The notes under the pieces are model-generated. The model had not been told where the DNA came from. It was given only the letters and a program-made list of their open reading frames with translations, and ran no database searches. A program made the position numbers and the translations under genes. A DNA stretch of 64,000 nt from Psychrobacter sp. PL19 (GTDB taxonomy: Bacteria > Pseudomonadota > Gammaproteobacteria > Pseudomonadales > Moraxellaceae): assembly GCF_017875835.1 (NCBI RefSeq), contig NZ_JAGING010000001.1:744001-808000 (forward strand), in the 5' to 3' direction. Shown here one piece after another: positions 1-64,000 of this stretch (positions are counted from its first letter, which is position 1; each line of letters starts with the position of its first letter).

Positions 1-1
1 G

Positions 2-127
2 GCCGTCAATGAATGCCTAATATTTCAAGATGGCGATATAGTATATAAAGACAGCCCAAGCCAGCGTAAGTTCTTGACTATTGAGGAAGGGGTCGCGATT
101 GCAAGGTCGGTTGGGGCGAGTATTTAG
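2..127 (+). CDS. 3' end of an unidentified gene (partial)
   Basis: An open frame enters from the left edge of the window and ends at TAG 125-127, giving the last 41 residues of a protein. The end reads LTIEEGVAIARSVGASI. The frame is free of stops and converges on the YchJ-like gene with only six bases between the two stop codons, which fits a real gene end. I do not recognise the family from this fragment, and no motif is visible. The start and most of the protein lie outside the window. Confidence 0.5.
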   Translation, partial: AVNECLIFQDGDIVYKDSPSQRKFLTIEEGVAIARSVGASI

Positions 128-133
128 GGATAT

Positions 134-715
134 TTAATTAGCCAAACAAACCCCACAACAGCGCTTAAACTTCTCACCAGACCCACAAATACACGGCTGC
201 TTTTGGCCCACTGACATCGAGACAGTTGGGTCAAGGAAGTACCAGCGTTCTTTATCTCCAGAAGCAGACTTATCTGTCACTTTTACCCGGTCTGTCACTT
301 TTACAAAGCTAGATAACTCATGATGCGCCTGTAATCCATCTTCAGTATTATAATAAGCCTTAAACTCAACTTGAGCATGACGCTTACCAATTTTTGGCGT
401 GTGCTGTACGACCTCTAGCCCTGCCCAATCCGTTTCCTTTGCCCAAGACTCAATGGCATTAATATCAAGCAAAGCCTGCTGAGCAGGCACAGTGGTCTTG
501 ACAATATAATCCGCCTTTACTAATACGAACGCGCTATAACGAGTGCGCATCAGCCGTTCAGCGCTCTCAGCTTGAGCGCCAGCGCTGTTATCAGTACCGT
601 CTTCATCAAGGCTATCATGATAAGGCTGACAGCAGTCTTTATAGGCTAATGCGTTGCTAGAAATGGCTAACGACGGATTGATTTGGCAAGGGCAATTCTT
701 TATAGAAAGCGGCAT
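134..715 (-). CDS. ychJ: YchJ-like SEC-C motif protein (UPF0225)
   Basis: A 193-residue soluble protein of the YchJ family. It has an N-terminal Cys cluster (CPC near residues 8-10 and a CC pair near residue 28). A central NTF2-like YchJ domain contains the typical segment RLMRTRYSAFV. The C-terminal SEC-C zinc-binding motif reads CICGSGEKFKRCCG. E. coli YchJ is about 150 residues; the extra length here is a hydrophilic insert after the first Cys cluster (about residues 35-50) and a short duplicated VKVTD stretch near residues 138-148. The biochemical role of the family is not established; SEC-C motifs bind zinc and occur at the C-terminus of SecA. The gene is monocistronic and converges on the partial gene to its left. 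Confidence 0.85.
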   Translation of the reverse strand: MPLSIKNCPCQINPSLAISSNALAYKDCCQPYHDSLDEDGTDNSAGAQAESAERLMRTRYSAFVLVKADYIVKTTVPAQQALLDINAIESWAKETDWAGLEVVQHTPKIGKRHAQVEFKAYYNTEDGLQAHHELSSFVKVTDRVKVTDKSASGDKERWYFLDPTVSMSVGQKQPCICGSGEKFKRCCGVCLAN

Positions 716-755
716 AGCATGCTCTAATAATTGAGGAATACGTTCTTAATAAATT

Positions 756-1472
756 TTAAGATAACAAGTTTTTTATAAAGGTAGGTAGCATACCGACTTT
801 GAGCTTTGCCCAAGGGGCAGGATCGCGCAGCTGTTCCCAAAACGGTGCAAAAGGTGGGGCTGCGAATACTAGTAATGCCAGTAGTGCATATAATATTAGA
901 TACCACCAGCGGTCTTTGTGTTGATAAAACTTCATCGCCGTACCGGACGAGCGCTTCATGGTCATCCCTGATAGATTCACGCTGTACATCTCATCCAGTA
1001 GCAAATGTACCATTGCGCCACCGAATAAGAATAGACCGTAAAACCAGCTGGCCATTAGTGGATTGTGCACTGCATAATAGCTCAAATATGTCAGTCCAAG
1101 CCCCAATATCGCCATGTAAGGCACCGAATGAATGACGCCACGATGCACAGTCATGCTAGTAAATACTTGAAAGACCACATAACGCATAAAACCGTAACCC
1201 GCCAGCCAGAGTGCTATTAAGGCCAGTAAGCTTAGCTCACTGCGCCAATGCATCACCAGCCCAAAGGCAAAGATAAAGGACGCAATATTAAAGCCCAATT
1301 TAATTGGGGTCGAGTTATCAGAGTCTAGATCAGGCAGCAGCCCGCCTATCGTGCCGAGCGCCACGCATATTAAAAACCCTGAGTCATTCAACAGACCGGC
1401 TTTATAAACGGTTAAACCTAGTATACCGCTTACTGCAAATGCGCCATTTAAGTGGGTATTAAAATTCGCCAT
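756..1472 (-). CDS. YdjM-like membrane-bound metal-dependent hydrolase (DUF457)
   Basis: A 238-residue integral membrane protein with about five hydrophobic segments. It has the conserved polar motifs of the YdjM/LexA-regulated inner-membrane hydrolase family: an early HLNGA, an acidic LLPDLDSD near residues 44-51, HRGVIHS near residue 109 and HLLLDE near residue 155. The His and Asp residues are thought to bind metal. E. coli YdjM is under SOS control, but I see no clear LexA box in the region upstream of this gene. The start ATG at 1472 is followed at once by the conserved N-terminus. The substrate is unknown. Confidence 0.8.
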   Translation of the reverse strand: MANFNTHLNGAFAVSGILGLTVYKAGLLNDSGFLICVALGTIGGLLPDLDSDNSTPIKLGFNIASFIFAFGLVMHWRSELSLLALIALWLAGYGFMRYVVFQVFTSMTVHRGVIHSVPYMAILGLGLTYLSYYAVHNPLMASWFYGLFLFGGAMVHLLLDEMYSVNLSGMTMKRSSGTAMKFYQHKDRWWYLILYALLALLVFAAPPFAPFWEQLRDPAPWAKLKVGMLPTFIKNLLS

Positions 1473-1726
1473 AAAACTTTACCATAAAATTTCGCCATCG
1501 ATAGGCGTTCGTCTAGCTGTAAAAAAGCGCCTTATGATACCATGAGCCATCACGCCAAACTCATATAGTCAGTCCACTATATTTGTGACTTATTATCTAG
1601 CGAGCTCGATGCAACTGGCTTAATAAACGACATATAGCCTGCACACGAGTTCCTTATACCACCGTTATATTGAATTGCTTATAGCTACTGAACAGTAAAA
1701 GCCATAGGTAAGATAGAGAGTTCATC

Positions 1727-2827
1727 ATGACTGTTACTGCTGTACCATCCTTGTCATCAACTACTGTTAAATCAAATGTTATGAATGCCTCTTTAGATGT
1801 AAAATTAGAGGCAAGCCTTGCTACTATTGATTGGCAAGCACCGTGGTTAAGTCATCTTAGCCAACTGAGTTATCTCAGCCAAACGGTAGCAAGCTTAAGT
1901 AAGCAAATGAGCGGCTCTAATACAGTAGATGAGAATTCAGAAGGTGTTTTTGATCATGTGTCTAACCCTCTGCCGAATCATATCTCCAATCACATCTCCA
2001 ATCATATCTCCAATCAGATCTCCAACTACAGCACCACCGTGATAGCCAACTTATTAAATACCGCGTTGGCTCAGCAAGCTGACAATTTTAAACAGCCGCC
2101 ACCACAAACTAAGCCCACTCAAAACAACCAAGCGCAGGCACTACAGTTTGTGTCACAAGATGCGCTGCCAGAAGGCGAAGGTTACGAAAGCTTTATTGCA
2201 ACCACTGGCCATATTCCCACTCGCGATAATTTGCATGATTTATTTAACGGCAGTATTTGGCTGACCTTTCCTAAAACTAAGGCGCTACTCAACTACTATC
2301 ATATGTGTGAGATCGCCAAGCAAATGAATGGAAAAGGTAGTGGTCGTGGACGAGTGCGCGATACCATTACCGTATTTGATGAAAATGGTGCGATACTGGT
2401 AACCGCTGATCCAAGTATTGGTGAGGCGCTGATTAACTTTGACTGGCAAGGTAGTCTAGTAAAACCGCGAGACAGTTGGGATAACCTCCAACTACCAAGT
2501 AGCCATGCTCAGGCCGCTGTTTATATCTTTGGTCACGCGTTACTTGAGCAATTAATACAACCGCGTAAATCCCTGTGTGCACACAGCATAGTAATCAATG
2601 TCTCGCCAGATTTTTTTACCTTATCAAGCTTTGAACGACTAGCGTATATAGATGACCAGCTGGCTCATCACATGCAGCAAATGTTATCAAAAACTGAGGT
2701 GACGCCACGCAACCTTGCACCCTTACCTGTTTTAGGGGTGCCATACTTTTGGCCTGACAATGCGGATGTTCATTTTTACGATGATCATCAGGTCTTTCGT
2801 AGTGGCCGTCGCAAAAAGCATCATTAA
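1727..2827 (+). CDS. DUF3025 domain-containing protein
   Basis: A 366-residue protein. The first 140 or so residues are Ser/Asn/Gln-rich, poorly conserved and contain a four-copy NHIS repeat. From about residue 150 to the end it matches the DUF3025 pattern: GEGYESFIATTGHIPTR, then DLFNGSIWLTFPKTKALLN, then RVRDTITVFDENGA, a FGHALLEQL segment, and a C-terminal LGVPYFWPDN followed by FYDD and VFRSGR. No signal peptide or membrane segment is visible. The function of the family is unknown. The gene stands alone 267 bp upstream of acnA. The domain call is firm; no reaction can be proposed. Confidence 0.8.
   Translation: MTVTAVPSLSSTTVKSNVMNASLDVKLEASLATIDWQAPWLSHLSQLSYLSQTVASLSKQMSGSNTVDENSEGVFDHVSNPLPNHISNHISNHISNQISNYSTTVIANLLNTALAQQADNFKQPPPQTKPTQNNQAQALQFVSQDALPEGEGYESFIATTGHIPTRDNLHDLFNGSIWLTFPKTKALLNYYHMCEIAKQMNGKGSGRGRVRDTITVFDENGAILVTADPSIGEALINFDWQGSLVKPRDSWDNLQLPSSHAQAAVYIFGHALLEQLIQPRKSLCAHSIVINVSPDFFTLSSFERLAYIDDQLAHHMQQMLSKTEVTPRNLAPLPVLGVPYFWPDNADVHFYDDHQVFRSGRRKKHH
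1976..2023 (+). repeat. 12-bp tandem repeat, four copies, in frame (NHIS)
   Basis: Four consecutive 12-base units of the form aatcayatctcc lie inside the DUF3025 gene and encode NHIS, NHIS, NHIS and NQIS. The unit is a multiple of three, so gain or loss of copies would keep the frame. It lies in the variable N-terminal linker and not in the conserved domain. Confidence 0.9.
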
Positions 2828-3010
2828 TATAGTCCATTAAATCACTGTTTCGTTTACCATTTTGCCACCATTCATCAACCAGTTAGGGTTAACAAGTATA
2901 GACTTATTTGTTATGGTAAAAGTAGGCTATTACCAATTGCTAAGGTTCCATTTATAAACTTTATTAATAAACCTATTAATCAGCCATTTCAAATAAATTG
3001 ACCTATCCAC

Positions 3011-3042
3011 ATGTAATAAAAGCCATATGTAATAAAAGCCAC
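3011..3042. repeat. 16-bp direct repeat, two copies, upstream of acnA
   Basis: Two adjacent copies of atgtaataaaagcca(t/c), 15 of 16 bases identical, lie 53 bp upstream of the acnA start. They could be a leftover duplication or a paired binding site; nothing in the sequence decides between these. Confidence 0.6.
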
Positions 3043-3094
3043 CTGTTATAACAATAAATTCATAACAATCTATAACATAGATAAGGAAGCTACC

Positions 3095-5935
3095 ATGAGC
3101 GATATTTTTAGCGTAAAAAACATCCTCTCAGTCGATGGCAAGGATCATGCCTATTACAGTCTGCCTGAGCTAACAAAAACTTATAAAAACATTGATACCT
3201 TGCCATTTTGTATGAAGATCGTGCTTGAGAACTTACTACGAAAAGAAGATGGCGGCCAATCAGTCGGTAAAAACCATATTGAAGCAGTCGCTAACTGGGA
3301 CGCTGGTGCTGAGCCCGCTCAAGAGATTGCTTTTATGCCCGCTCGTGTGGTGCTGCAAGATTTTACGGGTGTGCCCTCAGTCGTAGATTTGGCGGCCATG
3401 CGTGATGCAGTAGTCAAGCTCGGCGGTAAAGCGGAGCAAATTAACCCGTTTATCCCAAGTGAATTGGTCGTCGATCACTCGGTGCAAGTCGATGTCTATG
3501 GTCGCGAAGATGCCCTCGATTTAAACAAGAAAATTGAATTTGAACGTAATAACGAACGTTATGAATTTCTGCATTGGGGGAAACAAGCGTTTGAAAACTT
3601 TGTCGTGGTACCGCCCGCTACTGGTATCGTGCATCAAGTCAACTTAGAATATTTAGCGCGAGTGGTTATGACCGCTGAAGTGGATGGTGAACTCACTGCT
3701 TATCCGGATACGGTTTTTGGTACCGACAGTCACACAACGATGATTAATGGTATTGGCGTACTCGGTTGGGGCGTGGGTGGTATTGAAGCCGAAGCCGCGA
3801 TGTTAGGACAACCTTCGTCGATGCTGATTCCCCAAGTCGTTGGTTTTGAGATGACCGGTAAGCTGACTGAAGGTGTTACCGCAACTGACTTGGTACTACG
3901 CGTGGTTGAGATGCTACGGGCTCACGGGGTGGTTGGCAAGTTCGTGGAATTCTACGGCGAAGGTCTGCACAACATGCCGCTTGCTGATCGAGCAACCATT
4001 GCCAACATGTCGCCAGAATACGGCGCGACCTGCGGTATTTTCCCTATTGACCAAATATCAATTGATTATTTACGTCTATCAGGACGTGATGAAGCACAAA
4101 TTGAACTGGTGGAAAAATACGCTAGAGCACAAGGTTTATGGCATGATGAGTACACGCCAAACGCGACTTATTCGAGCAACTTACATCTTGACTTAGCCAC
4201 CGTTGAACCATCGCTTGCCGGTCCAAAATTGCCGCATCAGCGCATTTCTCTATCAGGTATGTATGATAGCTTTGGCAAGACCTTGCATACGATGACTAAA
4301 GATCGTAAAGCAGAAATCAAGGGTAAAGACCGCTTTGCTCAAGAGGGTGGTGAGCAAAAGCAAGCGGATAAACTAGCGGCCAAACCTAATTCGGCACAGG
4401 ATGCGCAGTTTGATGTCAGTGACGTCAGACATGATGCTAACACTGTTTTCTCTAACGTTAAGATAGAGGACAACGAGCATAAATTACGTGACGGTGCGGT
4501 AGTCATTGCAGCGATTACCTCCTGTACCAATACATCAAACCCTGCAGTAATGATTGGGGCAGGATTGGTCGCCAGAAACGCAGCGGCAAAAGGGCTGACG
4601 GCTAAACCGTGGGTAAAAACCTCCTTTGCGCCTGGTTCAAAAGTAGTCACCGATTATCTTGAAAAAACGGAGCTGATGAGTGAGCTAGAAAAAATTGGCT
4701 TCTATCTGGTCGGCTATGGTTGTACTACCTGTATTGGTAACTCAGGGCCTTTACTTGAGAGTATCGAAAAAGGTATTGAAGACAATGATTTGGTCGCCGC
4801 CGCTGTACTATCAGGTAATCGTAACTTCGAAGGTCGTATCCACTCGCACGTAAAAGCCAACTATTTGGCCTCGCCGCCACTAGTAGTTGCTTATGCGCTG
4901 GCAGGCACGGTAGATATTGATATGACTACTCATCCGCTTGGACAAGACCAAGAGGGCAATGATGTATTCTTAAAAGACATCTGGCCGACGTCACAAGAGA
5001 TTGAAGAGCTGATTGCTAATAATATTAGCGCTGAAATGTTCCATAAAAACTACGGCGAAGTGTTCGACGGTAGCGATGAATGGAATTCTATCTCGTCTTC
5101 AGACAGCCAGCTATATCCATGGAGTGAGGAGTCAACTTATATCAAGAATCCACCGTTCTTTGATGATATGACCATGGAACCACAGGGTATTCCTGACATT
5201 GAGAATGCACGCATATTGGGTTTGTTCGGTGATTCTATTACTACCGATCATATCTCACCAGCGGGCAACATTGATGCCGATTCACCCGCTGGTAAGTATT
5301 TGAAAGGTCGTGGAGTGATGGAAGCCGACTTCAACAGCTATGGCTCGCGCCGTGGTAATGATGCGGTCATGACCCGTGGTACCTTTGCCAATATCCGTAT
5401 CAAAAACTTGATGATGGATGGTAAAGAGGGCGGTTATACTTATTATCTCAAAGGCGATAAAGCGACCCTACAAGATGGCGAGCAGATGCCTATCTATTAT
5501 GCCGCCATGAAGTATAAAGAAGAAGGCCGTACGCTGGTCGTTCTCGGTGGCGAAGAATATGGTTCTGGCTCTAGCCGTGATTGGGCTGCCAAAGGTACGA
5601 TTTTGCTAGGGGTAAAAGCGGTACTGACCGGCTCGTTTGAGCGTATTCATCGCTCTAACCTCGTCGGTATGGGTGTCTTGCCATTGACCTTTAAAGATGG
5701 CGAGAGTGCGCAATCTCACAACCTTGATGGCTCAGAAGTACTAAGTATCACCGGGCTTAACAATGGTGAGAGTGAGACTGCTACCGTTAGTGCAACGCGC
5801 GTTGATGGCTCAACTGAGACCTTTGATGTCCACGTCGTGCTACAGACGCCAAAAGAGCGCGAATATGTTCGTCATGGTGGTGTATTGCACTATGTACTGC
5901 GTCAACTGGCCAGTGAGAACAAAGACTCTGCTTAA
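3095..5935 (+). CDS. acnA: Aconitate hydratase A (aconitase)
   Basis: A 946-residue aconitase of the AcnA/IRP type, which converts citrate to isocitrate in the TCA cycle using a [4Fe-4S] cluster in the cytoplasm. The three cluster ligands are visible as Cys477 (TSCTNTSNP) and Cys543 and Cys546 (YGCTTCIGNSGP). Their 66- and 3-residue spacing equals that of E. coli AcnA (435/501/504). The swivel domain motifs GDSITTDHISPAG and EYGSGSSRDWAAKG are present. The protein is about 55 residues longer than E. coli AcnA, mostly because of a charged insert around residues 405-450 (lysine-, glutamine- and aspartate-rich), before the cluster. AAGGAAG lies upstream of the ATG. It is monocistronic with a strong terminator. 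Confidence 0.97.
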   Translation: MSDIFSVKNILSVDGKDHAYYSLPELTKTYKNIDTLPFCMKIVLENLLRKEDGGQSVGKNHIEAVANWDAGAEPAQEIAFMPARVVLQDFTGVPSVVDLAAMRDAVVKLGGKAEQINPFIPSELVVDHSVQVDVYGREDALDLNKKIEFERNNERYEFLHWGKQAFENFVVVPPATGIVHQVNLEYLARVVMTAEVDGELTAYPDTVFGTDSHTTMINGIGVLGWGVGGIEAEAAMLGQPSSMLIPQVVGFEMTGKLTEGVTATDLVLRVVEMLRAHGVVGKFVEFYGEGLHNMPLADRATIANMSPEYGATCGIFPIDQISIDYLRLSGRDEAQIELVEKYARAQGLWHDEYTPNATYSSNLHLDLATVEPSLAGPKLPHQRISLSGMYDSFGKTLHTMTKDRKAEIKGKDRFAQEGGEQKQADKLAAKPNSAQDAQFDVSDVRHDANTVFSNVKIEDNEHKLRDGAVVIAAITSCTNTSNPAVMIGAGLVARNAAAKGLTAKPWVKTSFAPGSKVVTDYLEKTELMSELEKIGFYLVGYGCTTCIGNSGPLLESIEKGIEDNDLVAAAVLSGNRNFEGRIHSHVKANYLASPPLVVAYALAGTVDIDMTTHPLGQDQEGNDVFLKDIWPTSQEIEELIANNISAEMFHKNYGEVFDGSDEWNSISSSDSQLYPWSEESTYIKNPPFFDDMTMEPQGIPDIENARILGLFGDSITTDHISPAGNIDADSPAGKYLKGRGVMEADFNSYGSRRGNDAVMTRGTFANIRIKNLMMDGKEGGYTYYLKGDKATLQDGEQMPIYYAAMKYKEEGRTLVVLGGEEYGSGSSRDWAAKGTILLGVKAVLTGSFERIHRSNLVGMGVLPLTFKDGESAQSHNLDGSEVLSITGLNNGESETATVSATRVDGSTETFDVHVVLQTPKEREYVRHGGVLHYVLRQLASENKDSA

Positions 5936-5952
5936 GTAATCCGTTATTTGAG

Positions 5953-5993
5953 CCCAATAAAAAACCCAACGCTGTGTTGGGTTTTTTATTGGG
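5953..5993. terminator. Rho-independent terminator after acnA
   Basis: A perfect 18-bp inverted repeat (CCCAATAAAAAACCCAAC, 5-base loop, complement) begins 17 bases after the acnA stop. The A and T runs on either side of the GC core make it able to work in both directions. Confidence 0.93.
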
Positions 5994-6232
5994 TGAGGAA
6001 GGATAACGCAAATAGTAGGTTACGCTCCATCATGATTCTCTTCGAGCGTTTTTAAAAACAACTGACTCTAGGTTTAATAGCTTAACAAAACCCAATGCAC
6101 AATGAGTGCAAACCCCTCAAAGCCTGACTAAAAACACATAAAAACCCCACCTAAACTGCAGTTAAAGCGTTATCATCACGATATTTTAATGACTTAGCTA
6201 AAACAGTCCAAACATCAAAATCGAGTTAACAA

Positions 6233-7135
6233 ATGACCAGACGCGATCTTATTATATTTATCACGCTGTCCTTCATGTGGTCGCTATCTTTTATATTTTA
6301 TCGAGTAGGTGTCCCTGAGTTTGGCTCGTTAGCATTTGCTAGCCTGCGGGTGGTATTTGCAGGGCTAACCATGCTGGTTTTTGTGGTGTTATATCCGAAA
6401 AGTCGAGAAGGTATTCGTGAAAACTACAAAGTTTTGGCAGTGGTCGGCTTATTCTCCGCGGCCATTCCCTTTGTGTTATTTTCTTTTTCAGCGCAGTCAG
6501 TAAACGCGGGAGTATTGGCTGTTCTTAATGCCTCGGTGCCCATGATGAGTGGGTTTATCGCCAGTAAGTTTTTCAACGATAAACTCGCTAAGAGGCAAAC
6601 GATAGGATTGGTTATCGGTGTGGTTGGCGTCGGTATTTTAATGAGTGAGCGCTTGTTTGATGAGCAAGGACAGGTTTTAGACTTAGGGTCAGGGTTGCTG
6701 CCAATGGGCTACGCCTTATTAGCCTGTGTGGGTTATGCAACAGGGGCCAACGTCACCAGAAACTATTTAGAAGACCTCTCGCCGCTTGCGATCACGGCAG
6801 GCTCGCTAATCATTGCCAGCTTGGTCATGCTACCCATTGCCGTCTATGAATTTCCGTATGGCAAGAGTATTAGTCTTAAGGCTTGGCTGTCTGTGATTTG
6901 CATTGGGATATTTTCAACGGCAATCGCCCTAATTTTTATGAACCGCCTTATCAAAAGTATTGGTCCCATGCGTGCGACCAGCATTACTTTAGTTATTCCT
7001 ATTTTTGCGATATTCTTTGGTTATGTGTTACTTGGTGAAGCATTGGATATCGGTGCTATTATTGGCTCAGTCGTGATATTGTTCGGTACCTACTTGTCTT
7101 TAAATTTATCCTTAAAGAAGTTGGCCCACTCATAA
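6233..7135 (+). CDS. DMT-superfamily (EamA) transporter
   Basis: A 300-residue polytopic membrane protein with about ten hydrophobic helices arranged as two EamA repeats (about residues 5-135 and 150-290), typical of drug/metabolite exporters. The N-terminus TRRDLIIFITLSFMWSLSFIFYRVG and the repeat-end glycine-rich helices fit the family. The exported substrate cannot be told from sequence. The gene stands alone between the acnA terminator and a repeat element. The start ATG has only a weak ribosome-binding site. Confidence 0.85.
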   Translation: MTRRDLIIFITLSFMWSLSFIFYRVGVPEFGSLAFASLRVVFAGLTMLVFVVLYPKSREGIRENYKVLAVVGLFSAAIPFVLFSFSAQSVNAGVLAVLNASVPMMSGFIASKFFNDKLAKRQTIGLVIGVVGVGILMSERLFDEQGQVLDLGSGLLPMGYALLACVGYATGANVTRNYLEDLSPLAITAGSLIIASLVMLPIAVYEFPYGKSISLKAWLSVICIGIFSTAIALIFMNRLIKSIGPMRATSITLVIPIFAIFFGYVLLGEALDIGAIIGSVVILFGTYLSLNLSLKKLAHS

Positions 7136-7210
7136 AGCCCTTTTCATAAAACAGCGTGCTGAGCAAAAATCTGACGATGTTGATCCTGTTGTTAAGTCGT
7201 CATAGCCTTC

Positions 7211-7348
7211 TATAGTTAAAATATCTTAAAAACGCTACGGTACTGCTGGTAAAAGCTTTTTGCAGCCTCTGTCTGCGTAGGCACAGCAAGCAAGAAAAAC
7301 TTATGCCAGCAGTACGTTATATATCGATATTACTTTTCATTGACTATA
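7211..7348. mobile_element. MITE-like repeat, copy A
   Basis: About 134 bp bounded by TA on both sides. The ends are tatagttaaaat and cattgactata. The internal inverted repeat is tactgctggtaaaagc against acttatgccagcagta. It is about 93% identical by eye to copies at 16374 and 20584 (the same strand sense as the reverse complement of those). It lies after the DMT transporter gene and has no coding capacity. Confidence 0.88.
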
Positions 7349-7382
7349 GAATGCCTTTGCTTTGCAATAAAATACGGACATA

Positions 7383-7421
7383 AAAAAAGCCCAATCACAA
7401 TATATTGTGACTGGACTTTTT
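7383..7421 (-). terminator. Terminator of the tRNA-Ala/tRNA-Glu transcript
   Basis: A hairpin of about 14 bp with the core tcacaatatattgtga is flanked by an A run on one side and a T run on the other. It lies 67 bases beyond the 3' end of tRNA-Glu, in the right place to end the leftward tRNA transcript. It may also stop rightward transcription. Confidence 0.8.
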
Positions 7422-7487
7422 GATGGTACGCTTACTAGTCTGATCTTATGTAACTTCACAAAAGTGCTAATAAGTGGCGCCGAATAG

Positions 7488-7563
7488 TGGCGTCCCCAGG
7501 GGGGTTCGAACCCCCGTTACCGCCGTGAAAGGGCGGTGTCCTAGGCCTCTAGACGATGGGGAC
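7488..7563 (-). tRNA. tRNA-Glu (UUC)
   Basis: The reverse strand gives a complete 76-base cloverleaf. The acceptor stem is GTCCCCA paired with TGGGGAC, with discriminator G and an encoded CCA. The anticodon loop CTTTCAC holds TTC, and the T-arm is GGGGGTTCGAACCCCC. It probably shares a transcript with tRNA-Ala 157 bases upstream. Confidence 0.97.
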
Positions 7564-7719
7564 GCATAGAGTTGTCATAGATGCTAAGGTTAATAGCGCT
7601 ATAACGGTAATCAACAACATCAGATTGCTTAAAAAATAAGCGGTGCCTAGGTGATGCTGTACTATTAGCAAGTCATTCACCATAAAGCCTGATAGTGCTG
7701 CACTTTATCGTAAATAGCG

Positions 7720-7795
7720 TGGTGGAGCTAAACGGAGTCGAACCGTTGACCCCTTGCATGCCATGCAAGTGCTCTACCAACTGAGCTATAGCCCC
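7720..7795 (-). tRNA. tRNA-Ala (GGC)
   Basis: The reverse strand gives a 76-base cloverleaf. It starts GGGGCTATAGCTCAG and has the anticodon arm CTTGC-ATGGCAT-GCAAG (anticodon GGC) and the T-arm with GGTTCGACTCC. The 3' CCA is encoded. The acceptor stem has one G-U pair. Confidence 0.97.
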
Positions 7796-7908
7796 TCGCT
7801 AAGAGTGTGCGTATTTTAGGTAAGTGATGAGGAATTGTCAACTGCTATTTCAATAAAGTAGTAATAAATCTGTCAAAAAATGAGTTTGTAGTCAATTAAT
7901 AAGGAATA

Positions 7909-8301
7909 TTAACTATTTTTTTGAAGAAATTGACTAATATCGTTCATTGTTCTGGCGCCCCTCTCTAACCATTCAGGTCTCCATTCTGTCAGCCTCTCCC
8001 CTTTATTATGAATATAAATACCTCTTGATGGCTGGTCGATCCACTCAAGCTGCCTGACCAATGCGATTGGCCTTTCTGCATTTTGAGTGTTATCGGCGAA
8101 TTCTAGTGCTTCTTGATAGGTCGCAAAGCAATGACAATTATCGCTTTCACCATCGTTATGGTCTATATTCTTAGCCTTATGTTCAGGATAACACCAAACA
8201 CGATACTCCAGTACTTCATCAAAAAAATAACCGCCTCCTGCATAAACCATCGCAGGGTATTCTCCTACTTTATCGGGGTCTATAGCTATTGGATATGGCA
8301 T
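7909..8301 (-). CDS. Conserved hypothetical protein (sometimes labelled GCN5-related)
   Basis: A 130-residue soluble protein. The pattern YPAMVYAGGGYFFDEVLEYRVWC, then CFATYQEALEFA, then RQLEWIDQP and ITEWxPEWLxR-like (here LTEWRPEWLERG), recalls a family found in many proteobacteria. That family is often annotated, I think by transfer, as GCN5-family acetyltransferase. I see no acetyl-CoA binding motif (Q/RxxGxG/A), so an enzyme activity is not supported. The gene is alone, between the tRNA genes and gltX, in the same direction as gltX and downstream of it. Confidence 0.65.
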   Translation of the reverse strand: MPYPIAIDPDKVGEYPAMVYAGGGYFFDEVLEYRVWCYPEHKAKNIDHNDGESDNCHCFATYQEALEFADNTQNAERPIALVRQLEWIDQPSRGIYIHNKGERLTEWRPEWLERGARTMNDISQFLQKNS

Positions 8302-8463
8302 AAATTACCTTTTGAAGTTTGAGTAGATTAAGTTAGTAATAGTGCGACTGGCCTTTCTTGTTAATTCGTGATGATTAATTCTGAATGTTTTATAGGAAAC
8401 CCTTTTTACAAGAGTTTCCTTTATGATTTGAAAATTAAAGTAGTTTTTTCAAGAACAAAATTT

Positions 8464-10017
8464 TTAACGGTTATCATCATCACCAGCCAAAAAATCTGGT
8501 AATTCAGCCGCTTGCTTCTCTAGTTTTTTAAGCTTCTTTTTGCCCAAACCACCAAGCACGTCAACGGCATTGCGTAAACGCGTGAGCGTCATATCAGCGC
8601 CAATAATCGCCATAGAGTTCATGACTGGTGTTGATGAAGAGCTACCAGCAATGGCAATAAAGAATGGGGCGATAAAGTCGCGCATCTTGATATCAAGCGC
8701 AGCAGCCATACCTTTTATAGTGGCGTAGATATCTTCCTCGTTCCAAGTCGGTAACGCCTCAAGCTGCCAAATAGTAAGCTGCAGCATATCCATGATCTGT
8801 TCAGGAGTGAGCGACTTATGAGTAAAGCTTGCAGCGTTGATATCGGGTAGGTTTTGGAAATAAAAGGCCCCCCAATTGACTGCATCAGAGAGCAGTTCAA
8901 TACGCGGCTGAATAGCGGCGGCCATAGCAGTGAGTTTATCGCTATTATTCGCCCAATCGAGAATCTTGTTTTTAAGTTCTGCTGGGGTTAGCGCTCGTAA
9001 CCATTCAGCATTGAGCCAATTTAATTTTTCGATATCAAAGATAGGACCACCAAGCGACACCCGCTGAATATCAAAGCTGGCGATCATGTCTTCTAAAGTG
9101 AACTGTTCCGCTTCATCAGGCATGGAGTAACCCATACGCCCTAGATAGTTAAGTAGAGCCTCAGGCAATACGCCTGCATCACGATAGTAAGTGATGGAGG
9201 TTGGGTTTTTACGTTTAGATAATTTAGATTTATCAGGGTTACGTAGTAATGGCATGTGGCAAAGTACTGGCATTTCCCAACCGAAATACTCATACAGTAA
9301 TTGGTGTTTAGGGGCGGAATTCAGCCATTCTTCACCGCGCAATACATGGCTGATATCCATCAAGTGGTCATCGACGACATTGGCCAGATGATAAGTTGGC
9401 AAGCCATCGGTTTTTAATAGCACTTGCATATCGACTTGCGACCATGGAATCTCAACCGTTCCACGTAGCATGTCCTCAACGCGGCAAACGCCTTCAGTGG
9501 GCACACGCATACGAATTACAAAAGGTTTGCCATCCGCGACCATTTTATCTGACTCTACCCGTGCTAAGTTAGCATAGCGGCCATCATAACGTGGGCTTTC
9601 ACCATTGGCCATTTGCTCAGCGCGCATGATGTCAAGCTCCTCAGAGGTGCAGAAACAGCGAAACGCATGATCGCTATCTAATAGCTGCTGCGCGTGTTTT
9701 TTATAGATGTCAGCGCGTTCACTTTGACGATAGGGTGCATGTGGACCGCCGATGTCAGGACCTTCGGCCCAATCAAGCCCTACCCAGTGTAACGCGTCTA
9801 AAATCATCTGTTCAGACTGTTCGGTTGAGCGTACCTGATCGGTATCTTCAATGCGCAAGATAAATTCGCCGCCATGTGCTTTAGCAAAAGCTAGATTAAA
9901 TAAAGCGATATAAGCGGTGCCCACATGAGGGAAGCCAGTAGGCGAGGGTGCGATTCGGGTACGGACAGGACGGGTGCTGTTCATGTTATTATCAGCAGAA
10001 ACTGTAGTTTGGGTCAT
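8464..10017 (-). CDS. gltX: Glutamyl-tRNA synthetase
   Basis: A 517-residue class I aminoacyl-tRNA synthetase that charges tRNA-Glu. The HIGH-type motif is [10 protein letters not shown] (ends at residue 33). The KMSKS-type motif is KLSKR at residues 265-269. The Glu-binding region RIEDTD is near residue 55 and the second half is the helical anticodon-binding domain. The length fits the family (about 470-500) with a short N-terminal extension and a lysine-rich C-terminus. The tRNA-Glu it serves is encoded about 0.9 kb downstream. The discriminating paralogue gluQ, which lacks the anticodon domain, lies at 40.8 kb. Confidence 0.97.
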
Positions 10018-10275
10018 AATAGTCTCAAGTAATGGTTGTTAATTAAAAAGGGATAAGCAAAAAATATGAGGAAAAGAGGCCGTTATAGGGTCATATAGCG
10101 TAAAATATAGCGTTATTATAACAGGGATAGGCAATATTTTTGCTGAAAAGGCTAGATGGCGCTTGACTACAGATGTATCCTTGCGATAATAATGCTAGCT
10201 GAGTCCTAACTTGTTTATTTTTATCTGATTTTTTACTATTAATGGCCTCATTGGTCGTCATTTATTGAGTTGTTT

Positions 10276-11445
10276 GTGTCCCTATCGAAATCTAAGCCAA
10301 AGTCTAAACCTAATTCTAAAGCCCGTTCTTTATCTGCTACCGATTCTTCCGCTACGTCGGCAGCACTGTCGGCTATAGATGATCGGTCCGTTGCAACTGC
10401 ACCAGATCCGGCAGTCTCTGATAAAACTGTTTCTGATAAAGTAGAGCTTGATCAACCAAGCTTTGCCCATGAAGCGGTGTTATTGCATGAAGCAGTCGCG
10501 GCAGTGCTGGGTGTCAAATCGTTGCCCATGCAGGAGAATGACTCAGATAGTGAAAATAGCTTGCAGGCTACTGGTGTCTACGTCGATGCTACCTTTGGGC
10601 GCGGCGGTCATAGTCGATTACTATTATCGCAACTGGCTGATGATGCGCAGCTGATTGTTATCGATAAAGACCCAACTGCCATCGCAGTCGCCCGTGAACT
10701 GGCGGCTGAAGACAGTCGCGTACAGGTCATTCATGACAGCTTTGCCAGTCTAACTGCTGGCTTAGCCGCGATGGGTATCGACCAGGTTGATGGCTTGATG
10801 GCAGATTTGGGGGTATCCTCGCCGCAAATCGATGACGGCAGTCGCGGTTTTAGCTTTATGCGTGATGGTGCGATAGACATGCGCATGGACACCACTCGCG
10901 GTCAGTCTGTTGCTGAATGGCTTGAGCAGGTCGATGACGAAACCTTAGCCAATGTATTATACGAGTTTGGTGAAGAGCGCCATAGTCGCCGAATTGCGCG
11001 CGCGATTAAAGAGATGAGCCGTTATACCTCTACATTAGAGCTGGCAGAAGTCATTAAAGTTGCGCATCCTAAATGGCAGAGAGGCAAGCATCCGGCCACT
11101 CAAAGCTTTCAAGCGATGCGTATTTTTATTAATAATGAGCTTGGTGATGTGGATAGCTTTTTACAACAAAGTATTCCTATTGTTAAAGCGGGTGGGCAGC
11201 TGGCGGTGATTAGCTTTCATTCGCTTGAGGATCGGCGCATCAAGCAATTTTTGCAACGCCATAGTAAAGGGCAGTATCCTGAAGATGAGCAATCACCGAT
11301 GCCGCCCAATCGCCCGCGTTACTTTAGTAAACCCAAACGCATTGGACCTAGTAAAGCGGAAGTAGCCGGAAACCCGCGCTCGCGTAGTGCATGGTTGCGG
11401 ACTGCAACTCGTACGGACACAGCATATCAGCCAGAATCTCACTGA
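10276..11445 (+). CDS. rsmH: 16S rRNA (cytosine1402-N4)-methyltransferase
   Basis: RsmH (MraW) methylates N4 of C1402 in the ribosomal decoding centre using S-adenosylmethionine. Visible motifs are the SAM-binding VYVDATFGRGGHS, DGLMADLGVSSPQID, HPATQSFQAMRIFINNEL and VISFHSLEDRRIK. The protein is about 389 residues against about 313 in E. coli. The extra part is a 60-residue Ser/Ala/Lys-rich leader before the conserved HEAVLLHEAV. No ATG precedes the conserved core, so the start is either GTG at 10276 (GAG six bases before it) or TTG at 10270; I prefer GTG. It opens the cell-wall cluster, but no mraZ lies upstream. Confidence 0.93.
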   Translation: MSLSKSKPKSKPNSKARSLSATDSSATSAALSAIDDRSVATAPDPAVSDKTVSDKVELDQPSFAHEAVLLHEAVAAVLGVKSLPMQENDSDSENSLQATGVYVDATFGRGGHSRLLLSQLADDAQLIVIDKDPTAIAVARELAAEDSRVQVIHDSFASLTAGLAAMGIDQVDGLMADLGVSSPQIDDGSRGFSFMRDGAIDMRMDTTRGQSVAEWLEQVDDETLANVLYEFGEERHSRRIARAIKEMSRYTSTLELAEVIKVAHPKWQRGKHPATQSFQAMRIFINNELGDVDSFLQQSIPIVKAGGQLAVISFHSLEDRRIKQFLQRHSKGQYPEDEQSPMPPNRPRYFSKPKRIGPSKAEVAGNPRSRSAWLRTATRTDTAYQPESH

Positions 11446-11691
11446 AAACAGCGGCTAGTTGAAAAAATCACCTAGTTGAAAATGATAGATAGCTGAAAAC
11501 GTCTGCTCCACCGTGAACAGTCAGTACGGTGCAAATATCAACAGTTATTAGCAGGCATTTTGCATACTGAATTGATGCTAATGTAGTAATAACTACGCAA
11601 CTGTTAAAAAGCTGTAAATATTGTCTGCTAGGCTCAGCAGTTGCATTTTTGGTGCTTGCACTAATAGCAAGCCTTTGCGGCTGTCATGCAC
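11446..11691. other. Non-coding stretch between rsmH and the repeat copy
   Basis: No coding frame or convincing signal is seen. It is mildly repetitive (gcaagc, gcagttgcat-type short words). With the repeat copy that follows, it separates rsmH from ftsL by 494 bp, whereas these genes usually nearly touch. Confidence 0.5.
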
Positions 11692-11840
11692 TATAGCTAA
11701 GCTGTTTTAAAGTAGGTACAGGATAGCTGGAAGAAATTTTCGAAGGCTCGAAAAGTGATGCAGTCACACAGCAAGCTAGAAAAATTTTTGCCAGTTATCC
11801 AAAACCATATGTGTATCCGTTTTATCTAGTTCTGACTATA
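11692..11840. mobile_element. MITE-like repeat, diverged copy, between rsmH and ftsL
   Basis: The stretch starts tatagctaagctgttttaaa and ends ttctgactata. It contains the family core in the form cacagcaagctagaaaaatttttgccag. It is about 149 bp and clearly more diverged than copies A, B and D. It lies 99 bp upstream of ftsL, inside the division and cell-wall operon. Confidence 0.7.
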
Positions 11841-11939
11841 GTGAGTGTTTTTTATTGATGGTACTGATAGTAAATAGGTCGTTTATAACTCGTTATCCTA
11901 AATCCTCTTTTATATTTAAGTTCATTTTTTGAGATCGTC

Positions 11940-12428
11940 ATGGCAATATCTGACCAACCTACCAACCGTCGCAACACTGCATCTACTAATAATACTGATG
12001 TTGGAGAGCTATTCGCACAGCGCTTTGGCGTAGTGAGTATTTATGTGGTGGTACTACTGCTATTAGCGGCCGCTATTGTATGGAGTGGTATTAGAACTGC
12101 CGAAAGCGTTCAGCAATATCACCAGGATTATAAAACCTTGCAAGATATGAAAAAACAAGAACGCAAGCTGCAAGTCGAGCATCAGCGCTTATTGATTGAG
12201 CAGCAAACTTTCAGTGCTACCCCGCAGATTGCCAGTCGTGCCGTTGCTGAGCTGAGCATGTATTCGCCGACCCTTAAAGACAAGCTGATTATTCAGCCCA
12301 GCGCGCCTGTGACTCCTGTAGCAGTGGGCAAAACAACTGCTAATCCAAATCTCAATCAGAGCCAAAACGCTAATACGGTTTCTGATACAGATCCTGCCGG
12401 TCTCGCAGCAACGGAGGTAGGACAATGA
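11940..12428 (+). CDS. ftsL: Cell division protein FtsL
   Basis: A 162-residue bitopic membrane protein. It has a cytoplasmic leader of about 35 residues, one transmembrane helix (about residues 36-58, VSIYVVVLLLLAAAIVW), then a periplasmic coiled coil rich in Gln, Lys and Glu. FtsL forms the FtsQLB complex that activates septal peptidoglycan synthesis. Identity rests on topology, size and the position between rsmH and ftsI, since FtsL sequences vary. The C-terminal 45 residues are an Asn/Thr/Gln-rich tail. The stop overlaps the ftsI start in ATGA, so translation is probably coupled. Confidence 0.9.
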   Translation: MAISDQPTNRRNTASTNNTDVGELFAQRFGVVSIYVVVLLLLAAAIVWSGIRTAESVQQYHQDYKTLQDMKKQERKLQVEHQRLLIEQQTFSATPQIASRAVAELSMYSPTLKDKLIIQPSAPVTPVAVGKTTANPNLNQSQNANTVSDTDPAGLAATEVGQ

Positions 12429-14557
12429 GTGATAAAGATTCAAACTCTACCAATGCTAAAGGCTCAGAAAAAAGTACCAGTAAGAAACCGGCCAGCGGCA
12501 AGGTGATCAAGCCTTTACGCCGCGCTAGTGCTGCCAAATCTGCTCCGACCAATAGCAAGTCTTCTACTGCTAATAACTCAAAAGCGACTTCCTCAAACGA
12601 CAAACCAAAAAATCGTTCCACTAAGCTGTTTGGTCGCCTAAAAAACAATGAAACCCAAGGGGCCTATACCAGTATTAAAAATCGCAAAAGCAAAAGAACC
12701 TTTTTGAGTAAAGCATCTGGTGCCTCATCGCGTGGCGGCTTTGAAAATGATAAGAACCGCTTTCGTACTGTATGGGTAGTTGCTTTAATTATACTGGGGC
12801 TACTGGTATCACGCGCCTATTACTTACAAGTAGCCAATGCTCAGTTTTATCAAGATAAGGGTAACGAGCTGATCACTAGCGTGCGCACGCAAAAATCCTA
12901 CCGCGGTATGATTACCGATCGCAATAAGTTGCCATTGGCGGTCAGTGCGCCGTTAGCTACCGTGTCTTTTAGTCCGCATGATTATGCGCGCGAATATTAC
13001 GAGCTTAAACGGGTCAAGCTTACCAATCCTGACAGTCCGCAGCTACAAGCGCGTATGCAAAAGCGTCTTGATAATATGGATTTAACCACGCTTGCGGCAG
13101 CTGCCAATATAGCGGTAACTGAATTACAGAAAGCCACTGCTATCGATGACAGCATCGACGTTACCGACGAAGCGGCGGTAAAAGCGGCATTGCCATCAGG
13201 TGCAGGCTCGCATTATTTACCACTATTGAATAAGGTGACCCCTGAGATCGCTCAAAGTGTCAGCTCGCTAGACTTCCCAGGTGTGAATGAGAAAAATTTC
13301 TTTCAGCGCTACTATCCACAGCCGCAGCCTAACTCGCAACTTTTAGGCTTCATGGGGCAAAGTGCTAATGATCCTGAAGGTGGCTACGAGGGGCGTGCTG
13401 GTATTGAGCGCCAATATGAAACGATGCTGGCAGGTGACGACGGCAAAGTCTTAGTCCTAAAAGATGCGAAGCAAAATAGCCTAAAAGAGATCAAACAGAT
13501 TGAGCCAGAAGTAGCAGGTCAAAATGTGGCGCTGACTATTGATTCGCGCTTACAGTATTTACTGTATAAAGAGTTAGAAAAAGTGGGTCGCTTGCAACAA
13601 GCACGTTGGTCAACGGGTATGGTGGTTGATGTACAGACTGGTGAAGTATTGGCACTGTCTACTTGGCCATCTTTTAACTCTAACAATCTCAATGAAATGA
13701 CAGGTGAAAACCAGCGTAATCGTGCGTTACTTGATGTTTTTGAGCCTGGGTCAGTGATGAAGCCCTTTACCGTTGCCGCCGCCCTAGATTCAGGTAAATA
13801 TACCTCAAATTCTTTGATTGATACCAACCCTGGCTCTATTCGAGTCAGAGGCTATACCATTCGTGACCATGATAATTTGGGGACGATTAATCTGGCGACC
13901 CTGTTACAGAAATCAAGTAACGTCGCCTCTACTAAGATTGCTTTATCCTTACCGCCTGCTGCGATTACCAATATGCAAAAGCAATTTGGCTTTGGCTCAA
14001 AGACACCACTACAGTTCCCTGGTGAGGGCAGTGGCCTAGTCGTCACGCCTAAAGAGAAAGAGACTGCTCGTCGGGCTACCGTCAGCTATGGTTATGGTTT
14101 ACAAGTGACGCTAGCACAGGTAGCACAGGCCTATGCGGCACTAGCGTCAGGTGGCGTCATGCATCCTTTAAGCTTGATCAAAAATAACAAAGTGCCACCA
14201 AGTAAACGAATTATGGCGCGAGAACAAGCGATGTCGATTGTAAAAATGATGGAAGGGGTGACTGAAGACGGTGGTACGGCTAAAGCGGCAGCTATTGATG
14301 GCTACCGAGTAGCTGGTAAAACAGGGACGTCACGCCGAATTGATCCTGATGGGGGCTATCATACCGATCAGTATCGTAACGTCTTTGCCGGAATGGTACC
14401 AGCCTCTAATCCAAAGCTGGTTGGTGTGATCTTAATTGAAGATCCACGTGGGCAGATTTATGCGGGGCTTACCGCAGCGCCAGTATTCCATAATGTTATG
14501 AAAGAGGCACTACGCTTGTACAATGTACCTTTAGATAAGCCACTACAGACGGAGTAG
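12425..14557 (+). CDS. ftsI: Peptidoglycan transpeptidase FtsI (PBP3)
   Basis: A 710-residue class B penicillin-binding protein that cross-links septal peptidoglycan. It has a 115-residue Ser/Lys/Asn-rich cytoplasmic leader, one membrane helix (about residues 116-135), a pedestal domain and a transpeptidase domain. The active-site Ser443 is in SVMK, Ser497-Ser498-Asn499 form the SxN motif and Lys632-Thr-Gly is the KTG box. E. coli FtsI is 588 residues; most of the excess is the basic leader. The start overlaps the ftsL stop. The missing E. coli-type maturation tail is common outside the enterics. Confidence 0.95.
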   Translation: MSDKDSNSTNAKGSEKSTSKKPASGKVIKPLRRASAAKSAPTNSKSSTANNSKATSSNDKPKNRSTKLFGRLKNNETQGAYTSIKNRKSKRTFLSKASGASSRGGFENDKNRFRTVWVVALIILGLLVSRAYYLQVANAQFYQDKGNELITSVRTQKSYRGMITDRNKLPLAVSAPLATVSFSPHDYAREYYELKRVKLTNPDSPQLQARMQKRLDNMDLTTLAAAANIAVTELQKATAIDDSIDVTDEAAVKAALPSGAGSHYLPLLNKVTPEIAQSVSSLDFPGVNEKNFFQRYYPQPQPNSQLLGFMGQSANDPEGGYEGRAGIERQYETMLAGDDGKVLVLKDAKQNSLKEIKQIEPEVAGQNVALTIDSRLQYLLYKELEKVGRLQQARWSTGMVVDVQTGEVLALSTWPSFNSNNLNEMTGENQRNRALLDVFEPGSVMKPFTVAAALDSGKYTSNSLIDTNPGSIRVRGYTIRDHDNLGTINLATLLQKSSNVASTKIALSLPPAAITNMQKQFGFGSKTPLQFPGEGSGLVVTPKEKETARRATVSYGYGLQVTLAQVAQAYAALASGGVMHPLSLIKNNKVPPSKRIMAREQAMSIVKMMEGVTEDGGTAKAAAIDGYRVAGKTGTSRRIDPDGGYHTDQYRNVFAGMVPASNPKLVGVILIEDPRGQIYAGLTAAPVFHNVMKEALRLYNVPLDKPLQTE

Positions 14558-14670
14558 TTTAGAATAGCAGCAGCGCTGTTGATACCTTAAAACCACTGAA
14601 ATTTTTCTGGTGGCTGATATCTTCATAATATCATTTTCATTTATTCTTTTTAATTGTTTAGGATTTGCTC

Positions 14671-16347
14671 ATGCCCTTATCATCGCCACGTGCTGTTACT
14701 TTACAGCAGCTTATTGAGGACTATGCCAGCAGCGCTAAGCTACAGCAGCGATTGGCAGCGATGATATATGAAGTAGGCGATGCAGTAGACAATACCAGTT
14801 CAGTCGCCAAAATTCCCTTTCAAAAATTTCACCTAGACAGCCGCCAAGTGGCTGTCAATGATGTGTTTATTTTATTAAAAAGTCAGACCCCAAACTGTCA
14901 AAAAAGCCGTGATTACCTGTCACAGGCTGCTCAGAATGCTGCGTTTATCTTATCAGAGGTCGATCCAGTCGCTTTGTTTACGCCGGCTAATGCGCCACCA
15001 AATGCCAATATTCAGCTCGAAAATACACAGCCTGCAATCAACAAGCAGTCTTCAGCGCAGCAGCAACCCGCAGCGCTGCCTTGTCCGGTATTATATGTGC
15101 CCAATATCCGGGACTTTTTAGGAGACCTGATCCAAGCCTATATGCAATATCAACAACCCACTACTTTGCCAACTGTGATAGCAGTTACTGGTACTAACGG
15201 CAAAACGACTATCAGTCAGCTGGTCGCGCAATTGGCCCAATTAGCGGGAATGAGTAGCGCAGTCATGGGAACAGCAGGTAATGGTAAGCTAGGCGCGTTA
15301 ATACAAGCCAGTCATACCACTGGCGATGCTTTGGCTGTTCAGCAGTTTTTATACCAAATGGGTGAACAGGGTGCAGATTTATTAGCGCTTGAAGCCAGCT
15401 CGCATGGACTGGATCAGCAACGCTTGCAAGGGATGCCCGTAACCGTCGCTATTTACACCAATCTAAGCCGGGATCACCTAGATTATCATGCTGATATGGC
15501 CGAATATGTCGCCGCCAAAGCCAAGCTGTTTGATCGAGCGCATTTCCCAAGCTTAACCCACGCTGTTATCAACAGTGACGATGAGTATGCTCGGACAATG
15601 CTGGATACCGCGCATGCCAGCAACTTAATCGTATGGACTTATAGTTTACAGGCGTCACAAACAGCGACCTTCGTGGCCTCCAGTATCATACCGAGTCTAC
15701 AAGGTGTTGAGATTGCCTTGCATAGCGATTTTGGTACTATTAATATTGTGAGCCCACTCCTTGGTCGCTTCAATGTCGCAAATCTGCTGGCAGCGATCGC
15801 AACTGCGGTGGCGCTTGGCATAAGTCTTGAACGTATTGCCGCAGTAGTGCCACAGCTACAGGGTGCCGTTGGGCGTATGCAACGAGTACCCTCAGCAGAA
15901 GGCTGCTTTATTGTAGATTATGCTCATACGCCCGATGCCTTGGTTCAAGTGCTTGATAGTCTCAAAACCCACTGCCGTGGTAAATTGTGGGCAGTCTTTG
16001 GTTGTGGCGGTGATCGCGACGCGGGTAAACGTCCATTAATGGCACAGGCCGGATTATCAGGCGCGGATCAAGTCATATTAACCGCCGATAACCCGCGCAC
16101 AGAAGATCCCAATATGATCTTGCAAGATATGCAACTAGGTATGAGCACAGAGCAATACCAGCGCACTCATATTGAGCCTTCGCGTCAGCAGGCCATTGAA
16201 TATGCGGTCGCTCACGCTAGCCCTGATGATATTGTGGTTATCGCTGGCAAAGGGCATGAAACTTATCAAGAGATTCAAGGTGTCCGTCATGATTTTGATG
16301 ACAGTGTTATCTTTCTACAGGCGCTACAACAAGCCGGACGCCGCTAA
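14671..16347 (+). CDS. murE: UDP-MurNAc-tripeptide synthetase (meso-diaminopimelate-adding)
   Basis: A 558-residue Mur ligase that adds meso-diaminopimelate to UDP-MurNAc-L-Ala-D-Glu. The ATP loop GTNGKT is at residues 174-179 and the meso-DAP specificity motif DNPR is at residues 473-476; lysine-adding MurE lacks the latter. An insert of about 40 residues rich in Gln, Ala and Pro (about residues 100-140) makes it longer than E. coli MurE (495). ATG at 14671 has AGGA seven bases upstream and is preferred over the in-frame TTG two codons earlier. It is followed by a repeat element and then murF. Confidence 0.95.
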   Translation: MPLSSPRAVTLQQLIEDYASSAKLQQRLAAMIYEVGDAVDNTSSVAKIPFQKFHLDSRQVAVNDVFILLKSQTPNCQKSRDYLSQAAQNAAFILSEVDPVALFTPANAPPNANIQLENTQPAINKQSSAQQQPAALPCPVLYVPNIRDFLGDLIQAYMQYQQPTTLPTVIAVTGTNGKTTISQLVAQLAQLAGMSSAVMGTAGNGKLGALIQASHTTGDALAVQQFLYQMGEQGADLLALEASSHGLDQQRLQGMPVTVAIYTNLSRDHLDYHADMAEYVAAKAKLFDRAHFPSLTHAVINSDDEYARTMLDTAHASNLIVWTYSLQASQTATFVASSIIPSLQGVEIALHSDFGTINIVSPLLGRFNVANLLAAIATAVALGISLERIAAVVPQLQGAVGRMQRVPSAEGCFIVDYAHTPDALVQVLDSLKTHCRGKLWAVFGCGGDRDAGKRPLMAQAGLSGADQVILTADNPRTEDPNMILQDMQLGMSTEQYQRTHIEPSRQQAIEYAVAHASPDDIVVIAGKGHETYQEIQGVRHDFDDSVIFLQALQQAGRR

Positions 16348-16373
16348 CGAATTTACTTTTCTAAACGCCTATA

Positions 16374-16512
16374 TATAGTCAATGAAAAGTAATATCGATA
16401 CATAACCTACTGCTGGCATAAATTTTTCTGGCTTGCTGTGCCTACGCAGACAGAGGCTACAAAAAGCTTATACCAGCAGTACCGTCGCGTTTTTTAAGGT
16501 GTTTTAACTATA
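16374..16512. mobile_element. MITE-like repeat, copy B, between murE and murF
   Basis: About 135 bp flanked by TA, with left end tatagtcaatgaaaagtaat and right end gttttaactata. It is nearly identical to copies at 7211 (inverted) and 20584. It begins 27 bp after the murE stop and leaves 89 bp before murF. It is thus inside what should be a continuous operon of essential genes. Its internal palindrome would form a hairpin in the mRNA. Confidence 0.9.
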
Positions 16513-16601
16513 GTTGACTGAAAAACTAGCATTTATATCAATACAAAACTATAAAATAAAGTAGCCACCATATAAGGTAGCCATCATACAAGGTAATTAC
16601 T

Positions 16602-18074
16602 ATGACAGCTGACAACGATAACATCATTCAGTCGCAGGGGCTGTACGTTTGGCAAGCTGATAATTTGCTGGCGGCAACCATCAGACTTGATGGCCATTGG
16701 CAGCTACCTGAGCATGAGCAACAGACAGAAGGTCCGGATGCAACTACCGCGCAGGCAGATGCGTATAGTGGCGTTAGCAGCATTCGCATTGCCACCGATA
16801 CTCGTACGATTAAAACTGGCGACATATTTTTAGCACTGAGCGGTGATAACTTCGATGGACACCATTATATTGATGCCGCTGTGGCGCAAGGGGCAGTTGC
16901 TGCTATCGTATCGCGTCCAACTGCAGCCAATATTCCGCAGTTGATCGTTAGTGACACCCGCTTGGCGTTAGGGCAGCTGGCTGCTTATCGCCGCCAGCAG
17001 CATCAAGACTTGACTGTGATTGCTATCACTGGTTCTAGTGGCAAAACCACTTGTAAAGAGATGCTCGGCAGTATCTTTGGTCGTCTAGCACCCACTCTCA
17101 TCACTCGTGGCAACCTAAACAATGATTTAGGCGTGCCGATGATGCTCCTTGAGCTGTCCGATCATCATCGTTATGCCATATTAGAGTTGGGTGCCAACCA
17201 TATCGGTGAGATTGCCTATACCACCGACATTGTCCGTCCTGATGTCGCCTGTATTTTAAACATCGGTACGGCGCATTTAGGCGAATTCGGTAGCCGCGAG
17301 GGTATTTGTCAGACTAAGGCGGAAATTTACCACACTTTAAATGATGGCCAATTTGCGATTGTTCCTGATGACGACGACTTTACCAATCAGTTGCGCCGGA
17401 TTGCTGAGACCCATACATCACATGTAATTGGTTTTGGTAATACCGATGTCAGTGCTAGCCATCTTGATGTTGAGCCTGAGCGCAGTGAATTTAAGCTACA
17501 TATTGGCTCTCAAGTCCATAATATTAATTTACCGCTGGCGGGTGAGCACAATGTAAATAATGCTCTTGCCGCTGCTGCTTGTGCTTACGCACTAGATATC
17601 AATATTGAAGATATTGTCATCGGTCTTGAAAATGCACGTCCGGCAAAAGGCCGTTTAAACAGCCAGATGTTAGGGTTGCATCGTCTGATTGATGACGCTT
17701 ATAATGCCAATCCGCATGCAGTGAGAGCAGCCACGAAAGTATTGGCGGCGCAAACGGGCGTGCAAGTGATGGTATTAGGCGACATCGCTGAGTTGGGCGA
17801 TGCCGCTGTGAGCGAACATCAAAGTTTAGGTCGCACTATTGCTGCCAGCGGTATCGATGTACTGCTTTGTGTTGGCGAGTATGCTACCTATAGCGTTACT
17901 GGCGCGCAAGAGATTGGCGGCATTACTGCCCAGGCTTTTGATGATAAAGCCAGTTTGTTACAGTATTTACAGCCGTATTTACAGGCGCAGCAAGCACAGC
18001 CTTGTACCGTGTTGTTCAAAGGCTCTCGTTCCATGGAAATGGAAACACTTATTGATGCGTTAGTAAAGGAGTAG
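16602..18074 (+). CDS. murF: UDP-MurNAc-tripeptide:D-Ala-D-Ala ligase
   Basis: A 490-residue Mur ligase that adds D-Ala-D-Ala to complete the cytoplasmic peptidoglycan precursor. The ATP loop GSSGKT is at residues 144-149. Other family marks are SIRIATDTRTIKTGDIFLAL near the N-terminus, TRGNLNNDLGVP, AILELGANHIGEI and LIDDAYNANPHA. The length is slightly above E. coli MurF (452). A short Gln/Thr/Ala-rich insert follows residue 35. AAGG stands upstream of the ATG. The stop is three bases before the mraY GTG start, so the two are surely cotranscribed. Confidence 0.95.
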   Translation: MTADNDNIIQSQGLYVWQADNLLAATIRLDGHWQLPEHEQQTEGPDATTAQADAYSGVSSIRIATDTRTIKTGDIFLALSGDNFDGHHYIDAAVAQGAVAAIVSRPTAANIPQLIVSDTRLALGQLAAYRRQQHQDLTVIAITGSSGKTTCKEMLGSIFGRLAPTLITRGNLNNDLGVPMMLLELSDHHRYAILELGANHIGEIAYTTDIVRPDVACILNIGTAHLGEFGSREGICQTKAEIYHTLNDGQFAIVPDDDDFTNQLRRIAETHTSHVIGFGNTDVSASHLDVEPERSEFKLHIGSQVHNINLPLAGEHNVNNALAAAACAYALDINIEDIVIGLENARPAKGRLNSQMLGLHRLIDDAYNANPHAVRAATKVLAAQTGVQVMVLGDIAELGDAAVSEHQSLGRTIAASGIDVLLCVGEYATYSVTGAQEIGGITAQAFDDKASLLQYLQPYLQAQQAQPCTVLFKGSRSMEMETLIDALVKE

Positions 18075-18077
18075 GCG

Positions 18078-19196
18078 GTGTTAGTTTGGTTGTTTGAATG
18101 GTTGGGTCAGTACTATACCCCATTTTCTGCGGTTTCTTCGTTGACGCTGCGGGCGTTATTGGCGGTCGTTACCGCGCTTGGTTTCTGTATGTTTTTAGGT
18201 GGACGGGTCATTAGGCATCTGCGTGCACTCAAGTACGGTCAAGCGATTCGTAATGATGGGCCACAATCGCATTTAGTCAAAACTGGCACGCCTACCATGG
18301 GTGGGGTGTTAATTTTAAGTGCTATCGGCGTGTCGACCTTACTGTGGGCGCGACTGAATAACCCCTACGTTTGGATCTTGCTTATTGTGATGATTATCTT
18401 TGGTGCGGTAGGCTGGGCAGATGATTGGCTAAAAATTAAGTACAAAGACCCCAAAGGATTGAGTGCTCGAAAAAAATATTTCTGGCTGTCAATGGGCGCG
18501 TTATTCGTGGGAATTTCCCTTTATTATATTGCCACGTTGCAGCCTAACATAGTGACCACACGCGAGATGCAGGATTTATTGTTACCCATCTTTAAAGACT
18601 GGGCCATCCCATTCTCAGCGGTACCCTATGGTATTGGTTTTATTATCTTTACTTATTTTGTGATTAATGGCGCCTCAAATTCGGTTAACTTGACTGATGG
18701 CTTAGATGGTCTCGCTATTTTACCTGTGGTCTTGGTTGCAGCAGGTTTGGGTGCGATGGCCTATGTATCAGGTGATGTTAGATTCTCTGAGTATTTGCAT
18801 GTGCCTTATATCGCTTATAATTCTGAAGTGATTATTGTTTGTGGCGCTATGATTGGTGCGGGTCTTGGTTTCTTGTGGTTCAATGCTCATCCTGCACAAG
18901 TATTTATGGGTGATGTTGGAGCGCTAGCGCTGGGTGCGATGCTCGGTACCATTGCGGTAATGACCCGGCAAGAGATTGCTTTTGCGATTATGGGCGGGCT
19001 GTTTGTCGCAGAAGCGGTATCGGTCATGCTACAAGTCGGCTCGTATAAGCTGCGCAAAAAACGCGTCTTTCGTATGGCACCGCTACATCATCACTTTGAA
19101 GAGATTGGTTGGAAAGAAACCCAAGTGGTCGTACGGTTTTGGATTATTGCCATCATACTAGTGATAATGGGACTGATGACGTTAAAGCTGCGTTAA
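18078..19196 (+). CDS. mraY: Phospho-MurNAc-pentapeptide transferase
   Basis: A 372-residue membrane enzyme with about ten helices that transfers phospho-MurNAc-pentapeptide to undecaprenyl phosphate to make lipid I. The catalytic aspartates Asp115-Asp116 are in GWADDW at the same numbers as in E. coli. [21 protein letters not shown] and the PLHHHFE histidines are all present. The GTG start at 18078 follows AAAGGAG and lies directly after murF. murD, normally next, is not here but at 37.7 kb. A repeat element and a terminator end the unit. Confidence 0.96.
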
Positions 19197-19215
19197 GACC
19201 AAACTATATTCAACG

Positions 19216-19360
19216 TATAGTCAATGCAAAATAAAAGTGATACGTAGATAAATACGTGCAGCTGGTAAAAATTTTCTAGCGTGCTGTGCGCTTCGCCAGA
19301 CAGAGGCTGCAAAAATTTCTACCAGCCACACTGACTCTGTTTTAAAGTGAACCGACTATA
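19216..19360. mobile_element. MITE-like repeat, copy C, after mraY
   Basis: About 141 bp flanked by TA, with left end tatagtcaatgcaaaataaa and right end gtgaaccgactata. The core gcgtgctgtgcgcttcgccagacagaggctgcaaaaa is shared with the family, but it belongs to the more diverged, longer subgroup. It starts 19 bp after the mraY stop. Confidence 0.85.
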
Positions 19361-19376
19361 TTTATGTTTATTATTA

Positions 19377-19414
19377 GAAAAGCCATCTGGGTCATTACTG
19401 AGGTGGCTTTTTTA
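19377..19414 (+). terminator. Rho-independent terminator of the rsmH-mraY unit
   Basis: The hairpin aaaagccatct ... aggtggctttttt has 11 pairs including one wobble, with an 11-base loop and a T run. It follows repeat copy C and would end transcription from the cell-wall genes. Confidence 0.8.
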
Positions 19415-19494
19415 GTGCCTCTTTTATCGTTTGTTTTATTACTTGCTGAGCGTAAATTTTGCTAAAATGTTATCCATATTTGTATGACTTTGAG

Positions 19495-20481
19495 ATGCTT
19501 GTGTCCTTATTTATTTGTCCTATTTGTCAGTCGCCACTACAGCCAGCAGCGGATACTTGGCGCTGTGATGGCAGCTTGCACCCCAAACAAACCTGCCATC
19601 CGTTTGATGTGGCGCGGCAAGGCTACGTTAATCTGCTGCCTGTACAACAAAAGAAATCTAAAAACCCCGGCGACAGTCAAGACTCTATCGAAGCGCGGCA
19701 GCGTTTTTTGGCGGCGGGATATTATCAACCATTACAAAATCTGGTTTGTCAGCAAATGGCACAACTATTGGCGCAAGGTAAAACAGCAACTAATAATGAC
19801 GAACATGGTAAAAACGATACACCCGAAACATGCTGGCTAGATATTGGTTGCGGAGAAGGGTATTACACCCAAGCAATGGCGCAAATTGGCTCAGAAGTAA
19901 GCGTGGGTATTGATGAATTAATAGCGGCTGATATTAGTAAGTCGGCGCTGATCGAGCTGGCTAGAGCCAGTAAGGTGACAAATCGTCTGTGGTATCAAAG
20001 AGAAAATGAACAAGCAATAGGACTGTCTAAAACGGCTGCCATTTACCCATTAGTGACCAGTGCGGCGCATTTACCCTTACGCGCGCATAGCATGACCGGC
20101 ATTAGTAGTATTTTTAGCCCAATTTTGCCCGAAGCATTTGCTGAGGTCTTACAAGAGGGTGGCTATTTAGTGATTGCTAAGCCGGACATGGGTCATTTAG
20201 CGACCTTGCGTGAGGTACTATTTGATAGCGTGCGTGAACATGATTCTGAGAAATTTTTACCCACATTAGCACCGTATTTTATACTTGTAGATACCCATCA
20301 CATTAGCTCCAAGTTGAGCTTATCAGCAGAGGCATTAGCTGATTTATTAACCATGACGCCCTATGCTTATCGCGCTCGTGCGGAAAATCGACAAGCACTA
20401 TTGGCAAGTGCTGAGGCTCAGCCATTTGAGACCGAGGCACGATTTGTGGTGTATGTTTTGCAAAAAACAGCTGATAAATAA
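19495..20481 (+). CDS. rlmA: 23S rRNA (guanine745-N1)-methyltransferase (RlmA family)
   Basis: A SAM-dependent rRNA methyltransferase of about 328 residues. The N-terminal zinc finger is built from CPIC near the start, a Cys in WRC and the later TCHPFD. It is followed by the RlmA signature GYVNLLPVQQKKSKNPGDS and the SAM motif WLDIGCGEGYYT. E. coli RlmA is 269 residues; the extra length is a polar insert before the SAM motif and another after it. ATG 19495 puts the first Cys 10 residues from the start; an in-frame TTG 12 codons earlier is less likely. It converges on a broken cardiolipin synthase gene. Confidence 0.88.
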   Translation: MLVSLFICPICQSPLQPAADTWRCDGSLHPKQTCHPFDVARQGYVNLLPVQQKKSKNPGDSQDSIEARQRFLAAGYYQPLQNLVCQQMAQLLAQGKTATNNDEHGKNDTPETCWLDIGCGEGYYTQAMAQIGSEVSVGIDELIAADISKSALIELARASKVTNRLWYQRENEQAIGLSKTAAIYPLVTSAAHLPLRAHSMTGISSIFSPILPEAFAEVLQEGGYLVIAKPDMGHLATLREVLFDSVREHDSEKFLPTLAPYFILVDTHHISSKLSLSAEALADLLTMTPYAYRARAENRQALLASAEAQPFETEARFVVYVLQKTADK

Positions 20482-20517
20482 ATCAGGCTAGTCTTTTTAA
20501 TTGCCTATATATAAACG

Positions 20518-21512
20518 CTATAGTATTGGCTCCATGGTGGTAATAATATGGTTCCAAATTCTATAGGGTAGCACCCAACTTTCTATAGTCAATGAAAAGT
20601 AATATCGATACATAACCTACTGCTGGCATACGTTTTTCTTGCTTGCTGTGCCTACGCAGACACAGGCTGCAAAAAGCTTATACCAGCAGTACCCTAGCGT
20701 TTTAAGGTATTTTAACTATACCTGCTCGCGCTGTACTTCATTGGAGTCAGTAATATATTGATATTGCCGCTCTATGATGTCAGTAGTCAGCATTTTATCG
20801 CTTATTACTACATTATTTTCATAGTTCAAATCAAATCAAGCCAAAGCTACGCAAGTCTAAGTTAGTCGAGCCAATTAGGCTGAGCTCACCATCAACAGTC
20901 AAGGTTTTGGCATGTAGCAAACCTGGTTTATACTCATAAATCTTGACCCCCGCTTTAAGCAATTGCCAGTAATAGCTTCGACTGGTCACTGTCACTACGA
21001 ATGAGTCATTATGTTTGGGAACTATCATTGTGACTGCCACACCACGATAAGCAGTCGCGCATAAAATATTAATCAGTGAATAGTCCGGTATAAAGTATGG
21101 TGTTGAAATAATCAACGTATGCTGAGCTTGACTGATGAGCGCCCCTAGAAACTGCGGAGTTGCGCCGCGTCGCTGGGTGGGTCCATATGCGAAGACTTGC
21201 GCTGCAAACCCACCTGGCTGTGGCTTCGTATTATAATAAAAGCTTTCTGGAGAGGTGTCGGGGTTTTCAGTTAACCAATCACTAGCAAACAGCATTTGAT
21301 TTTGTGCCACTACTGGTCCTTCAACCCGCAGCATAATATCTACCCAAGGCGCATATTTAGGCTTTACTCGAAACTCAGGATCCGCGCAGTTACGACTATC
21401 GCAATAGCCAAGCCAGCCGTGCTGATGAGGTTAGGTCGTGACGCGCCAGTACTCGCAAGGATATCAGCAGCAGTAAGACAAAATGCACGGTTAGGAAAAT
21501 ATTTACTGCCAT
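20518..21512 (-). pseudogene. cls: Cardiolipin synthase pseudogene (deletion, frameshift, repeat insertion)
   Basis: The remains of a phospholipase-D-type cardiolipin synthase. The reading frame starts at ATG 21512 with a normal N-terminal membrane segment (MAVNIFLTVHFVLLLL, then ARLAWLL). After about 37 codons it jumps to YCDSRNCADPEFRVKPKY in another frame. The stretch that should hold the first HKD motif is missing, roughly 150 residues by comparison with the usual 480. The second HKD region is present (LLHAKTLTVDG, GSTNLDLRSF). A 10-base insertion then shifts the frame near 20840. The C-terminus continues in the new frame (YENN, IIERQYQY) until repeat copy D interrupts it, and resumes beyond it with WVLPYRIWNH, ending at TAG 20518-20520. 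No functional enzyme can be made. Confidence 0.9.
20584..20720. mobile_element. MITE-like repeat, copy D, inserted in the cls pseudogene
   Basis: A 133-bp element (20586-20718) flanked by TA at 20584-20585 and 20719-20720. On the minus strand the gene reads ...cagcgcgagcagg-TA before the element and TA-gaaagttgggtgcta... after it. Joining the two sides through a single TA gives an uninterrupted frame QREQVESWVLPYRIW and then a stop in the expected place for a cardiolipin synthase. This shows insertion at a TA with duplication of TA. Confidence 0.93.
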
Positions 21513-21883
21513 AGGGAGGTCCTACTATTATTAGTGCTTTTACTTAAAAGTATCTTTATACCGTTATCGATAGCATTAACTGATTATAACGTATTCTGAA
21601 CCTTGGGTGCCTACCTAGGAATGGTGATATTAACTTGCACAATGTCAATCGTCAGTCTTATAAAATAAGAGCACTCTAGGTGTTTTTCTATAAAACCTCG
21701 TCATGAAGCGCTTCATAACTGGTTACGATTCTCCAAAATCAATCTTAGTAGATGGTTAAAAAAAGGAGTATAAGTGACAGTGTCATTGACGTAGGCAGGG
21801 CGACTCTAAACGTTCTATCCTAAAAAGTCATATTATCTCACAAGTCTAGTTGGAACTAACTATCCCTTTAATGGACTCAGGCT
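21513..21883. other. Intergenic region between cls pseudogene and trkH
   Basis: The region holds the divergent promoters of the cls remnant and the potassium uptake genes. No gene is seen. An AAAAAAGGAG stretch near 21760 is too far from a start codon to serve trkH. Confidence 0.5.
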
Positions 21884-23644
21884 ATGCACCCAGCCCTACC
21901 GTATCGGTTGTTGAATAAGTTTACTATTGTCGCCAGCATTATTGGGGTAGCAGTCGCTTTAGTCGACAGTGGTTTTACACTATCAACGTGGCTACAGCAC
22001 CTCTTTCATATTTTCTATTTAGCGATTATTTTACTGGGGTTTATCGCCACGATAGGGCGCTATATTCGCCGAAAATTGCCGTTGATCGTGAACAAGGTAG
22101 CAATTTTTGATTTGCTGACCGGTATAGCGATTGTCATGCTACTGGTGGTTCATTTCACGGCTTTATGGCAATCAGGGCTATCGACGCCGGTAGATGGCTT
22201 TATTGCGATTAAGGTTGCTGTATTTGTCACCTTTGTCCGTGAAATATCTGATAATAATTTTAGTCTTAATCGTGCATTTTTAAATCCAGCCCAGTTTTTT
22301 ATCTTAAGTTTTTTATCAGTAGTATTGGTCGGGGCCTTGCTACTGATGATGCCCAACGCTACCAACGAGCCTATCTCATTTGTTGATGCGCTATTTACTG
22401 CTACCAGTGCCGTCTGCGTGACCGGATTAATTGTGGTAGATACCGCCACTCGTTTTACCACCTTTGGGCAAATGATTATCATAGGTCTTATTCAAATTGG
22501 TGGCCTTGGTATCCTGACCTTTGTGACTTATTTTAGCTACTTTTTTAAAGGTGGTATCAGCTATGAGACTCAGCTAAGTATCAGTGAGATGAACTACTCA
22601 CCGCGTATGGGTGATATGGTCACCACTCTAAAATCTATTTTATACGTGACTTTTGGCGTTGAGGCGCTGGCTGCTATTTTGATTTATATCAGCATTTATG
22701 ATCTACCAGGATTGAATCTCTCTGAGCGGTTATTCTTTTCGGTTTTTCATGCCGTATCTGCATTTTGTAATGCGGGATTTTCTACCTTTAGCGCAGGTTT
22801 ATACGATGAGGCGTTACGCTTTAACTATCCTTTACAGCTGATTATTGGTGCCACCTTCTTATTTGGTGGCATGGGCTTTGTGATTGTGGTTAATCTGCTG
22901 CGCTATCTGCGGCACTGTACCCAAAGAGCGCTTTACCATAATGATCCGCGCTATACCTATCAGCCGTGGCTACTTAGTATTAACAGTCGCATCACTTTAA
23001 TCACCTCTGGCGCGTTATTATCAATAGGGCTAATTGGGGTGATGCTATTTGAATACCACGGCATACTTGCTGAGCATAGTAGTTGGTATGGCAAGTTAAT
23101 AGCGGGGTTGTTTACGGCGGCTACGCCGCGAACTGCAGGCTTTAATATTGCCGATATGGATGCGCTGGCGTTCCCGACTGTGATGCTAACGATTTTTTTG
23201 ATGTGGATTGGTGCGTCTCCCAATTCAACGGGTGGCGGTATCAAGACCAGCACCTTTGCTATTGCGGTGTTAAATACTTTTAGCCTCGCGCGTGGTCAGA
23301 CCAAGGTGGAAGTATTCAAACGCGAAATAGCTGATATTTCTATTCGTCGGGCATTTTCGATCATGTGGCTGTCGCTATTGGTGATTGGTACGGGCGTGAC
23401 TCTGATCAGTTATGATCAGCCTGAGCTTGATTTGATTAAAGTGATTTTTGAATGTTTTTCTGCCTATAGCACAGTGGGGTTGAGTTTGAACCTAACGGCT
23501 GATCTATCAACTTTTAGTAAGCTGGTGGTCACAGCCATCATGTTCGTTGGGCGGGTGGGTATGCTAACCATCTTTATCGCACTACTTAAAAATATGCGCC
23601 AACGTAACTATCGTTACCCGACTGAAGAGATTACTATTAACTAG
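21884..23644 (+). CDS. TrkH/KtrB-family potassium uptake channel subunit
   Basis: A 586-residue membrane protein of the superfamily of K+ transporters. It has an extra N-terminal block of about four helices (residues 1-130), then the four MPM repeats. The four pore loops can be seen: TSAVCVTGLIVVDT, FCNAGFSTFSAG, TPRTAGFNIAD and YSTVGLSLNLT. Each carries the filter glycine. The length and helices resemble KtrB with an N-terminal extension rather than classical TrkH (483). It is followed 88 bp later by a single-RCK regulator, the pattern of a Ktr-type system. Potassium uptake is firm; whether Na+ is coupled is not known. Confidence 0.88.
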   Translation: MHPALPYRLLNKFTIVASIIGVAVALVDSGFTLSTWLQHLFHIFYLAIILLGFIATIGRYIRRKLPLIVNKVAIFDLLTGIAIVMLLVVHFTALWQSGLSTPVDGFIAIKVAVFVTFVREISDNNFSLNRAFLNPAQFFILSFLSVVLVGALLLMMPNATNEPISFVDALFTATSAVCVTGLIVVDTATRFTTFGQMIIIGLIQIGGLGILTFVTYFSYFFKGGISYETQLSISEMNYSPRMGDMVTTLKSILYVTFGVEALAAILIYISIYDLPGLNLSERLFFSVFHAVSAFCNAGFSTFSAGLYDEALRFNYPLQLIIGATFLFGGMGFVIVVNLLRYLRHCTQRALYHNDPRYTYQPWLLSINSRITLITSGALLSIGLIGVMLFEYHGILAEHSSWYGKLIAGLFTAATPRTAGFNIADMDALAFPTVMLTIFLMWIGASPNSTGGGIKTSTFAIAVLNTFSLARGQTKVEVFKREIADISIRRAFSIMWLSLLVIGTGVTLISYDQPELDLIKVIFECFSAYSTVGLSLNLTADLSTFSKLVVTAIMFVGRVGMLTIFIALLKNMRQRNYRYPTEEITIN

Positions 23645-23732
23645 GGTGTATTGAGTTATTATTCGATCGTCAAAGCAAGATTATAAGGGCTTAGTATTAA
23701 AACAAGACGCTTAAGAGAAGATAAGGAAGGTT

Positions 23733-24434
23733 ATGAAATATATCATCGTAGGTTTAGGAAGTTTTGGCTCATCACTCGGTATAGCGCTCACTAGCCAAGG
23801 CCATGAGGTGGTCGCTATTGATAGCAGTATGCGAAAAGTTGAGAGCTATAAAGAAGTCATCTCGCATACCATCTGTATGGACGCAACCGATGAGTATACG
23901 GTCAATGGCCTACCGATTATTGATACGGATATAGTGATAGTAGCGATTGGGGAAGACCAAGGCGCTAACGTCATGGCGACCGCCTTATTTAAAACTCTAA
24001 AAGCAAAGCGTTTAATCAGCCGTAGTATCAACCCGCTGCACGAAAAAGTGTTGCAAGCGATTGGGGTCGATGATATTTTTCATCCTGAACAAGAATCGGC
24101 AAAGCGCTGGGCAAAACGGCTGTCACTACGCTATTTTGTCGATTCCTTTTCCTTGACTGATAGCTTTAGTATTGTGGAGATTAGTATTCCAGACGCTTTG
24201 GTCGGTAAAACAGTAGCTGCCTTACAGCTGGAAGATAAGTTCAATATCAAACTACTGAGCACTATGCGTTATGAGCATTACAAAGACAGCTTTGGACGCG
24301 CTCAAAGTAGACCTAGTATTCAAGGCTTAGCTGAACCTGAACAAGTCCTGCAAGATAGTGATGTGCTGGTAGTCTACGGCGCTAATAAACACATTAATCA
24401 GTTCTTACGTAGTGTCGGGGTTAAAGTACAGTAG
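23733..24434 (+). CDS. TrkA/KtrA-family potassium uptake regulator (RCK)
   Basis: A 233-residue cytoplasmic protein with one RCK_N Rossmann domain (IVGLGSFGSSLG at residues 4-15, the acidic end of strand 2 in VVAIDSS) and one RCK_C domain from about residue 140. Such subunits form rings that bind nucleotides and gate the membrane partner. The single RCK unit makes it KtrA-like; E. coli TrkA has two. A strong ribosome site AAGGAAGG precedes the ATG. It is translated after the channel gene, very probably from the same mRNA. Confidence 0.9.
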   Translation: MKYIIVGLGSFGSSLGIALTSQGHEVVAIDSSMRKVESYKEVISHTICMDATDEYTVNGLPIIDTDIVIVAIGEDQGANVMATALFKTLKAKRLISRSINPLHEKVLQAIGVDDIFHPEQESAKRWAKRLSLRYFVDSFSLTDSFSIVEISIPDALVGKTVAALQLEDKFNIKLLSTMRYEHYKDSFGRAQSRPSIQGLAEPEQVLQDSDVLVVYGANKHINQFLRSVGVKVQ

Positions 24435-24500
24435 CGGGCCGAAAAGTTAACCGTCAGCTATTTGAAATAGTAGATACATGAAATGATGAAGGGGAAAGTT

Positions 24501-25043
24501 ATGAACAAGTACCGCATATCCGTCCTATGTATTGCCGGGTTGGTGTTATTCTCAGGCTGTGATCAGTCAATACAAGACCCAAACACCATGTTCTCAGAGA
24601 AACATAAAGATCCGATTACAGAGCTTGAGATAAAATCAGCGGTCGATCGTAGCCAATTTCTCTATAAGCAAACTTTTTATGTGCCGATTTACTCAGACAT
24701 CTATACCGACAGAGACAACCGTCAAGTTCTGTTATCAGCCACCTTGAGTGTCCGTAACACCACTTTAAAAAAATCTTTATACATTAACAAAATAGACTAT
24801 TACGATACCGATGGTGCTTTTGTCAAAGCGTACTTAAAAAGCCCGATTGAGCTACCAGCCATGGCCACACTTAATTATATTGTCGAAAAAGAAGAAGACA
24901 AAGGTGGGTCTGGCGCAAATTTCATCATCGAAGTGGAAGGCGTAGATGACACGGTAAAACCCATTATCGAAGCAGTTATGGTTGGTAATTTTAGTAATAA
25001 AGCCTTCGCATTTAGCACAGAGGGGACGCCAGTTGTGCACTAA
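24501..25043 (+). CDS. DUF3124 lipoprotein
   Basis: A lipoprotein of about 180 residues. A lipobox (LVLFSGC, Cys near residue 20) ends the signal peptide. The body matches DUF3124: FYVPIYSDIY, LSATLSVRNTTLKKSL, KIDYYDTDGAFVKAYL, GGSGANFIIEVEG, EAVMVG. The function is unknown. ATG 24501 follows GGGGAAAG closely and gives a normal signal peptide; an ATG 18 bases upstream is less likely. It lies 48-66 bp after the RCK gene and may share its transcript, but a link with potassium is only inferred from position. Confidence 0.8.
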   Translation: MNKYRISVLCIAGLVLFSGCDQSIQDPNTMFSEKHKDPITELEIKSAVDRSQFLYKQTFYVPIYSDIYTDRDNRQVLLSATLSVRNTTLKKSLYINKIDYYDTDGAFVKAYLKSPIELPAMATLNYIVEKEEDKGGSGANFIIEVEGVDDTVKPIIEAVMVGNFSNKAFAFSTEGTPVVH

Positions 25044-25264
25044 TGCAAATAAATGCCGTAATCTATCGGTTTATCAATTTGCTATCAAGTAGCAAGCCTT
25101 AACCCAGTTCATTGTGCCAAGATGCGCTATGACGATAGGTACTCTGGCAACAATGGGCTCAAAAGGTGGCCGTGGTACCAGTTGAGGTAGGGTTTTAAAT
25201 AAATTATGATCTTACTCTTTGAAAGTAGGTATCCTCATCATGCTTTTGCCGTCCATTCTGAACC

Positions 25265-25410
25265 TACAGTTAATTCAATTGAGAAACAGCACAGTGCTAT
25301 TGGGATGAGTTTTTTACCGCCTCCCTCACACTTGCGAACAGCACGCCAGAAAAATTTACACCAGTGGCACCTTGCTGCCAGTGACTGTCTTCTATATTGA
25401 ATCGACTATA
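25265..25410. mobile_element. MITE-like repeat, diverged copy E
   Basis: About 146 bp, left end tacagttaattcaattgag, right end ttgaatcgactata. It matches the reverse complement of the copy at 26546 over most of its length (for example agcacgccagaaaaattta and caagtgactgtctt-like words). The left end has lost the exact TATAG. It stands in inverted orientation to copy F, 1.1 kb away. Confidence 0.8.
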
Positions 25411-25501
25411 GAGTTATCTTCTTGCTTTCTATCCAGCTATCAAGTCCCTGTATCCAATAGACATTCAATCAAATAAAAACACTTCAAGATCCGCATAAAA
25501 A

Positions 25502-25535
25502 TAGCGGTATCACTAGATTACTAGTGATACCGCTA
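25502..25535 (-). terminator. Terminator after the small gene at 25579-25818
   Basis: A perfect 15-bp inverted repeat (tagcggtatcactag, four-base loop) is followed on the minus strand by TTTTTAT. It lies 44 bases past the stop of the leftward small gene. Confidence 0.88.
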
Positions 25536-25578
25536 AATGATGGGATAAGTCGGAATGGTGCTAAAAATCACTCAAGAT

Positions 25579-25818
25579 TCAAGAGTAATGCTGGTTATTT
25601 ATCTTATCAAACCAAGCGTCGCTAAATTCATCTCTCATAGCATTAAAACGAACGTATATGCCTTCATTATTTATAGTGGCATACCAATGGTCATTATTAG
25701 AGCCTGTCATTAGTTCAAAATATCTTCCATTCACGAACTTACCTACAATGTAGGTTTCGCCTTCTAGGTAACAGTTATTACCAATTCTACACAGAAGTTT
25801 ATCACCAGTATTTATCAT
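25579..25818 (-). CDS. Small hypothetical protein
   Basis: A protein of about 79 residues with no recognised family, probably cytoplasmic. It contains GDKLLCRIGNNCYLEGETYIV and a C-terminal acidic and aromatic half. The sequence alternates short strands with turns, which suggests a small beta-barrel, but this is only an impression. ATG 25818 is assumed as start; an in-frame TTG at 25845 adds nine residues. The strong terminator just downstream and an intact frame favour a real gene. It lies in the AT-rich accessory stretch. Confidence 0.55.
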   Translation of the reverse strand: MINTGDKLLCRIGNNCYLEGETYIVGKFVNGRYFELMTGSNNDHWYATINNEGIYVRFNAMRDEFSDAWFDKINNQHYS

Positions 25819-25845
25819 ATTTTTGTCTTCGATTTTTTTAGCCAA

Positions 25846-26545
25846 TAGGTAGATAATTTCATGTCGTCATTAGAAACTTTTTAAGTATAGTTTCCTCAGA
25901 CACAGTAGAAATAGACTAGTTATTTCTTAGCCCTCATCTTGAGTGCACTTATTGCAAAGTTCTTAAAATACAGTAATGTTTAATACAGTAATGTTTATAT
26001 CGATTTTTAAGTTTTAGATAAAGTATTTAGCAAACAATTATCTGTTTTATTATATTTATAATTTAGAATATAACATCTTATTAGACAACATCACAGTAAA
26101 TTTTAGTGTCAATTATTACTAAAGTGATACAGGAAATTTTTTAGCCAAGCTTAACATTAGAAGCATGACAAAAAACGTTATACTAGCTATGGAATTCTCC
26201 ATCCAGATCAACGCGTGAGGTTTTTAAAACTTATAGTCGCGGGCTTAACACTATTAGTTGTGGGCTTAACACTATGATTAAAGTTATCTCATTACCACAA
26301 ATTATCGTGATCTAGAAGATAACAGCAACGACCAACGCCCTAGATTGATAATAAATAATTGATAATAAAAAATATTAAAACAACCAAAATGGCAGCGTTC
26401 AGTGATATAGAATAAACCAGTTGCTTATAGAAATAAATCGAGAAGGAGTTGAACGGTCGAAGATTTGTGCTTAGCGGTACTTGGAAGAAAAATACTGTAA
26501 TTAAATAGAGTAAAAAAATTATGTTTTACCTAAGCGCTACGGCAG
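25846..26545. other. AT-rich non-coding region
   Basis: No gene is seen in 0.7 kb of very AT-rich sequence. A two-copy 21-base tandem repeat built on gggcttaacactat (26241-26254 and 26262-26275) is the only clear structure. The region has the look of decayed accessory DNA. Confidence 0.55.
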
Positions 26546-26691
26546 TGTAGTTGATTCAATGTACAAGACAGTCACTTGTAGCAAGGTGTTACTGGTATAA
26601 ATTTTTCTGGCGTGCTGTTCGCAAGCATGACGGCGCCGGCAAAAAATTTATCCCAATAGCATTGTGCTGTTTTTGAGATGGATTAATTATA
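26546..26691. mobile_element. MITE-like repeat, diverged copy F
   Basis: About 144 bp from gtagttgattcaatg to gatggattaattata. It contains actggtataaatttttctggcgtgctgttcgcaag, shared with the copies at 59582 and (inverted) 25265. The left TA is changed to TG. It belongs to the older, longer subgroup. Confidence 0.82.
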
Positions 26692-27176
26692 GTGAAACGC
26701 ACTTTTATTTAGGTTGTCGTTATGTGTTAAAGATATGTCTTGATCCCGAGCAAGCGGCTGATACGAAAATCAACGTTGTGAAGCTGACTTGCGATAAGCT
26801 GAACCTTGTCTTTGTGGTGTGACCCCAGTGAGCAGGCATCTGATGAACGCATCTTCAAAGTTAAATGACTAAAGATTTATAATCTCAGCAACGAACAGCT
26901 AATTGAGAGGTTGCTCGCTTAAAAGTAGCTTGATAACCAACTTCCGCTTGGTCAAAGCCGAAAAACAACGCATCGGTTATATTGCATGTTAGGAACTCTT
27001 CCTCACGGAAAGACATGTAAGTCAGGCTAGATCTGACAGTAGAGCTATATTTGAATGAGTAAAGGCAACTGAAAGAGCATAAGGACCTATAAAACCAAAC
27101 ACTTTATAAACATAAGTCGATATAATGATAAGTAAGCTGTACTTAAAAAATTATACAAGACAAAAAAGGTTTAGAT
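26692..27176. other. Non-coding region with possible gene remnants
   Basis: No intact gene is seen. A stop-free run without a start codon (26691-26822) reads ...LKICLDPEQAADTKINVV and then KLTCDKLNLVFVV before a stop. It looks protein-like but I cannot assign it. It begins exactly at the edge of repeat copy F. Confidence 0.4.
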
Positions 27177-27428
27177 ATGAGTAATGAATTAACAGGTAGT
27201 AATCTAACTCGTGCCATGTTGGACCGTGGCGATCAGCAAGTGTGGTGCGCTACAAGCAATGATAGCGATGAGGATGCTATGGCTACTATCAATAGTACGG
27301 ATTATAGTTCCCTAATGCATATTATTTCTTTTGACAATCGCGGCTTCTTTTGTAAGGAAGGACACTTATGGCAACATGCGGTACCTGTTAAAAAAATCGC
27401 ACTGACTCAAGATGAACTAGGGCTGTGA
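27177..27428 (+). CDS. Small hypothetical protein, first of two tandem paralogues
   Basis: An 83-residue protein of unknown family. It shares with its neighbour at 27690 an N-terminal LTGSxLTRAML and RGDQQ-x-WCA, a middle AMA, a SF...FFC core and a C-terminal AVP-x-K followed by TQD. Two conserved Cys (in WCA and FFC) and conserved Trp residues suggest a small folded domain. No signal peptide or membrane segment is seen. AAAGG precedes the ATG. It has its own promoter region in AT-rich DNA. I do not recognise the family. Confidence 0.7.
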   Translation: MSNELTGSNLTRAMLDRGDQQVWCATSNDSDEDAMATINSTDYSSLMHIISFDNRGFFCKEGHLWQHAVPVKKIALTQDELGL

Positions 27429-27508
27429 GGGATACTTTTTCATTGGCTGACCTTTAAAATCTTTATGCTGTCTTTACCGTTTAAACTAAAAAAAGTGCTG
27501 TTCATCTT

Positions 27509-27528
27509 ATAGTTAATGAAAACTATAG
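27509..27528. repeat. Short palindrome resembling fused MITE ends
   Basis: tatagttaatgaaaactata contains both outer ends of the repeat family (tatagttaa and aactata) with almost nothing between. It could be an internally deleted copy or chance in AT-rich DNA. Confidence 0.35.
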
Positions 27529-27689
27529 TAAAAATATTATAAATTTAAGTATATCTGATGTAACATTCTTATTACGCCACCATAAACGATAGCATTTCAG
27601 GTATAGCTAAGGGTCACTTCTACAGAAAATATTACGGTAGAAGATCTTTTTAGTTCAAAAACTGTAGTGGGCGGCTAAGAGGTGTCAAG

Positions 27690-27935
27690 ATGGATAAAAA
27701 GTTAACAGGTAGTGACTTAACTCGCGCAATGCTGAAGCGCGGTGATCAACAGATATGGTGTGCTGTAGAGGACAGTAATGATAAAGAAGCCATGGCAGAT
27801 CAAATGAATAACGACTTTACGGCTCGTATTGTGTCTTTTAATGACAATAGCTTTTTTTGTACTGGTGGGGTCGCATGGTCGTTTGCTGTGCCGATTAAGA
27901 TAAGCGCAATGACCCAGGATGATGTAAAATTTTAG
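27690..27935 (+). CDS. Small hypothetical protein, second of two tandem paralogues
   Basis: An 81-residue paralogue of the product of the gene 261 bp upstream, about 45% identical by eye. The shared positions are LTGS-LTRAML, RGDQQ-WCA, AMA, the SF and FFC core and AVP-K. The acidic middle (about residues 28-45) is variable. AGAGGTG lies upstream of the ATG. The gap between the two genes is too long for simple translational coupling and holds a short palindrome. The function is unknown. Conservation of two frames as paralogues shows that both are, or recently were, real genes. Confidence 0.7.
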   Translation: MDKKLTGSDLTRAMLKRGDQQIWCAVEDSNDKEAMADQMNNDFTARIVSFNDNSFFCTGGVAWSFAVPIKISAMTQDDVKF

Positions 27936-28781
27936 ACAGTCCATGTAGGAAAATTACAATAAGTACGGTATCACTGCCTAATGCATGAATACTGCGAACC
28001 TTTAGGTTGCATACTGTTATCTATGGTACGCAAGAATCTAAAAATTCCTTTAACTTAAATGAGGGTACAGAAATTTGGTACAAAGCTATCTATGATAGCC
28101 ACACTTAAAAGCCTTGATCAACATCCTTGCTGATTTAATATTGGCCACAGCCATCTTGATGGCTGTTATCGCACGCTTTACCAAATCCTTCTTTAGCTCA
28201 TGTCTTACTTCGGTGTGTTCCACATCCATTCTTATAATTTAGTCCAAAATCAAATTGGGACTTAATATGCGCTTCATAAGCATATTTATGCCGTTTCTAA
28301 GCGTTACGAATCAATAGAAAATGGCAAAGTAGCTCCCCATCCTCATACTTTCTACTTCAATATCTGCACATTGCTAATGTGAATGCTCAAATTAAGGCTT
28401 TTTATTACCAATAAAAGCCTTAATTTTACACATGTGGCTATAGAAATCATTTATTTAATGTATTGTAGGTAGTGTAAAGCCACACTAACAAATAATAGCC
28501 TAAAATACTGACTGATTAGACTGCCACTATAGCTATCTGAAGTGTTAATATTTTCGTCTTATCGTTAGCGCTAAGTATCTTCTTCAACATCAAGGTTGTT
28601 CTTATTACATCACCGTATCTAAATGAACGGTTGCCTTCTAATGCCAAACCAATCACATCGACGCCAGCGTAAAAGTTGGTTTGACCCAATTTGTGATAGA
28701 GCTGTTGGCTTTGAAATTATTAGAACTACAGCCTTTTTAAAAAATATAACCATGCTTGAATATCTTCAAGGGAGAAATTAA
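27936..28781. other. Gene-poor region upstream of the M20 amidohydrolase
   Basis: No convincing gene is seen in 0.85 kb. On the minus strand a 47-codon frame (28086-28229, MDVEHTEVRHELKKDLVKRA at its start) and a start-less frame (28516-28716) can be read but have no support. The last 60 bases contain the leader of the next gene, with AAGGGAG before its ATG. Confidence 0.5.
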
Positions 28782-29942
28782 ATGTTAGTCAAAGAAGCAC
28801 TATTAGATGAAGTCAAACAATGGCGCAAACAAATTCATAGCCAGCCTGAGCTGGGTTTTAAAGAATTCAAAACTGCGTCATTTATTGCCGATAAACTACA
28901 GTCTTTTGGCATTGAAGTGCATCAAGGGTTGGGAGGTACTGGGGTTGTAGGTACACTTAAGAATGGCTCAGGTCCTACGATCGGACTACGTGCTGATATG
29001 GATGCACTACCTATAAAAGAGCAAAACGATGTTGATCATAAGTCCACTCATGACAATTGTATGCACGCCTGTGGTCATGATGGTCATACCTCAGTTCTAC
29101 TAGGTACAGCCAAACATCTAAGCCAACATAAGAATTTTAGTGGAACGATTCACTTTATATTTCAACCTGCTGAAGAAGTCCTAGGCGGTGCAAAAGCCAT
29201 GATTGATGATGGCTTGTTTGACAAGTTTCCTATGGACGCGGTTTATGGACTGCATAACTGGCCAGGACTGCCTGTGGGAGAGATTGCGGTTAATAATGGC
29301 CCCATGATGGCGTCCTTTGATACTTTTGAGATCACTCTAACGGGTAAAGGCACGCATGCCGCTATGCCACATCTAGGGGCTGATCCGATTGCAGCAGGTG
29401 CGGCACTAATTACTAATATTCAATCTATTATTTCTCGTCGCGTATCGCCACTGCAGTCTGGTGTGATCAGCGTGACCCAGATGAACAGCGGTGATACCAC
29501 CAATGTCATTCCTGATTATGCCATTTTAAAAGGGACCGTGCGTAGCTTTGATATGGACGTACGCCAATCCATGCAGGACCTGCTCACAGAGATGGTGACA
29601 GCCTTGCCACCTCTATATGGGGTTACAGGCGAAATTGATTATCACATTCGTTATCCAGTCACCACCAATGACAGTCAGGCTTATCTTGAAATCAAAGCGG
29701 CTGCAACCAAGGTGCTGGGCGCTGATAAAGTAAAAACTGATGTAGAACCTTCAATGGCTTCTGAAGACTTTTCATTCATGAGTCAGGTGGTTAAAGGCGC
29801 TTATTTTTGGTTGGGTGTCGACGGTAGCAATCCTTCTAAACCACTGCATAACGCATTGTATGATTTTAATGATGATGCTATTGAGACTGGTATCAAGGTA
29901 TGGGTTTCTCTAACTGAATCTGAACTACCAAAAAAATCTTAA
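28782..29942 (+). CDS. M20 family metallo-amidohydrolase (hippurate hydrolase-like)
   Basis: A 386-residue enzyme of the M20D amidohydrolase group, which removes acyl groups from N-acyl amino acids or related amides. Signature parts are the RKQIHSQPELGFKEF start, GLRADMDALPI, MHACGHDGHTS (metal ligands Cys and His) and FQPAEEVLGGAKAMI. HAAMPH and the C-terminal SEDFSFM are also present. The length is typical. Relatives include hippurate hydrolase, IAA-amino acid hydrolase and N-acetyldiaminopimelate deacetylase; the exact substrate cannot be set. It lies 81 bp upstream of a DUF3100 membrane protein, likely its uptake partner. Confidence 0.88.
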   Translation: MLVKEALLDEVKQWRKQIHSQPELGFKEFKTASFIADKLQSFGIEVHQGLGGTGVVGTLKNGSGPTIGLRADMDALPIKEQNDVDHKSTHDNCMHACGHDGHTSVLLGTAKHLSQHKNFSGTIHFIFQPAEEVLGGAKAMIDDGLFDKFPMDAVYGLHNWPGLPVGEIAVNNGPMMASFDTFEITLTGKGTHAAMPHLGADPIAAGAALITNIQSIISRRVSPLQSGVISVTQMNSGDTTNVIPDYAILKGTVRSFDMDVRQSMQDLLTEMVTALPPLYGVTGEIDYHIRYPVTTNDSQAYLEIKAAATKVLGADKVKTDVEPSMASEDFSFMSQVVKGAYFWLGVDGSNPSKPLHNALYDFNDDAIETGIKVWVSLTESELPKKS

Positions 29943-30023
29943 AAAGTTCTAAACTACCAAAAATGCCTTAATAAATTGAATGATTAAGACGTGTAGGAAT
30001 AATGAAATACAAAGGGAATTGCT

Positions 30024-31340
30024 ATGAATAATAATAGCGTGCTGTCACCGAACATGACCAAGCACCTACTTGATTGGAAGCTACATTTACTGGTGATTGG
30101 GGCATCGCTACTGGCAGAATGGATAGGCATCATTAAGATTCCTATCGGCATTGGTATCTTAGTATTACTGCCTTTACTATATGCCTTTATTTTTGCAATA
30201 TTATTGAATCCTAATGTTGTTCCTTCGATGAAAGCCGTCATAACCAAGAAACGAGCAAAATTTGCCAGTTATGCCATTCTTTTAAGCATCATGCCTTTTA
30301 TTGCCAAGTTTGGCGTGGGTGTTGGTCCCAATATCGAAGAAATCATAGCTGCAGGTCCAGCACTACTGCTACAAGAATTAGGTAACGTAGCTACTGTACT
30401 GATTGCTCTGCCTGTTGCCGTACTGGTCTTTGGCATGGGGCGAGAAGCCATTGGTGCGACTCACTCAATTGCTCGCGAACCCAACGTGGCTCTAATCGCT
30501 GACAAATACGGGCTTCAAAGTCCCGAAGGTATCGGGGTGATGGGTGTTTATGTCATGGGCACCTTGTTTGGGGCGATTTATTTTTCATTAATGGCAGGTG
30601 TTATTGCCTCTATGGAACTTATTGATGTTCGTGCGCTGGCGATGGCTTGTGGCATCGGTAGTGGCAGTATGATGGGGGCGTGTTCGGCTGCACTTGCAGA
30701 GACTGTGCCTGCTCAAAAAGAAACCATTACGGCTTTTGCAGCCACGTCTAACCTGTTAACTTACGCCACAGGATTATTCGTTAGTTTATTTGTGGCGCTA
30801 CCTTTAACAGAATTTTTATACAAGCTTGTCAGCAAGTTTAAAAAGAATACTGGGGCAGACGCTACCACCAAAACAGATTTCGGTGCCGTTATGGAAGAAC
30901 CGGCTAGTCTATCGACCGTACAGTCCTTTATTCTACTAGCGGTTATATGTGTCGTACTGCTATTGAGTAACTGGGTCGGACAAGGTGTCAACCCAATTAC
31001 CGCCTTACCTGCTATGCTGATTCTGTTTGCCTGCTGTATTGTTGGGATATTATTAAAACGATTGATCCCAGTCAACGTCCCGGCTATTGCTTGGATATCC
31101 ATTGTGGCTATTTTAATATCATTGCCACAGTTCCCATTCAATGCTTACGTTTTGGCAGAGACAGAGAAACTGGGTGTGTTGCAATTACTGACACCAGTGC
31201 TTGCCTATGCAGGGTTTGCCATCTCGCAAATGGAAGTGGATTTATTCAAAAAATCAGGATTTAAAATTGCGATCGTTGCCATACTTACCTTTACGGGCAC
31301 TTTCTTAGGGTCGGCCATGATTGCACAAGCCATGCTATAA
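30024..31340 (+). CDS. DUF3100 membrane protein (putative transporter)
   Basis: A 438-residue polytopic membrane protein with about 11-12 helices matching DUF3100: the N-terminal LHLLVIGASLLAEWIG, LLQELGNVATVLIALPVAV, MGREAIGATHSIAREPN and ACGIGSGSMMGACSAAL. The last contains small-residue motifs often seen in substrate pores. DUF3100 genes tend to sit next to M20 amidohydrolases, as here. I infer transport of the amide substrate or its product, but the family has no defined function known to me. AAAGGGAA is found before the ATG. Confidence 0.8.
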   Translation: MNNNSVLSPNMTKHLLDWKLHLLVIGASLLAEWIGIIKIPIGIGILVLLPLLYAFIFAILLNPNVVPSMKAVITKKRAKFASYAILLSIMPFIAKFGVGVGPNIEEIIAAGPALLLQELGNVATVLIALPVAVLVFGMGREAIGATHSIAREPNVALIADKYGLQSPEGIGVMGVYVMGTLFGAIYFSLMAGVIASMELIDVRALAMACGIGSGSMMGACSAALAETVPAQKETITAFAATSNLLTYATGLFVSLFVALPLTEFLYKLVSKFKKNTGADATTKTDFGAVMEEPASLSTVQSFILLAVICVVLLLSNWVGQGVNPITALPAMLILFACCIVGILLKRLIPVNVPAIAWISIVAILISLPQFPFNAYVLAETEKLGVLQLLTPVLAYAGFAISQMEVDLFKKSGFKIAIVAILTFTGTFLGSAMIAQAML

Positions 31341-31826
31341 AAGCGCTTGGTTAACAGTCATAGCGAATCAAATTTAGATCTGGTATTTACTATAAAGGTA
31401 ACGAGCCTAGAGGCAGGTTAAAAGCCTCTAAGGCTATAAAAACTAATCATACTGTGTTGATCCGGATGAGAAGGGGTACATTTTTTGCTAGGTTTGAGAA
31501 TGCGGATTTTACTATCACTTGACAGGTTATTCTTTTCCTATATCTGCAAGCTATACGCTTAAAGCTTTAAGACGATTATGTTGGTCTATGGCATATAAGT
31601 TTAGATCGCATGTTGGTCTATTCACGGTATATATGAATAATAGACCAACACAATACGTGGGATGCATAGGGTTAAACAGGAATGATTCGGACAGCAGTAG
31701 ATAATAAGTATAGACGGAAAGTCTTACCTATAAAGGTTTTAAGGGAAGTTTTGGAGAGGTTCGGACAAGTTTGGAGAGGTTCGGACAGGATAGAAATACA
31801 GAGGTTTTATCTAGCAGAATAATAAT
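31341..31826. other. Intergenic region with hairpins and short repeats, 3' of tRNA-Ser
   Basis: No gene is seen. An imperfect 11-12 bp hairpin (31404-31435) follows the DUF3100 gene but lacks a T run. tgttggtctatt (31611-31622) is repeated inverted at 31639-31650, with a partial direct copy at 31578. A 20-base tandem repeat ttggagaggttcggaca lies at 31751-31790. Confidence 0.6.
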
Positions 31827-31917
31827 TGGCGGTGAAGGAGGGATTCGAACCCTCGATACGCTATTAACGCATACACACTTTCCAGGCGTGCGGTTTCAGC
31901 CACTCACCCACTTCACC
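31827..31917 (-). tRNA. tRNA-Ser (GGA)
   Basis: The reverse strand gives a 91-base class II tRNA. The acceptor is GGTGAAG paired with CTTCACC, with discriminator G and an encoded CCA. The anticodon loop CTGGAAA holds GGA, there is a long variable arm, and the T-arm is GAGGGTTCGAATCCCTC. No second copy of its 3' end is seen nearby, so there is no sign of an integrated element. Confidence 0.96.
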
Positions 31918-32161
31918 GTTTTTGACGTTCAATAGCCAGCTTTGGTACCATATTACTCGAAGATGAGACGTAACAACTGGTAGCCTAACTATTTCAGACG
32001 GCCTAGTATAGCGGATACGATTTAAAATGTCACTGGTAAAAACTCTTTGTCTCATGCAGAAGGTTTGACAGGGTAATAGCTTATCTTTCTTTATCTGTAA
32101 ACGCCTGCTAGGATAGCAAATATTAAAGCAAAGACTGTCAGGTATCGAGGGTAAAAAAACA

Positions 32162-33115
32162 ATGATAAGCGTCGATAGGCCCAAAAGTGGTAGTGATATA
32201 ACGAATATACTCTATGCTATATCTAGCGTTGTATCAAGTCGTCTCAGCGTTATGGTATCGACGTTGGTCAGCATGATGATAGTCTTTATAATCGCTATAG
32301 CACCGGCACATGCTGATGACCTGACTCAGTGTAGCGAGTCTTTTTATGGCGGTACTTATCCTGAATTTACGAATACTAAGCTTAGTGAAAAGACCCAGAT
32401 GCTATGTATGGATGGCTTTGCTGTTATGTATTCTGGGGTCTCACGCACACCGCTGTGGGTCGCAGAGTATCTAACACGTAAGCGCTTACAACAGGCCAAA
32501 CAAATCGATCGCGAAGATAGCTTTCACGAAGAAAGCCGGCTACCCCAGTCATTCCGTGCTGAGCTCTCTGACTATTCGGGCTCTGGCTATGATCGTGGAC
32601 ATTTAGCGCCTAATGGAGATATGGCTAATCGCAGTCAGCAATATGATAGCTTTAGCCTTGCCAATATCGCGCCGCAGTCACCCCGTAATAACCGCTATAT
32701 TTGGCGTAATATTGAATCAGCTACTCGTTATTTGACCCAGCAATATGGCGAAGTCTATACGGTTACTGGGGTAGCCTTTACTAATAAAAAAACCAAACGA
32801 CTTGCCGGACGAGTATTGGTGCCGAGTCACTTTTTTAAAGCGGTCTATATTCCAGCCATTAATCAAGCAGGCGTTTATTATGCGCCTAATGACGAGTCAG
32901 AGCGCATAGAAGTCATCAGTGTAGATGAGTTAGTAGTGCAAACGGGTATTGATGTGCTGCCAGCACTTGACCGTCAACGCAAAGAACAGGCACTGGTATT
33001 GCCATTAAAAGCAGGCAAGGAGTTAGAGACATCAGAAGAGCCCAGTGAAGAGCCGACTTGGATGCTATTTGTATGGGCAATTATTAATTGGCTAATGATG
33101 CAGCTACAGGCCTAA
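32162..33115 (+). CDS. Secreted DNA/RNA non-specific endonuclease
   Basis: A 317-residue nuclease of the NucA/EndA (His-Me finger) family. An export signal ends in APAHA near residues 47-51. The catalytic motif DRGH is at residues 144-147 within YDRGHLAPNGDM, and the metal-binding Asn region is NNRYIWRNIE. Such enzymes degrade DNA and RNA in the periplasm or outside the cell. The first 30 residues precede the hydrophobic stretch, so a later start (ATG 32252) is possible. A hydrophobic C-terminal stretch (about the last 15 residues, FVWAIINWLMMQL) is unusual and might tether the enzyme to a membrane. Confidence 0.87.
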   Translation: MISVDRPKSGSDITNILYAISSVVSSRLSVMVSTLVSMMIVFIIAIAPAHADDLTQCSESFYGGTYPEFTNTKLSEKTQMLCMDGFAVMYSGVSRTPLWVAEYLTRKRLQQAKQIDREDSFHEESRLPQSFRAELSDYSGSGYDRGHLAPNGDMANRSQQYDSFSLANIAPQSPRNNRYIWRNIESATRYLTQQYGEVYTVTGVAFTNKKTKRLAGRVLVPSHFFKAVYIPAINQAGVYYAPNDESERIEVISVDELVVQTGIDVLPALDRQRKEQALVLPLKAGKELETSEEPSEEPTWMLFVWAIINWLMMQLQA

Positions 33116-33211
33116 ATAGTATGAAGTGAGTATACGTTAGCAATAGTTAGTTAAAAAACAACCTATTATTAAAAAATAACACACTGCATCGTTAATAATC
33201 AGGAGACGGCA

Positions 33212-33475
33212 ATGATTGAACCTTTTGCTAATGACCATCAAAGTATGCAAATTGGTGAGCTAGTTATCGAGAACCAAAAAGATAAAATCATTATCTATGG
33301 TGATATTGATCTACACTTTGATGTGTCGGGACATAAGCAAGCTCAACAGCTACATGAATTAACCGGTAAAATTTTACAGGCTTTTGAAAATTCTGCTGGT
33401 TATATTAATAATGAGCCTGAGTCAAAAGCAAAAAATGACCAATCAGATGAAAATATAGACAATCCTTTTATGTAA
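33212..33475 (+). CDS. Small hypothetical protein
   Basis: An 87-residue acidic protein with AGGAG eight bases before the ATG. The first 65 residues look folded (GELVIENQKDKIIIYGDIDL, then a helical HKQAQQLHELTGKILQAF). The last 20 are an Asn/Asp/Glu-rich tail. No family is recognised and no signal peptide is seen. It lies 96 bp after the endonuclease gene, in the same direction, so the two may be cotranscribed. Confidence 0.65.
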   Translation: MIEPFANDHQSMQIGELVIENQKDKIIIYGDIDLHFDVSGHKQAQQLHELTGKILQAFENSAGYINNEPESKAKNDQSDENIDNPFM

Positions 33476-33696
33476 CTATTTGATATAGTTCTAGTTTTAT
33501 AGCAATAAGAAACTATAAAAAAACTACTAGGCAAAGTTCTAATTTTGCTTATAATAGGTTGAGACATCGCTTATGTTGCTAAAGTACTCGTTTTCCAACT
33601 GTATACCGTATCATTTATAGCAAAGAAAACTTTTAGCAAAGGATAAGCGTAATAACATAACGTTTTGAGTAATCATCGTACGAAGGGAGTCGATTT

Positions 33697-34080
33697 ATGA
33701 AATTATTTACAAAAACTACGTTAGCAATCGCTGGTATCAGTATGGCTACAATGGCATTTGCTGCAGATCCATTAGCAAATACTACTTGGCAAACTTTTGA
33801 CGAAGGCAAGCCAAAAGGTTTGGTGAAAATCACTGAAGCGAACGGTGTCTTGACTGGCAAGCTGGTTGCCGCTATGACAGAAAAAGGCAAACAATATGTT
33901 GGTATGACTATTATTTCTGGTCTTAAGTCCGACGGCAATGGCAAATATAGTGGTGGCACGATTACAGATCCTGCAAAAGACAAAACCTATCGCATGACTG
34001 CAAATTTAAGTGGTAATACACTGGATCTAAAAGGTTATATCGGTCCATTCTCACGTAGCCAAACGTGGAAAAAGAAATAA
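33697..34080 (+). CDS. DUF2147 periplasmic protein
   Basis: A 127-residue exported protein with a clean signal peptide (cleavage after MAFA-type residues near 22). The body matches DUF2147: WQTFDEGKPKGLVKITEANG at the start, G(T)ITDPAKDKTYRM in the middle and a closing G-(Y/F)-(I/G)GPFSRSQTWKK. Proteins of this type are small beta-structures of unknown function, often near the envelope. GAAGGGAG precedes the ATG. A strong terminator follows. Confidence 0.85.
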   Translation: MKLFTKTTLAIAGISMATMAFAADPLANTTWQTFDEGKPKGLVKITEANGVLTGKLVAAMTEKGKQYVGMTIISGLKSDGNGKYSGGTITDPAKDKTYRMTANLSGNTLDLKGYIGPFSRSQTWKKK

Positions 34081-34155
34081 GCTAATATTTTGAATATTAA
34101 GAGCCTATTCCTTAAGAGTCTATTGTTTATGGAGAGGTTTTAATAGCAAATGATT

Positions 34156-34196
34156 AAAAAAATCCCGCATTACCTAAAGGTTCTGCGGGATTTTTT
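34156..34196. terminator. Bidirectional terminator between DUF2147 gene and amtB
   Basis: A stem of about 13 bp, aaaaaatcccgca paired with tgcgggatttttt, lies between two convergent genes and has A and T runs that suit both directions. Confidence 0.92.
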
Positions 34197-34228
34197 ATAT
34201 CGTCGATTTATTAAATGGCTCAAATCAG

Positions 34229-35491
34229 CTATTTTGTAAACTCAGGGTAAGCTTCCATACCACATTCTGCTATATCTCCACCTTCGTATTCATCTTCTTC
34301 AGAAATACGCAGACCAATGACTACTTTAATAATTGACCACACTATTAAACTGGCAATAAATACCCAAGCAAAAATTGTGGCAGCACCAGCAATCTGACCG
34401 ATAAAGGTAGATGCCGGATTGGTAATCGGGACAATTAGTAGACCAAATAGACCCACCACGCCATGAACCGAAATCGCACCAACTGGATCATCAATTTTCA
34501 TCCTATCTAAGGCGAGGATTGATAACACTACAATCGCACCTGCTATCATACCGAAAATAGTGGCTTGTAGAGCGGAGGGGGTTGAGGGTTCTGCAGTAAT
34601 CGCAACTAGACCTGCTAATGCACCATTTAAGAGCATCGTTAAGTCAGCTTTTCCGAAAATGAGACGCGCGAGTAACAAGGCCCCAATAGCACCGCCTGCT
34701 GCTGCAGCATTGGTATTCAAAAACACTATGGCAACGGCGTTGGCACTGGCAATGTCACCCAGTTTAAGAACGGACCCGCCATTAAAGCCGAACCAACCCA
34801 TCCATAAGATTAGGGTACCAAGCGCTGCCAGCGGCAGATTAGCACCAGGAATCGCCCGTATCTCACCGTTAGGACCATACTTACCTTGACGTGCCCCTAG
34901 CAGCAATACACCTGCTAGTGCAGCAGCGGCACCTGCCATATGTACGATACCAGAGCCAGCAAAATCAGAGAAGCCCATGTCACCTAAGTTAAATAACCCA
35001 AAAACATCGTTGCCACCCCAGGTCCAACTGCCCTCTAGTGGATAGATGACACCAGTCATAACCACTGTAAAGAGTAAAAAAGACCACAGCTTCATACGTT
35101 CAGCTACGGCACCTGAGACGATTGACATACAGGTTGCCACAAAGACTACTTGAAAGAAAAAGTCGGACGCTGCAGAGTAGACGGAGTCGCCACCGAAACC
35201 ATTTTCAGCCGAGGCTGCTAAGGCGTCATCTACTAGTGTCTCACCGCCTGCAATCCCGCTCAAAAATAGATCGCCACCATACATAATGGCATAGCCGCAT
35301 ATCATGTACATGATACTGGCGGTTGCAAACAGGGCGATGTTTTTAGTCAAGATTTCGACCGTATTTTTTGATCGAACCAATCCGGCCTCTAACATAGTGA
35401 AGCCGGCTGCCATCCACATGACCAGCGCCCCACATATCAAAAAATAAAACGTATCGAGTGCGTATTGAAGCTCAAAGATTTGGTTTTGCAT
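34229..35491 (-). CDS. amtB: Ammonium transporter
   Basis: A 420-residue Amt/Rh-family channel with about 11 helices for ammonium uptake. It shows FTMLEAGLVRSKN, the DFAGSGIVHMAGAAAALAG region with the first pore His, and ISVHGVVGLFGLL with the second pore His. GWFGFNGGS is present. The N-terminus has no long cleavable signal, unlike E. coli AmtB. It lies 121 bp downstream of glnK in the classic nitrogen-regulated pair; GlnK would block the channel when nitrogen is plentiful. Confidence 0.96.
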   Translation of the reverse strand: MQNQIFELQYALDTFYFLICGALVMWMAAGFTMLEAGLVRSKNTVEILTKNIALFATASIMYMICGYAIMYGGDLFLSGIAGGETLVDDALAASAENGFGGDSVYSAASDFFFQVVFVATCMSIVSGAVAERMKLWSFLLFTVVMTGVIYPLEGSWTWGGNDVFGLFNLGDMGFSDFAGSGIVHMAGAAAALAGVLLLGARQGKYGPNGEIRAIPGANLPLAALGTLILWMGWFGFNGGSVLKLGDIASANAVAIVFLNTNAAAAGGAIGALLLARLIFGKADLTMLLNGALAGLVAITAEPSTPSALQATIFGMIAGAIVVLSILALDRMKIDDPVGAISVHGVVGLFGLLIVPITNPASTFIGQIAGAATIFAWVFIASLIVWSIIKVVIGLRISEEDEYEGGDIAECGMEAYPEFTK

Positions 35492-35612
35492 CTTAATTCC
35501 CCCTTGAATTGATAATGCAGATCTTGTTATAACTGAGTTATAGGCGTGCGGTACGAGCTTGTAGCTTTAAACCTATACTTATAAAACTATGCTTATAAGC
35601 TTGTCTTTAACT

Positions 35613-36050
<438 letters not shown>

Positions 36051-36331
36051 AACCTACTCAAGGGGGTAGGTAAGTTTGGGCTTATTGGCTCGTAAACAAC
36101 TGCCATAATGACAGAGTACAATGCTTATATTGTCATGATAAATGTTGCGGTTGGCAATATAAGCTGAGTGAATCAACCTTTGACGTTAGACTTAAGAGGA
36201 CTTTATTATAACCAACTTTTAAGCTGCCAGGGCAGGCTATGCTATGATGATTTAATAAAATATTATTGGGGGGCAAGGGTAGGAACAAGCGAGCAGAGAT
36301 TGACGCTTTGAGTGTCGTTTAAATCCTAAAT
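36051..36331. other. Intergenic region between glnK and usp
   Basis: No gene is seen. Any NtrC-type enhancer for glnK would be expected here, but I find no clear GCAC-N7-GTGC palindrome. Confidence 0.4.
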
Positions 36332-37186
36332 TTAAACTTTGGGGAATAGCAGGTACGGGGTCTTAGTACTGCAAAGTAGCTTTTCGGTATCGCTACCTTG
36401 GAGCAGCTCACGAAGACGTGATTGCCCAAAAGCCCCCGTCATTAATAGACCAATATCATGCTTGCTTTGATAATAGTTTAAGGCTGCACTGACATCGCGG
36501 CAATCTAGCAACGCTTTTTTAGTGTTAATACCGGCTTGCTTAAGACGGGCATAAGCTTCACGTAGCGCATCACAGTTTTCAGAATTGTCTTTACCGACCA
36601 TGACAATATGTACAGTTAGCGCGCGTACCATAGGCGTTTTACAAAGCCAATTAAGTAATTTATGCGCAGTCGCACGGTTATCGAAGGCAAATAAAGCCGT
36701 TGTTGGGGGCAAAAATGGTGCATGAGTCACCAAAATAGGGCAGTGACTTAAGCGTATGAGCTGGCTCAGAGTGGATTTACAGGTAACATGATGGCCAATA
36801 ATAATAAGTTGCGCCTGATCATCAACATAATCAATGCTTTCGTTAAGGTTTTCGTGTCGGTGTAGCGTATACATCTTACGCTTAGGTTGATGCTGTTCGC
36901 AATAAACTGCGGCTTGATGCAGCAGGAGTTTGCCTTGAGCTTTTAGCTCAGAGTCACTTAAATGTTCTTTGCTGGTAAATTGATCAAGCAAGGTGCTCTC
37001 ATCACCGATATTCAGGCAGCCTGAATAATTGACAGCTGCCTTTTTCTGGACGCTTGGCACCGCATGGAGCATACCAATAGGGGCTTGCAGACGTGCCGAC
37101 GCCCACATACTGGCATCCAACACTGCTTGGACGTGATTAGGACAGTCTAAACAAGCAATGATACTATCTGGCTTTAAATTACTCAT
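36332..37186 (-). CDS. Tandem universal stress protein (UspA family)
   Basis: A 284-residue protein made of two Usp domains. The first is at about residues 1-150 (IIACLDCPNHVQAVLDASMW at the start, IIIGHH near residue 135). The second is at about residues 160-284 (ALFAFDNRATAHKLLNWL and a closing LLMTGAFGQSRLRELLQGS with TPYLLFP). The second domain keeps a G-x(9)-G-like ATP-loop region. Such proteins are stress-induced; their molecular job is mostly unknown. It lies just downstream of a SulP transporter remnant, a common gene neighbour of Usp proteins. Confidence 0.87.
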   Translation of the reverse strand: MSNLKPDSIIACLDCPNHVQAVLDASMWASARLQAPIGMLHAVPSVQKKAAVNYSGCLNIGDESTLLDQFTSKEHLSDSELKAQGKLLLHQAAVYCEQHQPKRKMYTLHRHENLNESIDYVDDQAQLIIIGHHVTCKSTLSQLIRLSHCPILVTHAPFLPPTTALFAFDNRATAHKLLNWLCKTPMVRALTVHIVMVGKDNSENCDALREAYARLKQAGINTKKALLDCRDVSAALNYYQSKHDIGLLMTGAFGQSRLRELLQGSDTEKLLCSTKTPYLLFPKV

Positions 37187-37291
37187 AAGGCAGTTACATC
37201 ATATTGATAATGAAAGTATAGTCAGGCTCAATAACGAAATTGGTAACAGGCACGATTGCGTTAACCTAATAACGCAAACGAGTCATTAGAT

Positions 37292-37577
37292 TTAATCCAA
37301 CAGGTCAATATCGCGCTGATCATAGATAGAGAAACGGTCAATTAGTGTACGACTCTCACTACTGAGTCCTAACACTTTGACATCAATCCCTTCACGTTGC
37401 AAGCATATGACTAGCTTGTCTAAAGTATCAACGGCACTGATATCCCAGAAGTGGGCTTGACTGAGATCAATATGCACGGTGTTCAGCGGCTGTCATAACA
37501 CATACGGTCAATCCAACGCGCTCTGTCATAGGATTAAGCTCGGGTATCTGAGCGGCAAATAGGACGTAAATGTGTGC
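37292..37577 (-). pseudogene. SulP-family anion transporter remnant
   Basis: The last 66 or so codons form a STAS domain C-terminus (TVHIDLSQAHFWDISAVD, then DKLVICLQREGIDVKVLGL and ES-RTLIDRF) with a TGA just before it. In another frame, overlapping upstream, 36 codons (37467-37577) read YVLFAAQIPELNP and resemble a SulP membrane segment. The membrane part of about 450 residues is otherwise gone, so the gene has suffered large deletion and cannot work. The STAS part is firm; the membrane piece is likely but weaker. Confidence 0.75.
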
Positions 37578-37745
37578 TCAAACAAGAAGGGCGAAAATAA
37601 AGGGTGAAAATATAATTAAGCCGATGCTTACCCTACTATAATAATGCCCATCTTCGCTGAAGATGCGTGACAATAGCGTGATACAGGTCACAACATGCTA
37701 AACTAAAACGCTAAGTCAGCCTAACCAAGCATAGAAGGAATAGAT

Positions 37746-39167
37746 ATGACCATTCTCGCCGCAACAGAAACCTTACTTCATAAAGGCAGTGGTCTACAAG
37801 TAGTGGTCGGCTTAGGACAATCCGGATTATCAGTGGCAAAGTATCTTGCCGATCAAGGTTACCAGGTGGCAGTCACAGACAATCAGTCAGCACCTGCATT
37901 GGCTCAGGAGTTACCGGCAGCAGTTACTATTCGGCAATTTGGCGCGATTGATGCCGATCTATTACAACGAGCAGCACGCATTATCATAAGCCCTGGTATC
38001 TCCCTTAACATCGAGGCAGTGTCTGCTGCTAGACAGGCGAAGATCCCGGTAGTTAGTGATATTCAGCTGTTTTGTGACGCCTGTGAGGTACCAATAGTAG
38101 CAATCACTGGCTCGAATGCCAAAAGTACGGTGACCACCTTGGTTGGACAAATGGCTGCTGATGCCGGCGTTGATGTTGGCGTTGGCGGCAATATTGGCGT
38201 GCCAGCATTGAGCTTACTTACTAATGCCAACATGCAGTTAGCGGTGCTTGAGCTGTCTAGCTTTCAGTTGGAGACAGTGACTCATTTAGGCGCGCAGGTC
38301 GCCACTGTACTCAATATGTCGCCTGATCATTTAGATCGTCATGGCGATATGCTCGGCTACCATCAAGCTAAGCATCGCATCTTTCAAGGCGCAAAGTCAG
38401 TGGTTATTAGTCGTGAAGACGCATTGACTCGACCTCTAGTAGCAGATAACTTACCACGGTTGAGTACGGGTATCCATGCCCCTGATAAAGGTCACTATGG
38501 TCTAATTACTGATCCTAACGGACAAATTCACCTGGCACGAGGTACTGACCGACTATTATCGGCGGACAAACTGATTATTAAAGGTCGCCATAACCTGCTC
38601 AATGCACAGGCTGCTCTAGCACTAGGTGAGCTTGCTGGTTTACCGCTTGATAGTATGCTGATCACGCTACAGCGATTCACCGGACTTGAACATCGTTGCC
38701 AATATGTCGCAACTGCCGCTGATATTGACTATTTTAATGATTCCAAAGGCACTAATATCGGCTCAACGATGGCTGCTATCGAAGGGCTAGGTGCAGTATA
38801 TGCCCCCAAAGATGGCAAGCTGTTATTAATCTTAGGCGGACAAGGCAAAGGCCAAAAATTTGGCGAATTAACCCCTTTTATCAACCAGTATGTCAGTCAA
38901 GTACTGTGTATTGGTGAGGACAGCCAGCAGATTGAGCAGCATCTACGCGCTGCCGCATTAAGTGATGAGGTGATGTTACATCAATGCCAGACACTGGAGG
39001 GTGCTTTTGCGACCATTCAACAAGTGACCGCAAGTAGTCTGTCACAAGTACAAGCGGTGTTATTGTCACCGGCCTGTGCCAGCTTTGATCAGTTTAGTGG
39101 TTATGCGGCTCGCGGTGAATATTTTAGTCAGTTAGTCGCACAGTTAGAGGCGTTTACGGCCAGCTAG
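37746..39167 (+). CDS. murD: UDP-MurNAc-L-Ala:D-Glu ligase
   Basis: A 473-residue Mur ligase adding D-glutamate to UDP-MurNAc-L-alanine. The ATP loop is GSNAKST from residue 122 (Ala where E. coli has Gly, as I recall for Pseudomonas MurD). Other marks are ISPGISL, GGNIGVPAL, LELSSFQLET, NMSPDHLDRHG and YFNDSKGTN. AAGGAA precedes the ATG. It is followed by ftsW after 413 bp and stands 18.5 kb from mraY, so the usual mraY-murD-ftsW order is split. Confidence 0.95.
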   Translation: MTILAATETLLHKGSGLQVVVGLGQSGLSVAKYLADQGYQVAVTDNQSAPALAQELPAAVTIRQFGAIDADLLQRAARIIISPGISLNIEAVSAARQAKIPVVSDIQLFCDACEVPIVAITGSNAKSTVTTLVGQMAADAGVDVGVGGNIGVPALSLLTNANMQLAVLELSSFQLETVTHLGAQVATVLNMSPDHLDRHGDMLGYHQAKHRIFQGAKSVVISREDALTRPLVADNLPRLSTGIHAPDKGHYGLITDPNGQIHLARGTDRLLSADKLIIKGRHNLLNAQAALALGELAGLPLDSMLITLQRFTGLEHRCQYVATAADIDYFNDSKGTNIGSTMAAIEGLGAVYAPKDGKLLLILGGQGKGQKFGELTPFINQYVSQVLCIGEDSQQIEQHLRAAALSDEVMLHQCQTLEGAFATIQQVTASSLSQVQAVLLSPACASFDQFSGYAARGEYFSQLVAQLEAFTAS

Positions 39168-39580
39168 CTAGGGCGTGTCATCAATTGATAATCAGGCAGC
39201 AGTATTTAATAAAAGGTAATTTGTGCCTAATACATTATGTTCGCTTGATAAAGTATTGTTTTGCTTATAGATTACTGCTACTGTCAATGATAATCGATCA
39301 AGCAACAGACCAACCAAATCAATAGCCGGCTGACCTCGCCTTGTGACATAACAATGAGTAACAAGACGTGCTGCACTGACATTATTTGTTGCAACGCCTA
39401 ATAGTTTATTAGGCTGCGCAGTTTAATGTTGTATCATGTTGCCTGACATCGCCTATCTAGTCGTATTTGTCTTGTATTCGCTATTGGTTACTGTCTATTT
39501 TGTTTTATCTCTTTTATACTTTTTAAACGGTGGCGTTTAATAGACGCCGTGTTTTTTGTTTGTTAGTGTACTTAAAAATT
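39168..39580. other. Long intergenic region between murD and ftsW
   Basis: No gene is seen. A short palindrome gcctaatagtttattaggc near 39400 has no T run. The gap suggests that ftsW has its own promoter. Confidence 0.45.
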
Positions 39581-40777
39581 ATGGCGCTCTCTTTCTTCTC
39601 TCGTTCATCTCGTCAATCGCAGTCAGCTACTGGCTCAGATGGTATCCTGTCCATGCCATCAGCACGTGCCATCTTATTAGCAAGTGTTGGCTGTATGCTG
39701 GTACTCAGTTTATTAATGGTGGCCTCTGCCTCTATTCCCTTTGCGCTCAGTCGCGGAATGACAGAGCTATACTTTTTTGAGCATCAGCTGATGTATATGG
39801 GTATTGGCATCTGTGTGGCGGCAGTGCCCTATTATTTCCTACCGCTACGAACCCTGTATAAAACTGAAATGCAATTTTTGCTGCTGGCCATTACCGGCGG
39901 ATTGCTGTTTCTAACTTTACTTGGTACCCCTATTAATGGCTCTAAACGCTGGTTAGAGCTAGGCTTTCTTAACTTCCAAGTAGCGGAGCTGGCGAAATTA
40001 GTGATGATTGTGTTCGTTGCTGACTTTGTGGTGCGGCGCTCTTTTGAGGTACGTAATGGCTGGGATGGTTTTTTACGGATCTTTTTAGTCGTTGGTATGA
40101 TAACGATGTTGCTGTTATTACAGCCAGATTTTGGCTCGCTAGTGGTTATTGTAGGGACTGTGTTTGCTATATTTTATATCGCTGGTGCCCCTTATAAGCA
40201 ATTTCTAGCATTGGGCGTATTAGTCGTGGGCTTAGCGGTGCTAGCAGTGACCTTGGTACAGTATCGCCTGACACGCGCCTTATCATTTATAGATCCTTTT
40301 GATGATGTTCAGGACACCGATTATCAGCTGGCACGCAGCTTAATTGCTTTTGGTCGCGGAGAGTTTACAGGGGTTGGTTATGGTGAGAGTGTGCAAAAGC
40401 TATCGCACTTACCAGAGGCTCATACGGATTTTCTATTAGCGATTACGGGTGAAGAACTGGGCTTTGTAGGCGTCACTATGGTGCTGCTGCTTGAAGCGTT
40501 GATCATTGGTAGCGCTATGCGTATCAGCTACAATGCGCTTAAGCGTCGGCAGATGCGCATGAGCTATACCGCATTTGGGATCGGAATCGTCTTTATTGCG
40601 CAGACTATTATTAATGCGGCGATGAATATGGGCGCCATTCCAACCAAAGGTCTGACCATGCCATTCTTTAGTTATGGCGGCTCATCGATGCTAATCAGCT
40701 TAGTTATGGTCGCGCTGTTGTTGAAAATTTATAAAGAAAGCCCTGAGATAGAAAAAAGCCAGGGTCGCTATTACTAA
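39581..40777 (+). CDS. ftsW: Lipid II glycosyltransferase FtsW
   Basis: A SEDS-family membrane glycosyltransferase of about 398 residues and ten helices that polymerises septal peptidoglycan together with FtsI. Marks include GSKRWLELGFLNFQVAELAKL, LLLQPDFGS, and the carboxy part with GLTMPFFSYGGSSM. The catalytic Asp region lies in the long periplasmic loop (ARSLIAFGRGEFTGVGYGES, LPEAHTDFLLAITGEELGF). ATG 39581 is preferred; GTG 39530 would add a basic 17-residue tail with no better ribosome site. It ends 31 bp before the convergent gluQ. Confidence 0.93.
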   Translation: MALSFFSRSSRQSQSATGSDGILSMPSARAILLASVGCMLVLSLLMVASASIPFALSRGMTELYFFEHQLMYMGIGICVAAVPYYFLPLRTLYKTEMQFLLLAITGGLLFLTLLGTPINGSKRWLELGFLNFQVAELAKLVMIVFVADFVVRRSFEVRNGWDGFLRIFLVVGMITMLLLLQPDFGSLVVIVGTVFAIFYIAGAPYKQFLALGVLVVGLAVLAVTLVQYRLTRALSFIDPFDDVQDTDYQLARSLIAFGRGEFTGVGYGESVQKLSHLPEAHTDFLLAITGEELGFVGVTMVLLLEALIIGSAMRISYNALKRRQMRMSYTAFGIGIVFIAQTIINAAMNMGAIPTKGLTMPFFSYGGSSMLISLVMVALLLKIYKESPEIEKSQGRYY

Positions 40778-40807
40778 GACCTTGCTAAGGTGTTATTAAG
40801 GCGTTTT

Positions 40808-41836
40808 TTATTCTTTATGTTCCTGAAACTCACTGAACATATCCAGATGACTTATGCCTTGCAAAGGCGCGTTATCCCATTGGGCGATCGCTTGCTCCAG
40901 CATGCGCGCTGGCGTGTCATTATCGACAGATGGCTGTTGTAGCAGCTGTAAAGCGTTGGCAATTAGCGTGCTAGGCTTGCGAGTATCGATAGGCTGAGCG
41001 AGATTTTGCTTGGAGAGCTTTTGGCCGTCAGTATGACATATCAGCGGTAGATGATACCAACGGTCAATAGCGGTCAGGTTAGCGGCCTGCATGATGCTAA
41101 TCTGAGCCGTGGTCAGCGGTAAGATATCTAAGCCGCGCATGATATGGGTAATCTGTTGCAGACCATCATCAATACTGGCCGCCAAAATATAATTAATCAT
41201 GCCATCTTGACGCCGCACCACCATATCCCCCAAAGTTTGCTGGGGATTACTCCATTGCATGCCTTGAATCCCATCCATAAAACCAATCATATGATCGGGC
41301 AGCTGTATACGTAGCTTATGCTGCTGCTGATCAAGATTGGCATTTATACAACAGCGTGGATACCGTTGATTACGGCTTAGGGCGTCAGTGACGCTTTTGG
41401 GGACTGTGTTGTTTGGTGGCGCATTTTTTTGCTCTAAAGATTGTTGCTTCCTAGCTTGTTGTTGCCAATATTGCGTTAGACTTTTACGGGAACATAGGCA
41501 GCCGTAGAGTCGCGGATGCAGTACAGTGGACAAGTAGTCGTTGTAGATATCAACACGCTCAGACTGGTAAATGACATCACCGTCCCAGTGCAGGCCCAAT
41601 ACTTCTAAATCTATCAGTATCTGCTCGCTAAACTGGTTATCACAGCGCGCGGTATCAGTGTCTTCGATACGTAGTAACCATTTGCCACCTAATGACTTAA
41701 TATGGCAATAACTTGCTAGCGCAGTGGTCAATGAGCCAAGGTGTAGCTCACCAGTCGGCGAGGGTGCAAAACGGCCAATAGGCTGTGCTGGCGGCGCCCG
41801 AGTTGGAGTAAGACTATGATCATTAATGAGTGTCAA
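40808..41836 (-). CDS. gluQ: Glutamyl-Q tRNA(Asp) synthetase
   Basis: A 342-residue paralogue of the glutamyl-tRNA synthetase catalytic core without the anticodon domain. It transfers glutamate onto the queuosine base of tRNA-Asp. The HIGH-type motif is in [13 protein letters not shown] (near residue 33) and the KMSKS-type motif is KLSKQ (near residue 270). A Cys pair CLCSRK marks the zinc site. E. coli YadB is about 300 residues; the extra length is a Gln-rich insert near residues 125-150. It lies 144 bp downstream of dksA on the same strand, the common dksA-gluQ arrangement. Confidence 0.93.
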
Positions 41837-41908
41837 AATAGGCAGCTGTTGAAAGTAGGAGAATATAGATAGGATAAAGAAGGCGACTATAAAAAGATAT
41901 TTATTAAA

Positions 41909-41944
41909 TGCAACGAGCGACCAGTAATATGGTCGCTCGTTGTT
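41909..41944 (-). terminator. Hairpin between dksA and gluQ
   Basis: caacgagcgaccagtaatatggtcgctcgttg is a near-perfect 14-bp stem with a short loop. It starts about 40 bases after the dksA stop. The following minus-strand sequence is only moderately T-rich, so it may attenuate rather than stop transcription into gluQ. A terminator at this place has been reported in enteric bacteria. Confidence 0.75.
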
Positions 41945-41980
41945 ATACGTACTTTAGTTAACTTTAATTTAAAGGCCTTT

Positions 41981-42418
41981 TTAAGCACCTTGGTTTTGGC
42001 GTTCTTTAATTTCAGATAAAGTCTTACAGTCGATGCACTGAGTCGCGGTTGGGCGTGCTTCTAGGCGACGTAAACCGATTTCTACTCCGCAAGTTTCACA
42101 GAATCCATAGTCGTCATTTTCAATTTCACCCATGGACTTATCGATTTTGCGGATAAGCTTACGTTCACGGTCACGCGTACGCAGGGTTAATGCAAACTCT
42201 TCTTCTTGAGTGGCACGGTCGTTGATGTCAGGCATGGCGCTTGATTCATCTTGGATATAAGTCTTTGTGCGGTCAGCTTCGCCGATCAGTTGATGCTTCC
42301 AATCCAACAAAATAGCCTTGAAATGCTCTAACTGAGCATCAGACATATACTCTTCGTCTTTGGCAGGCACATAAGGGGTGAACTTAACATCACTCGGATT
42401 CGTGGTCAGGGTGCTCAT
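41981..42418 (-). CDS. dksA: RNA polymerase-binding transcription factor DksA
   Basis: A 145-residue stringent-response factor that enters the RNA polymerase secondary channel and works with ppGpp. It has a coiled-coil with the tip residues in PDINDRATQEEEFAL (E. coli DPVDRATQEEEF). The zinc finger uses Cys107, Cys110, Cys128 and Cys131. The length is close to the E. coli protein (151). It has a long upstream region of its own and a hairpin before gluQ. Confidence 0.96.
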   Translation of the reverse strand: MSTLTTNPSDVKFTPYVPAKDEEYMSDAQLEHFKAILLDWKHQLIGEADRTKTYIQDESSAMPDINDRATQEEEFALTLRTRDRERKLIRKIDKSMGEIENDDYGFCETCGVEIGLRRLEARPTATQCIDCKTLSEIKERQNQGA

Positions 42419-42983
42419 ATGGGTATCCTAATTTTTCAAATTAATTCAACAAAACGACGTTTTAAAAGACAAGACGTTGTAAATTTGCTAAACGTTATAA
42501 CTTGTCCTTTTACAGAACGTTTCACCACTTGGTAACGCAAGTAACACAGCTAATCTCATAGTAAGCTCATAATGATACGTTTATACCGGTATGCTTATAT
42601 CGCTACTAAAGTTATTGTTTATAAAATCTTTATCTACAAAATTGTTATGTATATTGTCATGCATATTTTTATTCAAATGCTACTGCTCAAACAATGCTAC
42701 AAATTACTGGTTGCGCAAGCTTAGTAGGTGGTTGGTTTAGCTATCCTAGCTACTATAATTTTTCTTAACATCCGGCCTTAGACGATACTATTTTTTAGCA
42801 CATTTTACTAGTGCCGCTGCCTTTTTACTGATTATTAACTGCTAATGTACTTTGGCATCTATTTATATTATATGACACTATTTATCTAGCAGTCAGTCCC
42901 TGTCAGCTATAGGTAATGCCAGTGCTAGGCAGGCCAACACGTTCATTAGCTCAATAAATATTTTGGCCTAATAAAACTGGCCG
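42419..42983. other. Intergenic region between dksA and cpdA
   Basis: No gene is seen in 565 bp of AT-rich sequence. It must hold the dksA promoter; several TATAAT-like words occur, but none stands out. Confidence 0.45.
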
Positions 42984-43835
42984 TCAAGTATCCAGTCTTT
43001 TGACCCAGCTTGCAACCTGCCCATTGTTGGCCAATTGCAACCAGCGATAACCGGGGTTTGCATCATGATCGTAGGTAAAGTCATCTTTGTAGGGCTCGAA
43101 CTGGTAGCAGGTAGAGGGCGTGCTATAAACAGTAACGCCTTGGCGATAGCGGACTTGTTCTTGATGAGTATGGCCGCTAATGATAACGCGCAGATGATCA
43201 AAGGGCACCATACGTTGCCAAAAGCTCTCTGTATTCTCTGCAATATGGGCGTCTATCCAGTCAGATCTCATCGGTAGTACGTGATGATGGATAGCGATTA
43301 GGGCTGGCTTATCGTCAGCTGTCAGTTGCTCACACAACCAATCAATATCGGTATCAGTGACTTCCCCTGCGACTTTACCTGGGATAGCAGAGTCTAATAA
43401 TAACAACTGCCAGTAGTCAGTATCAATGACATGACGACTGAGCAAACGCTCATCAGCCGCTTGAGCAATGGTTTCTCGCTGAAAAAAAGGCACCTCTGTC
43501 ACTATTTCATCAGTCACGTCATGGTTGCCAGCGATACAGGCAAAAGGGATATTAGTCGCCTTTAGTATCTTAAAAATATGATCATAAATAGCAGGTTCAA
43601 CCTGACTAACCAAGTCGCCAGTGACCAAAATCAAGTCACAGCGAATATCTTCGTTCAAAGCCTGTCGAAGGCTGGCTTCAAAATTTTCCTGACAAATAGA
43701 GTCAGTGAGGTCATCGTTTTGAGCAATAGTGCTGCTCGTTATGGGATAGTGGGCTGATAAATGTAGGTCAGTGATCTGCAAGACGTTTACGTGCTCATCT
43801 GGCGTGTAAATCCTACGGGCAGGGTAGCTTAGCAT
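42984..43835 (-). CDS. cpdA: 3',5'-cyclic-AMP phosphodiesterase (CpdA-type metallophosphoesterase)
   Basis: A 283-residue calcineurin-like phosphoesterase. All metal-binding blocks of the class III cyclic nucleotide phosphodiesterases are in order: ITDLHL (D-x-H), ILVTGDLV, AGNHDV, then IAIHHHVLP and ISGHTHQEQV. The last part, VTVYSTPSTCYQF, is typical of CpdA. It hydrolyses cAMP to AMP and so tunes cAMP signalling. The length is as expected (E. coli 275). It stands alone with an ATG at 43835. Confidence 0.9.
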   Translation of the reverse strand: MLSYPARRIYTPDEHVNVLQITDLHLSAHYPITSSTIAQNDDLTDSICQENFEASLRQALNEDIRCDLILVTGDLVSQVEPAIYDHIFKILKATNIPFACIAGNHDVTDEIVTEVPFFQRETIAQAADERLLSRHVIDTDYWQLLLLDSAIPGKVAGEVTDTDIDWLCEQLTADDKPALIAIHHHVLPMRSDWIDAHIAENTESFWQRMVPFDHLRVIISGHTHQEQVRYRQGVTVYSTPSTCYQFEPYKDDFTYDHDANPGYRWLQLANNGQVASWVKRLDT

Positions 43836-44125
43836 GGTCAGTCCTTTATCAGACTAAAACGAATGAGGCTGTCAGAAAACGAATAAGTAAGTCTTGGTTT
43901 TTTACTTTTCAGCGTTGATGTTATCTAGGGTATTCCAGCAACTTTATAACCCATCTGATATTACAATTAAATAATTGCCACCACTATTTGGTGTGGCAGT
44001 TGGTTAATTAAATAGGGTACTGATAATATTTAGGAAAATTTATAGCACAAAACCTAATAAATCTCTAGCTATATCTGTGAAATAAAGTTGAATAAAACTT
44101 TCACAAGGGCTCATTCGATGACAAT

Positions 44126-44175
44126 ATAGTCCCTTTAACGATGTGCCGTCATAGTCTCTTTAACGGCGTGCCGTC
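44126..44175. repeat. 25-bp tandem duplication across the znuB stop codon
   Basis: Two adjacent 25-base units atagtc(c/t)ctttaacg(a/g)(t/c)gtgccgtc, 22 of 25 identical, cover the last codons of znuB and the bases after it. The rightmost unit holds the current stop; the other lies downstream of it. Confidence 0.88.
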
Positions 44176-44993
44176 CAAAATTTTGAAGGCATTAATTTTG
44201 AGGTCGTTAATTTAGAGACAATCAGCGCGGCGAAAAATAGAATGGCCAAGACCAGTACAATGGTCAGTCCGGTCTGTATATCAAGCCAGATACTGCCCCA
44301 AACGCCTAAAGTGACGCCCAGTTGAGCAACGATCAGTGCGATAATCACCATCTGCTTAGGTGACGCTGAATATAGGCGCGCCGTGAGTGCTGGTAGTACT
44401 AGCAAGCCACTGATTAATAAGCTACCAACTGCTTGCAAGGCAATCGCACAGAATCCAGCCAATACTCCCATAAAAAACAGCCGCTGCCGCGTGGGGTTAA
44501 TGCCTTGAATACGGGCTAACGCTTCATGAGTCGCCAGTTTAATTTGTGCTGGCCAAATATAAGCTAATAATCCGAGTCCAATCAGTACACTCGTAGCAAG
44601 TAACGGCAGATCTGCCCAGTCAAGCTCCAGTAAATTACCAAATAAAAACCCCAATACATTGGCTTGTTGATCAGTAAGCTGGGTCAAGGCCAATAGTCCC
44701 AAACACAGTAGTGAGACCGCGACCACTGCCAGTACTGCATCGACTGGTAGTCGCTCATCATCGATCAACACCAGTCCTACGACCACCATGACGCTAACCA
44801 TAGCGATACCAATACCCATCGGCAACTGCCACCACACCGCTAGCGCAACGCCGAGAAGGGTTCCATGCGCTAAGGCATCTGCAAAAAAGGCCATGCGTCG
44901 CCACAATACCAGACATCCAAGGGGCGCTGATAGCAGGGCTAAAATACTGCCGGCAATCCAAGCAGGGGCAATGATAGCTAACCAAGCGGTCAT
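44160..44993 (-). CDS. znuB: Zinc ABC transporter permease
   Basis: A 277-residue ABC-3 family permease with about eight helices. It begins with the membrane helix LAIIAPAWIAGSILALLSAP and shows ADALAHGTLLGVALA and the QAVGSLLISGLLVLPA region that contacts the ATPase. It forms the zinc importer with ZnuC and ZnuA. It lies 107 bp after znuC on the same strand. A 25-bp duplication spans its stop. Confidence 0.93.
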   Translation of the reverse strand: MTAWLAIIAPAWIAGSILALLSAPLGCLVLWRRMAFFADALAHGTLLGVALAVWWQLPMGIGIAMVSVMVVVGLVLIDDERLPVDAVLAVVAVSLLCLGLLALTQLTDQQANVLGFLFGNLLELDWADLPLLATSVLIGLGLLAYIWPAQIKLATHEALARIQGINPTRQRLFFMGVLAGFCAIALQAVGSLLISGLLVLPALTARLYSASPKQMVIIALIVAQLGVTLGVWGSIWLDIQTGLTIVLVLAILFFAALIVSKLTTSKLMPSKFWTARR

Positions 44994-45100
44994 AATAAGT
45001 GTCCGTTAGACTTTATTTATAAAATTTAATAAAGAACTTAATAGTGAATAAGTAAGGTAACACAACCAGTTTAGTAGCTGGCAAGCTGGTATGGATGCAG

Positions 45101-45901
45101 CTACAACAGCCCACTTGGCGCTTGGTGTTCACAAGCGTGCGGCTGATGTACATAAGGTTGCTCATAATGATGACCAAACAATTTTTGAAACTCAGCACTG
45201 ATAGCCAGATCGCTGGGTTGGCCTTCACAGCAGATATGTTTATTGAGACAAATCACTCGTCGGCTGCCTTTCATTACCCAATGCAAATCGTGTGACACTA
45301 CTAGCATCGCACAACGTAGAAAATCGGGCAGCTCATCAATGAACTGATATAGCCACACTTCCGTATCAGGATCCAGTCCCTGCATGGGCTCATCTAAAAT
45401 CAGTAAATTAGGCTTGTCTAACAAGGCGCGTGCTAATAGTACCCGCTGAGTCTCCCCACCAGATAAGTGCAACATCTGCCGTGATAGTAGATGCGTTAAT
45501 GACAAATTATCAAAAATGAATTGCCGCTGGCTATCAGTCAAGCGTCGCTTATCTGCTTGCGCCAATAAGTCCTGGACTCGCAGTGGCAAGATCGGCGGTA
45601 CGGCAAAACGTTGCGGTACATAACCAAGCTGCAACGGTTGATGCGCAATAATTTGCCCTTCAGAGGGCATGATTAGCCCCAAAACAAGCTTCACCAACGT
45701 TGACTTGCCAGCACCATTAGGCCCAATAAGACTAACGGTTTCATTGACCGCAATATCAATATTAATATGCGATACCAAGCGCTGTTGCCCGATATGATAA
45801 CTGACATCAGTTAAAGTAAGAAGCGGAACATCACGCTTAGAGAACGAATCAAGCTGTTGAGTAGAGGGTGGTTGTGTAGATGAAGATACAGGATGATTCA
45901 T
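45101..45901 (-). CDS. znuC: Zinc ABC transporter ATPase
   Basis: An ABC ATPase of about 266 residues. Walker A is GPNGAGKST, the Q-loop region LGYVPQRF follows, the signature is LSGGETQ and Walker B is LLILDEP with the H-loop His in VVSHDLH. The C-terminal HxxxxEQP-rich tail (HQPHACEHQ) may bind metal. ATG 45901 is chosen because the reading frame further upstream would overlap the zur end and adds 31 residues unlike the family. It lies 74 bp after zur and probably shares its transcript. Confidence 0.93.
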   Translation of the reverse strand: MNHPVSSSTQPPSTQQLDSFSKRDVPLLTLTDVSYHIGQQRLVSHINIDIAVNETVSLIGPNGAGKSTLVKLVLGLIMPSEGQIIAHQPLQLGYVPQRFAVPPILPLRVQDLLAQADKRRLTDSQRQFIFDNLSLTHLLSRQMLHLSGGETQRVLLARALLDKPNLLILDEPMQGLDPDTEVWLYQFIDELPDFLRCAMLVVSHDLHWVMKGSRRVICLNKHICCEGQPSDLAISAEFQKLFGHHYEQPYVHQPHACEHQAPSGLL

Positions 45902-45975
45902 GAGTCGGCAGCTAATAGTTTGAAAATTGATGAATGAATAAAAAAGATATTTTGCATGACGTTCTTTGCATGGCT

Positions 45976-46557
45976 TTAGTGGCAGGCCTGGCAAATGCCG
46001 CTAAGCTCAATGACACTACGGGCAACGGTAAAGCCAACATCTTGCTCAGCGAAGCTCATCATTTCTTGTACTGGTAAGCTGCTACATTCTTGCACTCGCT
46101 GGCATTGGTCACAGATTAAGAAGGCTGCCGTATGTTGTGCCCGTGGATGACAACAGGGGACATAAGCATTAATCGAAGTCAGTTGATGAATCAAGCCCTC
46201 ACTTAACAAAAACTCTAAGCTGCGATAAACCGTCGGTGGTGCGACATTTTTTGATGTGGTATTTTTTGTTTCATGGACATTATTATCGGTGTCTAATAGC
46301 CGTACACGCTGCAGTTGAGTAATGAGATCATAAGCGCCAACTGGTTTATTGGCCTGCAATACCAGTTCATAGATCTGCTGACGTAAAGGCGTAAAGCGTA
46401 CGCCACGCGTCCGGCACTGCTCTTTTGCTGCTGCGAGTCGCTCAACTACATCGCGCGGCGTAAAGTCTTGCACATCATGCAGATGGTTGTCGTGTACGTG
46501 ATTGTCACATACATCGCCATTGGTAGATGACTCACAGCCAGATGAAGTAATAGACAC
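45976..46557 (-). CDS. zur: Zinc uptake regulator Zur (Fur family)
   Basis: A 193-residue Fur-family repressor. The winged-helix N-terminal domain (RFTPLRQQIYELVL, APPTVYRSLEFLLSEGL) is preceded by a His/Asp-rich leader (NHVHDNHLHD near residues 19-28) not seen in E. coli Zur. It has CDQC and the closing CQAC structural zinc Cys pairs and a CCHPRAQH regulatory region. The GTG start at 46557 has GGAG eight bases upstream. It heads the zur-znuC-znuB arm and lies 34 bp from a Zur box. Confidence 0.92.
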   Translation of the reverse strand: MSITSSGCESSTNGDVCDNHVHDNHLHDVQDFTPRDVVERLAAAKEQCRTRGVRFTPLRQQIYELVLQANKPVGAYDLITQLQRVRLLDTDNNVHETKNTTSKNVAPPTVYRSLEFLLSEGLIHQLTSINAYVPCCHPRAQHTAAFLICDQCQRVQECSSLPVQEMMSFAEQDVGFTVARSVIELSGICQACH

Positions 46558-46590
46558 TATTCAAGCTCCAAAAAATAAGTTAGCACTTTT

Positions 46591-46611
46591 AATTGTTATA
46601 GTATAACATAA
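46591..46611. promoter_or_regulatory. Zur box between zur and znuA
   Basis: GTTATA-G-TATAAC with flanking T and AT forms a palindrome (TTGTTATAGTATAACAT) that fits the gammaproteobacterial Zur consensus GTTATAnTATAAC exactly in its core. It sits between the divergent zur-znuCB and znuA units, so one dimer pair could repress both and provide zinc-dependent autoregulation. Confidence 0.93.
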
Positions 46612-46670
46612 TGGAAATTAGAAAAACATAACTCTCATTATTCCTATCTATTTAACAGGACTACTTACGC

Positions 46671-47633
46671 ATGACTTTTCATCGTCAAAATAACGATAAT
46701 ACTATAAATAATTTTCTTGACCTTAAGTCCTTTCTTACCAATTCATTTTTCAATAAATTTTTATGCTCAATTATACTGTCTAAACGTTTGCTGATCATAG
46801 CAATAATAATGCTAGGCTCTTTAACCTTAAATGCTCAAGCAGCAACGGTCAGTGTCAGTAACTATCCACTGTTTTTATTGAGCCAAGCAGTGACTGAAGG
46901 TTCACCGGCAGCGAAACAATTATTACAAGCGGGGGAGGTGGGGCACCATGGTAGCATTAGCCCTGGTGATATCAAAGCCATTCAAGACAGCCATTTTGTG
47001 GTGTGGTTTGGTGCTTCTTTAGAGAATAATTTGGCATCAAGCCTAGAGTCAGCACCTAATGCTATTGCATTATTTGACTTCAATGCTTTTAATCGTCATC
47101 CGTTACGTGATGTCAAAGGTGTCCCTATTGCCGGCACGCTAGACCCGCACATGTGGCTCGATCCTGAGAACGCTAAAGCCATTACTCGTGCCCTCGCCGT
47201 TATCCATAGTCATGCTAACCCGCAATATAAAAAACTCTATCACGCTAATGCACAGAAATTTGCTCAGCGAATGGACAGTGCGGTGGCCAATGAGATACAG
47301 AAAGTTCAGCAGGAAAAAGGTCAAAAAGCGTATCCTTATTGGGCCTATCATGATGCTTATCAATATATAGAAGCCTCTCTACAACTACAGTTTATCGGTA
47401 GTCTGAGTGCCGATGACCATATAGCACCTAAGGCCAGTCAACTGCGCTGGCTTAACGAGCAAAGACCTGCTAAGCAAATGTGTTTGGTATCCCCAAGCAG
47501 CCCTGCTAAAGGATTACTTGCCAAGCTACAACCGGTGAATACTACAGTACAAGCCGAAGACATGAGTATGAGTAAAGACTTTGTGGCTGGCTGGAGTATT
47601 ATGGCGCAGCAGATTCGTCGTTGTATTTCTTAA
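46671..47633 (+). CDS. znuA: Zinc-binding periplasmic protein ZnuA
   Basis: A 320-residue substrate-binding protein of the cluster 9 (ZnuA) type. The export signal is atypically long: about 35 polar residues precede the hydrophobic stretch LLIIAIIMLGSLTLNAQA, so the true start may be a later one (none is an obvious ATG with a ribosome site). Metal ligands are visible in VGHHGSISP (first His), DPHMWLDPENAKAI (second His) and YHDAYQY (third His). The His/Asp-rich loop of E. coli ZnuA is absent. It is divergent from zur and controlled by the shared box. Confidence 0.9.
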   Translation: MTFHRQNNDNTINNFLDLKSFLTNSFFNKFLCSIILSKRLLIIAIIMLGSLTLNAQAATVSVSNYPLFLLSQAVTEGSPAAKQLLQAGEVGHHGSISPGDIKAIQDSHFVVWFGASLENNLASSLESAPNAIALFDFNAFNRHPLRDVKGVPIAGTLDPHMWLDPENAKAITRALAVIHSHANPQYKKLYHANAQKFAQRMDSAVANEIQKVQQEKGQKAYPYWAYHDAYQYIEASLQLQFIGSLSADDHIAPKASQLRWLNEQRPAKQMCLVSPSSPAKGLLAKLQPVNTTVQAEDMSMSKDFVAGWSIMAQQIRRCIS

Positions 47634-47969
47634 GAGTCGCTGTAGATCTCAAAAATAATATAAAGAGCCTATAAAGTATTGCGCTTGCTGGCTTTTAAGG
47701 TGACTGGCAATGGCCCCTAAAGTGATTATAAAAAATTATGTGGGTCGTGACTTTATTGATAAATGAGTCGTTGGTATACTCCCAACTGTAGGGTTGATAA
47801 GTGTCATACTGCACTTGCTTGACGGAAGTGTGGGTTCTAAAGTTATCGGCGTTTTATTTTTGGACAACAGTCGACACTAGTAGAATGCCCCATTTACGGA
47901 TAAACTTGTCGCAACTATGCTACCTTATCAAAACGCGGTGGTTGCTGTATCAATGCTAGAGGATAGCCA
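47634..47969. other. Intergenic region between znuA and atpI
   Basis: No gene or clear signal is seen apart from the expected promoter for atpI. Confidence 0.4.
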
Positions 47970-48368
47970 ATGACCAAACCTGCCAAACGCACGCAAAAAG
48001 ATAAAATTGGTATCTATCTCAAGCGCCAAGCATGGATACTGTTCATCCTAATTATTATTGCTTCGATGTTAGATATTTTTTGGCTACACAGTGCGTTGGT
48101 TGTCGCAAAAAGCAGTGCAATCGGTGCACTACTAAGCTTTGCGACCCAAGCAGTATTTGCCGGCTTCATCTTTTGGCATAGTGGGTATCGTGCGCGCCGA
48201 CATATTGTCAGCCAGTTGTATCGAGGACAAATGGTCAAGTGGCTACTAACCGTGTTGGGTTTCGCATTGATCTTTATTACCATACAGCCTTTGTCCGCGC
48301 CTGCGTTATTTGTTGGTTTTATAGTCATGCAGTTTAGTCATACTGTGATGTTATCGTACGTACGCTGA
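47970..48368 (+). CDS. atpI: ATP synthase protein I
   Basis: A 132-residue protein with four membrane helices and a basic N-terminus, of the AtpI type. It fits the usual first gene of atp operons and is thought to help assembly of the c-ring. Sequence conservation in AtpI is low, so the call rests on topology (QAWILFILIIIASMLDIFWL as first helix), size and position. Unusually, 695 bp with a hairpin terminator separate it from atpB, so it may be transcribed apart from the other subunits. Confidence 0.82.
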   Translation: MTKPAKRTQKDKIGIYLKRQAWILFILIIIASMLDIFWLHSALVVAKSSAIGALLSFATQAVFAGFIFWHSGYRARRHIVSQLYRGQMVKWLLTVLGFALIFITIQPLSAPALFVGFIVMQFSHTVMLSYVR

Positions 48369-48456
48369 CGGCAATAGACGTTACACAGTTAAATTATAAG
48401 GCCGTTGATAGTGCTAATCAGACTGCCTTATCTGCCCGCTCCTTGTTCCCATCCCC

Positions 48457-48485
48457 TTGACAGTTAAACCAAAAAGTAATAAATA
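48457..48485 (+). promoter_or_regulatory. Candidate sigma-70 promoter
   Basis: TTGACA at 48457-48462 and TAAATA at 48480-48485 are separated by 17 bases. It would start a transcript near 48492 that runs either into a terminator at 48823-48858 or on into atpB. It is the best -35/-10 pair in the atpI-atpB gap. Confidence 0.5.
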
Positions 48486-49933
<1,448 letters not shown>

Positions 49934-49948
49934 TTAGACATTCAATAG

Positions 49949-50233
<285 letters not shown>

Positions 50234-50312
50234 TCTGAAATCTCAGTTGTAACTGCTTGACTGTCGAGCACGGTCAACGAAACTGACTTTTCATTAACAA
50301 AGAGGTGATCAC

Positions 50313-50783
50313 GTGAATATCAATTCTACCCTCATCGGTCAAGCCATTGCTTTTGCAATATTTGTGGTTTTTTGCATGAAGTTCGTGTGGCCACCACTTA
50401 TCGGCGCTATTAATGAGCGTCAGCGTAAAATCGCTGATGGTCTAAATGCGGCGGAAAAAGCAAAAGCAGATTTGGCCTCCGCGGAGCAAGATGTACAGCA
50501 GGAGCTTAATGTCGCTAAGACTAAAGCTGCTGCGTTGATTGAGCAGGCGAATAAAAGTGCCAATCAGCTGGTTGAAGATGCCAAATCACAAGCCCAAGTG
50601 GAAGGTGAACGTATCCGTCAACAAGCACAGGCGTCTATCGATCAAGAGATCAATCAAGCACGTGAGTTATTACGTGCCCAAGTCGCAGAACTTGCGGTAC
50701 TTGGTGCTGAGAAGATTTTGCAAGAGCAAGTCGATATGCAAAAACATGCCAGCATGTTAGACCAACTGGCGGCGAAGCTGTAA
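50313..50783 (+). CDS. atpF: ATP synthase subunit b
   Basis: A 156-residue stator subunit. One N-terminal membrane helix ([19 protein letters not shown]) is followed by a long charged, Ala- and Gln-rich coiled coil. The length equals E. coli b (156). The GTG start at 50313 has AGAGGTG directly upstream. It lies 13 bp before atpH. Confidence 0.96.
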
Positions 50784-50796
50784 TAGTGAGGATATA

Positions 50797-51420
50797 ATGG
50801 CTGACTTATCAACCTTAGCACGACCCTACGCTAAAGCTGCGTTTGACTATGCCAATGAACATGGGGTGGTAAAGGAGTGGGAAGATTTCTTGTTTATTGC
50901 CAGTACGATTGTCAGTGACAAGTCGTTCCACACATTGCTAGACAATCCAGCCGTTTCTGCTGAGCACAAGTCAGCCGTTTTGGTCGATCTGTATGATACA
51001 CAAGTAACTGACGCTACTGACTCTGCCTTTAAGGTGTTACTGAATAATACCCAAGGGCATCGTCAAGACAGCACTACCAGCTATCCTAAAGTATCAACAG
51101 CGCTTAGCAACTTCGTTCATCAGCTGTCAGAGCAAGAGCGCCTGGCGCTGCTTCCTGAAGTTTATGAGCATTATCGTCGTCATAAGGCGTTAAGCTTAAA
51201 GCAGCTCAATGCTTATGTGACTTCTGCCTATCCATTGACCGACGCGCAGCGTGAGCTGTTCGAAACCCGTCTTGCCGCCTCGCTAAATGCCAGTGTGGTA
51301 ATTCACGAAACGGTTGATCCTAGTCTTTTGGCAGGCGCTACTATCAAAATCGGTGACAAAATCATCGACGATTCTATGCGCGGCAAATTACAACAGTTAA
51401 AAACACAGCTAACGGCCTAA
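50797..51420 (+). CDS. atpH: ATP synthase subunit delta
   Basis: The 207-residue delta subunit that links the b stalk to the F1 head. The start [16 protein letters not shown], the conserved C-terminal [21 protein letters not shown] and the last helix KLQQLKTQL are typical. It is longer than E. coli delta (177), with an insert around residues 75-100 (acidic and Thr/Ser-rich). Confidence 0.95.
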
Positions 51421-51549
51421 TGTTATTTATCTTCTCATCAACGTTTACCAGTTAAGTCAGGTCGGCGTGACAATATTTTGCTAGTTTGAGTGATAAGTAG
51501 AGCGTTTAAGTCAGTGGGCGGGTTATCATAAATTAAAGGAAACCAGGCA

Positions 51550-53094
51550 ATGCAACAATTGAATCCAGCGGAAATCAGTAATCTGATTAAGCAGCGAATT
51601 CAAGACCTTGATGCGGGTGCAACTGCAAAGAATGAAGGCACGATTGTCAAAGTATCTGACGGTATCGTGCAGATTCATGGTCTTGAAGATGCCATGTATG
51701 GCGAAATGATTGAGTTTGAAGGCGAAATCTACGGAATGGCGCTTAACTTAGAGCGTGATTCTGTCGGTGCGGTCGTACTAGGCGATTATTTAAAACTACA
51801 AGAAGGCCAAAAAGCCTATTGTACTGGTCGTATTCTTGAAGTACCCGTAGGTCCTGAGCTGCTAGGCCGTGTTGTTGATGCCTTAGGTAATCCTATTGAT
51901 GGCAAAGGTCCTATCAATGCTAAAATGACTGACAAAGTCGAAAAAATCGCCCCAGGGGTTATTGAACGTCAGTCAGTAGATCAGCCAGTAATGACCGGTT
52001 ATAAAGCCGTTGACACCATGATTCCGATTGGCCGTGGCCAGCGTGAGCTGATCATTGGTGACCGTCAGACGGGTAAAACAGCCATGGCTATCGATGCGAT
52101 CATCGCGCAGAAAACCTCTGGCATTAAATGCGTATATGTGGCCATTGGTCAAAAGCGCTCTACCATTGCTAACGTGGTGCGTAAGCTTGAACAAACCGGC
52201 GCACTTGAATACACCACTGTAGTGGTTGCTTCAGCTTCAGAGCCCGCAGCACTTCAGTATATTGCCCCGTACTCAGGTTGTACGATGGGCGAATACTTCC
52301 GTGACCGCGGCGAAGATGCCTTGATTGTATTTGATGACTTATCAAAACAAGCGGTTGCTTATCGCCAAATTTCATTACTACTACGTCGCCCGCCAGGTCG
52401 TGAAGCCTATCCTGGTGATGTCTTCTATCTTCATTCACGTCTGCTTGAGCGTGCCTCACGCGTCAACGCTGAATATGTAGAAAAATTCACCAATGGTGAA
52501 GTGGTTGGTAAAACCGGTTCTTTAACCGCGCTACCGATCATCGAAACCCAAGCGGGTGACGTATCAGCATTCGTACCAACCAACGTGATTTCAATCACTG
52601 ATGGTCAGATTTTCTTAGAATCAAGCCTATTTAACTCAGGTATCCGTCCAGCTGTGAACGCGGGTATTTCGGTATCGCGGGTTGGTGGTGCGGCGCAGAC
52701 TAAGATTATTAAAAAGCTATCTGGTGGTATTCGTACCGCGCTAGCGCAGTATCGTGAATTGGCCGCGTTCGCGCAGTTTGCCTCGGATCTTGATGATGCC
52801 ACTCGCGCCCAGCTTGATCATGGTGAGCGCGTGACTGAACTGATGAAGCAAAAACAGTATCAGCCGATGTCTATCTCTGAGCAAGCGGCAGTGATTTACG
52901 CGTCAAACGAAGGTTTCTTATCGGACGTTCCTATTAATAAAATCGGTTCTTTTGAAGAAAGCTACTTACGTTATATGCATGACGAGCAAAGCGATTTGAT
53001 GAAAGAGATTGATGACACTGCAAATTATAATGATGATATTGCAGGTCGTTTAAAGTCAGCGATTGAGACTTTTAAACAAAACCACAGTTATTAA
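51550..53094 (+). CDS. atpA: ATP synthase subunit alpha
   Basis: A 514-residue F1 subunit (E. coli 513). The nucleotide-binding loop GDRQTGKT is at residues 170-177. [39 protein letters not shown] and the alpha signature ([13 protein letters not shown]) are present. It lies 129 bp after atpH and 195 bp before atpG; both gaps are longer than usual for the operon and contain no gene. Confidence 0.98.
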
Positions 53095-53289
53095 TTTAAC
53101 GGGTTAAGCCGGTTTGGTTGGTTACTGCTAAAGTGGCGCGCTGTCTTTAAGAAGAATAACAGTTGTGCTGCTTTAGCCATAATCAACGGCATGTGACCGC
53201 GTAGTGCTACAAGAAACTAGTACAGTGCTTTATATTAAATATTGTTGCATTCGCCAATGCTTTTTTAACCCTCTTATATTGGAATCATT

Positions 53290-54171
53290 ATGGCAAGCTT
53301 AAAAGAAATACGTGCCAAAGTCACCAGTATTAAAAGCACCCAGAAAATTACCCGCGCCATGCAAATGGTGGCCGCGAGTAAAATGCGCCGTGCCCAAGAG
53401 CGCATGGTCGTGGGTCGCCCGTATGCTGATAGTATGCGCCGGGTTATTTCACATTTGGTGCATGCTTCATCAGACTATAAACACCCGTATATGGTATCGC
53501 GCCCGGTCAATAAAGTAGGTTATATTGTCATCACCTCCGACCGTGGTCTGGCGGGTGGTTTGAATATTAATTTATTCAAAGCTTTAAGCAAAAGCATCAA
53601 AGACTATCAAGACCAGTCTGTACAAGCTGAATTTGCAGTTATTGGCGCTAAAGGTGTTAGTTTCTTCAAGAGTTTTGGTGGTAAAGTCACCTCAGCCGTG
53701 ACTAACTATGGTGATAAGCCGACCTTTGAGCAGCTAAATGCACCGGTTCAAGCCATGCTTGACGATTATGAGAACGGTAAAATAGACCGTATCTATGTGG
53801 TGTATAACCAGTTCGTTAATGCGATGACCCAAAAGCCAACCGTCAGTCAACTGGTACCTTTACCAGAGCAATCGTTTGCTGATGAAGACAGTGGCATGCA
53901 GACTGAACTAAGCTGGGATTACATCTATGAGCCTGATATCGAAACGTTGATCGATAGTCTGCTAGGGCGCTATATTGAGTCGATTGTCTATCAAGCGGTA
54001 ATGGAAAACATTGCCTCTGAGCAGTCGTCGCGTATGGTCGCTATGAAAGCGGCAACAGATAATGCTGGTGACCTAATTAACGATTTACAGTTGGTTTACA
54101 ACAAGCTGCGTCAAGCGGCGATTACTCGAGAAATCTCAGAAATCGTTGGCGGCGCTGCTGCTGTTTCATAA
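53290..54171 (+). CDS. atpG: ATP synthase subunit gamma
   Basis: A 293-residue central rotor shaft. The N-terminal helix starts [26 protein letters not shown] and the C-terminal one ends with [19 protein letters not shown]; both build the coiled coil inside the alpha3beta3 ring. The length is as in E. coli (287). Confidence 0.98.
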
Positions 54172-54191
54172 TTGACACCACCTATATATAG

Positions 54192-55643
<1,452 letters not shown>

Positions 55644-55749
55644 GTGTTCTATAACTTCAAGTTGTCTGGCAAATAGGCTATAAACAGTTTGTTTGCTAAC
55701 AGCAGCGCCCAGTAGTTTTTATAGCAGTTTTTATAGTAAGGAGATAGGG

Positions 55750-56166
55750 ATGGCAACGTTACAATGTCGCGTCGTAAGCGCTCGTGAAGAGTTGTACTCA
55801 GGCGAGATCAGCATGTTGATCGCTACTGGTAGCGAGGGCGAAATTGGGGTGCTACCCGGCCACACTCCGCTCATTACTTTGCTAAAACCTGGCCCAATGC
55901 GGGTGCAAAAACCAGATGGCGAAGAAGTCGTTATCTATGTCTCAGGCGGCGTGCTTGAAGTACAACCAAAAATGGTCACCGTACTAGCAGATACCGGCAT
56001 GCGCGCGCATAATCTTGACGAAAGTAAAATTGTCGAGGCCCGCAGAAAAGCAGAGCAAATGCTGGTCAACCAGTCTGATACCTTACAAACTAACGCCGCT
56101 TTAGTGTCACTGATTGAGTCAGCTGCACAGTTACATACTATTCGTAAGTACCAAAACCGTGCTTAA
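55750..56166 (+). CDS. atpC: ATP synthase subunit epsilon
   Basis: The 138-residue inhibitory and coupling subunit (E. coli 139). The beta-sandwich domain shows QCRVVSAREELYSGEISMLI and GEIGVLPGHTPLIT. Two C-terminal helices (ARRKAEQMLVNQSD and the end) follow. ATG 55750 has AAGGAGATAGGG upstream; an in-frame start at 55693 adds 19 residues unlike the family. It is the last gene of the operon, followed by a terminator. Confidence 0.96.
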   Translation: MATLQCRVVSAREELYSGEISMLIATGSEGEIGVLPGHTPLITLLKPGPMRVQKPDGEEVVIYVSGGVLEVQPKMVTVLADTGMRAHNLDESKIVEARRKAEQMLVNQSDTLQTNAALVSLIESAAQLHTIRKYQNRA

Positions 56167-56213
56167 GAATATTCATCTCAGAGTTTCTTTGAGCGATATA
56201 CAGTAGCTATAAT

Positions 56214-56242
56214 AAAAACAGTCCATTATGGGCTGTTTTTTT
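56214..56242 (+). terminator. Rho-independent terminator of the atp operon
   Basis: aaaaacagtcc-attat-gggctgttttttt has an 11-bp stem with one wobble, a 5-base loop and a T run. It begins 48 bases after atpC. Confidence 0.92.
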
Positions 56243-56254
56243 ATTGCTGTTTTT

Positions 56255-56337
56255 TACTTGCTGTTCGTAAGTGTGACAGAGGCTGCAAAAAATATATACC
56301 AGCAGTGCCTTGTCCTTTTTAAATTGGATCGACTATA
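56255..56337. mobile_element. MITE-like repeat, right-hand part only (copy G)
   Basis: The stretch acttgctgttcgtaagtgtgacagaggctgcaaaaaat through to aaattggatcgactata matches the right two thirds of the copy at 59582. The left end is missing and the atpC terminator stands in its place, so the remnant is truncated. Confidence 0.8.
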
Positions 56338-56666
56338 TGGTGATACTTGGTTATATTGAGGATAACAATAGCGCTTTAATAAAGTGTTTGAGTGCTTATT
56401 TAAGGAATTTGTAATTAATAACTAAACCTGGCTATCATATATTGTTCGTTAGGTGAAAAACACACAGTTTTTGGACGCAAACGAAAGCTTTATTAGAGAT
56501 TGTTTATAGATTTTGTTAACGATGATAGGCTATAGTATGGGATGCTACACGTTTGATAGTATAATGCGCTACCGATTTTGCACCATCACGACGGACATAA
56601 ATTGTTCCCTTTTATAGTGCTACTACCTTCCCTGCTATTAATTTTTCTACATTAGAGGATATAAAA
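56338..56666. other. Intergenic region upstream of bfmR
   Basis: No gene is seen. The region is AT-rich and holds the promoter of the response regulator. AGAGGA stands eight bases before its ATG. Confidence 0.45.
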
Positions 56667-57383
56667 ATGACAATGAACGAAGACGACAACACGCCACGAA
56701 TCCTGATTGTTGAGGATGATGAGCGTCTGGCTATGTTGACTCAAGACTATTTAGTCAAAAATGGCTTGGAAGTAGCGATTGAAACTGACGGTAATCGTGC
56801 TATCCGCCGTATCGTTAATGAGCAGCCAGATTTGGTCGTGCTTGATGTCATGCTTCCTGGTAGTGATGGTCTGACGGTGTGCCGCGAAGTACGCCCTCAT
56901 TATCAAAACCCTATTTTGATGCTTACTGCTCGTACTGAAGATATGGATCAGGTACTTGGTTTAGAGATGGGTGCTGACGATTACGTCGCTAAGCCTGCTC
57001 AGCCACGCGTACTACTCGCGCGTATTCGTGCCTTACTACGTCGTTCGGAAAATGCCCCATCAGAAGATGTACCACAGCGCTTAGAATTTGGTGACTTAGT
57101 TATCGATAATGGCGGTCGTTCAGTAATGCTTGGTGAAGAGTTAGTCGACTTTACTAGTGCGGAATATGACTTATTGTGGTTGCTCGCCTCTAACGCGGGT
57201 CGTATCTTGTCACGCGAAGATATCTTCGAGCGTCTACGTGGTATTGAGTACGATGGTCAAGATCGTTCTATTGACGTGCGTATTTCACGTATTCGTCCTA
57301 AGATTGGTGATGATCCAGAAAACCCAAAACGTATCAAAACCGTCCGTAGTAAAGGTTATTTGTTCGTAAAAGAAGGTAATTAG
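56667..57383 (+). CDS. bfmR: OmpR-family response regulator BfmR
   Basis: A 238-residue response regulator very close to Acinetobacter BfmR, which controls envelope, capsule and biofilm genes. The receiver domain has acidic pair EDD near residue 16 and phospho-acceptor Asp60 in LVVLDVMLPGSDG; Lys is in VAKPAQPRVLL. A winged-helix DNA-binding domain follows from about residue 135 (FTSAEYDLLWLLASNAGRIL, RSIDVRISRIRPKIGDD). The first ATG gives Asp60, the third codon would give Asp58. A strong terminator follows directly, separating it from the kinase gene. Confidence 0.93.
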   Translation: MTMNEDDNTPRILIVEDDERLAMLTQDYLVKNGLEVAIETDGNRAIRRIVNEQPDLVVLDVMLPGSDGLTVCREVRPHYQNPILMLTARTEDMDQVLGLEMGADDYVAKPAQPRVLLARIRALLRRSENAPSEDVPQRLEFGDLVIDNGGRSVMLGEELVDFTSAEYDLLWLLASNAGRILSREDIFERLRGIEYDGQDRSIDVRISRIRPKIGDDPENPKRIKTVRSKGYLFVKEGN

Positions 57384-57427
57384 TTTTACCCCACGACCCT
57401 TAACTGACTGTTCTTCTTCAATAGACT

Positions 57428-57458
57428 AAAAAAACCAGTATCATGCTGGTTTTTTTGT
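57428..57458 (+). terminator. Terminator between bfmR and bfmS
   Basis: aaaaaaaccag-tatcatg-ctggttttttt is an 11-bp stem with a 7-base loop and T run, 45 bases after bfmR. It would uncouple most bfmS expression from the bfmR promoter. Confidence 0.92.
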
Positions 57459-57611
57459 GGACAGTGTTTAAGTTTCTAACGCTATATACCAGGTTATGTG
57501 GTTTAATTAAGCGATAATTATGGGCGCTAATGATATAAATAATCTATACTTATATCAGGCAGTAGGGACAAGCGCTCTCCATTGCTCAGCCTTCTTTACA
57601 TAACTTATTGG

Positions 57612-57681
57612 CCCTAATGAGTAACCCTTAATAGGTGAACTTTAATAGGCAATCCTTGATAGGTAATTCTTAATAGATAAT
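57612..57681. repeat. 14-bp imperfect tandem repeat, five units, upstream of bfmS
   Basis: Five consecutive 14-base units of the type ccttaataggtaat can be laid out from 57612 to 57681. The first is the most diverged. They lie between the bfmR terminator and bfmS, in the likely bfmS promoter or leader region. Confidence 0.72.
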
Positions 57682-57879
57682 TTTTTAAACTTGAGCTATG
57701 GTTTCTCATACTAAAAGGCGAGCAATGCTTTTTCTGGTATTGGTTATCTTAATGATGCTAAGTGTTATGTAAAAGCGTAATAATAAATAGACATTGTTCT
57801 TAATTAATAATGACCGACACTGTCTACAGTACAGATGGCTTCGGCAAATTACTACTCAATAGATTTGGTCACGGCACGT

Positions 57880-59565
57880 ATGTCATTAGTCTCTTCTTTA
57901 AAACACAGTATTTTTGTTCGTATTTATGCTGGACTATTAATAGTCTGCCTGTGTGTCGCATTGTTTGCGCAGTTATTGATGGACACTATCAATAAGGAGC
58001 GTGTGCAGTCGTATCGCGAAAACATGGCAACCGGTGCTTTTTATTTGGTCAGTGAAGGGGTCACTAACCAAGACAGTGAGACCCAGCGTGACTATTGGTT
58101 GTCTGATGCCAGTAGCCTATTCGGCTCGACTTTTCGTATTGTGCCCATCAATGAGGTGGACTTTAACGCCAGTGAGCTACGCCGGTTTGACAAGGGTGGC
58201 ACGGTCGTGCGTTATTTCAACCAACCCACCTATGCCGATGTCTATCATCGTCTGCCAGATGGCAACAGTGTCTTAACGGCTAGGATTTCACAAGTTTCAG
58301 AGCAACAAGTGCGTGCTATGGCAGTGTTCTTGTTGGACGACTTGTCTTATTACCCCACGCTATCGGCTAAGCGTGAGCGCCTAGCTGAGTTAGAAAAGAC
58401 GTTTTCTTTTCCTTTGAGCTTTAAAGGGGTCAATACACTCAATTTAGATAACGATCAAATGGCGCGCTTGCGTCGTGATGAGGTGGTTATCTTATTGCAG
58501 GATACCAACACCAGCCAGGGTAATTCATCGATCAAAATCGTTGTGCCATCCGAGATTAATGACATGGCAATCTTGATGGGACCTGTGCCATTATTCAACT
58601 GGTTTCCCCTTAATTTGATTATTAGCATGGTACTGATCAGTATGTTTTTGATCAGTCTAGGTGTTTATGCGCTGATTTTTCCGCTGGAGCGTAAGTTACA
58701 GTTGATTCAGGTGGGGGTTAATGAAGTTAGTAAAGGCAATCTTGATAGTGAGGTACAGGTGATCGGGCAAGATGAAATTGCTCGTCTGTCAGCAACCTTT
58801 AATGCCATGACTGCACACATTAAGCGCCTCATTGAGTCGCAACGTGAACTAACCCGCGCAGTTTCGCATGAGCTACGTACGCCAGTGGCACGTATTCGCT
58901 TTGCGGTAGATATGTTGGCAGATACGGAGGATGAGGACTCAAGATTCACTCAGCGTGACTTTATCGATGAGGATATTGAGTCGCTTAATGGGCTCATTGA
59001 TGAGATGTTAACCTATGCGAAGCTTGAAGAGGGCTCGCCGAAATTAGACTTAGAGCCAGTAAATCTTAAAGAGCTGGTTGAGCAGATTGAGCGCGAAACC
59101 AATGCACTAGGTAAGTCTATAACAATCGTTGCTAACCCACCCACTGTCAAAGTAACGGCAGTAGCAGACAGGCGCTATTTGCATCGCGTTATCCAAAACC
59201 TTGCCGGTAATGCGTTACGCTATGCAGAGACCACTATTATTATTAGCGCTGGGGTCAAAAAGGGCAATGCCTTTGTTAGTGTCGAGGATGACGGACAGGG
59301 TATTGCCGAGTCTGATCGTGAAAAGGTCTTTATCCCATTTTCACGTCTAGATGATAGCCGAACGCGTGCATCGGGTGGTTATGGCTTGGGGCTGTCTATC
59401 GTGTCACGTATTGCGTTCTGGTTTAATGGTAGTATGAATGTTGATGAAAGTCCGGAGCTTGGCGGTGCGCGTTTTGTAATGACTTGGCCTATCAAGCCGT
59501 TAACTCAAACCATCGTTGCCGATGAGTTAACGCAGGAAAAAAGTGACCGCGACTTTGATGCTTAA
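57880..59565 (+). CDS. bfmS: Sensor histidine kinase BfmS
   Basis: A membrane sensor kinase of about 561 residues, partner of BfmR. It has a first membrane helix (about residues 15-38), a periplasmic domain of about 180 residues, a second helix (about residues 235-260), then HAMP. The H-box SHELRTPVARIR has His330. The N-box NLAGNALRYA, DDGQGI and GGYGLGLSIV follow. ATG 57880 gives a normal short N-terminus; ATG 57835 in frame adds 15 residues. Neither has a good ribosome site. It is separated from bfmR by 496 bp, a terminator and tandem repeats. Confidence 0.9.
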   Translation: MSLVSSLKHSIFVRIYAGLLIVCLCVALFAQLLMDTINKERVQSYRENMATGAFYLVSEGVTNQDSETQRDYWLSDASSLFGSTFRIVPINEVDFNASELRRFDKGGTVVRYFNQPTYADVYHRLPDGNSVLTARISQVSEQQVRAMAVFLLDDLSYYPTLSAKRERLAELEKTFSFPLSFKGVNTLNLDNDQMARLRRDEVVILLQDTNTSQGNSSIKIVVPSEINDMAILMGPVPLFNWFPLNLIISMVLISMFLISLGVYALIFPLERKLQLIQVGVNEVSKGNLDSEVQVIGQDEIARLSATFNAMTAHIKRLIESQRELTRAVSHELRTPVARIRFAVDMLADTEDEDSRFTQRDFIDEDIESLNGLIDEMLTYAKLEEGSPKLDLEPVNLKELVEQIERETNALGKSITIVANPPTVKVTAVADRRYLHRVIQNLAGNALRYAETTIIISAGVKKGNAFVSVEDDGQGIAESDREKVFIPFSRLDDSRTRASGGYGLGLSIVSRIAFWFNGSMNVDESPELGGARFVMTWPIKPLTQTIVADELTQEKSDRDFDA

Positions 59566-59581
59566 TTTAAGCTGATACAGG

Positions 59582-59727
59582 TATAGCTAGTTCAAAATAA
59601 AATAGATACATTTGTATCAGCGTGCTACTGGTATAAATTTTTCTTGCTTGCTGTTCGCACGCGTGACAGAGGCTGCTAAAAATTCATAACAGCAGCACTT
59701 TATCGTTTTTAAATTGGATTGAATATA
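59582..59727. mobile_element. MITE-like repeat, diverged copy H
   Basis: About 142 bp from tatagctagttcaaaat to attggattgaatata. The core actggtataaatttttcttgcttgctgttcgca and gacagaggctgc are shared. It belongs to the longer subgroup with 25265 and 26546. It starts 16 bp after the bfmS stop. Confidence 0.85.
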
Positions 59728-59923
59728 ACATCAGGCATGACAATTATTAATAACTATTTTAAATGACTAGCACTGATCATTGTTCGACTTGCCCCAGTTA
59801 CTTGAGCGAAGACTTACTGATCATAGCCGATATAAATAGTATCTGAATACTGGGCAATGGGTTAAGCAGCAATGACTTAAAGCATTAACTTTTACGATAA
59901 GCTAAAAGTACAGGGAGCAAGGA

Positions 59924-60103
59924 ATGCCGTATTTATTTGGTGGCTTGGTGCTATTGAACGCCTTAACACTGGGCTATTATCTGTTTATCGAGCAACCCAC
60001 CACCACTCAGAGCTTACAGACTGCACAGGCTGAAATAACACGCCCATTATCTTTTATCAATAGTGCTGAGCATATTCCGGCCCCTATCGGCAGTAAAGAC
60101 TGA
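59924..60103 (+). CDS. Small membrane protein, 59 residues
   Basis: A 59-codon frame with GGGAG and AGGA just upstream of the ATG. It has one hydrophobic N-terminal helix (about residues 3-21, PYLFGGLVLLNALTLGYYLF) followed by a polar tail rich in Thr, Gln and Pro. Codon use resembles the surrounding genes. It may be a single-pass inner-membrane protein. No family is recognised. It lies downstream of bfmS and converges on the EnvZ-like kinase gene. Confidence 0.6.
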   Translation: MPYLFGGLVLLNALTLGYYLFIEQPTTTQSLQTAQAEITRPLSFINSAEHIPAPIGSKD

Positions 60104-60226
60104 TACTGACTAATCTCTAATCTCTAGTCCCTAAACTCATATTCCAGTTGCTATTATTTGAGAATAAATCACTCATAGCTTTATTCTAAAAGCTGCTTTT
60201 AATAGCTAGTGCTTAATAGCCTATGT

Positions 60227-61705
60227 TCAAGAATCTTCATCATCTATTGTATTCTTAGCAATAGATAAGTCTTTGGCCTCAGCGCTTAACGTCTCAGTCT
60301 CAGAAACTTTAGAAATTAAAGGAATCCGCACACAAACTTGTAATCCACCATCCGGATGATTGATCGCTTCAACGGTGCCGTGATGCAAGCGTGCAATACG
60401 GCTTACGATCGCCAGACCCAGTCCACTACCCTGGGTAGTACGTGCGGTCTCACCACGCTCAAACGGCTGCATGATACGCTCTAGTTGGTCTTCTGCGACC
60501 CCATCACCACAGTCACGCACGCATATCATCAATTGTTCTTGCGCTTCTTTATTAACCTCATTTTCAGTGACCACATCGCTATCTTCTGGCTCAGCTGTCT
60601 CTATGAAGGTCGGTATTACAGTCGCCGATAAGTAAATTGGTGGCTTGCCATAACGATTGGCATTATTGACTAGGTTAATAACCAAACGTTTGATTGATAA
60701 CGGTCGTACTGGTACTGCTTCATTATGCTCTGACTGATAAATAAACTTCATTGGCGCAAACTGCACCATAATTTCATTAAATATCACATCTAAGTCGGTT
60801 AGGCGTACTGGCTCATCGGAGCCATCTTTCATAAATGAAATAAACTGCTCTAAAATGGCGTCCATGTCCTCAATGTCATAGATTAAACCCTCACGAAAAA
60901 AATCATCTGGTAGCATCTCAGCCGTTAAGCGCATCCGGGTAAGTGGGGTGCGCAAATCATGAGAAATACCTGCGAGCATAATCGTCCGCTCTTTTTGGGC
61001 TTGATTGAGAGTGGTGAACAAATGATTAAAGGCCATATTCACTTGGCGGATTTCAGTAGGGCCTTCGCGCGTAGGCAGGGTAGTAGCATGGCCAAGACGG
61101 ATATAATTAGTGGCAGCACGCTGTAGATAGCGCAGCGGGCGGTTTAATTGCCGTGCTAACAATATAATAGTTAGCAGCGTTAATATCGGGAGCCCGATCA
61201 AAAATAATATTAATAGGGTCGGGCTATATTGCGAATAATAAACCACTGGTTCGCGAATCCAAAAACTGCTATCACGGCTGTCTTGTACCCACAGCTGCGG
61301 GGTAGGTTTGAACTTGAAATAAACCTCGACCGGACGTCCTAACTGCGCGCCGATTTCGTGTTGCAAGACATCGGTAAAAATTCCTACAAAAGCCTTGTCT
61401 GCAACCAGCGGAAAGTCACCTGGGTTTTCGACCACGACCACATGTGAATGCTGATAAACCCATTGCCGTATTTCTGGATTATCTCGCCAATCTTTTTTGA
61501 CACTGTTGATTAACTCAAGCTCACTGGTCAGGTAGCGTGCATGCGTTTTTAACTCCGGTAAATACAGACTACGCCAAAAAAACCAAATCGATAAACTAAC
61601 ACTGATGATCACAATAAAAGCGACCGTTAAAGTGGTGAGCCAGCTACTAGAGTAGGAACGTGAAAGCCAGGCTTTACGTGGTGTGGGCAGGCTTGGAGTC
61701 GTCAT
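60227..61705 (-). CDS. EnvZ-like sensor histidine kinase
   Basis: A 492-residue membrane kinase like EnvZ. There are two membrane helices (about residues 23-47 and 165-187) enclosing a periplasmic domain of about 115 residues, and HAMP follows. The H-box is GISHDLRTPLTRMRLTAEML with His249 (His243 in E. coli EnvZ). NLVNNANRYG, DCGDGV and TQGSGLGLAIV follow. An acidic insert (about residues 375-395) separates the N and G1 boxes. No ompR-type regulator is adjacent: rpsP diverges upstream and bfmS-linked genes converge downstream. The osmoregulatory role is inferred from similarity only. Confidence 0.88.
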   Translation of the reverse strand: MTTPSLPTPRKAWLSRSYSSSWLTTLTVAFIVIISVSLSIWFFWRSLYLPELKTHARYLTSELELINSVKKDWRDNPEIRQWVYQHSHVVVVENPGDFPLVADKAFVGIFTDVLQHEIGAQLGRPVEVYFKFKPTPQLWVQDSRDSSFWIREPVVYYSQYSPTLLILFLIGLPILTLLTIILLARQLNRPLRYLQRAATNYIRLGHATTLPTREGPTEIRQVNMAFNHLFTTLNQAQKERTIMLAGISHDLRTPLTRMRLTAEMLPDDFFREGLIYDIEDMDAILEQFISFMKDGSDEPVRLTDLDVIFNEIMVQFAPMKFIYQSEHNEAVPVRPLSIKRLVINLVNNANRYGKPPIYLSATVIPTFIETAEPEDSDVVTENEVNKEAQEQLMICVRDCGDGVAEDQLERIMQPFERGETARTTQGSGLGLAIVSRIARLHHGTVEAINHPDGGLQVCVRIPLISKVSETETLSAEAKDLSIAKNTIDDEDS

Positions 61706-62030
61706 GAGTAGGGGCTGTTTTTACAAAGTTCTCACAAAGTATAATTGAATAGCTACTTATTCGCTATGGTGACCCTGTGGTTTCATAGGTTATAAGTGTT
61801 ATTTTATATACTTTTACGAAAATAGGGTCATGAAGGGAGCGTATTGCAAAGAGTATCTCGACCATAATTCGAACCGATAAGGGGTAATCGCTATGGACCT
61901 CATTTGGTAGACGAAGGCATTTAAGCTATTGTTATAATTTAATTAAATAAACACAGTTTATGTTTTCAATAAAATAATACTATGATATAATTATGCCCTT
62001 TTTGGTATACCTGCGAAAGAGAGAATTCAC
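61706..62030. other. Divergent region between the kinase gene and rpsP
   Basis: No gene is seen. It holds the promoters of both units, including a likely rpsP promoter at its right end. Confidence 0.5.
61983..61991 (+). promoter_or_regulatory. Extended -10 promoter of rpsP
   Basis: TGATATAAT is a perfect extended -10 (TGnTATAAT). The -35 region (ttttca about 17 bases upstream) is poor, as often with extended -10 promoters. Start of transcription would be near 61998, 33 bases before rpsP. Confidence 0.65.
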
Positions 62031-62300
62031 ATGGTTGTTATTCGTTTAGCACGGGGCGGTGCCAAGAAACGCCCATTTTATCAAGTTGTTGTTGCTGATC
62101 AACGCCGCGCGCGTGACGGTCGCTACATTGAAAACATCGGCTTTTTTAATCCGCTAGCTAAAGAGTCAGAAGAAGCGGTACGTGTAAATATGGACGCGTA
62201 CAATGCGTGGCTCGAAAAAGGTGCACAACCTTCAGACCGCGTTGCTTCATTAGTAAAAGCTTATAACAAAGCTGCGGCCAGCACTGAAGCTACTGCTTAA
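62031..62300 (+). CDS. rpsP: 30S ribosomal protein S16
   Basis: An 89-residue ribosomal protein with the usual start [20 protein letters not shown] and the FFNP motif (GFFNPLAKE). The length is near that of E. coli (82). It starts the rpsP-rimM-trmD-rplS operon; the last gene lies beyond the window edge. Confidence 0.98.
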
Positions 62301-62494
62301 TTGCCAGTTGCCAAGTGCAGTCGTTGAGCATTGATAGCGTGATGGTTGCGTTGCATGCTTGGCTTTAGAACACATAGCGTAGCTGGTTGAGCCAGTGTAC
62401 GCCATTAACTGTTTATCGCTGTTTTAATTGATTGTTTACGTTCTGACAGTCGCTATTTATCCACTGCTATTTATATCATGTTAGGTTAGCCGTT

Positions 62495-63028
62495 ATGTCA
62501 TCTGTACCAGACGCCAGCACCCTTATGAAAATCGGTCAGCTCAAAAAGCCTTACGGCATAAAAGGTTGGCTTTGGGTGTTCAGCGATACCGATGAACACG
62601 CGGAAATATTTGACATCAAGCAGTGGTGGATGAAAACGGCTACTGGTATGAAGCCGCTAACTGTTAAAGCGTGGCGTGAGCAAGGTACAGGACTTGTGGC
62701 TCAGTTTGAGCAAGTTCCTGACCGTAATGTCGCTGAAACCATGAACGGTGCCACTATCTGGGTCGCGCAAGATGTCTTACCAGAAACAGCCGAAGATGAA
62801 TATTATTGGTCGGATTTGGTTGGTCTTCGAGTCATGAATGAACAGGAGCAGTATCTTGGTGATATTACTGAGATGTTTGAGACTGGTGCCCATGATTTGA
62901 TGCGTGTTGCCACAACTGCTGATAGTTTAGATGCTGAAGAACGCTTGATACCCTGGCACAAGCAAACCGTGATGCAGGTCGATATGGCCAGTAAAACGGT
63001 GCTTGTAGCTTGGCCAAGCGACTACTAG
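62495..63028 (+). CDS. rimM: Ribosome maturation factor RimM
   Basis: A 177-residue 30S maturation factor. The N-terminal domain (IGQLKKPYGIKGWLWVFSDTD) and the PRC-barrel domain (EDEYYWSDLVGLRVMN, then GAHDLMRV and LIPWHK) are typical. It binds protein S19 during late 30S assembly. It lies 194 bp after rpsP and 43 bp before trmD. Confidence 0.96.
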   Translation: MSSVPDASTLMKIGQLKKPYGIKGWLWVFSDTDEHAEIFDIKQWWMKTATGMKPLTVKAWREQGTGLVAQFEQVPDRNVAETMNGATIWVAQDVLPETAEDEYYWSDLVGLRVMNEQEQYLGDITEMFETGAHDLMRVATTADSLDAEERLIPWHKQTVMQVDMASKTVLVAWPSDY

Positions 63029-63071
63029 TCTAACTTTAGTCGTTATTTAGACGCGTTTATGTGGGATTTAA

Positions 63072-63836
63072 ATGTATTTTGCCGTGATTAGTATTTTTCC
63101 TGAGATGTTTGCAGCGATTCGTGAGTTTGGTATCACGGGACGTGCGGTCACTCAGACGCAAATCACGATCGAATGTATTAACCCGCGTGATTACACCACT
63201 GACAACTATCGCCGTATTGATGAACGTCCGTATGGTGGCGGTCCTGGCATGGTGATGATGGCTGAGCCATTATCACAAGCCATCGAGGATGCCCGCCTAC
63301 GCGCCAGTCAGCATGGTTGCCGTATTGATAGTGAGTACTGCCCGGTGATTTATATGTCGCCACAAGGGCAGACACTCAGCGAAAGTAACGTGGTCAACAT
63401 GACTGAGTATGACGGCATGATTATATTATGTGGTCGTTACGAAGGTATTGATGAACGCCTATTATCGCAGCATGTCGATATGGAAGTGTCGGTTGGAGAT
63501 TATGTGTTGACTGGTGGCGAGCTACCAGCGATGGTGCTAATGGATAGTGTGATACGTCGTCTACCTAATATAATGGGTGATGACCAATCAGCAGAACAAG
63601 ACTCGTTTGTCGATGGCTTGCTCGATTGCCCACACTATACTAAGCCACATAATTTTGCTGGTATGGCAGTGCCTGAAGTACTAGTGTCAGGCCACCATGC
63701 CAACATTGCCAAATGGCGCTTTAGTCAGCAAGTTGAACGCACGCAAACGCGGCGTCCAGATTTATGGCAGGCTTTTAGGCCAACGACGCAGCAAGCTAAA
63801 TGGTTAAAAGCATTGGCAAAAATAGATAAAAAGTAG
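63072..63836 (+). CDS. trmD: tRNA (guanine37-N1)-methyltransferase
   Basis: A 254-residue SPOUT methyltransferase that makes m1G37 in tRNA and prevents frameshifting. The sequence YGGGPGMVM, the trefoil-knot segments [14 protein letters not shown] and [17 protein letters not shown] and the RRPDLW end are as in E. coli TrmD (255). The start ATG at 63072 gives [12 protein letters not shown]. Confidence 0.98.
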
Positions 63837-64000
63837 TTTTGGCAAGATAAAAAACTGCTTTGATAAACAGTTAATAAATAGAATTTTGAGCAAGATTAAA
63901 CAGGTCATACGATAATGGCCGTTTGCCAACCCAATTTATGTTGTGTCTATTTAATACATACTATTAATAATAGGCATGATTACTTATTACAAACAGGTGA
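63837..64000. other. End of window after trmD
   Basis: AT-rich non-coding sequence without a clear terminator. By operon convention rplS should begin just beyond the window. Confidence 0.5.

Follow-up and report, generated by a model that had tools for sequence, protein, structure and literature searches.

A basic question in two-component signalling is what determines the ratio of a sensor kinase to its response regulator, and operons in which an internal terminator and an internal promoter favour the regulator over the kinase are a general pattern. Among described pairs, BfmRS of Acinetobacter baumannii, an RstAB-like system of the OmpR family, has the same bfmR-bfmS gene order and domain content as the Psychrobacter pair considered here, and a review states that BfmR of A. 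baumannii binds the promoter of its own gene, the unphosphorylated form doing so more tightly (PMC6363711). The titles and abstract openings of the literature searched, which took in few subscription papers, held no report of a terminator or a separate promoter between bfmR and bfmS, nor of a module of such kind, with a terminator and a promoter at a fixed distance, in two-component operons. The 12 spacers sampled from genus g36, which we infer to be Acinetobacter, leave a gap of 16-103 nt to the kinase start, and 2/12 carry a hairpin followed by a T-tract (hairpin+T; relaxed T rule), whereas the Psychrobacter spacer is longer and holds a terminator and a promoter-like block. A conserved module in an envelope-stress pair, in a genus whose relatives mostly have a tighter arrangement, offers a natural comparison for the ratio question.

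Our main reading, to which we assign a probability of roughly two in three, is that the bfmR and bfmS genes of Psychrobacter form separate transcription units by virtue of a fixed terminator-plus-promoter module, that the leader behind this module is elastic, and that a 14-bp tandem array found in it is a passenger. Since a conserved stop signal and a conserved promoter-like stretch lie between the two genes, production of the sensor probably does not depend on that of the regulator.

The bfmRS genes and their boundaries

The window (the whole stretch of DNA analysed, 64,000 nt) comes from a chromosome of 3.12 Mb in a single contig, whose close relatives are Psychrobacter. On its forward strand, bfmR (56667-57383, with the stop codon ending at 57383) encodes a response regulator with a receiver and a winged-helix DNA-binding domain (Pfam Response_reg and Trans_reg_C), and bfmS (57880-59565) encodes a sensor histidine kinase with HAMP, HisKA and HATPase_c domains, which together is the domain content of an OmpR-family two-component pair. 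The top NCBIfam models were RstA for bfmR (270.4 bits, under the cut-off of 330) and RstB for bfmS (281 bits, under the cut-off of 478), so that neither protein qualifies as an equivalog of RstA or RstB; the name bfmRS, which we take to apply, is adopted on general background and on similarity within the family. Among the matches listed, the identity of bfmR was 91-100% within the genus and 84-86% in g36.

The longest reading frame of bfmS opens at 57835, a start that is not conserved, and the conserved start is the ATG at 57880. This ATG lies at codon 16 of the long frame in 66/67 rows, the remaining row being a misplaced alignment start, and the similarity to relatives begins around codons 5-16 of that frame. 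A TTG at 57865 was set aside as the start because in some relatives (L088, L089, L093 and L139, judged by eye) the stretch from the TTG to the ATG does not keep the reading frame. The intergenic interval of 57384-57879 given in the preliminary description is therefore exact. The genus sample, one genome per species, comprised 105 loci, and 79 distinct spacers, including that of the window, remained once loci that agreed throughout the first 200 nt of the spacer had been merged; in the family sample of 29 spacers a relaxed T rule was used and the bfmS start was placed by alignment to codon 16.

The pair is flanked by two copies of a dispersed repeat of ~97 bp (56250-56337 and 59636-59732), which occurs at least 40 times in the genome (there were 208 candidates, and each of the 40 that were scored matched). 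On the reverse strand, 60227-61705 encodes an EnvZ-like kinase (top NCBIfam model EnvZ, 288.8 bits against a cut-off of 415) with no adjacent ompR, and the OmpR gene above its cut-off, at G000:C1:432790, has no kinase within ~1.5 kb on either side, so that this pair is uncoupled as well.

The hairpin behind bfmR

A hairpin of the intrinsic-terminator type is located at 57427-57457 on the forward strand, with its core at 57435-57449 (CCAGTA/TGCTGG) and seven T residues at 57450-57456; an A-tract on its left side makes it symmetric, and 14 pairs can form within the interval. The region 57421-57462 folds with -14.0 kcal/mol, and a generic test for hairpin+T was passed by 24/1000 dinucleotide shuffles of the window spacer. 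Across the genus, hairpin+T was found in 77/79 distinct bfmR-bfmS spacers, the window included, as against 11/790 shuffled spacers, and one of the two spacers that lack it (L104) is, like L102, cut by a contig end. Most of the hairpins are of the CCAG/CTGG kind (71/77), and 60/71 of these are found at a distance of 45-60 nt from the stop of bfmR. In several lineages the two sides of the stem have changed together, from CCAGC/GCTGG to CCAGT/ACTGG, GCCAGC/GCTGGC or GGTCAGC/GCTGACC, as judged by eye. The stem thus contains G+C, is followed at once by a T-tract, lies 3′ of a stop codon and has been kept in evolution, as expected of an intrinsic terminator. A few spacers depart from the common layout: in L007 the hairpin picked by the detector is an additional one, 265 nt past the end of bfmR, the usual one being present too; in L096 the sole hairpin is 278 nt from the stop; and in L034 the stem is 121 nt away, L096 and L034 both having added sequence 5′ of the hairpin.

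The preliminary description called this a strong, near-ideal terminator. A terminator-type hairpin is indeed present, but its strength was overstated, since only one of the 76 hairpins compared within the genus has a weaker core than this one (-5.1 kcal/mol); when 8 bases are added on either side it ranks 70th of 76, and a T.G wobble in the window takes the place of the fifth C-G pair that is usual elsewhere. The terminator scan of the window did not list the hairpin at 57427-57457, we think because its A-tract pairs with its T-tract. In the two-unit reading, transcription of bfmR would start from the conserved region upstream of that gene, and the bfmR transcript would end at this hairpin, the sequence and conservation of which are observed directly; some read-through probably adds to the transcription of bfmS.

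A weak core is also what would be expected if partial read-through alone fed bfmS and thereby set the regulator-to-kinase ratio, in which case the sequence behind the hairpin would be otherwise employed or would alter termination through a bound factor. Genus g31 points the same way: there, in 7/7 spacers, only 27-36 nt separate the end of the hairpin+T from the start of bfmS (relaxed T rule), and read-through is the simple reading. Elsewhere in the family, under the same rule, hairpin+T was found in 2/2 spacers of g28, 1/1 of g29 and 2/2 of g32, and in 0/3 of g26, 0/1 of g35 and 0/1 of g30. The older role of the hairpin may have been read-through alone, because the spacing in g31 leaves little room for a promoter, and from these 29 spacers we can picture an attenuating hairpin that came first and a promoter block that was added in Psychrobacter. 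For Psychrobacter itself we consider read-through as the only source of bfmS transcripts rather unlikely, since it leaves unexplained a conserved block of ~70 bp that has no predicted RNA fold and carries a -10-like hexamer.

The conserved block and the candidate bfmS promoter

This block (57450-57518, forward strand) lies directly 3′ of the hairpin stem and is the presumed promoter region of bfmS. Its core element, TTATGTGGTTTAATTA in the window (57494-57509, forward strand; consensus TTATRTGGTTTAATTA), is a presumed operator or promoter core. The pattern TTnTRTGnTTTAAT was found in 67/77 hairpin-bearing spacers, and in 67/67 of these it stands 43-45 bp past the stem. This fixed spacing would suit a factor acting on termination as well as a promoter. 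The 10/77 hairpin-bearing spacers without the element belong mostly to more distant members of the genus and count against the two-unit reading. In the 67 sequences (effective number 27.4) the per-position information is high to about +24 from the element start and then near background, the values at positions 0-13 being partly forced by the regular expression, which fixes some positions. Across bins, mean divergence was 0.03-0.35 in the block, 0.09-0.50 at four-fold sites of bfmR and 0.15-0.77 in the next 71 nt, this last figure being inflated by insertions in an ungapped comparison.

The preliminary description had proposed that kinase and regulator levels may be set separately, and the comparison (hairpin+T in nearly all spacers, the element in most of them at a fixed spacing) supports this; the uncoupling of bfmR and bfmS is probably real and a trait of the genus. 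The block is best read as the promoter of bfmS, and this promoter may need a bound factor. In the two-unit model the ~70 bp from the T-tract on would carry this promoter, with the conserved element occupying the -35/spacer region and the -10 about 20 bp past the element start, and transcription of bfmS would begin there. The level of the kinase would then be set apart from that of the regulator, so that the regulator could exceed the kinase. A candidate -10, GATAAT, follows the element at 57513-57518 on the forward strand, and a -10-like hexamer is present at that stretch in 59/67 spacers, against 9-42/67 at seven control positions, all in related sequences. The model is weakened because no acceptable -35 was seen near the candidate -10, because the sigma-70 scan found no promoter on the forward strand of the bfmR-bfmS spacer, and because the -10 controls reach 42/67.

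Other promoter types fitted no better. Sigma-54 and sigma-E layouts did not match the spacing of the block. The ECF factor SigAb was considered because Acinetobacter has this unusual factor. Its published promoter elements are GTCAAC and CGTT (PMC12153292); by eye, these are not among the elements conserved in the block. Autoregulation by BfmR common to both promoters was suggested by a likeness, seen by eye, between TTATAGGTTTTGTTA in the block upstream of bfmR and TTATGTGGTTTAATTA in the bfmS block, and was dropped when 277/5000 shuffles matched the likeness for the consensus and 502/5000 for the window.

No other site in the genome is a convincing match to the element, which, like the chance-level likeness to the bfmR upstream block, counts against the two-unit reading. 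TTATRTGGTTTAATT has a single exact match, that of the element itself, and 48 sites carry up to two mismatches, against 19 for the reversed pattern; the excess includes four copies of GCATGTGGTTTAATT and seven of TTATGAGGTTTAGTT, and the two GCATGTGGTTTAATT copies that were checked both lie inside 16S rRNA genes. A regulon of element-bearing genes was likewise abandoned: four sites have one mismatch, and the genes in or beside which three of them lie show no obvious connection; the fourth is on the other strand. Within the element, ATGTGGTTTAATT (57496-57508) recurs in the four GCATGTGGTTTAATT sites, which is probably a coincidence.

The hairpin and the TTATRTGGTTTAATTA element could also work as one genus-wide switch, in which a putative regulator, bound past the hairpin at constant spacing, would decide whether bfmS transcripts come from read-through or from a separate bfmS promoter. 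We regard this as improbable; if it were true, the dose of the kinase would be set separately from BfmR, and the kinase/phosphatase balance would be controlled through that dose.

The block probably acts as DNA, because RNAalifold on 24 representatives predicted no pairs in it, although shuffled columns likewise gave none and this control is uninformative. A further alternative is that the block serves not bfmS but a small RNA of its own, or else a short antisense RNA ended by the symmetric hairpin. The A- and T-tracts that flank the hairpin could let it act on both strands, and the leader can be long. However, no Rfam family scored above threshold in 57300-58000 (the best had 21.8 bits where 60 were required), little conserved forward-strand sequence lies directly downstream of the block, and an antisense RNA would span only some tens of nucleotides, so that we find either RNA very hard to credit.

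The elastic leader, its repeats and known systems

From the presumed promoter to the ATG, the two-unit reading predicts a leader that is elastic and under weak constraint, and in which insertions accumulate; the 14-bp array would be one of these. The distance from the element to the ATG ranges from 64 to 465 bp across spacers; in the window it is 372 bp, the second longest of 67, and in L030 it is 75 bp. The five imperfect 14-bp units that the preliminary description placed before bfmS are present at 57614-57683, as judged by eye, four better ones starting at 57628. TRF reports a period of 14 and 4.0 copies at 57627-57682 (74% matches, 6% indels, score 61), and by eye the units share 9, 10, 12, 13 and 12 of 14 letters with the consensus TTAATAGGTAATTC (64-93%). 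A score of at least 61 arose in 1/1000 shuffles of the spacer; such arrays are nevertheless common in the window, since 7/28 TRF rows score at least 61, that of the bfmS leader included.

The same description suggested that changes in repeat number could vary bfmS expression, which would make the array a slow contingency locus. The array does sit in the presumed bfmS leader, and leader arrays have expanded elsewhere in the genus: in G027 (L010) the leader carries 23 near-perfect 6-bp AAAGTY units between the promoter block and bfmS, compared with 1-3 in 12 related spacers. For the eight closest of these, identity in the first 1000 nt of bfmS is 95.1-96.3%. The window's units, at 74% matches and 6% indels, are not the near-identical, slippable units of a phase-variable repeat. 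No match to the array was found in the other genomes of the 105-genome genus search, among the matches listed; TRF on the other spacers found no related array, the sole other period-14 array having an unrelated unit, and neither G002 nor G162, the nearest relatives found, has the segment in which it lies. Because its units match the consensus at only 64-93% and no other genome examined has it, the array is unlikely to serve for copy-number switching; as far as examined, it looks private to the window species. That leaders of very different length are tolerated argues further against fine control by the array. Control of bfmS by repeat number is thus unsupported, and we give it hardly any credence. 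The array is probably incidental, not a regulatory feature, and may have a modest effect on bfmS. The regulatory feature is probably the plain block before the repeats and not the eye-catching repeats themselves, which corrects a tempting reading.

Right after the array, a 24-codon reading frame (MVSHTKRRAMLFLVLVILMMLSVM, 57698-57772, forward strand) with a basic start and a hydrophobic stretch is probably incidental too; its segment is also missing from G002 and G162. Directly 5′ of the bfmS ATG stands the 15-mer TTGGTCACGGCACGT (57865-57879, forward strand), exact in 43/67 element-bearing spacers and replaced by near-variants in others. No Shine-Dalgarno-like sequence was seen in it by eye, and it is possibly an unusual translation start or an RNA target.

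Insertions into other spacers are of several kinds. The leader of G013 (L020) has gained an inverted-repeat insertion of ~170 bp with the ends GGGCGTGTCT and AGACACGCCC, MITE-like by eye, and the leaders of G016 and G220 carry dispersed repeats, by eye related to the ~97-bp repeat that flanks bfmRS in the window. Extra sequence, which we presume to be transposons, enters inside the block in G001 and before the hairpin in G005, both at contig ends. The insertions in G001, G005, L034 and L096 do not respect the module and are counted against the two-unit reading.

In comparison with operons that contain an internal terminator and promoter, the Psychrobacter locus shares the regulator in first place, a terminator between the genes and a probable second promoter for the kinase; unlike in that general pattern, the distance from hairpin to element is fixed genus-wide while the leader varies sevenfold. 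With phase-variable tandem-repeat loci the window shares a short tandem array in the presumed 5′ leader of bfmS, but this array is degenerate and was found in one species only, and the near-perfect AAAGTY array of G027 fits such loci better and is the better candidate for a tuning or contingency locus.
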